From assembly GCF_020144665.1 (NCBI RefSeq), contig NZ_JAAHBQ010000061.1, positions 1-36,644 on the forward strand: a stretch of DNA of 36,644 nt, written 5' to 3'. The stretch is from Oscillatoria salina IIICB1 (lineage in GTDB: Bacteria; Cyanobacteriota; Cyanobacteriia; Cyanobacteriales; SIO1D9). The notes under the pieces were generated by a model, which was given only the letters and a program-made list of their open reading frames with translations, searched no databases and was not told the origin of the DNA. Of this stretch, positions 1-36,644 are shown piece after piece. Positions within the stretch are counted from its first letter, which is position 1, and the number at the start of each line of letters is the position of its first letter. The position numbers and the translations under genes were made by a program.

Positions 1-263
1 GTTATAGTTTAGCTCGCGCGATCGTTCCCGTGGGAGAAACATCTCAACCCCATTCACTGACAACTTCCGAAGTTTATTATATCCTCACAGGAAAAGGGGA
101 AATGCACATCGACGGCGAAACGGAATTTGTCGAACCTGGGGATGCAATTTATATTCCCCCAAATGCAAAGCAGTTTATTCACAATTGTGGAGACGAACCG
201 CTTATCTTTATTTGTATTGTCGATCCAGCTTGGCGCCAAGAAGACGAAACTGTCTATGAATGA
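1..263 (+). CDS. Cupin-domain protein, 5' part outside window
   Basis: The open frame runs in from the left edge of the window (first full codon at position 3) and ends at TGA 261-263, so only the C-terminal 87 residues or so are present. A GTG at 30 could be read as a start, but the frame is open upstream and the cupin fold needs more sequence, so I treat the gene as truncated by the window. Visible cupin features are the strand around VYYILTGKGEMHIDGE, the G-D turn in EPGDAIYIPPN and the following H (IHN) before the last strands, which fit cupin motifs 1 and 2. Small single-domain cupins bind a metal and have very varied roles; nothing here fixes the substrate. Family call is good, function unknown. 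Confidence 0.75.
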   Translation, partial: YSLARAIVPVGETSQPHSLTTSEVYYILTGKGEMHIDGETEFVEPGDAIYIPPNAKQFIHNCGDEPLIFICIVDPAWRQEDETVYE

Positions 264-382
264 TAAATTAACTACAACAAAAATCGGAAAAAAAAGGATT
301 ATATTTGTAGAAGTAAAATAACCTTACCCCGAAAGGTCAGTAAAACCATCACTCTCTGGCAGCCTTTTTTGCTTAATTATTA

Positions 383-976
383 ATGCTGCTTATTAATGCG
401 TTTATAATTTCTTTTCTTTTTCTCGGAAGTACCGAAGTGCTTCTCTACAACTCAAAGTTTTCTTCAGTCAGCTTTGTCAACTCAAGCAAAGCTATACTGC
501 CATTGGAATTTCCCAGCCAGCTTTTTGAACCGACATTTTACGAACCTTCTTGTCAAGAGTTACCTCTCGGCTTTGGCATTCCCGGTTTTCCTCCTGGCGT
601 AGAAAAAAGTCAAGTCGAACAAATGTTTGGCGTTCCCGCAAAAGTTCTTTCCGGGTATTGGCCCAACACGATCGCGGTAATCTATTATTTAGTACCCGAT
701 CGCGTCAGTCTCGGTTTTCTCTTCGACAAGGATACCCAAGTTTTGCGGCAAACAGAAGCATCTTTTGCTACTTCTGTCCAGTTGAAGACGGTCTTAAAAA
801 CGTTAGATAATATGTTGGGTTGTAACCTCAATAAGGAGATCGAGGCAGGATTGCAACAAGTTTGGCTGCGTCAGGAAAATAGCTACTCGTTTACCCTCAA
901 CAAATTAGAAGGAACAATCGAACGAGACGATAGCGATCGCATTTACATCGGCATTTGGCAGGAGGATCTCCATTAA
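383..976 (+). CDS. Conserved unknown protein with N-terminal hydrophobic segment
   Basis: 197 residues. The first 20 or so residues are hydrophobic (FIISFLFLGSTEVLL) and could be a signal peptide or membrane anchor. The remainder is soluble, with GIPGFPPGVEKSQVEQMFG near residue 65 and an ending RIYIGIWQEDLH. The phrase 'pGt.e.qV...lG.P....GyWpnT.a..Y.l' resembles an accessory region that I recall at the C-terminus of some cyanobacterial Ser/Thr protein kinases, but no kinase domain precedes it here; that likeness is from memory and weak. The gene stands alone between the cupin gene and the convergent ABC-transporter operon, whose last gene ends 18 bp away. No function is proposed. Confidence 0.6.
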   Translation: MLLINAFIISFLFLGSTEVLLYNSKFSSVSFVNSSKAILPLEFPSQLFEPTFYEPSCQELPLGFGIPGFPPGVEKSQVEQMFGVPAKVLSGYWPNTIAVIYYLVPDRVSLGFLFDKDTQVLRQTEASFATSVQLKTVLKTLDNMLGCNLNKEIEAGLQQVWLRQENSYSFTLNKLEGTIERDDSDRIYIGIWQEDLH

Positions 977-993
977 TTAGCTTTCTCCGTAAA

Positions 994-2061
994 TTAATTT
1001 AAGCGATCGCCAGATTCAATCTCAAACCAATGAATTTTTTTACTCGGTAAAGCTAGTTTAATTTGTTCTCCGCCCCAATCGCAATCCGCAGGTAAAATCG
1101 CCCGTATTGTCTTATCAGTTGAACCATCAACTCGCACGCTTAATAACTTCTCCTTCCCAAAATCTTCCACTAAAAATATTTCCCCTGCAATTATCTGTTC
1201 GTCTTCTGCTTCGGCAATACGCACATCTTCGGGACGAATACCTAAAACCACTTGTGAAGGAGAAGGAGAAAAATTAGGCAGAGGAATTCGATAATCGCCT
1301 AAAATAGCGCAATCTTTTTGACAATTAAGCGTAAGTAAATTCATTTGCGGACTACCCACAAAACCCGCCACAAATTGATTAGCTGGATAAGTATAAATCT
1401 GACTAGGCGAATCAAGTTGTTGCAGCAAACCATCATACAAAACCGCTATTTTACTCGATAAAGTCATCGCCTCAGTTTGGTCGTGAGTAACATAAACTAC
1501 TGGCTTTTTTTGTGAGTTAAATAACTGTTTTAATTCAGCCCGTACTTGTTCCCGCAACAAAGCATCTAAATTACTTAAAGGTTCGTCGAGTAAAAATACA
1601 TCTGGTTCCCTGACTAAAGCCCGCGCGAGGGCAACTCTTTGGCGTTGTCCCCCTGACAATTGGCGTGGTTTCCGATTTAATAAAGGAGATAATCCTAAAG
1701 TATTAGCCACATTACTAACTCGCAGTTTAATCTCTTCTTTCGGTATTTTACGCAACCTCAGCGACGTAGAAATATTTTCTGCTACCGTCATGTGAGGATA
1801 AAGCGCGTAACTTTGGAAAACCATTGCAATGTTGCGATCGCCAGGTGCTACGCTATTAACATTAGTTCCACCAATAACTACATTTCCCTGAGTTGGTTGT
1901 TCTAAACCAGCAATCAAACGTAGCAATGTTGACTTCCCGCATCCCGAAGGACCAAGTAAGGTGAGAAACTCCCCCTTTTCCACATTAATACTAATATCTT
2001 TAACCGGAATAACATTCGGTGCAAATTGCTTGCGTAAGTTTTGTAATTCAAGTTTTGCCAT
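994..2061 (-). CDS. Sugar ABC importer ATPase, MalK/UgpC type
   Basis: 355 residues, the usual size for CUT1-family import ATPases. Walker A is GPSGCGKST (about residues 38-46), the ABC signature is LSGGQRQRVALARAL (about 134-148), Walker B is VFLLDEP followed by the D-loop SNLDA, and the switch His lies in VTHDQTEAM. After about residue 235 comes the TOBE/OB regulatory domain typical of MalK-like subunits (LGIRPEDVRIAE). It would hydrolyse ATP at the inner face of the membrane to drive the permeases encoded just upstream. It is the last gene of a minus-strand operon: binding protein, MalF-like, MalG-like, ATPase, with 41 bp to the preceding gene. The substrate cannot be read from the sequence; oligosaccharides, trehalose or glucosylglycerol are the usual cyanobacterial possibilities. 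Confidence 0.92.
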   Translation of the reverse strand: MAKLELQNLRKQFAPNVIPVKDISINVEKGEFLTLLGPSGCGKSTLLRLIAGLEQPTQGNVVIGGTNVNSVAPGDRNIAMVFQSYALYPHMTVAENISTSLRLRKIPKEEIKLRVSNVANTLGLSPLLNRKPRQLSGGQRQRVALARALVREPDVFLLDEPLSNLDALLREQVRAELKQLFNSQKKPVVYVTHDQTEAMTLSSKIAVLYDGLLQQLDSPSQIYTYPANQFVAGFVGSPQMNLLTLNCQKDCAILGDYRIPLPNFSPSPSQVVLGIRPEDVRIAEAEDEQIIAGEIFLVEDFGKEKLLSVRVDGSTDKTIRAILPADCDWGGEQIKLALPSKKIHWFEIESGDRLN

Positions 2062-2102
2062 AATTTTAAAATTGAGATAGTAGTTGTTAGGTAAAATCTT
2101 TT

Positions 2103-2969
2103 TTAACCTTTAACTGCCCCAGCCGTGATACCTTGAACAATACGACGCTGAAAGAAAAGCACTAGCAATACTAAAGGTAATGTACCAATAACTGTTGCCG
2201 CCGCGATCGGTCCATAAGGAATTTCAAACACCGATGAACCACCAATTTGTGCAACTGCAACAGGAATAGTTTTCATGCTATCGCGAGTAATAAAAGTGAG
2301 GGCAAAAATAAACTCATTCCAGGCAAAAATAAAGGTAAGAATTCCTGTGGTAATCATTGCGGGAACCGTCATTGGGAGAACAATTTTTAGCAACATTTGA
2401 ATCGTGTTATAACCATCTACTTTTGCTGAATCTTCTAAATCTTTTGGTAACTGTTGAAAAAAGCTGCGTAACACTAAAATTGTTAAAGGTAAGTTGATTG
2501 CTGTGTAAGGAACAATTAAAGCTAAATAATTATTCCCCCAGCCAAGAAATTTAACGACTTCTAGTAAGCCTAGGAAAAGCAGAACGTAAGGAAACAAAGT
2601 GACAATTAAGACAATAGTTAAAATAATTTTTTCGCCAGGAATGTTTAAACGAGCTAAACTATAAGCAGCAGGCGCACCAACAGCTAAACAAAGTAAAGTT
2701 GAAGTAAAAGAAACAAATGCACTATTGAAAACATAGCGACTGAAACCCCAACCCAAACTGGTATAATGGGACAAAGTTAATTGATTTGGATTTGGGAAAT
2801 AAACGTTGGGAACAGCAGCGATCGCGTCGTTAATTTTAAAGGAAGTAAGTAATTGCCAAAGTACGGGCGCAAGGCAAAATATTAGGATAAGTGTAATGCC
2901 GATCCAAAGAAGTATTTTTTGATAGTTGACAGCAGTGCTTTTTTGTGTATTAGTTAGTTGATTGTTCAT
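2103..2969 (-). CDS. Sugar ABC importer permease, MalG type
   Basis: 288 residues with about six membrane segments, starting with IGITLILIFCLAPVLWQLLTSF. The binding-protein-dependent permease (EAA) loop reads DLEDSAKVDGYNTIQMLLKIVLP, the site that docks onto the ATPase. The C-terminus (RRIVQGITAGAVKG) is the standard MalG-family ending. It is the second of the two permeases of this importer. It lies 259 bp from the MalF-like gene, an unusually wide gap for such operons and filled by a repeat element. It would form a heterodimer with the product of the gene ending at 3229. Confidence 0.9.
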   Translation of the reverse strand: MNNQLTNTQKSTAVNYQKILLWIGITLILIFCLAPVLWQLLTSFKINDAIAAVPNVYFPNPNQLTLSHYTSLGWGFSRYVFNSAFVSFTSTLLCLAVGAPAAYSLARLNIPGEKIILTIVLIVTLFPYVLLFLGLLEVVKFLGWGNNYLALIVPYTAINLPLTILVLRSFFQQLPKDLEDSAKVDGYNTIQMLLKIVLPMTVPAMITTGILTFIFAWNEFIFALTFITRDSMKTIPVAVAQIGGSSVFEIPYGPIAAATVIGTLPLVLLVLFFQRRIVQGITAGAVKG

Positions 2970-2999
2970 AGTTATTTTGGTAGTTAGTTATTGGAGATT

Positions 3000-3240
3000 T
3001 CAGTTATCAGTTATCAGTAGAGATTGGAGACAAGGAGGAATTGGAGGAGGGGGGAGACAAGGGAGACAAGGGAGAGGGGGAGGACTTGGAGGAATTGGGA
3101 GATAAACTGTTTACTGATAACTGTTTACTGGTAACTGGTAACTGGTAACTGATAACTGTTCACTGATAACTGTTCACTGATAACTGTTCACTGATAACTG
3201 GTCACTGTTCACTGATAACTGGTCACTGCTAACTGTCTCC
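3000..3240. repeat. Composite low-complexity repeat element, copy 1
   Basis: The gap between the two permease genes is almost wholly repeat. It starts with CAGTTATCAGTTATCAGT, passes through a purine-rich stretch built of GGAGACAAGGGAG and GGAGGAATTGGAG units (about 3025-3102), and ends in tandem units of the form TAACTGTTCACTGA / TAACTGGTAACTGG (about 3107-3231). The same CAGTTATCAGTTATCAGT core is present in the elements near 7790 and 12045, so these are one family. The element reaches into the end of the downstream-facing permease gene: that gene's stop codon TAG (3231-3229) is part of the GTTAGCAGTGACCAGTTATC repeat unit. Confidence 0.8.
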
Positions 3241-4137
3241 TGTGACATTAAGGCGAAATTTGGAAAGGAAGAAAGCAGCGATCGCCACTGCTAAAATTAA
3301 TAAGCAAAACGTTACAACTACCAAAGCTGCACCATAACCGAAGTCAAGATAGCGTCTCACGGTAGCATAAATATAAATTGAAACCGTTTCCGTTGCACCC
3401 GCCGGACCTCCTCCCGTCATCACTTGTACTAAGTCAAAAATGCCGAATGATTGAGCAAAACGGAACAACAAAGCAATAATTATTTGGGGAGTTAATAGCG
3501 GTAAAGTAATTTGTAAAAAACTCTGAACAGGTGTTGCCCCATCAATCGAATGAGCTTCGTACAAATCGCCAGAAATTGACTGTAAACCTGCTAAAAGGAG
3601 AATAGCAATAAACGGCGTTGTTTTCCAGACATCAGCAATAATTAAAGCTAACATAGCTCGTGCGGGATCGCCTAACCAAGTAATACCAGTATCAATCAAT
3701 CCCCAACCGCGTAAAATATCATTAACAACCCCAAATTGGTCATTAAAAATCCACGCCCAAGCTAGCCCCATTACCGCCGTTGGTAATGCCCAAGGAATTA
3801 ACGCCGCAGTGCGTACTAAACCCCTCCCGCGAAAAGACTTATCTAGCACTAATGCGATCGCCATTCCTAAGATTAACTCTAGCACGATTGAGCAAACTGT
3901 AAATACGCTTGTATTCCACATAGTTTGCCAAAAACGACCATCTCCCAACAAGCGTAAATAATTCGCCAATCCCGAAAATTCCGATTGCAATTCTGTACCT
4001 AAATTTTGGGTAAAGAAACTCAACCAAAAAGCCCGGACAATGGGATAAGCAAAAACGAGTGCTAAGATTAATAAAGCAGGAAATATTAGCAACCAACCGA
4101 TTTTTTTTTCTCTAGCTCTAATTAGATCTTGTTTCAT
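3229..4137 (-). CDS. Sugar ABC importer permease, MalF type
   Basis: 302 residues with about six membrane helices, the first being LLIFPALLILALVFAYPIVRAFWLS. The EAA loop reads DLYEAHSIDGATPVQSFLQITLPLL. This is the MalF/UgpA-type partner of the permease at 2103. It follows the binding-protein gene by 54 bp. Its last three codons (G-D-S) and TAG stop lie in repeat sequence, so the C-terminal few residues probably differ from those of relatives. Membrane location and role in import are firm; the sugar is not known. Confidence 0.9.
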   Translation of the reverse strand: MKQDLIRAREKKIGWLLIFPALLILALVFAYPIVRAFWLSFFTQNLGTELQSEFSGLANYLRLLGDGRFWQTMWNTSVFTVCSIVLELILGMAIALVLDKSFRGRGLVRTAALIPWALPTAVMGLAWAWIFNDQFGVVNDILRGWGLIDTGITWLGDPARAMLALIIADVWKTTPFIAILLLAGLQSISGDLYEAHSIDGATPVQSFLQITLPLLTPQIIIALLFRFAQSFGIFDLVQVMTGGGPAGATETVSIYIYATVRRYLDFGYGAALVVVTFCLLILAVAIAAFFLSKFRLNVTGDS

Positions 4138-4191
4138 TATTTATTAATAAATTATTGGTAACTCCGGGTATGCGATCGATGCTGAAAAAAT

Positions 4192-5493
4192 CTATCTTGC
4201 TAGTAATCGGCGAGTTTCCGAAGCTGCTGCTTCCATTGCTGAGGAGGCATCCATTCTATCCGTCAAAGCCCCACTGAGATAGCGTTGTAGGATATCGGAG
4301 ACTTGGGCGTATTGTGCGATCGGGGGACGCAAGATTGACTTTTGTGCTATTTCTAATAATTCGGGATAATACTCATATTTTGCCACTAATACTGGGTCAG
4401 TAAATAATGATTTTCTGGAGGGAACAAAGCCAGTAATTAACAATAATTTTCGTTGCGTATCAACTTGATTGAAATATTCAATTACTGACCAAGCTGCATC
4501 GGGATGAGGCGAAGTTTTAGCAATACCTAAACCCCATCCACCCAAACAAGCGCCGCTATTTTCGCCAGGAAGGTGAGGCATAGCTTTAATCGCAAATTTA
4601 CCCCCAATTTCTGAATCTTCAGCTAAGGGAACAACATAGGGCCAATTACGCAAGAAAATAGCGTTACCATTTTGAAAGAAACGACGGGTTTCTTCTTCAG
4701 CATAGGTAGTTACTCCTGGAGGTGAAATTCCCGACGCGATCGCGCTGCGCAAAAACTCCACTGCTTCGATTGCTTCTGGCCGATCTAATCCCACTTCTAA
4801 AGTTTCTGGGTTTACCCAATAGCCACCGAAACCTTCAAGAATTTCGACAAACATCGCCGATAAACCTTCATATTGCTTACCTTGCCAAACATAACCCCAA
4901 TCAACATTTGTTTCTTGTTGTAATGCTTGGGAAATTTCGACTAAATCGGTGAAAGTTTCTGGTGGTTGATATCCGCCTTGATTTAACAAATCCTGGCGAT
5001 AATAAAGCATTCCCACATCGGATCGCAACGGCATTCGATACAATTTTCCTTGATAGCGCCCGCCGTTGACATCACCGGGAAAATATTCTGCTAAGGTTGC
5101 TTGACTAACTCGATCGTCGAGACTCTCTAACCAACCAGCAGCAGCAAATTTTTGCACCCAAACAATATCCATATAAACGAGATCGTAGGGTGAATCTCCT
5201 AACAAAAAAGCCGAACTATATAAATCTTCGATAATGTTACTATCGTTAGGGGCTTTAACCAGTTCGAGGTTGATATTTTCATGCTGGCTATTAAACTCTT
5301 CAACAAGGGGTTCCCACTGAGTTGCTTCCAAGGCTTGAATTAAGATTTTTACTGTTACTACTTGTTGAGTTAGTCCAGGCAAAATTAAGAATTGCACTGC
5401 TAAAAAAGAAGTAACCACTAACAGCAAAAAACGAGTTAGTTTGATTTTTTGCAGCTTTCGTTTTAGTTTCTCTAGCTGCCAAGCGATAAACAT
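4192..5493 (-). CDS. Sugar ABC importer solute-binding protein, family 1
   Basis: 433 residues, first gene of the importer operon. A hydrophobic N-terminal segment (FLLLVVTSFLAVQFLILPGL, about residues 23-42) follows a basic stretch KLKRKLQKIKLTR. The mature part begins near QQVVTVKIL and has the family-1 binding fold: TQWEPLVEEFNSQHENINLELV, YDLVYMDIVWVQKFAAAGWLE, GGWGLGI and an AAWSVIEYF motif near the C-terminus. There is no lipobox Cys after the hydrophobic stretch, so it is either released by signal peptidase I or stays anchored by an uncleaved helix. It would capture the sugar in the periplasm and deliver it to the two permeases. Gene order binding protein, MalF, MalG, MalK is standard for CUT1 importers. 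Confidence 0.88.
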   Translation of the reverse strand: MFIAWQLEKLKRKLQKIKLTRFLLLVVTSFLAVQFLILPGLTQQVVTVKILIQALEATQWEPLVEEFNSQHENINLELVKAPNDSNIIEDLYSSAFLLGDSPYDLVYMDIVWVQKFAAAGWLESLDDRVSQATLAEYFPGDVNGGRYQGKLYRMPLRSDVGMLYYRQDLLNQGGYQPPETFTDLVEISQALQQETNVDWGYVWQGKQYEGLSAMFVEILEGFGGYWVNPETLEVGLDRPEAIEAVEFLRSAIASGISPPGVTTYAEEETRRFFQNGNAIFLRNWPYVVPLAEDSEIGGKFAIKAMPHLPGENSGACLGGWGLGIAKTSPHPDAAWSVIEYFNQVDTQRKLLLITGFVPSRKSLFTDPVLVAKYEYYPELLEIAQKSILRPPIAQYAQVSDILQRYLSGALTDRMDASSAMEAAASETRRLLAR

Positions 5494-5527
5494 TTTTCGA
5501 GTTGTATTTTTAGACTTTATTTGTAAC

Positions 5528-5629
5528 TTGCTTAACTATTTTAGTTTAGTAGTAACTTAATTTCGTCATCGATCCATAAATACAACCGTGCATTTTAAAC
5601 AAATGCAAAATAAGTTAAGTTTGCTTAAC
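5528..5629. promoter_or_regulatory. Divergent promoter region with repeated TTGCTTAAC and a small palindrome
   Basis: The 301 bp between the importer operon (minus) and the YrdC-like gene (plus) contain no convincing gene. They hold TTGCTTAAC twice as a direct repeat (5528-5536 and 5621-5629). The second copy is half of a perfect inverted repeat, GTTAAG-TTTG-CTTAAC (5614-5629). Paired sites upstream of a sugar importer would suit an operator for a repressor or activator. No regulator gene lies next to it, so this is inference only. Confidence 0.3.
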
Positions 5630-5794
5630 AATTACTGGGGCAATCGATCGGGTAACGGAATTCTTTTGCTAATTTGCCATTTTGTGGTATCTATCACACA
5701 ATTTGCTTATTTACTTCTATCTTGAGGAGGTAGTTTATTGACTAGTTTTTGATTATAAACCCTTTAACGGAAAAAAAATGTATTAACTTATACA

Positions 5795-6451
5795 ATGCCG
5801 ACAAAATATAAACAAACAGTAACAGCGAAAAAAAGCTTAGATTTAGTTCCAGAAATTATCCGCTTGCTAGAAGCAGGTGAAGTAATTATCTTGCCAACGG
5901 ATAATACTTATGCGTTTGTTGCTCATGCTTTCAACCCAGAAGCGGTGACAAAACTTAGGTCATTAAAAGAATGGGATATGCCATCACCTTTAGGGATTTT
6001 TAGTACGAAAGAAAAAGCTGAGGAAGTAGCAGTAGTTACGCCAGCTTCCAAACGAATGATGGCAGAATTTCCTTATCCAGTTACGATGATTATGCGTAAG
6101 CAAAAGCATATTATTGACGAGTTAACAGGTGGTTTTAATAACTTGTTAATTCTCTGTCCCGATCGATTTATTTACGATTTAGTAGAGGCTGTACCTTTTC
6201 CAATGGCTTGCGCGTCAGCGAGTGTGTCTTCAGAAATTATCAAAGTAACTACATTTGAAGTAGCAGCTAGTGTTTATGATGGCAAGGTTCCTTTGATTGT
6301 CGATGGTGGTAGAAGTAAGTATGGTAGGAGTGGAACGTTGGTAGATTTTACTGTTGAAGTGCCAACAATTCTGAAGTATGGACCAATTTCAGTGGACGAT
6401 CTTCGACCAATTCTGCCAGAAATTATTCTTCCTTCTCACTTAATGAAATAA
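5795..6451 (+). CDS. Divergent YrdC/Sua5-family protein
   Basis: 218 residues. The YrdC fold is recognisable by the phrase IILPTDNTYAFVAHAFNPEAVTKLRSLKEW near residues 31-60 (usual form PTDTvYGL...a..ki...K.R), FPYPVTMIM (usual YPGP.T.il) and the late GRSGTLVDFT segment (usual R.STvvd). Family members make threonylcarbamoyl-AMP from Thr, bicarbonate and ATP for the t6A modification of tRNA. Here several signature positions differ: the usual Gly of YGL is Ala, the K.R..KPL basic patch reads LKEWDMPSPL, and the S-A-N-x-S-G loop reads SASVSS. It may be a paralogue with another substrate and not the housekeeping TsaC. The ATG at 5795 is the only good in-frame start. The gene is monocistronic. Confidence 0.75.
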   Translation: MPTKYKQTVTAKKSLDLVPEIIRLLEAGEVIILPTDNTYAFVAHAFNPEAVTKLRSLKEWDMPSPLGIFSTKEKAEEVAVVTPASKRMMAEFPYPVTMIMRKQKHIIDELTGGFNNLLILCPDRFIYDLVEAVPFPMACASASVSSEIIKVTTFEVAASVYDGKVPLIVDGGRSKYGRSGTLVDFTVEVPTILKYGPISVDDLRPILPEIILPSHLMK

Positions 6452-6630
6452 ATTTTGGTGGTATTTTGCCAAGTAAAGAACTTAATTGGGTTTAAAGTTT
6501 TTCTGCTGTGAAATGCAACTCCTAGAGGTAGAAAAAAAGTAGCAGCAGAAAATCAAATTTATATCTAAAGAAAGATATATAGTAGCTATCTCCCTCAAGA
6601 AGGAGAAACAGAATCTATTTAAGTTGTTCA

Positions 6631-7170
6631 ATGGCAAATGAAGTCAACGAGGAAAACTCTTTTATGAGTACAGTAGAAGAAGGAATTTTACAAGCAAAAG
6701 ATAATATTGGCTTAAATGAAGCTGTTCCTGGTAAACAGGAAATGGAAAAGCCAATGTCTAGTCCTCAAACAATTATTGAGCGTCTGGAGTGGGGCGAGCC
6801 AGGGTTTACAATTATTGATGTGCGCGATCGCGAAACTTTCAACGAAGCTCACATTCAGGGTGCGTTACCAATGCCAATAGCTGAATTGGTAGAACGCGCA
6901 CAAGCAAGTATTCAGCCAACTCGCCAAATCTACGTTTACGGCGAATCTGACGAGCAAAGTTCTCAAGCAGCCGCCCAGTTGCGCGAAGCTGGATTTACTG
7001 AAGTTGCTGGAATCCAAGGTGGATTAGCAACTTGGAGAAATGTTAGCGGTCGTGTAGACGGTCGCTCCGAACAAGGAGAAAAAGTTGTCAGCAAAGGAGC
7101 TTATAATGTCTTTGATCGCCTCAAAGAACATGGCGAGAAGAAAAGCAAACACCATAATCCGGTTCTATAA
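6631..7170 (+). CDS. Rhodanese-fold protein lacking the catalytic cysteine
   Basis: 179 residues. The rhodanese domain spans about residues 44-140: IIDVRDRETFNEAHIQGALPMP is the CH2A-like segment and GGLATWR the closing motif. In active rhodaneses the loop after the YVY strand begins with the sulfur-carrying Cys; here it reads YVYGESDEQS, with Gly104 in its place, so sulfurtransferase activity is not expected. The C-terminal tail (KEHGEKKSKHHNPVL) is basic and hydrophilic. The start is uncertain: ATG 6631 has its AAGGAG 27 bp away, while ATG 6664 (residue 12) has GAGGA at a normal distance. A strong terminator follows at 7202. A binding or scaffolding role is possible but unproven. Confidence 0.8.
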   Translation: MANEVNEENSFMSTVEEGILQAKDNIGLNEAVPGKQEMEKPMSSPQTIIERLEWGEPGFTIIDVRDRETFNEAHIQGALPMPIAELVERAQASIQPTRQIYVYGESDEQSSQAAAQLREAGFTEVAGIQGGLATWRNVSGRVDGRSEQGEKVVSKGAYNVFDRLKEHGEKKSKHHNPVL

Positions 7171-7201
7171 GCTTGGAAAGTTTAATTTCTAATTATCCCC
7201 C

Positions 7202-7233
7202 AAGGGCAGCCTTAACTAGGGCTGCCCTTTTTT
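7202..7233 (+). terminator. Rho-independent terminator
   Basis: A 10-bp stem, AAGGGCAGCC pairing with GGCTGCCCTT, with a loop of about 8 nt, is followed by TTTT. It lies 31 bp after the rhodanese-fold gene and is the clearest intrinsic terminator in the window. It separates that gene from the VOC gene. Confidence 0.85.
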
Positions 7234-7302
7234 GTTGGTATTTACTTGCTGAAGAAGGATATAATTAAGCAGCGATTATCGCGGAATCTAGGTGAAACAA
7301 AA

Positions 7303-7674
7303 ATGCAGATTAATCAATGTCTTCATGGAGCAGTTTTGGTTTCAGATTTAGAGAAAGCAGAGCAATTCTACACGCAGATTTTAGGATTGTCGAAAATTGA
7401 GCGATCGCTAAAATATCCTGGTGCTTGGTATCAAGTTGGTAATTTCCAAATTCACCTCATCGTTCACCCTGACTACCAACGCGAGTTAACAAATACTCAA
7501 AAATGGGGTCGTAATCCTCATTTTGCTTTTGCTGTGGACAACCTCGACGAAGCTAAACAGCGTCTCGAAACTAACGGATATCCCTTTCAAATGAGTGCTT
7601 CCGGTCGTGCGGCTTTGTTTACTCAAGACCCCGATCGTAATATCATCGAAATTGCCGAAATGCGGGGGGACTAG
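7303..7674 (+). CDS. VOC/glyoxalase-family protein
   Basis: With the ATG at 7303 the protein has 123 residues, the size of single-domain vicinal-oxygen-chelate proteins. An upstream TTG at 7246 would add 19 residues but lies almost against the terminator and lacks family similarity; AGGTGAA 8 bp before 7303 supports the later start. Visible VOC features are the opening HGAVLVSDLEKAEQFYTQILGL, the central HLIV and HFAFAVDNLDEAKQRLE, and the final DPDRNIIEIAEM with its metal-binding Glu. Substrate unknown. The last codons, ending GGG GAC TAG, are already part of the G-rich repeat that follows, so the stop codon comes from the repeat. Confidence 0.82.
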   Translation: MQINQCLHGAVLVSDLEKAEQFYTQILGLSKIERSLKYPGAWYQVGNFQIHLIVHPDYQRELTNTQKWGRNPHFAFAVDNLDEAKQRLETNGYPFQMSASGRAALFTQDPDRNIIEIAEMRGD

Positions 7675-7870
7675 GGACTGGGGACTAGGGATTGGGGACT
7701 AGGGACTGGGGACTGGGGACTGGGGACTGGTGATTGGGGACTGGTGATTGGGGACTGGGGACTGGGGACTGGGTTCAGTGAACAGTTATCAGTTATCAGT
7801 TTATCCTCCCCCTCTCCCTTATTCCCAATCCCCAATCCCTAATCCCTAATCCCTAATCCCCAATCCCACT
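7664..7870. repeat. Composite G-arm/core/C-arm repeat element, copy 2
   Basis: The left arm (about 7664-7772) is made of GGGGACT, GGGACTA and GGTGATT heptamers. The core at about 7771-7803 is GGGTTCAGTGAACAG followed by TTATCAG units and contains the small palindrome GTTCAGTGAAC. The right arm (about 7805-7866) is C-rich, made of CCCTAAT and CCCCAAT units. The two arms are roughly complementary, so an imperfect long hairpin can form. The element fills the whole space from the last codons of the VOC gene to a few bases before the ATG of the recombinase gene at 7877. The heptamers are of the type known as STRR sequences in filamentous cyanobacteria. Confidence 0.88.
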
Positions 7871-7876
7871 TTAACT

Positions 7877-9184
7877 ATGAAAATTATTGCTTATCTCTAC
7901 AGCGATCCGTTGCTGGAATCTGCATCTGACCCCACAGTTTGGGGTGTAGATGTAGATCGAGTTTATCAAGATTTGGGTAAGCGAATTTCTTTACAACGAC
8001 TGCTAGCAGATTGTCAAGCTGAACCGCCAGTTTATTTGTTAATTCGACGTTTGGACGAACTCGGAGACTCGACTGCACAAATCAACGAAACTGTCGCTGA
8101 AATTGAAGCCCTCGGAGTTAATATTATCGCCACTGAACAACCTTATATTTCCTCTCAATTCAGCGATTCTGCCTCTGTTAGGGCAAATCTACGCAAATTA
8201 CTAGCGGAAATTCAGGATAATCAACGCAGTCGTCATCTGCGTCAAGGACACGCCCGCAATCGCCTTGCAGCGTTACCTCCTCCTGGTAAGGCTCCCTACG
8301 GCTATCGACGTGGGAAAGATCGTTATATTGTTGACAAAAGTACCGCCCCTGTGGTAAAAGATTTTTTCGATCGCTTTTTACTTTATGGCTCATTACGGGG
8401 AGCGGTACGCTATCTAGAGAAAAAATACGCCAAAAAAATCTCTGTGTCTACAGGGCGGCGTTGGTTGAGTAATCCCGTGTATCGAGGTGATTTAGCTTAT
8501 AAAAATGGCGAAGTAATTTCTGATACCCATATCGGAATTATTACCAGGGAAGAAGCAGCACAAATCGATCGCTTGTTACGCCGTAATCGACGCTTACCAC
8601 CAAAAACAGCCTCCGCCCCGCGCAGTTTAGCTGGTTTAGTGGTTTGTACTGAGTGTCAGTCACCGATGACGGTAACAAAAGTTACCAGACGCGACAAAAA
8701 ACAAGAATATGTATATTTGCGTCCGATCGCCTGTCCTTTACAGCCTAAATGTAAAGCCATTCCTTATCAACAAGTTTTGGATAGCACAATTGAGCGTATT
8801 TGTCAAGATTTACCGAGAGCAGTCAGCGTGAGGAATATGCCCGACATGGAAGGAATTAAAAGCGCGCTTTTAGCCGAAATCGCCGAGAAACAAGCCATTT
8901 TAACTCAATTACCCGACTTAGAAAAACAGGGAATTCTCGACACAGAAACCAGTCAACTACGCAAATATAAACTACGCACCGAGATTGCCGAAAGGCGATC
9001 GCAAATTGCCCAACTTCCCCCCGTCAATCTTCAGGCGATCGCCCAAGCCGTATCTATACCTCAATTTTGGTTAGATTTATCCGAAGCAGAAAGGCGATTT
9101 TACTTCCGAGAATTCATTCAACAAATCGAATTAATTCGCCCCAAAAATAGCGATTGGCAACTACAATTAAAATTTATTTTCTAA
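7877..9184 (+). CDS. Serine-recombinase-family protein with altered catalytic domain
   Basis: 435 residues. The parts after the N-terminus are those of large serine recombinases: a recombinase domain at about 134-205 (PPPGKAPYGYRR, then VSTGRRWLSNPVYRGDLAY), a zinc ribbon with Cys at 257, 260, 286 and 292, and a helical region at about 320-385 rich in E, Q, K and L. The N-terminal domain is short and unusual. A Ser occurs at residue 9 (AYLYSDP), where the nucleophile is expected. The Arg-rich active-site motif, normally DRLsRlgR, reads RRLDELGDS, with the second essential Arg replaced by Glu. XisF-like recombinases of cyanobacteria are the nearest known relatives I can name. No att sites, excision element or partner genes are visible, so it looks resident and perhaps inactive. 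Confidence 0.78.
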   Translation: MKIIAYLYSDPLLESASDPTVWGVDVDRVYQDLGKRISLQRLLADCQAEPPVYLLIRRLDELGDSTAQINETVAEIEALGVNIIATEQPYISSQFSDSASVRANLRKLLAEIQDNQRSRHLRQGHARNRLAALPPPGKAPYGYRRGKDRYIVDKSTAPVVKDFFDRFLLYGSLRGAVRYLEKKYAKKISVSTGRRWLSNPVYRGDLAYKNGEVISDTHIGIITREEAAQIDRLLRRNRRLPPKTASAPRSLAGLVVCTECQSPMTVTKVTRRDKKQEYVYLRPIACPLQPKCKAIPYQQVLDSTIERICQDLPRAVSVRNMPDMEGIKSALLAEIAEKQAILTQLPDLEKQGILDTETSQLRKYKLRTEIAERRSQIAQLPPVNLQAIAQAVSIPQFWLDLSEAERRFYFREFIQQIELIRPKNSDWQLQLKFIF

Positions 9185-9296
9185 GAAAATCTAGAATCTA
9201 GAATCACTGGAAAAATCAAAACTGAATGAAATATCTAGATACAACTTCTTTTTCATTTAATCTTACAAGGATACTATCTCTGGATACAACTTGATA

Positions 9297-9674
9297 TCAA
9301 TTTACTGGTTCATATCTCCAACCCCAAATTAGATGACGTTTTGAAACTGGAAACCCAGAACTATTATTAACAGTAGTAATACTCAATCGATTCCCCTCAC
9401 CGTCATCAAATACAAACAAACAAAAACCCAAACCAGTTCCAGAACAAGCTTCTACTTCACGCCATCCTTCTAAGCGCATTATATCATTCCTGACCGAATC
9501 AAACTCATTTCCAGGTGGGAAAGTAAGAGGTTGCCATCCCAGATCGATCAATTCACTTCTTAAATCTCGATAAGGCTCACTTTTATTAATGTTAGGTAAC
9601 GGCAAAGATTTAGCTTGCTGTACTGAAAAAACTGAGGCAAAGACAGTTAAAACATAGATAAATAGCTTTCTCAT
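9297..9674 (-). CDS. Small secreted protein of unknown function
   Basis: 125 residues. It begins with a typical signal peptide: basic MRKLF, a hydrophobic core IYVLTVFASVFSV and a plausible AKS-L cleavage site near residue 23. The mature part is acidic, with two Cys (in EACSGTGLGFCLF), a run RSELIDLGWQPL and an ending HLIWGWRYEPVN. Export to the periplasm is likely. No domain is recognised. It stands alone, 192 bp downstream of the nitroreductase gene on the same strand and separated from it by an inverted repeat. Confidence 0.6.
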   Translation of the reverse strand: MRKLFIYVLTVFASVFSVQQAKSLPLPNINKSEPYRDLRSELIDLGWQPLTFPPGNEFDSVRNDIMRLEGWREVEACSGTGLGFCLFVFDDGEGNRLSITTVNNSSGFPVSKRHLIWGWRYEPVN

Positions 9675-9797
9675 CTTAGACTAATTCCTCTAGTTGATTT
9701 TACGCTTAAACTTACACCTAAATGCCAGGATAATCCAAATTTTTTCTCTCGTCAGTAATCATCACAATTTAGCTATTTTATTTTTTGTAGAGAGGAA

Positions 9798-9857
9798 TAC
9801 TTTCTAGAAGCTCCGCCGAGAAAGTCAACCAGGTAAAAAGGCAGAGTCTAGAAAGTA
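9798..9857. repeat. Inverted repeat with 11-bp arms
   Basis: TACTTTCTAGA (9798-9808) and TCTAGAAAGTA (9847-9857) are perfect reverse complements separated by 38 bp. They lie just after the stop of the nitroreductase gene on the minus strand. There is no T run typical of intrinsic terminators. It may be a transcript end structure or a tiny relic element. Confidence 0.5.
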
Positions 9858-9866
9858 AGAAACAAG

Positions 9867-10535
9867 CTAAATTATGAATTTATCCCCGTAACTTTCTCCA
9901 AAATAAACTTTATCTAAAGCGAAACGTCCGCCATATTCTTTAAAAGGTTCTTTCGCAAAACCCAAAGCTAACAAACAGCAAACATCCACATCTTCAGGAA
10001 TATTAAAAGCTGCTTTCACTTGTGTAGCAACAAATCCTTCCATCGGACAACTATCAACACCAAAACTTTTTGCCGCAATCATAATATGAGCAACCGCAAT
10101 CATTGTATGGCGATTTGTCCAAGCTTCTTGAGAACCAAAACTAGGCATATTTTCAAAGAAGGAAGGAATCGAATTACGCATATAATCAGCGTATTTATCA
10201 TTAATTGCTTCCAGATCGGTTCCTAATTCAATTACAGCCTCAATATTTTCTTGAGAAGCAGCCTTTCTGTCACCACAACAAATTAAAATTACAGGTGCTT
10301 GTCCTACCTGTTGTTGATCGAAAGCACAAGCCTTAAGTTTATCTTTATTTTCTTGTTCCCTAACCACAATAAAGCGCCAAGGTTGTAAATTAAAGCCCGA
10401 AGGAGCGCGAACGCCTAAAGTTAAAATTTCTTCTAACAAAGCATCTGGAATCGCATTACTATGAAAAGCTCTCGCAGCGCGACGCTGTTTAATCGCATCT
10501 TGTAACCCCATCGAGGGACGAATTTCTACGGGCAT
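9867..10535 (-). CDS. Nitroreductase-family FMN oxidoreductase
   Basis: 222 residues. The N-terminal RRAARAFHSNAIPDALLEEIL and RAPSGFNLQPWRFIVV are the FMN-binding signature of the nitroreductase family (R..R.F....... APS..N.QPW). VGQAPVILICC and the central SQEAWTNRHTMIAVAHIMIAA are further family segments, and the late LLALGFAKEP is the usual closing strand. Such enzymes use NAD(P)H to reduce quinones or nitro compounds as dimers; the true substrate is not evident. A clear AAGGAG ribosome site sits 6 bp before the ATG. Monocistronic. Confidence 0.9.
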   Translation of the reverse strand: MPVEIRPSMGLQDAIKQRRAARAFHSNAIPDALLEEILTLGVRAPSGFNLQPWRFIVVREQENKDKLKACAFDQQQVGQAPVILICCGDRKAASQENIEAVIELGTDLEAINDKYADYMRNSIPSFFENMPSFGSQEAWTNRHTMIAVAHIMIAAKSFGVDSCPMEGFVATQVKAAFNIPEDVDVCCLLALGFAKEPFKEYGGRFALDKVYFGESYGDKFII

Positions 10536-10726
10536 TTTTTACTCCTTATTCATTATTTGTGAAACTATCTAGCCAATAAGTTTTAAGTTTCTTTCAGCCA
10601 AAAAATTGCTTGTCTCGGTTTAATCTACCCTAGCTGAAATTAGGGACATCGGGATATTCATCCCAGGATTGATTTTTTCAGCTTCTCTAGGCTTAACTGA
10701 GAGTAACTAATCTTTGGATAAGATCG

Positions 10727-11743
10727 TTAACCTAAGCCAAGTTCGCGTTTGAGTAGATTGATTGATTTACTACCGATATAATTTTCGCTACAAATAACCT
10801 CTGGGGGACGGATAAGATCTTCTTTAGCAGTTTGAATTCCTTGTTTAACGATCGCATAACTCGCTTGGTCGCAGATAATCGTTTGAGCAGACCTGACCAA
10901 AGCATTAAGTTTGTACATATCGCTAACTTGGGCTGTCATGACAAGTAAATCATCGCCGCGCAAGCTGTGAACGAGGATTTCTGCTACTTTCAAAATGCCA
11001 TCACTCAAACTCACAATACCGAGGATACTGTTTTTTGGTAAGTCTTTAACAATTGCTAATTCTTTACCATAGTCATAGATATCTACCGGAATCACTCGAA
11101 CTGACTTCGGTGCAGCGAGAGCTTCTGCTTGACCGATAAAATAACGACTGGTAACAACTGTACCCGAATGAGTTTGGTCAAGAATTTTACTCAATTCTTC
11201 CATTGGTACCAATTGCACCGGAATACCAAGGGATTTCTCTAATTCTTGCACCATTAGCTCGCCAGCACCTAAATCTCTCGTAGGAACAGTTACTAATACT
11301 CGCGCACTACAACGCAAGCGCCAATCAATTTCTGAGAGAAATAACTCTCTTGCTTGAGTGAGAGTGCATCCTCTAGCTAAAAGGTCATCAAGACTTTTTT
11401 GTACCAGTCTTTGGGCTTCAGGGTAAGCATTTTGTAGTTGAGAACTAACTTGTGTTCCACCTTCGTGACCTTGTGCCTTAACATATATACCCGATCCTGC
11501 TTGAGACTCAACCAATCCAGTTTCTTCGAGTAGTCGGTAAACTTTGCTAATTGTATTGCGGTGTAAGCCAGTAATCATCGCCAATTGACGGGTACTCGGT
11601 AAGCGATGACCGGGAGGATATTGCCGCGAGGCGATCGCAAACTGAATTTGGTCGAATAACTGCTTTGAGGCGGGAATTTCGCTGTCTGGTTGAATGTTAA
11701 ACTGTACCATCTTACCAGCGTTGATGGAGGAGTCTATATCCAT
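10727..11743 (-). CDS. GntR-family transcription regulator with unassigned effector domain
   Basis: 338 residues. A winged helix at about 20-88 carries the GntR signature: PPGHRLPSTRQLAMITGLHRNTISKVYRLLEETGLVES, then GSGIYV. The remaining 250 residues are not an aminotransferase (so not MocR) and not a UTRA domain I can recognise. They contain a two-lobed Rossmann-like region (VLVTVPTRDLGAGELMV; GTVVTSRYFIGQAEAL; NSILGIVSLSDGILKVAEIL; DDLLVMTAQV). Cyanobacteria have GntR regulators of this layout, including Sll1961 of Synechocystis, which is linked to photosystem stoichiometry; kinship with it is a guess. A second ATG at residue 12 (MVQFNIQ) is an equally possible start. It is divergent from the dienelactone hydrolase gene across a long repeat element. 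Confidence 0.82.
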   Translation of the reverse strand: MDIDSSINAGKMVQFNIQPDSEIPASKQLFDQIQFAIASRQYPPGHRLPSTRQLAMITGLHRNTISKVYRLLEETGLVESQAGSGIYVKAQGHEGGTQVSSQLQNAYPEAQRLVQKSLDDLLARGCTLTQARELFLSEIDWRLRCSARVLVTVPTRDLGAGELMVQELEKSLGIPVQLVPMEELSKILDQTHSGTVVTSRYFIGQAEALAAPKSVRVIPVDIYDYGKELAIVKDLPKNSILGIVSLSDGILKVAEILVHSLRGDDLLVMTAQVSDMYKLNALVRSAQTIICDQASYAIVKQGIQTAKEDLIRPPEVICSENYIGSKSINLLKRELGLG

Positions 11744-11781
11744 AATTGTCAGAGTTTTGCTGCCGATAGCGACATTTTAAC

Positions 11782-12127
11782 AGGGAGGGAGGGGACTGGG
11801 GATTGGGGACTGGTGATTGGTGATTGGGGACTGGTGATTGGGGACTGGTGATTGGGGACTGGGGACTGGGGACTGGTGATTGGGGACTGGGGACTGGGGA
11901 CTGGTGATTGGGGACTGGGGACTGGGGACTGGGGACTGGGGACTGGTGATTGGGGACTGGTGATTGGGGACTGGTGATTGGTGATTGGGGACTGGTGATT
12001 GGGGACTGGTGATTGGGGACTGGGGACTGGGTTCAGTGAACAGTTATCAGTTATCAGTTATCAGTTTATACTCCTTGTCTCCCTAATCCCTAATCCCTAA
12101 TCCCTAATCCCCAATCCCCCAATCTCC
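11782..12127. repeat. Composite repeat element, copy 3, with long GGGGACT array
   Basis: This is the largest copy and fills most of the 418-bp gap between the GntR gene and the hydrolase gene. The left arm (about 11782-12031) is an unbroken run of GGGGACT, GGGGATT and GGTGATT heptamers. The core (about 12030-12068) is GGGTTCAGTGAACAG followed by three TTATCAG units, matching copy 2. The right arm (about 12073-12126) is CCCTAAT/CCCCAAT. Within the left arm, 11910-11941 holds five GGGG runs with identical ACT spacers. Nothing else with coding potential lies in this gap; the promoters of both divergent genes must sit at its edges or within the repeat. Confidence 0.92.
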
Positions 12128-12161
12128 TAAAATCGAAAAGAAGCGAACGAATGATGGCAAG

Positions 12162-12899
12162 ATGGAAATTAAGACAGATTGGGTTAAGGTTCAAAGTGGC
12201 GATACCGAGATTGACGCATATTTGGCGATTCCGTCAGGAGAAGGTAAGTTTCCTGGTGTGGTGGTGATTCAAGAAATTTTCGGGGTTAACGAACATATTC
12301 GCGATGTAACTAATAGGTTAGCCAAAGAAGGATATATGGCGATCGCTCCAGCAATTTATCATCGTTTTGCACCTGGTTTTGAAGTTGGTTATACTGCCGA
12401 GGATTTGAAAATCGGTAAAGAATATAAGGCAATGACGAAAGCTGCGGAATTACTTAGCGATGTCGAAGGTGCGATCGCTTATCTGAAAACTTTGCCTCAG
12501 TTCAAGCAAAATAAGGTTGGTAGCATTGGTTTTTGCTTTGGGGGTCATGTTACCTATCTCGCTGCTACTTTACCAGCTATTCAAGCGACAGCTTCATTTT
12601 ACGGTGCTGGAATTGCGACCATGACACCTGGTGGTGGTGAACCTACTATTACTCGCACGAAAGATATTACTGGAAAAATTTACACCTTTTTCGGTAACGA
12701 AGATGCTAGCATCCCAAAAGAACAGGTAGACCAAATCGAAGCAGAATTAGAGAAACACGACATTCCGCACCAAGTATTTCGTTATGAAAACGCAGATCAC
12801 GGCTTTTTCTGCGATCGCCGCAGCAGCTACAATGAAACCGCAGCAGCAGATGCGTGGCAGCAAGTGCTAGATTTATTTAATCGAGAACTTAAATCGTAG
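12162..12899 (+). CDS. Dienelactone hydrolase family alpha/beta hydrolase
   Basis: 245 residues. The family triad is visible: the nucleophile elbow GFCFGGH with Cys125, Asp181 in FGNEDASIP and His213 in ADHGFFCD. The typical EIFGVNEHIRDVTNRLAKEGY at about 38-58 and AIAPAIYHR follow the usual pattern of carboxymethylenebutenolidases. These cytoplasmic enzymes open dienelactone rings in the degradation of chlorinated catechols, but most cyanobacterial members have no such pathway nearby and their substrates are unknown. The ATG at 12162 gives a complete domain. It lies right after the C-rich arm of the repeat element. Confidence 0.9.
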   Translation: MEIKTDWVKVQSGDTEIDAYLAIPSGEGKFPGVVVIQEIFGVNEHIRDVTNRLAKEGYMAIAPAIYHRFAPGFEVGYTAEDLKIGKEYKAMTKAAELLSDVEGAIAYLKTLPQFKQNKVGSIGFCFGGHVTYLAATLPAIQATASFYGAGIATMTPGGGEPTITRTKDITGKIYTFFGNEDASIPKEQVDQIEAELEKHDIPHQVFRYENADHGFFCDRRSSYNETAAADAWQQVLDLFNRELKS

Positions 12900-13022
12900 G
12901 TGACGCTTTTCCTTAGCCAGCCTACAGTAGTAAATGAGAGCATGGAAAATAGCATAATTTAACCTTGCTCTCAGTGTTCCCAAGTGGCGAAAAACCCATC
13001 ATTTTTTCCAATAACCAATCTC

Positions 13023-13934
13023 ATGACTTCAAACTCAACTCATCCTCAAGAACCGACAGCATCCTTTTCTTTAGAAGATTTTGACAAAGCTTTAGGAAAT
13101 TACGATTATAATTTTCAGAAAGGACAGGTAGTACGGGGTAAAGTATCTGCCTATGGTTCTGAAGGAGCTTATGTAGATATCGGTGGTAAGTCTCCGGGTT
13201 TTGTTCCTCTCAGAGAAGCAGCTTTAGAACAGGTGACTCATACCAATTTAGCTGAAGTATTACCGGAAAATGAAGAAATAGAATTTCTAATTATTCGCGA
13301 ACAAAATGCTGACGGTCAAGTGTTGCTTTCTTGTCGTCAATTGGCAATTAAGCAAGCTTGGGAAGAGTTAGCAGAAATGCAAACCGAAGGAAAATCAGTG
13401 CAGATGCGCGTTACCGGAACAAACCGAGGTGGTGTTACCGGAGAAGTAAATGGAATCCGAGGATTTATTCCGCGATCGCATCTCATTGAACAGGATAATC
13501 TTGATTCTCTGGTCGGTCAACCCCTGACTGCGACTTTCTTGGAAGTCAACCAAGAAAATAATAAACTGGTTTTGTCGCAACGGGAAGCTGCGCGTGCAGC
13601 CGCGATCGGTAAACTAGAGAAAGGCGCATTGATGGAGGGTAAAGTAGTTAACATCAAGCCTTATGGTGCATTTATCGATCTTAATGGTGTTACTGGTTTA
13701 TTGCACGTTAAAGAAGTCAGTAGCAAGCGTTTAGACTCTTTGGATATGTTGTTCGAGATCGGTCAAACTATTCAAGTTATGATTGTCGAAATCGACGAAT
13801 GGAATAATCGTATTTCGCTCTCAACTAAGATTTTAGAAGAGCATCCCGGCGAAATGTTAGATAACATGAATTTAGTCATGTCTACGGCTGAGGAACGCGC
13901 TGAGAAAGCTAGGGAAAAGTTAGCTGAGTCATAG
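13023..13934 (+). CDS. Ribosomal protein S1, cyanobacterial three-domain form
   Basis: With ATG 13023 it has 303 residues; a GTG at 12984 would add 13 residues (MAKNPSFFPITNL) that do not look like part of the family. Three S1 RNA-binding repeats are seen: GQVVRGKVSAYGSEGAYVDI, then a weaker KSVQMRVTGTNRGGVTGEVNG with GFIPRSHL, then GALMEGKVVNIKPYGAFIDL with GLLHVKEVS. Cyanobacterial and plastid S1 proteins have three such repeats in place of the six of E. coli. It would bind mRNA at the 30S subunit and help initiation, which matters where Shine-Dalgarno sites are weak. Cyanobacteria often carry two S1 paralogues; which one this is cannot be decided here. It is followed by a palindromic repeat that may end its transcript. 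Confidence 0.88.
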   Translation: MTSNSTHPQEPTASFSLEDFDKALGNYDYNFQKGQVVRGKVSAYGSEGAYVDIGGKSPGFVPLREAALEQVTHTNLAEVLPENEEIEFLIIREQNADGQVLLSCRQLAIKQAWEELAEMQTEGKSVQMRVTGTNRGGVTGEVNGIRGFIPRSHLIEQDNLDSLVGQPLTATFLEVNQENNKLVLSQREAARAAAIGKLEKGALMEGKVVNIKPYGAFIDLNGVTGLLHVKEVSSKRLDSLDMLFEIGQTIQVMIVEIDEWNNRISLSTKILEEHPGEMLDNMNLVMSTAEERAEKAREKLAES

Positions 13935-13943
13935 TTTATTTTG

Positions 13944-13969
13944 TAGAGGCGTTGCGTGCAACGTCTCTA
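13944..13969. repeat. GTTGC-palindrome dispersed repeat, copy 1
   Basis: TAGAGGCGTTGC and GTGCAACGTCTCTA form an inverted repeat with one mismatch (G against the A of the other copies), 10 bp after the S1 stop codon. Same family as 15849, 18738, 20141, 26543 and 30461. It may act as a hairpin at the 3' end of the transcript. Confidence 0.8.
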
Positions 13970-13986
13970 GGTTATCTTTTACTTAA

Positions 13987-14220
13987 AACAAGTCGCAATT
14001 TAATTTTAAAATTAAAATAAAGCTACTACTTTTAACTATTGTTGAGGATATTAAGCAGTCTGGTGAAACTGAGATTGAAATTAGTTTTTCTGGTTTGGAA
14101 ATTAGTCTATTTAATAACTTACTCAGCGAAGCTTGTAATGGAATCAAAATAATTGATTTTGAAGAGAAAATAGGAATTAATAAACAGGAAGCAAAAAAGC
14201 TTTTAGATTTAGTTCATTAA
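13987..14220 (+). pseudogene. Open frame without a start codon, upstream of unknown gene
   Basis: From the TAA at 13984 the frame stays open for 77 codons to TAA 14218-14220, but it contains no in-frame ATG, GTG or usable TTG near its beginning. The encoded text is protein-like: a stretch TIVEDIKQSGETEIEISFSG followed by NNLLSEACNGIKIIDFEEK and an ending KQEAKKLLDLVH. It ends 12 bp before the next gene, as in a two-gene operon. Either the N-terminus has been lost, or translation starts at a rare codon such as ATT or ATA. No family is recognised. Confidence 0.35.
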
Positions 14221-14232
14221 GGAATACAGGAA

Positions 14233-14763
14233 ATGAACCATCTCTTGAAAGCTAGAAGAATTTCGTATTTTCCCTCTGATTTATCATCTTACCAAGAAAT
14301 AGGAGTAAAATATTATAGTCTTGTAGCGGATGGATATCAGCTTGTTTTTGGTCTAACTTCACTTCCCATGATGAGCGAAAATCAACTCGTTTTTAAGGTA
14401 AAATTAATAATTAGATCGCGTTCTAATAATTTTGAATTATTGAATAATTTCACTCTAAAACAATTGTGGAATTTGGTTAATCAAATAGAAAAGCATTTTG
14501 ATTTTTCAGAAACGGAAGTAAATCAAGATTCAGAAAAGTCTACTCTGATTTTGGAGAATGGTACTCTACAAATCGAAATTCAATCAAAAACTACAATTGT
14601 TAGCAAAACAAAATATATTATTCATAATTTGCTCGTGACTGTAGTTAATTCTCAGACAGAGTTTATGAAACCTTTTCTGGGTGTAAAAGGAACTATTACA
14701 TTTAATGAAGTTTCTCGTTTTGCTTTTTCGATGCGAGAGGTATTAACTGCATTTGAAATCTAA
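14233..14763 (+). CDS. Unknown protein, 176 residues
   Basis: I do not recognise this protein. It starts at ATG 14233 with CAGGAA 6 bp before it. The sequence is rich in N, S, L and T and low in GC, with mostly predicted strands (LVFKVKLIIRSRS; STLILENGTLQIEIQSKTTIVSK; NLLVTVVNS) and no membrane segment. It follows the start-less frame at 13987 by 12 bp and converges with the DHFR-like gene, whose stop is 53 bp away. The pair looks like an accessory two-gene unit. No function is offered. Confidence 0.5.
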   Translation: MNHLLKARRISYFPSDLSSYQEIGVKYYSLVADGYQLVFGLTSLPMMSENQLVFKVKLIIRSRSNNFELLNNFTLKQLWNLVNQIEKHFDFSETEVNQDSEKSTLILENGTLQIEIQSKTTIVSKTKYIIHNLLVTVVNSQTEFMKPFLGVKGTITFNEVSRFAFSMREVLTAFEI

Positions 14764-14815
14764 ACGCGATCGCGATTTTTAAGGAAGAATTTAGCACTTA
14801 CTAAAAACTTAGTTT

Positions 14816-15328
14816 TCAATGTAAATCGTAAGTAAGTTGTAACAAACCAGACTCATAATTTTTGACATTTTTCAACTCAAGTTTTGTCTCGATACTCGTA
14901 TCTTTAATAATTAGAGGAATACCATCTCCGAGGATAATTGGATGTATTGAAAGAATCAATCTATCTAGCAAATTATGCTTAAGAAAATAGTAAATTATTT
15001 CTGCAACTCCAACTAACCAAATGTCACCTTTGCTTTTTTGACGGAGATTATTAACAAATTCTACACTAGCTTGAATAAATTCTACATTTTGGTCTTTTTT
15101 CCCCGCATTAGTATTAGAAAAAACAAAGCCTTGTTTTCCTTGATAAGGATATTCACCAAAATCAAGGATTTGCTGATAGGTTTTATTTCCCATCAATACT
15201 GTATCAATTTGAGCAAAGAAATCATTATATCCATAATCTTCATCGATAAACAACCAATCTACTTCGCCAGATTTTCTTGCAATATATCCATCTAAGCTGG
15301 AAGCAATGAATAAAATAATTTTTGGCAT
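14816..15328 (-). CDS. DHFR/RibD C-terminal family reductase
   Basis: 170 residues. The opening MPKIILFIASSLDGYIARKSGEVDWL is the signature of the RibD-C/YwjB-like branch of the dihydrofolate reductase fold. VLMGNKTYQQIL and FVFSNT follow the expected order, and the late ILSIHPIILGDGIPL is the usual C-terminal motif. In relatives the nucleotide-binding loop reads DIWLVGGGELI or similar; here it is DIWLVGVAEII, with the second and third Gly changed. That may weaken NADPH binding. Substrate unknown: these small proteins are common and largely uncharacterised. It is the last gene before the convergent unit at 14233. Confidence 0.82.
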   Translation of the reverse strand: MPKIILFIASSLDGYIARKSGEVDWLFIDEDYGYNDFFAQIDTVLMGNKTYQQILDFGEYPYQGKQGFVFSNTNAGKKDQNVEFIQASVEFVNNLRQKSKGDIWLVGVAEIIYYFLKHNLLDRLILSIHPIILGDGIPLIIKDTSIETKLELKNVKNYESGLLQLTYDLH

Positions 15329-15390
15329 ATCTTTGTTATTGATAGGAGCTATAATTACTGAATGATAGTTGATTTTAGTTATTATTTTAG

Positions 15391-15415
15391 GAGGGCTTTA
15401 GCCCTCACTACGAAC
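15391..15415. repeat. Short hairpin repeat GAGGGCT/AGCCCTC
   Basis: GAGGGCT-TT-AGCCCTC forms a perfect 7-bp hairpin followed by ACTACGAAC. This combination recurs, from memory, as a dispersed short repeat in many cyanobacterial genomes. Only one copy is seen here, between the DHFR-like gene and the 77-residue gene. It could act as a weak transcript end. Confidence 0.45.
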
Positions 15416-15453
15416 ATTGAAATAATTACAAACAATTTCTAATAATAACTTAA

Positions 15454-15687
15454 TTAAGCAATAGCTAAAACAGAATCTTGAACAACTTTCGGTAATTCAA
15501 TTATTACAAAATAAGCCGCAGGATAAAGATAATCTTCTCCACTTTCATCAACTATTCTTAGATCGCCATCTTTGGTGGCTTCTTCATCATTTAAAACCAC
15601 ATCAATTTTATCTAATTCCCAAGAAGCAGGATAGTTTTGATTATTAATACAAACTGCAAATTGAGCTTCAGATTTGAAATAATTCAT
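15454..15687 (-). CDS. Small unknown protein, second of a two-gene unit
   Basis: 77 residues, acidic, beginning MNYFKSEAQFAVCINNQNYPASWELDKIDVV. The middle DEEATKDGDLRIVDESGEDYLYPAAYFVIIELPKVVQDSV suggests a small beta-rich fold; there is no membrane segment. It starts 5 bp after the stop of a 41-residue gene on the same strand, so the two are very likely co-translated. Paired tiny genes of this kind are common in cyanobacteria and some are toxin-antitoxin modules, but neither protein shows a toxin motif that I can identify. Confidence 0.55.
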   Translation of the reverse strand: MNYFKSEAQFAVCINNQNYPASWELDKIDVVLNDEEATKDGDLRIVDESGEDYLYPAAYFVIIELPKVVQDSVLAIA

Positions 15688-15692
15688 GGTTT

Positions 15693-15818
15693 TTAATCCA
15701 AATAAAATTTACGTTTTATCTCTTTTTTACCAATTCCATGAGCTTCATACCAGTGTAATTCAGCAACTCTAATCCTAGCATTATCAAGGCGAATTGTAAC
15801 TACTCCTTTTAATACCAT
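15693..15818 (-). CDS. 41-residue protein, first of a two-gene unit
   Basis: ATG at 15818-15816 and TAA at 15695-15693 give a 41-residue basic peptide beginning MVLKGVVTIRLDNARIRVAE and ending with HWYEAHGIGKKEIKRKFYLD. The HWYEAHGIGKK phrase is, from memory, a recurring sequence in small cyanobacterial proteins, which is why I accept so short a frame. It is preceded directly by an in-frame TGA, so it cannot be longer. The five-base spacing to the 77-residue gene suggests translational coupling. Function unknown. Confidence 0.55.
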   Translation of the reverse strand: MVLKGVVTIRLDNARIRVAELHWYEAHGIGKKEIKRKFYLD

Positions 15819-15848
15819 TCACCCAAAGCAATGCTATAAACGCATACC

Positions 15849-15878
15849 TGTAGAGACGTTGCATGCAACGTCTCTACA
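15849..15878. repeat. GTTGC-palindrome dispersed repeat, copy 2
   Basis: This is a perfect 30-bp palindrome with half-site TGTAGAGACGTTGCA. It lies between the end of the glycosyltransferase gene (15949) and the start of the 41-residue gene (15818), both on the minus strand. It could form a 15-bp stem and end the glycosyltransferase transcript, though no long T run follows. Confidence 0.88.
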
Positions 15879-15948
15879 CAAGATTATCTAGTGCTAACTG
15901 CAATAATTTCAATATTAGTAATTTCACTAATAATTGTAAAATTCATCT

Positions 15949-16911
15949 CTACGCAGAATTGTAAACTGAGAGTAAGAATTTAGGCTGAAAGTAAGTGATG
16001 AGATAACCGAGGAAAATGAGCAATAAAGCAGCAAGAATAATCGGGATAGCGAAAGGTAAATAAAACAAACGATCGCGCTCCTCTGCAAATAGTTTACCAA
16101 CTCGGTTGTCAAATACAGCTAATTTCCCCTGCAATCCAGAAATCGGGTCATTTTCCGCGATTTTTTCTCCTAAAAGCTTTTTTTGCCAGTAGTAATCGTG
16201 TCCGATTAGTAAAAAGCGCCAGAAAAAGTGAGATAATCCAAAGGGAGGTGCGTGGGTTGCTCTTGCTTGGGGTTGTCTCCAAATCTGATAACCAAGACTA
16301 CGCAAGTTGTAAGCGTGGATAGCGCAGTTTCCTCGATATAAAGGTAATTGCGTCGGAATAGGGTTTTTCAGGAAAAATTTGCGTCGGAAAGCAACATTGT
16401 TGAGGAAATATTGAGTAGTTTCGCGAAGTTGCTCCTCGTCAGAATAGTTGGGAAAGATGTATGCTAGAGCCATTGCTGTACCGTAGATTTTTTTTCCTCT
16501 GGTTTTGGTTTCTCCTGCAACTATCTGAATGTTTTCTTGGGTAAAGGGTGTGAGGAGATTTTCTAACCAATGGGTTTCATAGATACAGTCAGAGTCACAA
16601 TAAACCAGTATTTCTCCGGTAGCTATTTCTGCACCGAAAATTTTCGCTTTGTAGTAATCAATTTCTAAAGGTGCGGAATGAATTTTTAGCCAAGGATACT
16701 CGATTTGTACGTTTTCAAGTAAGTTAGTTGGAGTGTCACCACTATCGATTAAAATGACTTCATTAGCAAGTTGAGGTGAGATAGTTTGCTGGGCTAGGGA
16801 TGCTAAAGATTTCGCTAATCCATTGAGATCCGCATTGGCTAAATTTTCCGTTTCTAAAATCATTGAGAAACTGGGTAAGCTAGGGATTGTTTTTTTGCTT
16901 AACCGATCCAT
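15949..16911 (-). CDS. Membrane-anchored family 2 glycosyltransferase
   Basis: With ATG at 16911 the protein has 320 residues. This start has AGGAG 7 bp upstream; a start at 17013 would add 34 residues without family similarity, so I reject it. A GT-A fold is indicated by VILIDSGDTPTNL near the N-terminus, LVYCDSDCIYE as the DXD-type metal and sugar-nucleotide site, and VAFRRKFFLKNP with YRGNCAIHAYNLRSLG in the acceptor half. A single long C-terminal membrane segment (about LPFAIPIILAALLLIFLGYLI) anchors it. It would transfer a sugar at the inner face of a membrane; donor and acceptor are unknown. It is divergent from the ABC exporter gene at 17064, and the two may be linked in export of a modified product. 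Confidence 0.82.
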   Translation of the reverse strand: MDRLSKKTIPSLPSFSMILETENLANADLNGLAKSLASLAQQTISPQLANEVILIDSGDTPTNLLENVQIEYPWLKIHSAPLEIDYYKAKIFGAEIATGEILVYCDSDCIYETHWLENLLTPFTQENIQIVAGETKTRGKKIYGTAMALAYIFPNYSDEEQLRETTQYFLNNVAFRRKFFLKNPIPTQLPLYRGNCAIHAYNLRSLGYQIWRQPQARATHAPPFGLSHFFWRFLLIGHDYYWQKKLLGEKIAENDPISGLQGKLAVFDNRVGKLFAEERDRLFYLPFAIPIILAALLLIFLGYLITYFQPKFLLSVYNSA

Positions 16912-17063
16912 CAAAGACTCCTTTTTCTTAGTAGTAGTTAAGTAGTTGGGCGCAAATAAACCCAAAATAGGGTAGATTGGAGAGTATTTATCGCTTGGGG
17001 CGGATCTCGTCACCTGATGCTCACCAAAGACATTTTACGTCTAGTTTTGCGTAATTACTCACT

Positions 17064-18692
17064 ATGACTCTAATTTACTTGCTACTGGGTTCTTCTTGGC
17101 AAATGGTAGCGATCGCGATCGCTACTGGTTTCTTGAGTGGGGGTAGTAGTGCGGCTTTAATTGCGCTGATGAGTCAAGCTGTAGGTAAGACTACTCCTTC
17201 TGTGTCTCTAGCTTGGGGTTTTGCAGGTTTGGCGATCGCCGCTTTGCTTTCTAGTATTATTACTCGTGTTTTACTAATTCGTCTCTCTCAGGATGCGATT
17301 TATCAGCTTCAGTTACGGCTGAGTCGTCAGATTCTCGCTTCTGAATTATCTCATCTCGAACGACTCGGTTCGCCACGACTCTTGGCAACTTTGACAGAAG
17401 ATGTGCAAGTAATTTCTGATGCGGTTTACGTGCTACCGTTTTTGTGTATCAATGTGGCGATCGTCGTTGGCTGTTTGGTTTATATTACCTGGTTATCGTG
17501 GCAAGTAATGGCGATTATTACCTTTTTATCAGGATTCGCGATCGCTACTGCGGGAATTTTACTCAAACGAGGGAGAAAATTACTTGCTCAAGCGCGTCAA
17601 CATCGCGATCGCCTTTTTCAACACTTCCAAACGATTACCGCAGGTATTAAAGAACTTAAACTACACAGCGATCGCCGTCAAGACTTTTTCCAGCAAGATT
17701 TAGAAGCAACTGCGGCTGAATGTCGTCGCGATTACGTGCGTGGTTTAACTTTATTTGCTACCAATGATAGTTGGGGTAAATCAATCTTCTTTTTTGCGAT
17801 CGGAATTGTCTTATTCGCCCTTCCTCATTATTTTACAATCGACTTACAAATTCTTTCCGCCTACGTTTTGACGTTTACCTTTATTATCGGACCGCTCGAA
17901 AATATCGTCAACAAATTACCATTAATTACCAAAGCGAGTATTGCTTTGGAGAAAATCGAAGCTTTAAATTTATCTTTAGCTAGTAGCGCTGAAACAGCAG
18001 CAAATAACCAACTCAGCCAAATTAACCACACTTGGCATTTCCTAGAGCTAAAAGATGTCACCTATACTTATTACAGCGAATCAGAAGATACCAACTTTAC
18101 TCTCGGTCCTTTAAACCTGAAACTAACACCAGGAGAACTTATTTTTATTATCGGCGGTAACGGTAGCGGCAAGTCTACATTTGCCAAACTCCTCACCGGG
18201 CTTTACCTTCCCGATACAGGCATAATTCAATTAGACGCAAACAAGATCGACTCTCATAACCGAGAATGGTATCGCCAGCATTTTACCGTCATTTTCAGTG
18301 ATTTTTACTTGTTTGACAGACTGCTAGGATTTAGCCAACCAAATCTCGAAGCAAAAGCCCAAGCATACCTGAAACAACTACAACTCGATCGCAAAGTCAA
18401 GATCGAGCAAGGAAAACTTTCTACTACCGCTTTATCTCAAGGACAACGAAAACGATTAGCCTTATTAACAGCTTATCTCGAAGATCGCCCCATTTATTTA
18501 TTTGATGAATGGGCAGCAGATCAAGATCCGATTTTCAAAGAAATTTTTTACACCGAATTACTACCTAGGCTACAACAACAGGGTAAAACAGTAATCGCGA
18601 TCGCCCACGACGATCGCTACTTTTCGGTTGCATCTCGTTTGATTAAACTAGAATACGGCAAAATCCTCTACGATAAGGTGATTGGGAATTAG
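17064..18692 (+). CDS. Cyclic-peptide-type ABC exporter (SyrD/PvdE/YojI family)
   Basis: 542 residues: an N-terminal membrane domain with about six helices (to about residue 300) fused to an ATPase. Walker A is GGNGSGKST, the signature loop is the non-standard ALSQGQRKRLAL, and Walker B with its extension reads YLFDEWAADQDP. The DEWAADQDP form is characteristic of the cyclic peptide transporter family (TIGR01194), which exports siderophores, lipopeptides or microcins. No peptide synthetase or ribosomal-peptide gene lies nearby; only a glycosyltransferase is adjacent. The last residues (V-I-G-N) and the TAG stop lie in the start of a G-rich repeat element, so the C-terminus may have been reshaped. 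Confidence 0.88.
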   Translation: MTLIYLLLGSSWQMVAIAIATGFLSGGSSAALIALMSQAVGKTTPSVSLAWGFAGLAIAALLSSIITRVLLIRLSQDAIYQLQLRLSRQILASELSHLERLGSPRLLATLTEDVQVISDAVYVLPFLCINVAIVVGCLVYITWLSWQVMAIITFLSGFAIATAGILLKRGRKLLAQARQHRDRLFQHFQTITAGIKELKLHSDRRQDFFQQDLEATAAECRRDYVRGLTLFATNDSWGKSIFFFAIGIVLFALPHYFTIDLQILSAYVLTFTFIIGPLENIVNKLPLITKASIALEKIEALNLSLASSAETAANNQLSQINHTWHFLELKDVTYTYYSESEDTNFTLGPLNLKLTPGELIFIIGGNGSGKSTFAKLLTGLYLPDTGIIQLDANKIDSHNREWYRQHFTVIFSDFYLFDRLLGFSQPNLEAKAQAYLKQLQLDRKVKIEQGKLSTTALSQGQRKRLALLTAYLEDRPIYLFDEWAADQDPIFKEIFYTELLPRLQQQGKTVIAIAHDDRYFSVASRLIKLEYGKILYDKVIGN

Positions 18693-18953
18693 GGATTAGG
18701 GATTGGGGACTAGGAATTGGAGATTGAGGTATGTACCAGACGTTGTATGCAACGTCTTGACACCAGTAATCTGTTACCACGTACCTGCATTTACCAGTTA
18801 TGAGTAGGGATTGGGAAGAGGGGGAAGAGGGGGGAGAGGGGGAGACAAGGAAGAGGGGGGAAACAAGGAAGAGGGGGGAGACTGATAACAGTTTACTGCT
18901 ATTTCCCAATCCCCAGTCCCCAATCCCCAATCACCAATCCCCAATCACCAATC
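18681..18953. repeat. Composite repeat element, copy 4
   Basis: The left arm (about 18681-18727) has ATTGGGAATTAGGGATTAGG-type units. The middle carries a GTTGC palindrome (18738-18757), then a purine-rich tract of GGGGAGACAAGGAAGAG units (about 18811-18880). GACTGATAACAGTTTACTG forms the core, and CCCCAAT/CACCAAT heptamers form the right arm (about 18903-18953). It separates the exporter gene from the convergent squalene/phytoene synthase gene and touches the stop codons of both. Confidence 0.85.
18738..18757. repeat. GTTGC-palindrome dispersed repeat, copy 3
   Basis: AGACGTTGTA and TGCAACGTCT form a palindrome with one mismatched pair; it is a shortened copy of the family at 15849 and 20141. 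It is embedded inside the composite element, so one repeat family has either inserted into the other or been trapped by it. Confidence 0.75.
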
Positions 18954-19766
18954 TTAAGCCATCACCTCATCAATCAGAGACAAAACTTCGCTGCGACTCA
19001 ATTTTTCTTGACCAATTGCCATCGCATTCAAAGTTCCATAAGCTAAAGTCAGTGGTATTTTGCAAAAATCTAAAGCCGGACCTACAGGTAAAGCATTAGT
19101 ATAAGCATCAGCAAAAGCGAGATTGCGACGAGCATACTCTTCTACCAAATCCGCACTCCAACCGTCAGGGAAAAAGTCTACACCTCGCTCTAAATCTTCT
19201 CTATGGTTGCGTAAAATATTGACTGCTTGTAAACCTCTGCCAAAACCAAGGGCGTGATTGCGGTTCGTTTGAGTGCCATCATACCAAGCCCAGAGATCCG
19301 ATAAAAGCAATCCTACCGCTCCTGCAACACCAAAAGTATAGCGGTCTAAATCTGCTTCTGAGCGAATATCCCAGTTATTATCAGCCCAATAAGCCATGCG
19401 ATCCGCCATTGCTGCGGTAGCATCCCAAATGCGCGGTGCAACAGCCACAGGAGCGAGTTTTGCCCATTCTCCAATCCGCAGGGTAACTTCTTCAAGTTCA
19501 TCTGAGTTAGAGTCTAAACCTGTACCAAAAGCTTCGACACTAAAGTTATCTACTGCGGCTTGTAAATTCAGGCTAACCTGGCGTAACAATTGTGCTTTAG
19601 TAGCGTTAGTGATTTTCGGACTATCTTCAATTTCATCGATCGCCCGCATACAAAGATAAGCTGATGCTACTGCATCCTGGAGAATAGAGGGTAAACGATT
19701 AATCGGAATGTAGAAAGTTCTACTCGTTTTTTCTAGCATTCCTAATGCCTCTTCTCGCAAATTCAT
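18954..19766 (-). CDS. Squalene/phytoene synthase family protein
   Basis: 270 residues, all-helical prenyl synthase fold. The first metal motif is D44-EIE-D48 in CMRAIDEIEDS. The substrate-binding RYTFGVAGAVG lies at about 142-152. The second motif, usually NxxRDxxED, reads N183-ILR-N187-HRE-D191, with Asn where the first Asp is expected. It is shorter than typical cyanobacterial CrtB (about 300 or more residues) and its first motif is closer to that of squalene synthases. It would join two prenyl diphosphates head to head, if active, to give a C30 or C40 product. The TAA stop is followed at once by the repeat arm. Convergent to the exporter gene; no carotenoid or hopanoid genes nearby. Confidence 0.8.
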   Translation of the reverse strand: MNLREEALGMLEKTSRTFYIPINRLPSILQDAVASAYLCMRAIDEIEDSPKITNATKAQLLRQVSLNLQAAVDNFSVEAFGTGLDSNSDELEEVTLRIGEWAKLAPVAVAPRIWDATAAMADRMAYWADNNWDIRSEADLDRYTFGVAGAVGLLLSDLWAWYDGTQTNRNHALGFGRGLQAVNILRNHREDLERGVDFFPDGWSADLVEEYARRNLAFADAYTNALPVGPALDFCKIPLTLAYGTLNAMAIGQEKLSRSEVLSLIDEVMA

Positions 19767-20001
19767 CGATTTCGCTCCTCACACAAAACTTGTGTAATAG
19801 CATAGTATGTCCCTCGCCTTATCTACCACCGATCTCAAATCGAAGGGTGTGGGTGTGGGAGGAAAACTAACCAAAGCCAAGATTGGGTAGCTCCGCCCTA
19901 TCCTTGAGCGAAAATCAATAATCTAGAGCTATGTTATCTTGAGATTTGGCGATCGCTTTCGGCTACCCTAAAAAAGAAGTTATCCTCTTCTGGTAGTTAT
20001 T

Positions 20002-20097
20002 ATGACTCAACATGATTTTTTAATGTTAGTGCTGTTACTCAGTCCTGGGCTGTTGCTCTCGGTAGCGGTCATGTTTACTTTTGCTAAGGGTGGCTAA
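20002..20097 (+). CDS. 31-residue single-helix membrane peptide
   Basis: ATG 20002 to TAA 20095-20097 encodes a peptide starting MTQHDF, with a hydrophobic span LMLVLLLSPGLLLSVAVMFTF and a short tail AKGG. The layout (short polar N-terminus, one helix with a central Pro-Gly, short basic C-terminus) is like the small subunits of thylakoid complexes, but it matches none that I can name (not PsbM, PsaM, PetN, PetL or Psb30 as I recall them). There is no strong ribosome site. It sits alone in an otherwise gene-free 500-bp gap, which supports it being real. Confidence 0.5.
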   Translation: MTQHDFLMLVLLLSPGLLLSVAVMFTFAKGG

Positions 20098-20140
20098 TCT
20101 AGCCGCGCTCAATTGGCGATCGTTTACCCGCATTTACTAA

Positions 20141-20172
20141 TTGTAGAGACGTTGCATGCAACGTCTCTACAA
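20141..20172. repeat. GTTGC-palindrome dispersed repeat, copy 4
   Basis: This is a perfect 32-bp palindrome with half-site TTGTAGAGACGTTGCA, 43 bp after the stop of the 31-residue gene and 94 bp before the end of the convergent DUF760 gene. It is suitably placed to end transcripts from both sides. Confidence 0.88.
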
Positions 20173-20266
20173 CAATCCCCATACCACATTTTTATTGAAT
20201 TGTCAAGCTAAAAACCAACAAAATCATCTATTCCTCTTAAGAAACGACGAAAAGGAAGATATTAAA

Positions 20267-20587
20267 TCAAAAATCAGGATCGCTCAAAGTTTCATCTAAT
20301 TCCATACGCTGTTCCATTTTCCGCAAAAAATAGCCTGTCATCATAGCGGAAGCGAGGAGATTAGCCAAATTTTCGCGATCGGTAGCAATTTGGACTTGAA
20401 AGTCACCCGCAGGCAAACCACCGACTAATCCCTCGACATTTTGGGCGATAATTTCCCTAATATTAGGAGTAGCCGACTGTGCAACTTGTTCTAATATTTC
20501 TGGGCTTTGCTGTTGAAGATATTCCCAAAGCGGGTTAGCTTCTTTTTCTTTAGCTTCGGAATTTCGGAAATCTGGGTCAAAAATCAT
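20267..20587 (-). CDS. DUF760 family protein
   Basis: 106 residues. The segment NIREIIAQNVEGLVGGLPAG and the closing ENLANLLASAMMTGYFLRKMEQRMELDE are typical of the DUF760 family, found in cyanobacteria and in plastid-targeted plant proteins. No membrane segment. Function of the family is not established, although plant members are discussed in connection with chloroplast proteins. It is the last gene of the minus-strand string that begins at the rhomboid gene, 84 bp after scpB. Confidence 0.85.
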   Translation of the reverse strand: MIFDPDFRNSEAKEKEANPLWEYLQQQSPEILEQVAQSATPNIREIIAQNVEGLVGGLPAGDFQVQIATDRENLANLLASAMMTGYFLRKMEQRMELDETLSDPDF

Positions 20588-20671
20588 TATGACGAGCGAG
20601 AGTTAAACTTGCTTACCTACTACTCTAAACTACCAAAGTAATTTGGTGCCAAGAAAAGGATAAATTTTTGG

Positions 20672-21160
20672 TTAGGATTGTTTTACCCGAGGGAGGACTT
20701 GAGAAAGTCGATCGACCTCAAAATACTGGTAAAACTTATCAGTTAATTCTAACCAATAAGAGCGACCTTCTTCTTGACGGCGTTTGCGGACAAAACCAAG
20801 TTCGACCAATTCTTGAACTTGCTGATAAGCACTGCTACCGCGTAAATCGATCAACTCCGTTTGTAAAATTTTACCTTTAAGAGCGATCGCGGCTAAAGTA
20901 CGCAATGCGCCAGTTCCTAATTCTGCGGGAACGAGATTTTGTAACAACGCTTGAAAAGAAGAACGCAACTGAAGACTGTAGCCGGCGGGAGTTTCCACGA
21001 CTTCAAGGGCGCTATCCCGACGAGCATAGTCCTCGATTAATTCTAACAAAGCATCGAGGGCGGCAGTGCGATCGCAGCCCGCCCAAGCAGCAATTTCAGC
21101 TACAGAAAGTGGTTTACCTTTAAGATAGAGAATGGCTTCGAGTTTGGTGGCTAATCGCAT
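20672..21160 (-). CDS. scpB: Segregation and condensation protein B
   Basis: 162 residues, near the small end for ScpB. Two winged-helix domains are expected. LATKLEAILYLKGKPLSVAEIAAWAG opens the first, and the second contains ALRTLAAIALKGKILQTELIDLRG with YQQVQELVELGFVRKRRQEEGRSYWLELTDKFYQYF, a classic ScpB sequence. ScpB dimers bind ScpA and the SMC ATPase to form the chromosome-compacting complex. scpA and smc are not in the window, as usual for cyanobacteria where these genes are scattered. It starts 21 bp after the ABC ATPase gene, so they are probably co-transcribed. Confidence 0.9.
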   Translation of the reverse strand: MRLATKLEAILYLKGKPLSVAEIAAWAGCDRTAALDALLELIEDYARRDSALEVVETPAGYSLQLRSSFQALLQNLVPAELGTGALRTLAAIALKGKILQTELIDLRGSSAYQQVQELVELGFVRKRRQEEGRSYWLELTDKFYQYFEVDRLSQVLPRVKQS

Positions 21161-21181
21161 GGAAAATAGATGCTGAGATCT

Positions 21182-22036
21182 TTAATCTAACTTGCGTCCA
21201 GTAAGTTCGACGAAAATATCTTCGAGATTAGAGGGACGACTCATCATTCCGGTTTTATCAGGTAACGAGTCAAGATAAGCATTAGCATCAGCCAGAGTTG
21301 GGAAAAACCGTCCTTCAAGACGATCGGCAACTTGTTTAACCACTAATCCTTCTCCATACTTAGAACGCAATTCGGGCAGAGTACCCAGTTCGATTAGTTT
21401 ACCAGTATTCATCACCCCAATGCGATCGCACAAGAATTCTACTTCTTCCATGTAGTGGGTAGTTAACAAAATCGTCATTCCCTGACGATTGAGATCGCGA
21501 ATAATTTCCCAGAGACGACGGCGGTTTTGGGGATCGAGTCCCACAGTAGGTTCATCCAAAAATAAGACTTTCGGTTGATGTAATAACGCCCTGGCGATTT
21601 GTAAGCGGCGTTTCATTCCCCCAGAGAGATTTTTCGCCAACTCTTGACGGCGATCGCTAAGTTCGACATATTCTAACCATTGGTCGATTAATTTTTGTCG
21701 TCGCAGCTTAGGAATATGGTGCATTCGTCCGTGAAACTCCAAATTTTCCCAAACCGTCAAATCCCCATCAACGCTGGTTTGTTGTAAAACGACACCGATA
21801 TTTTCCTTCACTCGCGCCGGATAGCTACTCACCTCAAAACCAGCCACCTCAATGTTACCTTGAGTCGGTCTAGTCAAAGTAATCAGCATCCGAATTGTCG
21901 TTGATTTTCCCGCACCATTGGGACCCAACAAACCAAACATTTCTCCTTCAGGGATATGGAAAGAGAGATCGTCCACAACGGGAACTTTATTGTAAACCTT
22001 GCGGACATTTTCGAGAGAAACAGCGATGTTGGTCAT
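21182..22036 (-). CDS. ABC-2 type transporter ATPase (DrrA/NodI-like)
   Basis: 284 residues. Walker A is LLGPNGAGKST, the signature is LSGGMKRRLQIARALL, and Walker B with D-loop is VLFLDEPTVGLDPQNRRRLWE; the switch His is in LLTTHYMEEVEFLCD. The C-terminal segment with LEGRFFPTLADANAYLDS and MSRPSNLEDIFVELTGRKLD is typical of DrrA-like ATPases. Such subunits pair with an ABC-2 permease that exports lipids, polysaccharides or drugs; no permease gene lies next to it, so the partner must be elsewhere. The gene lies between the Trp-rich protein gene (34 bp) and scpB (21 bp). Confidence 0.92.
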   Translation of the reverse strand: MTNIAVSLENVRKVYNKVPVVDDLSFHIPEGEMFGLLGPNGAGKSTTIRMLITLTRPTQGNIEVAGFEVSSYPARVKENIGVVLQQTSVDGDLTVWENLEFHGRMHHIPKLRRQKLIDQWLEYVELSDRRQELAKNLSGGMKRRLQIARALLHQPKVLFLDEPTVGLDPQNRRRLWEIIRDLNRQGMTILLTTHYMEEVEFLCDRIGVMNTGKLIELGTLPELRSKYGEGLVVKQVADRLEGRFFPTLADANAYLDSLPDKTGMMSRPSNLEDIFVELTGRKLD

Positions 22037-22070
22037 AGTGTGGTAGTGATAAAAATAGCAAAAGCGATCG

Positions 22071-22325
22071 CTAATTGATCGACTCCGAATCTTGATTCAT
22101 TTCTTCGAGAGTTTTCCAACCAGCTAACCAAAGAGAACGATCCTTAAGTTGTTTCGCATTCAGCCAAAAACGGACATGAGGATCGCAAGAAGCGACCATT
22201 TCCGCAAAGACAAACTTACCTTGATTTTTGCGGTTAACGACTTCAAAATGTCGCCAGCCCCAAGTTTGTTGACAAGCTGTCCATTTTGAACCTACGAGAT
22301 GAGGGAACTTTTGTTTCTTCGGCAT
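22071..22325 (-). CDS. TIGR02450 family Trp-rich protein
   Basis: 84 residues with six Trp, several at conserved places: GSKWTACQQTWGWRHFEVV, RFWLNAKQLKDRSLWLAGW. This matches the small tryptophan-rich TIGR02450 family found in cyanobacteria and some proteobacteria. No function is established. It lies in the string rhomboid > this > ABC ATPase > scpB. Confidence 0.88.
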   Translation of the reverse strand: MPKKQKFPHLVGSKWTACQQTWGWRHFEVVNRKNQGKFVFAEMVASCDPHVRFWLNAKQLKDRSLWLAGWKTLEEMNQDSESIN

Positions 22326-22332
22326 AGGTAAG

Positions 22333-22365
22333 AGGCGTACCGCCAGGTCGGCGTAGCCATCGCGG
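22333..22365. repeat. Short GC-rich repeat-like tract
   Basis: The tract reads AGGCGTACCGCC, then AGGTC, then GGCGTAGCCATCGC. It is clearly richer in GC than its surroundings, and its inner parts are near reverse complements. It resembles short dispersed GC-rich repeats of cyanobacteria containing GCGTAGCCATCGC, as I recall them. It fills the gap between the rhomboid stop and the next start. Confidence 0.35.
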
Positions 22366-22379
22366 CACTAACTAGCATA

Positions 22380-22973
22380 CTACTGACCGAAGTAGCGTTT
22401 CTCTCGCGCTACCAAGTAAGCCGCAACTACACCACCGAAAAAGCCAAACAAATGTCCTTCCCAAGAAATTCCCTCTTGGATAGGTAAAACGCCCCAAATC
22501 AAGCCACCGTAAAGAAAACCCACCACGACAGACAAGAAAATCGAAGGTATATTGCGTTGAAATAAGCCTCTAAAGAGGAGAAAACCCAGATAACCAAAGA
22601 TTACCCCACTCGCACCAATATGAAAACCTGGTGCGCCAAATAGCCAAACTCCCAACCCACCGATAAGCATTGAAAGTATAGTCACAACAAAAAAGTCACT
22701 CGTTTCTTGCAACATCACGAACCAACCCAAAACCAGAAATGGTAAGCTATTGGCAATTAAATGGGCAAAATCGCCATGTAGAAAAGGTGCCAACAAGATT
22801 CCTCGAAGTCCGATCGCGTGACGCGGTATAATTCCAAAGCGATCCAATCCACCTTGTAAAACAAAGCGATCGACAATTTCTGTAATCCAGAAAACAGCAA
22901 CAGTTCCCGAAAGGATCGTAGCTTGGGTTTTCAGTTCTCTAGCGAGGGAAGATTTAGTTGGCTGACTGCTCAT
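22380..22973 (-). CDS. Rhomboid-family intramembrane serine protease
   Basis: I place the start at ATG 22973 (197 residues), because CAGGAG lies 6 bp before it; an ATG at 23015 would put that ribosome site inside the gene. Six membrane segments are visible. The catalytic Ser122 lies in GASGVIFGYLGF and its partner His174 in EGHLFGFFGGVVAAYL. The HGDFAHLIANSLPFLVLG motif (about 66-83) is the rhomboid HxxxN-type region. It would cut membrane proteins within or near their helices; substrates are unknown. First gene of a likely five-gene minus-strand transcript. Confidence 0.9.
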   Translation of the reverse strand: MSSQPTKSSLARELKTQATILSGTVAVFWITEIVDRFVLQGGLDRFGIIPRHAIGLRGILLAPFLHGDFAHLIANSLPFLVLGWFVMLQETSDFFVVTILSMLIGGLGVWLFGAPGFHIGASGVIFGYLGFLLFRGLFQRNIPSIFLSVVVGFLYGGLIWGVLPIQEGISWEGHLFGFFGGVVAAYLVAREKRYFGQ

Positions 22974-23176
22974 AATTTCTCCTGTTGGGATTGTCAAAGC
23001 ATGATTTATTTCCAAGGTAACAAAGTAAATTCCTACTAAGTAGCTAGATCGCGATCGCGAAAATTGTCTACATTGAACAGATAGACATCCGCAATATCAA
23101 CCTAGGCATCTCGTCTATCAACTGTTAAAGTCGAATCAGCATCAAAGCTAACGCGATCGCACTTCTTTTCTTACCT

Positions 23177-26002
23177 ATGAAATTTCAAGGGTTTGCAGAA
23201 ATTCAGCAACAAGAACTCTTCCTGCGTCATAATCAGGGGCTTTCTCAACTTATTACCATTCCTGGGCTGCAAAATGGCGATTTAATCCAAGTTTGTACCC
23301 GCGCTACCGAAATTGTCGCCGCGACTCTCGAAGTCGAACGAGTGGGGATTTGGTTCTACAATCGAGCCAAAACTTCAATTCGCTGCTGCGATTTGTACGA
23401 AAGTAATTTAGATCGTCATTCTCAAGGGACGGAATTGAGTGTAGCTTCTTACCCCATTTATTTCCAAGCTTTAGCAACCGAACAAGCCATAATTGCTGAT
23501 GATGTTAACAATCATCCTAGTACCCAAGAGTTTAGGGAAGATTATTTTCAACCACAAAACATTGCTTCTACTCTTGACGCACCAATTATTCATCAAGGAG
23601 AATTGGTAGGAGTAGTTTGCACTGAAAAATTAGCAACGCCGAGACAGTGGCAAAGTCAAGATTTAAATTTAGTTATTTCTGTAGGTTTAGTCGTATCTCT
23701 CTGTTTAGAAACCCAATCGCGAATGTCAGTTTTAAACAAACTGAGAGATTCGCAGCAGATGTTGCAACTGGTAATAGATAATATTCCCCAAGCTATTTTT
23801 TGGAAAGATAAAAACTTAGTTTATCAAGGTTGCAATCAAACTTTTGCTCTTGATGCTGGATTAAAATCTGTAGCTGAAATTGTCGGTAAAACCGATTACG
23901 ATTTACCTTGGACAAAAGCAGAAGCCGACTGTTATCGAGAGAACGATCGCCGCATCATCTCCACCAAAATCCCCGAATATCACATCATTGAGCCACAGTT
24001 GCAAGCTGGGAATAAACAAGCATGGGTAGATACCAGTAAAATTCCCCTCAACAATCGAGAAGGTGAAGTAATTGGTATTCTCGGTACCTATGAAGATATT
24101 ACCGAACGCAAGCAAGCTGAGGAAAATTTACAAAAAAACAATCAAAAACTCGAACAAAGAGTTGCAGAAAGAACCCAAGAATTAAGCCGAATTAATCAAC
24201 TGCTACAGTTGGTGATGGATAATATTCCCCAAGCAATTTTCTGGAAAGATACTAACTTAGTTTATCAAGGTTGCAATCAAAGTTTTGCTATTGATGCTGG
24301 TTGTCAGTCCCCAGCAGAAATTGTTGGCAAAACTGATTACGATCTACCTTGGAAAAAAGAAGAAACTGAATTTTATCAGCGATGCGATCGCCGCGCGATC
24401 GAGTCAAATACTCCGCTATATCACATTATTGAGTGCCAAACACAAGCAGATGGAAAACAAGCTTGGTTAGATACAAATAAGGTTCCTTTACACAACGAAA
24501 AAGGCGAAGTAATCGGCATTCTCGGTACTTATGAAGATATTACCGAACGCCAACAAGCCGAGTTAGCGCTACAACAAAGCCAAGCCAGATTACAAACAAA
24601 AGCCCAACAAGAAGAATTACTAAATCAGCTTTCTCATCAAATTCGTCAGTCTTTAGATTTAGAGCAAATCTTGACTACAGCAGTGCAAGAAATTTACAAA
24701 CAATTAGGTGTAGATCGCTGTATTTTTAGCTGGTTTCATCCAGGAAATCCGGCATCATGGGAGGTAGTTAAAGAAGCTAAAAAACCGGAATTACCTAGCT
24801 TTATTGGAGAATATCCTGATAGTTTAGAGAATTTTAACTTAGTAGAAAGACTTTTACAACTAGAAGTAATTAGGGAAGACAATTTAGCAGCTAGTAGCGA
24901 AACTGGTTTTCGCTTGCTTTATGAAGAATGGGGCTGTCGCTCGGTGATTTTGTTACCAATCAAAACAATAGAGGAAGATTTAGGGGTTTTGAGTTTTGGG
25001 AACTATCAAAATCAACGAAATTGGACAGAAGGTGAGATCGAGTTGATGTTAGGGGTACGAGATCGACTCGCGATCGCGATCAAACAAGCAAAACTTTACA
25101 ATCGTGCTAAGGAAAGAGCGGTACAATTAGAAAAAGCACTATCCGAACTCAGTCGCAAAAAACTGCAACTTGTCCAAGCAGAAAAAATGTCTAGTTTAGG
25201 ACAAATGGTTGCCGGATTAGCCCACGAAATCAACAACCCAGTTAGTTTTATTCACGGTAATCTTACTCATTTGAGCGGCTATACTCAAGATTTACTAGAT
25301 TTAGTCGCACTCTACGAACAGAAGTTTCCCCATCCCGGTGAAGATATTGAACTCAAAATCGAGGAGATTGACTTAGAATTTCTGCGAGAAGATTTATTAA
25401 ATATCGTTGATTCAATTCAGGTAGGAACCGATCGCATTTGTGAAATCATTCGTTCTTTGCGTACTTTCAGCCGTCTCGATGAAGCAGAACTCAAACCGGC
25501 TGATATTCATGAAGGTTTATCTTCAACTCTATTAATTTTACAACATCGTCTCAAAGCTCACGGCTCCCGTCCCAAAATTGAAGTGATTAAGGAATATGGT
25601 AAATTACCGTTAGTAGATTGTTATCCGGGAGCGCTTAATCAAGTATTCATGAATTTACTAGCAAACGCGATCGAAGCGATCGAAGAAGCGTTTACGAACT
25701 CAGAACTATCCGGAAATTCTTATCGAGGAACAATTCGCATTCGCAGCGAAGTAATCGATCGCAAAATAGTCAAAATTACTATTGCTGATAATGGTTCCGG
25801 AATTTCGCCAGAAGCAATTCCCCAGTTATTCGATCCTTTCTTTACCACTAAACCAATTGGTAAAGGTACGGGTTTAGGATTATCTATTTCTCATTCAATT
25901 ATTGTCGATCGCCACGGCGGTTCTCTCACTTGTAAATCTAACTTAGGCGTTGGGACTGAGTTTATCGTCCAAATTCCTCTACGTCATCCGGAATGTACTT
26001 AA
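23177..26002 (+). CDS. Sensor histidine kinase, GAF-PAS-PAS-GAF-HisKA-HATPase
   Basis: 941 residues, no membrane segments, so a cytoplasmic sensor. The order is GAF at about 30-180; PAS 1 with its PAC tail (YEDITERKQAE) at about 197-316; a short coiled coil; PAS 2 at about 344-462, also ending YEDITER; GAF 2 at about 480-642; a coiled coil; HisKA with the phosphoacceptor His683 in GLAHEINNP; and HATPase with the N box NQVFMNLLANAIEAIEE, IADNGSGIS and GKGTGLGLSIS. The GAF domains lack the Cys-His of a bilin site, so light sensing is not indicated. There is no receiver domain and no response regulator gene nearby: an orphan kinase. The two PAS domains are close duplicates of each other. Confidence 0.93.
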   Translation: MKFQGFAEIQQQELFLRHNQGLSQLITIPGLQNGDLIQVCTRATEIVAATLEVERVGIWFYNRAKTSIRCCDLYESNLDRHSQGTELSVASYPIYFQALATEQAIIADDVNNHPSTQEFREDYFQPQNIASTLDAPIIHQGELVGVVCTEKLATPRQWQSQDLNLVISVGLVVSLCLETQSRMSVLNKLRDSQQMLQLVIDNIPQAIFWKDKNLVYQGCNQTFALDAGLKSVAEIVGKTDYDLPWTKAEADCYRENDRRIISTKIPEYHIIEPQLQAGNKQAWVDTSKIPLNNREGEVIGILGTYEDITERKQAEENLQKNNQKLEQRVAERTQELSRINQLLQLVMDNIPQAIFWKDTNLVYQGCNQSFAIDAGCQSPAEIVGKTDYDLPWKKEETEFYQRCDRRAIESNTPLYHIIECQTQADGKQAWLDTNKVPLHNEKGEVIGILGTYEDITERQQAELALQQSQARLQTKAQQEELLNQLSHQIRQSLDLEQILTTAVQEIYKQLGVDRCIFSWFHPGNPASWEVVKEAKKPELPSFIGEYPDSLENFNLVERLLQLEVIREDNLAASSETGFRLLYEEWGCRSVILLPIKTIEEDLGVLSFGNYQNQRNWTEGEIELMLGVRDRLAIAIKQAKLYNRAKERAVQLEKALSELSRKKLQLVQAEKMSSLGQMVAGLAHEINNPVSFIHGNLTHLSGYTQDLLDLVALYEQKFPHPGEDIELKIEEIDLEFLREDLLNIVDSIQVGTDRICEIIRSLRTFSRLDEAELKPADIHEGLSSTLLILQHRLKAHGSRPKIEVIKEYGKLPLVDCYPGALNQVFMNLLANAIEAIEEAFTNSELSGNSYRGTIRIRSEVIDRKIVKITIADNGSGISPEAIPQLFDPFFTTKPIGKGTGLGLSISHSIIVDRHGGSLTCKSNLGVGTEFIVQIPLRHPECT
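23771..24562 (+). repeat. Tandem duplication of PAS-encoding segment
   Basis: Segments of about 351 bp at about 23771-24121 and 24212-24562 encode PAS domains that agree at roughly two thirds of positions. Shared runs include DNIPQAIFWKD, NLVYQGCNQ, EIVGKTDYDLPW and EVIGILGTYEDITER. The DNA is also close over stretches. The copies are offset by 441 bp, in frame. Confidence 0.85.
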
Positions 26003-26094
26003 CAATAATCACAAAAAACAGCTTTATTTCTAACTTATTGAGAATTGCTATAGATGATTTACTTGTTTATTTTGTCATTGATTAAGATAAAAAT

Positions 26095-26526
26095 ATGGAA
26101 AGAGGATTATTATGGTTGCCCTTGCTGATAGCATTTTTCTGGTTAGCCTGGGCAGGTTGGAACGAATACCAAAAAATCGAAGCCTACAAGCACTGGGCAG
26201 AAAGTTTCGAGCAAGCAAAATATGATATTTATGCAGTTTTGGGTCAAAAGGGTAAAATAATAACTTGGGGAAGGCCGACGCGTCGGGAACCTGTGGAGAT
26301 AGAAAGTTTTTCTCTGGATGATGTAGAATCAATTAATTTGTTAGTAGACGATCGACGAATTAATTCAGAAGAAGCGCCCAGTAAAGGAAAGCCCAGTTTA
26401 GAGTTTATTTTCGCGAAGCAAGATAAGTCAATGAAAGTTCCTTTTACCGATATTTCCCTGGCAGCGAAATGGCAGAGTTACTTACAAAAGTTGCATTGGA
26501 AATCGGACGATGATCTTGGGAATTGA
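26095..26526 (+). CDS. Small membrane-anchored unknown protein
   Basis: 143 residues. It has one N-terminal membrane segment (LLWLPLLIAFFWLAWAGW) followed by a soluble domain with YDIYAVLGQKGKIITWGRPTRREP, a segment FSLDDVESINLLVDDR and a C-terminal FTDISLAAKWQSYLQKLHW. The soluble part looks like a small beta-rich fold, perhaps PH-like, facing the cytoplasm. No family name can be given. The gene is preceded by the histidine kinase (92 bp) and followed by a 36-bp perfect palindrome, then the convergent amylase gene. Confidence 0.6.
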   Translation: MERGLLWLPLLIAFFWLAWAGWNEYQKIEAYKHWAESFEQAKYDIYAVLGQKGKIITWGRPTRREPVEIESFSLDDVESINLLVDDRRINSEEAPSKGKPSLEFIFAKQDKSMKVPFTDISLAAKWQSYLQKLHWKSDDDLGN

Positions 26527-26542
26527 TGATTTTATCGCGGGT

Positions 26543-26578
26543 ATTTCTCGAGACGTTGCCGGCAACGTCTCGAGAAAT
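26543..26578. repeat. GTTGC-palindrome dispersed repeat, copy 5
   Basis: This is a perfect 36-bp palindrome with half-site ATTTCTCGAGACGTTGCC. It is the longest copy, and its outer part (TCTCGAG) and centre (GCCGGC) differ from the common version by paired changes that keep the stem intact. It lies between two convergent genes, so it can serve as a terminator for both. Confidence 0.9.
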
Positions 26579-26609
26579 TAATAAGAAAGGTAAATATTAC
26601 CAAATTAGC

Positions 26610-28562
26610 TTATGATTCCCGTCCTGATGCCCAAAGATCGCGCCATTTAACAGTACCTTCAGTTGCAAGTACCCAGCGACGGCAAACTAAATTTTCTCGC
26701 AAAGGTGACATTCCTGCACGTAAGAGAACGTATTTGTAACTAATTAATTTACCTGCACTTTCATCAAAGGGAATTTCATTGAACCAAGTGTTTTGATTAA
26801 TGTATTCTAGTTGGTATGCTTGGGCAATATCCCAATTACCTAATTCTGGACAATCCCCAATCACAGCAACAATTTCCCCGGGTTTAGTTTGCACGCCGTT
26901 TAGTTGCGCCCGGACAATAATTTTTCCTTTGACTCGTTCGCCAACATGACTGAAAACAATTACTTCTTTTGCACCTAGTTCGAGGTTGTCAAGGTGGCTA
27001 TTTTTGACTTCGTACTTATCGCGAGATAAAACATCAGTGTGTTCGCCATCTGGTAACTCGGTTTCTACTGATTCTAAAGTAACAGCTTCCCCTTTATTCA
27101 TAGCAACAAATAATACTGAATCTCGATAACGTCGCACGTAGCAATAAACGTCAGGAGTAATATATTTTTGCCATTGACTTCCTAAAGAAACTGCTGGATT
27201 CAGTCGTCGTAAACCAGAAAGTAAGCGCAGATCGCGATAAATTTGGGTTTCTGTATCCCAACTATCCATCATAGGACGGTTGTAGGGATCGTTGTTACCG
27301 TAAGGATTGCGATCGCTATTAGTATCGTCGTGCAAATATTGTTCTGTACCGTAATAAATACAAGGAATACCACGGGAAGTCATGACTAAAATCACTGCCA
27401 AACGTAAGATATCTGGATCGGGATTTAACGTTTGGAAGCGATACATATCGTGATTATCGATAAAGGTAATTAATTCGGTGGCGCTGTTGTAACGATAATC
27501 AAGATTGAGAATGTCTTGGATGAGATGAAATCCTCCTTCTGCGTTTATTCCTAATCCTTGACGGATTGCCATACATAAGCCAAAGTCAAGGATTGTCATG
27601 CCAGAATTGTTAACAAATTCGACGGAAAGATCGCTTTCGGGATGACTGTTAATCCATTCGCCAAAGATGAAAATATCTGGTTTGTGGTTTTGAATATCGG
27701 CGTTGAATTCTTGCCAAAACCAAATTGGCATATGCTTGACAGTATCGATTCGCAAAGCATCAATTCCTCTGTCTATCCATTGTTTAATTGCTGCTTTGAT
27801 GTAGTTGCGATATTCAATATTGTTTTCGTTAAAAGTGGCTAATCCTGATAGTTCGCAGTTTTTTACTTGCCACTCGTCTTCCCAATTTGTTACTTCGCCG
27901 TAGTGATGATACCACCATTTACCTTCGTCTTCGTTAAAGTCAGCAATTTTTACGCCGTCGTCGTAGAGAATGCCTTTTCTACCGCTTATATCCGGATTGC
28001 TGTGGTTGCAAACAATATCCAAAATTAATTTCATGTTGCGCTGGTGTATTTCGGCGATTAATCGATCGAAAATTGTGTTTTTTGCTTCTTGTGTTTTGTT
28101 GAGCGATGGGTTATCATTTTTATTAATAAAACGAGGATTAATGCGCTTAAAGTCTTTTGTCCAATAGCCATGAATAGCAGCGCTTTCAATAAATAAAGCT
28201 TCGATTTGCTCGAATAAAGGTGTTAGCCAAATCGCGGTAATTCCTAGGTTTTTGAGGTAGTCGAGTTTGTCGATTACTCCTTGTAAATCGCCGCCCCAGT
28301 ATTTACCCCATTCTTGTTTATCAGGGTCGTATAATTCTGGGTTAGGTCCGGCATTGTTTTCTGGATCGCCATCACAAAAACGATCGACGACGAGAAAGTA
28401 AATTGTTTCTTGACGAAATTCGATATCTCTAGTGTAGAGAAATTCTAAATCAATATCGATTTCTGGGGTAGTTTCACCGACAAGAGCTTCGACTTCAGCT
28501 TCAGATGCGACTTTGCTGGCTTGATACTGAGATGAGGAAGCATGAGGAGAAGTATTAACCAT
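26610..28562 (-). CDS. GH13 alpha-amylase-type enzyme with starch-binding CBM20
   Basis: 650 residues without a signal peptide. The GH13 barrel starts at about residue 50 (QETIYFLVVDRFCDGDPEN). Region I is DIVCNHSNP. The nucleophile is Asp273 in DALRIDTVKHMP, the acid/base is Glu302 in IFGEWIN, and the third acid is Asp372 in FIDNHDMY. A C-terminal CBM20 at about 552-645 has RAQLNGVQTKPGEIVAVIGD, ELGNWD and the W-F-binding segment. This arrangement is that of alpha-amylases and cyclodextrin glucanotransferases; which one cannot be settled. It probably acts on intracellular glycogen or imported maltodextrin. GGAG lies 8 bp before the ATG. The sugar importer at 994-5493 is distant, and a link is speculative. 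Confidence 0.9.
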   Translation of the reverse strand: MVNTSPHASSSQYQASKVASEAEVEALVGETTPEIDIDLEFLYTRDIEFRQETIYFLVVDRFCDGDPENNAGPNPELYDPDKQEWGKYWGGDLQGVIDKLDYLKNLGITAIWLTPLFEQIEALFIESAAIHGYWTKDFKRINPRFINKNDNPSLNKTQEAKNTIFDRLIAEIHQRNMKLILDIVCNHSNPDISGRKGILYDDGVKIADFNEDEGKWWYHHYGEVTNWEDEWQVKNCELSGLATFNENNIEYRNYIKAAIKQWIDRGIDALRIDTVKHMPIWFWQEFNADIQNHKPDIFIFGEWINSHPESDLSVEFVNNSGMTILDFGLCMAIRQGLGINAEGGFHLIQDILNLDYRYNSATELITFIDNHDMYRFQTLNPDPDILRLAVILVMTSRGIPCIYYGTEQYLHDDTNSDRNPYGNNDPYNRPMMDSWDTETQIYRDLRLLSGLRRLNPAVSLGSQWQKYITPDVYCYVRRYRDSVLFVAMNKGEAVTLESVETELPDGEHTDVLSRDKYEVKNSHLDNLELGAKEVIVFSHVGERVKGKIIVRAQLNGVQTKPGEIVAVIGDCPELGNWDIAQAYQLEYINQNTWFNEIPFDESAGKLISYKYVLLRAGMSPLRENLVCRRWVLATEGTVKWRDLWASGRES

Positions 28563-28809
28563 AAAAGCTCCAAAAAAGGCGATCGCTGTTTATTATCTCA
28601 CTAAGTTTGGGTAAGCGCATCCGTACTACTGGAAACATCCTCTACAGTTTCCCCTAATTACACCGACTTCTTTAGCCTGCTTGGATATTGATGATCGATG
28701 CTAAAAACCTTGATTTTATAAGAATGTTCGATGTTGATAAAAGGTTGTCATTATCGCTATAAAACTGATAGCTTGAAATAAGCTAACTATCACTATCAGA
28801 GGTGTATTT

Positions 28810-29694
28810 ATGAATCCAGATGAACTTTTAAGCAAATATGCCGATGGAGAAAGAGATTTTTCTTCAGTTCAATTTATTGAAGCCGATTTTGCTAAAGTTA
28901 ATCTTAGTCGCGCTGATTTTACTGGTGCTAAACTGTCTGGCGTGAGGTTTTTTCAAGCTAATTTGAGCCGTGCAGTTTTCCTCAATGCTGACTTACGAGA
29001 AGCTGATTTGGAAGGTGCCGAACTCCCGGCAACTGACCTCAGTACAGCCGATTTAATGGGGGCTAATTTGAGCGGTGCTAATCTTAGTTTTGCTGATTTG
29101 ACTGGTGCGGATCTACGTCGCTCTAATTTGATGGTTGCTAAGTTAATTAATGCTAATCTTGTGGGAGTTAATTTCACGAGAAGCTTTTTGATTGGTGCTA
29201 ATCTGCGCGGAGCTAATTTAATGGGGGCAAATCTTAGCAGTTCTAATCTTAGTCAAGCTTATTTGTGCGAAGCCGATTTGCGCGAGGCAAACTTGGAAAA
29301 AGCTAATTTACAGCGAGCTTTGTACAACGAAAAAACTCGGTTTCCGGAAGGATTTAATCCTCCGAAAGCGGGTGCTTTTTGTCTTGCTCCTCAAGTTAAT
29401 CTTACAGGGGAAAATTTTAGTGGCGTTGATATCCCTGGAGTTAATTTACAGGGAGCTAATTTGGCTTATATAGATATGAGAAAGGCAAATTTACTTTGGG
29501 CTAATTTGAGTGGTGCTAATTTGAATGGTGCTAATTTGAGTGGTGCTAATTTGAGTGGCGCTAATCTCTTAGGAGCTAATATTACTGATGTTAATTTAGA
29601 AGGAGCAAATTTGAGCGGTGCAACAATGCCTGATGGGGTTGTCCACGCTGTTAGTCAGAAGCGAATGCCTGCTAAAAAAATTAAGCATAAATGA
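28810..29694 (+). CDS. Pentapeptide-repeat protein
   Basis: 294 residues, almost wholly A(D/N)LXX repeats forming a right-handed quadrilateral beta helix. Two repeat blocks (about 20-175 and 200-280) are separated by a non-repeat insert near 176-200 containing KTRFPEGFNPPKAGAFC. The N-terminus (MNPDELLSKYADGERDFSSVQF) is the common cap of this family, and the tail is basic (KKIKHK). No signal peptide is seen, so it is likely cytoplasmic. Such proteins are abundant in cyanobacteria with mostly unknown roles; topoisomerase mimicry is known for a few family members only. AGAGGTG precedes the ATG. Confidence 0.9.
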   Translation: MNPDELLSKYADGERDFSSVQFIEADFAKVNLSRADFTGAKLSGVRFFQANLSRAVFLNADLREADLEGAELPATDLSTADLMGANLSGANLSFADLTGADLRRSNLMVAKLINANLVGVNFTRSFLIGANLRGANLMGANLSSSNLSQAYLCEADLREANLEKANLQRALYNEKTRFPEGFNPPKAGAFCLAPQVNLTGENFSGVDIPGVNLQGANLAYIDMRKANLLWANLSGANLNGANLSGANLSGANLLGANITDVNLEGANLSGATMPDGVVHAVSQKRMPAKKIKHK

Positions 29695-29786
29695 TTTTTT
29701 GATTGGCAATTATTTCCTTGACAAAATTACGAGTTTCTGTATAAAAATATTTAATATTCTAAGTATTTAGACCGAATTTATTAATT

Positions 29787-30011
29787 TTATTCGCTCTCTA
29801 TTTCTACAAGTTTGTTTTTGGCAGATAAACCAGATTTTATTCGCACTTGACATTTTCTGACGGAAAATTTTTCAGCTAACAATTCAATTAATTCTTGATT
29901 CGCTTTTCCATCTCTGGGAGGAGATTTTAAACGTACTGTCAAACTTCCATCTGCTGCCGATTCGATTTTTTGATTTTTCGAGTTAGGTTTAACTTTAACT
30001 TGAATTTTCAT
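29787..30011 (-). CDS. DUF167 (YggU-like) family protein
   Basis: 74 residues, the typical size. [13 protein letters not shown] and [26 protein letters not shown], followed by [17 protein letters not shown], are the hallmark of DUF167. Function is not established. The start lies 3 bp after the stop of the DUF2809 gene, so they form a pair read from one transcript. Confidence 0.9.
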
Positions 30012-30014
30012 AAT

Positions 30015-30428
30015 TTAAATTTGCTTAGTTTTTCGGGAATTACAAATCAATTTTAGCCATAACCAGCCCAAGAAACAACCGATAACATAGTGAGGAAAAT
30101 CCCACCAAACAAAGGTTGTCCCAAGTAACATTTTACCAAGAAAAGTTGCTCTGACCGCAGCTAAAATTGGTGTTTGCCAAAGTTGGAGAAATTCTAAAGC
30201 ACAAGTGACACCAAAAACCCAGAAAGTAAGGGTAATTATGGCTTTTCGTTTCGGGATGAAAAAAAAGCCAAATAAACACCAAAAGATTTCGTATAAAATT
30301 GCACCGCCATAGTCATTTACCCACCAAGCGCCGATGCCATTATAGAATTTGGAATATAGACCGATTGGTGTCACAATTATTAGCGACCAGAGGGTGAGTA
30401 AGCGGCGATGAGTTAAAAAAGATTGCAT
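30015..30428 (-). CDS. DUF2809 family membrane protein
   Basis: 137 residues with about four membrane helices: LLTLWSLIIVTPIGLYSKFY; ILYEIFWCLFGFFFIP; AIITLTFWVFGVTCALEFLQL; and HYVIGCFLGWLWLKLI. The phrases WWVNDYGGAILYE, LEFLQLWQ and FVWWDFPHYVIGCFLG are those of DUF2809 proteins. Function not known. First gene of the pair with DUF167. A relic palindromic repeat lies upstream. Confidence 0.85.
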   Translation of the reverse strand: MQSFLTHRRLLTLWSLIIVTPIGLYSKFYNGIGAWWVNDYGGAILYEIFWCLFGFFFIPKRKAIITLTFWVFGVTCALEFLQLWQTPILAAVRATFLGKMLLGTTFVWWDFPHYVIGCFLGWLWLKLICNSRKTKQI

Positions 30429-30460
30429 TGAATTAGCTGAGGGCGAAATTTGGATAAGTG

Positions 30461-30492
30461 AGAGAGACGTTGCAGAAAACTGACGTCTCTCT
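30461..30492. repeat. GTTGC-palindrome dispersed repeat, degraded copy 6
   Basis: AGAGAGACGT (30461-30470) and ACGTCTCTCT (30483-30492) pair perfectly, but the centre is TGCAGAAAACTG where other copies have TGCATGCA. This is a decayed copy of the palindromic family, 33 bp upstream of the DUF2809 start. Confidence 0.7.
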
Positions 30493-30560
30493 ATCAGCTA
30501 TCAGGCAGGGTAAGAGTTGTAGCGCGTTGGCACTTCATAGCAGTTTCTCTAGCAATACGT

Positions 30561-30942
30561 TTATATGAAACTGCATACACGAAAACCAACATCACGGTAT
30601 ATGATATCATCCTTTCTCAAATCGTCATTACGGTTGGCAGAGCGAGATCGAAAAACGTTGCTTTTCCAGCCTCCGCCTCGAATTGGGGCGTATTCATCAT
30701 TGCCTCCAATTCTAGACTTGCCATCGTTAAAAGAAAGGCGATACTTTAACTAAATGCTGAGGAAAATCCTCAGCACCATTCCCCGTACTGCCCATCATAA
30801 ATTATCCACCAGGAATAGCTACCATTTCCAAAGTTATATTATTCCCTAAGTCTTCGGTGAACACCTGGGCTTGTTTCTTCTCTGTAGCTATAATTTCTCC
30901 CATCATCTGGCGCACCTTTCGTTTTATGTGGAAATTTCTCAT
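30561..30942 (-). pseudogene. SUMF1/formylglycine-generating-enzyme family gene, deleted and broken
   Basis: Read on the minus strand from ATG 30942, 46 codons end with LEMVAIPGG and a TAA (30804-30802). Past the stop the same frame continues FMMGSTGNGAEDFPQHLVKVSPFF. This is the N-terminal signature of SUMF1-family proteins (l.mv.iPgG.F.MGs...e.p.h.V.v..F). The next stop TAA follows. In a second frame 30749-30561 continues GKSRIGGNDEYAPIRGGGW, then RSRSANRND, and ends YRDVGFRVCSFI with TAA 30563-30561: the family's C-terminal signature (RGGsW....R.A.R......GFR). So the two ends of the gene survive, with a nonsense codon, a large internal deletion (well over 100 codons by family length) and a frameshift. 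It starts 32 bp after the WYL regulator's stop codon on the same strand. The plus-strand open frame over it is a mirror of this relic. Confidence 0.82.
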
Positions 30943-30973
30943 GCTATGACTAGACACTTATCTTGCGATCGGG

Positions 30974-31831
30974 TTACTCCCTGACGCTTAAACCGTAGTT
31001 TTGGCAAATAGATCGCGCTTCTGCAATGACGCGATCGCGCACACTCTGGGGTGCAACCACAATACAGTTCTTACCATAGGCGCGGACTTCTCTTAGTAGC
31101 CAATAGGTACTAGAAATACGACGAGTAATGATTCTCAAGTCTTCCTCTCGTCGATCGTCAACATCATTGGGCTTCGGTTCATAGGCAGTTGTGAGTCTAT
31201 CTAAAAAGTGTAATTGCACTTCAATGGTATCTAACCCATCTCGCCATGTTCCCGAAGTAGGAGTTGTAACTAAGTTCTGAATCCGATCTAAGCGAAATGT
31301 CCAATTGTGCTGCAACTCAGGAATATCTTTATTTCCCTCGGTTTCCTCACTCCAAATTTCGAGGTAATACCGCTTCTCACGAAAGCGGATTTTAGCATAG
31401 CAGACGGTAAATTCCCAATCTTTTTGAGTAGTGTCACGGTAGTACAGGCGAAAGGGTTGGCGATTGGCAATATGCCGATCCAGGATAATCCGCCACGCTT
31501 CCATCGGCTGACTAACACGCTCTAAAAGAGCTTGACGCAAGGGAGGTTCCGGGTTTCCACATTCTAGGATTAGTGCAGCTAGGGTTTGCGCTTCCCCAAT
31601 GTAGCCGGAATCTACCAGGACACTGGTAGCTTGTTCGAGGGACTGCACTTGCACTTCGTTGAGTTGGAAGGGGGGACTGAGGGAAAATTGGTCTTGCGCG
31701 ATCGCGACAATCAACCCCGATACGCTGGGTCTGTCACCCCACATAATATCAAGGCGGGTGGCAATTCTCTCTAGTTGTTCTTTTGTTCCTGGGGGAATGG
31801 ATAAGGTTAATGTTTCTGTTTTTCTAGGCAT
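30974..31831 (-). CDS. WYL-domain transcription regulator of the CRISPR-Cas locus
   Basis: 285 residues. The N-terminus (TLTLSIPPGTKEQLERIATRLD, then PSVSGLIVAIAQ) looks like a ribbon-helix-helix DNA-binding unit. A WYL domain follows at about 120-190: QPFRLYYRDT, RYYLEIW in place of the W-Y-L triad, and WTFRLDRIQNLV. A C-terminal WCX-like part has TYWLLREVRAYGKNCIVVAPQSVRDRVI. It is divergent from cas3 with 79 bp between them. The same place beside type I-D genes in Synechocystis is held by Sll7009, a WYL protein reported to repress a CRISPR locus. By analogy it would bind the shared promoter and respond to a ligand or nucleic acid. Confidence 0.88.
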   Translation of the reverse strand: MPRKTETLTLSIPPGTKEQLERIATRLDIMWGDRPSVSGLIVAIAQDQFSLSPPFQLNEVQVQSLEQATSVLVDSGYIGEAQTLAALILECGNPEPPLRQALLERVSQPMEAWRIILDRHIANRQPFRLYYRDTTQKDWEFTVCYAKIRFREKRYYLEIWSEETEGNKDIPELQHNWTFRLDRIQNLVTTPTSGTWRDGLDTIEVQLHFLDRLTTAYEPKPNDVDDRREEDLRIITRRISSTYWLLREVRAYGKNCIVVAPQSVRDRVIAEARSICQNYGLSVRE

Positions 31832-31844
31832 TCTCGATTTACAC

Positions 31845-31873
31845 TTGCACTCTCAGGAAATATCTGTCATATT
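31845..31873 (+). promoter_or_regulatory. Candidate promoter for cas3-cas10d
   Basis: TTGCAC (31845-31850) and CATATT (31868-31873) are spaced by 17 bp and lie 37 bp upstream of the cas3 ATG, in the only gap between the divergent WYL and cas3 genes. The fit to -35/-10 consensus is fair. The WYL regulator presumably acts in this 79-bp gap. Confidence 0.35.
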
Positions 31874-31910
31874 AGCAATAGTACAAATGCAGTAAGTAAG
31901 CGACAACCCG

Positions 31911-34109
31911 ATGAGGATAACACTGCTACCCCTATTTTCTAGGCAAAACCCCGATTCACAGCACTGCCCTCTAGGATGTCAGGGTCAGTGCAAAATCAAG
32001 CAAATCTCCCAACTTGGTCAAGATTCCCCTGCACCTTGTCCTTTGTCGTTGCACCAAGTGGAAACCTACAGGAAAGTAAGTGATTCAACCTTAGAAGCGA
32101 AAGTTATTTTCAATACAGCATTTACCAATGACGGAAAATCATTAGGAGCTTATTTACCCGCTTTCCTCCATAAGAAATATCGCATTCTTGGCTTATATCC
32201 CACCATTGAGCTTGTACGCGATCAAAAATATCAGCTTGAGAACTATCATCAACTTGTCAAATTAAATCCGCACAAGCGAGTCGATAGTTTATATGGTGCA
32301 GAGTTAGGTCGTCGGGTTGAGCAAAATAAAGCTACGGGAAGACGGGGAAGTAGGTTTAGCGAATTAAGAAAAGCGATTGGAAACCGACGCATTATCTTAA
32401 CCAACCCTGATATTTTTCACCTCATTACCCATCTGAGTTATCCAAATCTAACCTATTCACCCGATTACTTACTATATACTCTGACCCAAACACCAGATTT
32501 ATACTTTGCTGATGAATTTCACATTTTTGGAGAACACCAGGAAACCGCATTGATTAACAGTATGCTGTTGCTGCGTCATAGTCGCGAACAATCGCGTCCC
32601 CTGCGTTTTCTCTTCACCTCTGCAACTGCTAATGCTAACTTTGTGGAACAGTTAAAGAAATCTGGGTTTACCGTTGAGACAGTTCAAGGAGAGTATCTTA
32701 GTAAAGACCGAGAAGATGCGCCATTAGGATACCGTCAAATTAGTGAACGCATTGAACTCCATTTTGAAGAAGTTGAACAAGATAGTAATTCTCTTGACTG
32801 GCTGAATTTAAATCTTGAAAAAATTGCCCAAATCTTGAAGGATGAGAAACCCCGTAAAGGTCGAGGGTTAGTTATTCTTAATTCTATGGCGCGAGTGCAT
32901 CGGGTCGTCAGTCAGTTAAAGCAGAAATTAGAACCAGAGATTTTAGTCCGAGAAGTTAGCGGAATTGTAGGCGACCAGGAAAGAAGCAAAACCCGTGAAG
33001 AATTAGAAAATACACCCAAACCTATTTTAATTGTCGGAACATCTGCGGTTGATGTAGGGGTTGATTTTGAAGTTCACTTACTTATTTTTGAAACCACCGA
33101 CCTTTCTACGTTTTTACAACGTTTGGGTCGTTTGGGTCGTCGTTCTGGCTTTTCTCAATATCAAGCCTTTGTTTTAATTCCCAGTTGGATGAAGTGGATT
33201 TGGCAGAAAATCCAAGCTGAACTACAAGAAAATAACTTAGTTGACCGCCACCAATTTAATACCGAAATTGCAGCGAACGTTTTCAATTCACCTCCAACTT
33301 TTGAACAGTATCGTTATTACTGGGGAGGTTTACAAGCACAAGGAATGTTAAACGCTTTGAAAGGAGAAACAGTTAAGGGAAAAACACGAGGAAAAGAACG
33401 GAAGGAATTAAAAGCAAGAACCCAAAAACTGCGGGAATCTGTCACCAATGATTTATGTCATATTTACGGCGAACGTTTCCAAAATAAGGAAAGACAATGG
33501 TTTGCAATTTTTCAATCTGTCCGTGACGAACTCCTTCACTTTCGGGGAAGTTCAACCCTACAAGCTGCGGTTTGGGATGAAAACCAATCTCGCTTTTATA
33601 CCTACGACCTTTTACGACTCCTTCCTCATACGGAAGTTGAGGTGATTAGCAAAAAAGATTTTTTCACTGCTTTAGAAACAGCGAATCGCTCAACCTTTGA
33701 GTTTAATGAACGTTATCTTAAAATTTATCTCAGATTAACTCGCTGGTTAGAAATAGGTGAGCCATTCTCTCTAAAATTAGAAACTGATTGTTTGACACGA
33801 GAACTTGAAATTTGCACTTTAACTGAACTTGAAGGACTATTTCTTTCAGGACATCCCCAACAAACTGCTTTAAATCAAGCCTTAGAAGACTTAGAATTTC
33901 TCAGCTTTCTTGTTCCGGTTGCTAAAGACCCCCGAAGCCACTGGAAAATTAGAAATACTCTATTTTTACCCCCAACTTTTGGAGTTCACCGCTTAATTGA
34001 TAGCCAGGATAAAGCCTATGCTTGTGCATTTAATCAAGATGCACTTTTGCTGGAATCTTTGAAGTGGAAAATTGACCGTTGTACCCATAGTAACCCTTAT
34101 ATCTTTTAA
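31911..34109 (+). CDS. cas3: CRISPR-associated helicase Cas3, type I-D, without HD domain
   Basis: 732 residues. Superfamily 2 helicase motifs appear in order: NTAFTNDGKSL (Walker A-like, Lys76), ADEFH (motif II, Asp202-Glu203), FTSAT (motif III, 236-240), IVGTSAVDVGVDF (motif V, about 375-387) and QRLGRLGRR (motif VI, 404-412). No HD nuclease sequence is present at either end, as expected for type I-D, where the HD belongs to Cas10d. The N-terminus carries Cys19, Cys23, Cys27 and Cys43, a possible zinc site. It would unwind target DNA after recruitment by the Cas10d-containing effector. It ends 2 bp before cas10d. No GCGATCGC octamer occurs within it, unlike most of the window. Confidence 0.92.
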   Translation: MRITLLPLFSRQNPDSQHCPLGCQGQCKIKQISQLGQDSPAPCPLSLHQVETYRKVSDSTLEAKVIFNTAFTNDGKSLGAYLPAFLHKKYRILGLYPTIELVRDQKYQLENYHQLVKLNPHKRVDSLYGAELGRRVEQNKATGRRGSRFSELRKAIGNRRIILTNPDIFHLITHLSYPNLTYSPDYLLYTLTQTPDLYFADEFHIFGEHQETALINSMLLLRHSREQSRPLRFLFTSATANANFVEQLKKSGFTVETVQGEYLSKDREDAPLGYRQISERIELHFEEVEQDSNSLDWLNLNLEKIAQILKDEKPRKGRGLVILNSMARVHRVVSQLKQKLEPEILVREVSGIVGDQERSKTREELENTPKPILIVGTSAVDVGVDFEVHLLIFETTDLSTFLQRLGRLGRRSGFSQYQAFVLIPSWMKWIWQKIQAELQENNLVDRHQFNTEIAANVFNSPPTFEQYRYYWGGLQAQGMLNALKGETVKGKTRGKERKELKARTQKLRESVTNDLCHIYGERFQNKERQWFAIFQSVRDELLHFRGSSTLQAAVWDENQSRFYTYDLLRLLPHTEVEVISKKDFFTALETANRSTFEFNERYLKIYLRLTRWLEIGEPFSLKLETDCLTRELEICTLTELEGLFLSGHPQQTALNQALEDLEFLSFLVPVAKDPRSHWKIRNTLFLPPTFGVHRLIDSQDKAYACAFNQDALLLESLKWKIDRCTHSNPYIF

Positions 34110-34111
34110 CC

Positions 34112-36644
34112 ATGACGACTCTCTTACAAAGACTTCTCATCGAAACCCTCCCTAAATCTGAAAAGGAATCTGTGCTTGGTGAGTTTATTCAAACTATTTT
34201 ACCCGCCGTTGAACGAGAATTTTCAGTTCCTGCAATGGGAGGTACAGAAGACAAATTCTCAAAGAATGCAGACCAAAGTTTGATGGTTCATGTCCTAAAT
34301 GGACTCATTACCGCTTGGAACTTGAGTAAAGAATTAGACGAAGAACTTAGCGAAGAAGAAGCGCGGTTATTATGTCTAGGTTTCACCCTCCATGACTATG
34401 ACAAATATAACCACTACTGTCCTATACAACCCCCTCCTGAACTACAAGAAACCGATAAAATTGTTAATCTTTGTTATCAACTTGCCCAAAAATTAAATTT
34501 TGCAAAATTTTGGGAAGACTGGGAAGATTATCTGTTAGATATTTGCTTCCTTGCACAAAACACACAGGGGAAATGGGGAAGTAATCTAGATTCTCGACAA
34601 TGGGAAAACGAACGCACTTTTCAAATTGCATTTCCTGAACGTTTGCGACTCTGTGAATTACTCCGATTTGGTGATATTGCAGTTCATATCCAAGACCCAG
34701 CAGAAGTAAGGTTTTTAACCAGTACAGGTCAATCTCTGCAAGCCTGTTTAGACCAACTCGAAATTGAGAAAGTCCTGGTTTATCATCGCTTGCGGGATTG
34801 TCGTGGTTTAATCACTAATCATATTCATAATGCAGTCACTCAATTCGTCACTGAAAAGGGTTGGATACCAATTATTTATTTTGCAGATGGCGTAGTATAT
34901 CTTGCACCAGAAACTTATGAAGTTCCAAGTTTAACAGATATTCAAAATACAGCTTGGCAACGGATTCTTAAGGGAAATTTTAAGTATAACGAAGATGGTT
35001 TAGAGTCTTATATTATAAGAGGAGAAACTGGATTTGTAAGAGGACGTGAAGGTTTAAAAGCAGCCCCTTTAGCCTTTGAGCTATTTACTCCATTCGATTT
35101 ACTTTGCCAACTTCCAAAGATAATAAAAACTAAGATAAATAACTCTAAAGCCTCCGATCGCTTAGAAGCAAGGAAACTGTCTTTGTCTCAACCGGAAAAA
35201 GAAAGACTAAATTTATATGCTGATGTTTGGGCAGATCGTATTGCAGAATTTATAACATTTGTACAAAGAAAATTTTTTCAAGAGCCTGGAAAACGTAAGT
35301 TATTTGTCAACTGGGTATTAGGAAAGCTAAATTTAGAGAAAATATTTTCTTACGAACAAACTCAAATTGAATCTGGAGGTAATAACTACGGATGGTATTG
35401 GGTAGCAACTCATTTCCTTGCAGAGAATAAGTTCGATCGACACCCCGATTCAGAGATATTGACTAAATTTCTTAATGATCTGGGTTATGAGCTTGCAGAT
35501 TGGGCAAACAAAAATGATTATCTCCCAGAATATTTTAGTCCGACTCATCAGTCTTTTAACAGTTACTTAGCCAGCTATTTGGAGTTGTCAGGTTGGGAAG
35601 GAAAAAATCCTAATTTCGAGGAAGAACTTAGTGCATATACAGTAGCTAAATCCCCAAATAACTGGATCTGCTCTCTAAGTAGCGGAGAATTTGTTGCAGA
35701 GGAACAGTTGGTAACGATGGTTTTATTCCAACCGCAACTTTACAGTAACAAAAATGTACTTGGAGGTCGCCAAATAAAACGAGGGATTTCTAAAATTTGG
35801 TCATTAGAAATGCTATTACGTCAGACTGAATGGTCTGTACCTATGGGAAAAAATTTTGAAAAGAAAAGACCAGTTTTTCTCTATATTTTTCCAGCTTACG
35901 TTTACTCTCCCCAAACTGCTACAGCTATCAAAATATTAGCTAAACAAATGGAACGCATAAGTCTGTGGGATGTACACAAACATCGGGATGATTTACAAAA
36001 TCTTCCTTGGCAAGGCAGAAAACCTAAAGCAGGGCGGTTTGACGAAAATTATGTGACTACAGAAATGCCTTTTGTAGCAATTCACATGATGACTCCTCCA
36101 CCCAAGGGTAAAGATGACAAACCCACTGTGACAGAATCGTGGGTTGAACCTTTGTTTAAAGCCTTAGCTTTACCACAACTGCTAGGTGTGAAAGTTGTTG
36201 TAACTCCTAGTCCAGAAATCCTTTATAGCAGTGATAAAGACTTTCTAGAATCCGTCAAACTTGATGGTGTCCCTGACTTCTGGACGTTACTTGGGTTTGA
36301 TAGTTCGTTGCGGATACAAGACATTAAACCTGCTTTAGAAAAATTGCTGGTTATCTACAGCATACATTTGGACAACCGTAGTAGCAAAAAAGATGCCCGT
36401 TGGTCAGCGTTAAATAGCACCGTTAGGGAGGTGATAACTGATGTTTTAAATGTGTTCGCGATCGCACAACAAGGACTCCGCAGTCAAAAACATGAACCCT
36501 TACCCGAAGAAGTTAAACAATACTGGCAATTTGCCGATCTATTAGCCCAAGGAGACTCAATGAAAGAAAATCGACTCAAATTAACTAAACGCTTAGTCAG
36601 CGAATATCGCTACTTTTATCAAGTCCGAATTAGCGAATCGAGTC
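34112..36644 (+). CDS. cas10d: Cas10d (Csc3), type I-D CRISPR large subunit, 3' end outside window
   Basis: ATG 34112 opens a frame that is uninterrupted to the window edge (844 codons), so the C-terminus is missing; family members are usually around 900-1000 residues or more. The HD nuclease is at the N-terminus: His60 (LMVHVLNG), His94-Asp95 in GFTLHDYDKYN and Asp188 in LLRFGDIAVH. A palm-like strand follows, PIIYFADGVVYLAP (about 253-266), as in Cas10 proteins. Later parts (SGEFVAEEQLVTMVLFQPQ; KRPVFLYIFPAYVYSP) fit Csc3. It is the large subunit of the type I-D effector, combining target binding with DNA cleavage, and works with the Cas3 helicase encoded upstream. cas7d, cas5d, cas6, cas4, cas1 and cas2 would be expected beyond the edge. 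Confidence 0.9.
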   Translation, partial: MTTLLQRLLIETLPKSEKESVLGEFIQTILPAVEREFSVPAMGGTEDKFSKNADQSLMVHVLNGLITAWNLSKELDEELSEEEARLLCLGFTLHDYDKYNHYCPIQPPPELQETDKIVNLCYQLAQKLNFAKFWEDWEDYLLDICFLAQNTQGKWGSNLDSRQWENERTFQIAFPERLRLCELLRFGDIAVHIQDPAEVRFLTSTGQSLQACLDQLEIEKVLVYHRLRDCRGLITNHIHNAVTQFVTEKGWIPIIYFADGVVYLAPETYEVPSLTDIQNTAWQRILKGNFKYNEDGLESYIIRGETGFVRGREGLKAAPLAFELFTPFDLLCQLPKIIKTKINNSKASDRLEARKLSLSQPEKERLNLYADVWADRIAEFITFVQRKFFQEPGKRKLFVNWVLGKLNLEKIFSYEQTQIESGGNNYGWYWVATHFLAENKFDRHPDSEILTKFLNDLGYELADWANKNDYLPEYFSPTHQSFNSYLASYLELSGWEGKNPNFEEELSAYTVAKSPNNWICSLSSGEFVAEEQLVTMVLFQPQLYSNKNVLGGRQIKRGISKIWSLEMLLRQTEWSVPMGKNFEKKRPVFLYIFPAYVYSPQTATAIKILAKQMERISLWDVHKHRDDLQNLPWQGRKPKAGRFDENYVTTEMPFVAIHMMTPPPKGKDDKPTVTESWVEPLFKALALPQLLGVKVVVTPSPEILYSSDKDFLESVKLDGVPDFWTLLGFDSSLRIQDIKPALEKLLVIYSIHLDNRSSKKDARWSALNSTVREVITDVLNVFAIAQQGLRSQKHEPLPEEVKQYWQFADLLAQGDSMKENRLKLTKRLVSEYRYFYQVRISESS

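Follow-up and report, generated by a model that had tools for sequence, protein, structure and literature searches.

In the stretch of DNA analysed here, a contig region of 36,644 bp from Oscillatoria salina IIICB1 (the window), the minus-strand interval 30561..30900 is almost certainly a non-functional pseudogene of an FGE-sulfatase-domain gene that has been duplicated in this lineage. One copy is still open and supplies the C-terminal domain of a DUF6745-FGE protein of 899 aa, encoded on contig C125. The other copy, the relic in the window, is short of 446 bp from mid-domain, carries a stop, and shares no recognisable gene start with its sister. Its death would be recent and would have followed a long period of selection, and it presumably makes no protein. 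Being the decayed paralogue of a domain that is very common, the relic carries little weight alone.

Structure of the relic and its open sister gene

Reading the minus strand of positions 30500-31000 in all three frames reveals two SUMF1-like stretches plus a stop, just as the initial annotation had described them. One frame encodes GEIIATEKKQAQVFTEDLGNNITLEMVAIPGG, followed by a stop and then by FMMGS...VSPFF. Another frame encodes NDGKSRIGG...RGGGW...RSANR...GFRVCSFI and then ends with a stop. The front block (30730..30900, minus strand) corresponds to the N-terminal part of the FGE-sulfatase domain, with the in-frame stop located after LEMVAIPGG, and the back block (30561..30729, minus strand) to its C-terminal part (RGGGW...RSANR...GFR), which extends approximately to the stop codon. 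Comparison of these pieces with the SUMF1 family (PF03781), which had been proposed for the relic, gave a weak match of 15.8 bits (E 0.011) for the front piece, below the Pfam cut-off of 23.3, and no Pfam match of any kind for the back piece. As neither piece reaches the Pfam gathering score, the assignment to the FGE family is founded on the sister gene, whose match to the relic is decisive and bears out the earlier interpretation as a relic of a SUMF1/FGE-domain gene.

Searching the organism's own genome (5.96 Mb, 163 contigs) with PF03781 retrieved four FGE domains, all above cut-off; the relic is not listed by this search. The sister is an 899-aa open frame on the minus strand of C125:948-3647 (= L031 948-3647) with a DUF6745 (96.2 bits, above cut-off) and a C-terminal FGE domain (PF03781, 152.4 bits, E 4.3e-44). 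Positions 30900-30730 of the relic match C125:1733-1563 with 87% DNA identity over 171 bp (E 1.6e-54), and positions 30729-30561 match C125:1116-948 with 80% DNA identity over 169 bp (E 1.4e-38). The two blocks are collinear and abut in the relic at 30730/30729, whereas in the sister they are separated by 446 bp (C125:1117-1562). The minus-strand junction 30729..30730 thus marks the absence of this segment and the loss of the frame, since the missing 446 bp are not a multiple of three (446 mod 3 = 2). This agrees with the internal deletion with frameshift that had been suggested from the reading frames. No clear direct repeat was seen at the junction upon inspection by eye. The collinear homology identifies the relic as an FGE-domain gene, in the form of a pseudogene whose frame is disrupted relative to the open homologue by the in-frame stop and the 446-bp gap. 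Both copies have the same FGE domain subtype with 90 of 111 residues identical, and the sister is the nearest sequence found. It differs from the relic by its open frame and its DUF6745, while the relic lacks the 446 bp and a continuous frame.

The homology starts sharply at 30900, and the first 35 bp of the relic are identical to the sister. Past the first 60 bp, the identity amounts to about 70-95% in bins of 30 bp. The interval between the stop of the neighbouring WYL gene and the relic (30901..30973, minus strand) bears no similarity to the upstream part of the sister gene. Of the span 30561-30942, to which the relic had originally been assigned, positions 30561..30900 are homologous to the sister, but the remaining 42 bp (30901-30942) have no detectable likeness to it. 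A longer relic extending to 30942, or one including remnants of DUF6745, was considered and rejected; the 899-aa sister protein matches the window at the two known places only. Its front alignment reaches 30987, and the 29 residues past 30900 add about three identities (50/86 versus 47/57). No separate match in the window was obtained for the sister's N-terminal part.

The abrupt front edge, the 35 identical bases, and the drop of identity further in would also fit a silent cassette in which recombinational exchange with the C125 gene is still going on. This explanation is extremely improbable, because the level of identity past the first 60 bp is unlike ongoing exchange and a single short patch of high identity can be due to chance or constraint. 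That the relic and the open DUF6745-FGE gene together constitute a small system in which recombination diversifies a lectin-like sensor is equally hard to believe.

The combination of DUF6745 and FGE domain was not recovered in the nearest FGE genes. Used as query, the sister's N-terminal part recovers itself and matches none of 32 FGE ORFs at E<=10; three of these ORFs are from the own genome and eight are cut short at their 5' end by the border of the locus or contig. The unbroken DUF6745-FGE fusion may merit a separate look. Beside the sister gene (L031 3912-6580, C125), ORFs with Ig-like and RHS-repeat similarity run off the contig; three of the ORFs on this contig were scanned with Pfam, and two match Ig-like and RHS-repeat families.

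Kinship within the FGE-domain family

In a FastTree tree that includes 32 other FGE domains, 29 from other genomes and three from the own genome, the relic and the C125 sister are grouped with a support of 1.000. The best of the 32 other domains has 55 of 109 residues in common with the relic, compared to the 90 of 111 of the sister on shared columns. FGE domains as such are common, and a match at E<=1e-75 is found in 244 of 388 genomes of the order, own genome included, scoring being limited to six candidates per genome. The search of relatives covered 60 genomes, again including the own, all others being related at the level of the order only. Judged from these sequences, the duplication leading to relic and sister is specific to the lineage as far as sampled.

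Within the PF03781 family, which comprises SUMF1, PvdO, and EgtB-like proteins, the sister domain scores above and the relic pieces score below the cut-off. Among solved structures, PvdO (5hha, E 2.2e-30) is the best match to the sister domain, with formylglycine-generating enzymes coming next. Formylglycine-generating enzymes carry their first copper cysteine at the second residue after the tryptophan of the RGGxW motif. In contrast to these enzymes, both the relic and the sister have a serine at this position, as read by eye from the translations.

Age of the damage

The differences between relic and sister are concentrated at third codon positions (30 of 55, p 0.0014 versus one third). The dN/dS ratio between both copies amounts to 0.21 (bootstrap range 0.10-0.40; NG86, 111 codons, two stop-bearing codons left out), and three methods applied to both blocks gave values of 0.18 to 0.28. 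Free drift of one copy since the split would move the ratio towards 0.5 or more, so the low values suggest that selection probably acted on both copies during most of this period and that the relic died late, with the qualification that the alignment is short and that gene conversion could disturb the estimate. The 35 identical bases at the start of the relic could mean such a gene conversion, which would disturb the dating. Any dating of the relic's age and origin at this locus is indirect, since the relatives belong to the same order only and the best match of the neighbouring WYL gene is 62% identical.

Relation to diversity-generating retroelements

The initial annotation had connected the relic to diversity-generating retroelements (DGRs), assuming that lectin-like SUMF1 domains are usual DGR targets in cyanobacteria and that the variable repeat lies in the C-terminal region. 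The general idea has a basis in the literature. According to PMC10907252, the targets of one Thiohalocapsa DGR contain FGE domains, which are described as a subtype of C-type lectins, and DGRs from multicellular cyanobacteria in one clade commonly go with vWA-domain targets. DGR targets with FGE/C-type-lectin folds resemble the relic in fold class and in the C-terminal place of the domain (PMC10907252). However, no DGR was found in this genome.

Two reverse transcriptases (PF00078) are encoded in the own genome, and PADLOC names them as an RT-Cas1 fusion (L025 325-2307 on C29; best model Cas1_IIIb, 350.9 bits) and a retron-XIII-like enzyme (L026 1060-2769 on C37; retron XIII RT, 656.8 bits). 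The latter adjoins a gene for a ParA/AAA_31-type ATPase. In a control, the DGR reverse transcriptase Brt of phage BPP-1 was recognised by PF00078 with 61.6 bits. When Brt was used as query against the own genome, only the RT-Cas1 fusion (E 6.6e-8) and a fragmentary match (E 0.75) were obtained, and no DGR reverse transcriptase was detected. A search with the back block of the sister for a template repeat returned the two known copies and next nothing better than E 0.135. For all these searches it applies that the assembly consists of 163 contigs and that a gap could hide a DGR or a template repeat.

The pattern of substitutions was also compared with that of DGR targets. In the back block, changes affect 6 of 47 sister adenines versus 27 of 122 other sites, which is no adenine enrichment (p 0.20). 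With 33 of 169 positions changed versus 22 of 171 in the front block, the back block is somewhat more altered, but not significantly (p 0.11). The relic could nevertheless be viewed as a degenerate DGR target, with the back block as a former variable repeat and with reverse transcriptase and template repeat lost since. In this respect, the PDB matches of the sister domain include Treponema variable protein 1 (2y3c). This protein is a DGR target itself, which fits the title of a reference. Such an origin is nevertheless barely conceivable, given that the genome search recovered no DGR reverse transcriptase, that only two copies of the back block and no template repeat appear below E 0.1, that the changes in the back block are not enriched at adenines, that the changes between the copies favour third codon positions, and that the excess of changes in the back over the front block is not significant. 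The relic differs from DGR targets in that no DGR reverse transcriptase, template repeat or adenine pattern was found, and the proposed DGR link was rejected for the genome as represented by the 163 contigs.

Relation to the CRISPR genes

Upstream of the relic lies a gene for a WYL/WCX-type regulator (30974..31831, minus strand; WCX 34.5 bits, above the Pfam cut-off, and WYL 17.7 bits, below it), which is matched by the CRISPR-associated WYL model of PADLOC with 57.3 bits. It is followed on the plus strand by a type I-D cas3' gene (31911..34109; TIGR03158, 182.3 bits versus a cut-off of 69.1) and a type I-D cas10d/csc3 gene (34112..36643; TIGR03174, 458.5 bits versus a cut-off of 60), which runs off the contig end. 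The relic has the same direction as the WYL gene, both being on the minus strand, as had been noticed before. Its spacing after the WYL stop is 31 bp if the originally assumed start is used, and 73 bp if counted from the start of the homology.

This arrangement had led to the suggestion that an accessory gene was once carried with the CRISPR module. The relic would then be what remains of an accessory gene that belonged to the type I-D module and was co-transcribed with the WYL regulator, and its strand and its distance of 31 or 73 bp from the WYL stop are in line with this. Related loci argue against it. The WYL gene is matched at E<=1e-40 in 158 of 291 genomes of the order, own included; 30 of the matched loci were compared, one of them being the own. 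An additional search found four loci in genome contigs (Nostoc, Anabaena, Richelia, and a cyanobacterial MAG). Among the resulting 33 other WYL loci (29 from the order plus these four; the sets may overlap), examined over a flank of 1.5 kb in the 29 and of up to 5 kb in the four, a cas3 match is present in the flank of 19, but an FGE match (E<=0.001) in none. Four other ORFs on the 6.6-kb contig of the sister match no PADLOC model. A former CRISPR accessory function of the relic is therefore highly unlikely. The position of WYL beside cas3 is recurrent, that of the FGE relic beside WYL is not, and the pseudogene most likely lies beside the CRISPR genes by chance. As a general caution, finding a dead FGE domain close to cas genes does not in itself amount to evidence for a DGR or for a CRISPR accessory gene.

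The flank of the RT-Cas1 fusion on C29 contains CRISPR-like repeated words, as seen by eye. Together with the RT-Cas1 fusion, these make a second CRISPR system likely in this genome.

Sequence elements around the relic

For structured RNA, the region 30380-31000 gave no Rfam match at the gathering threshold. Between 30380 and 31950, zero terminator-like sites were predicted (1.5 expected) and four promoter-like sites (2.1 expected). Positions 30461-30492, between the relic and a DUF2809 gene, form a perfect inverted repeat of 10 bp whose loop has 12 bases and which is without a T run. Between 29700 and 31000, the search for short repeats gave one 12-nt inverted pair, which has an arm at the front edge of the relic (30889-30900) and is taken as a chance occurrence.

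One base past the end of the relic, a 48-bp dispersed repeat begins (30512..30559, minus strand), which is present in three copies in the genome. Its 33-base core, allowing up to three mismatches, is found at three sites in the own genome and at none in 194 others (195 genomes of the order searched). The other two copies, at L106 1501-1548 and L107 548-595, are located on C42 (96% identity) and C2 (90%), both between longer ORFs.
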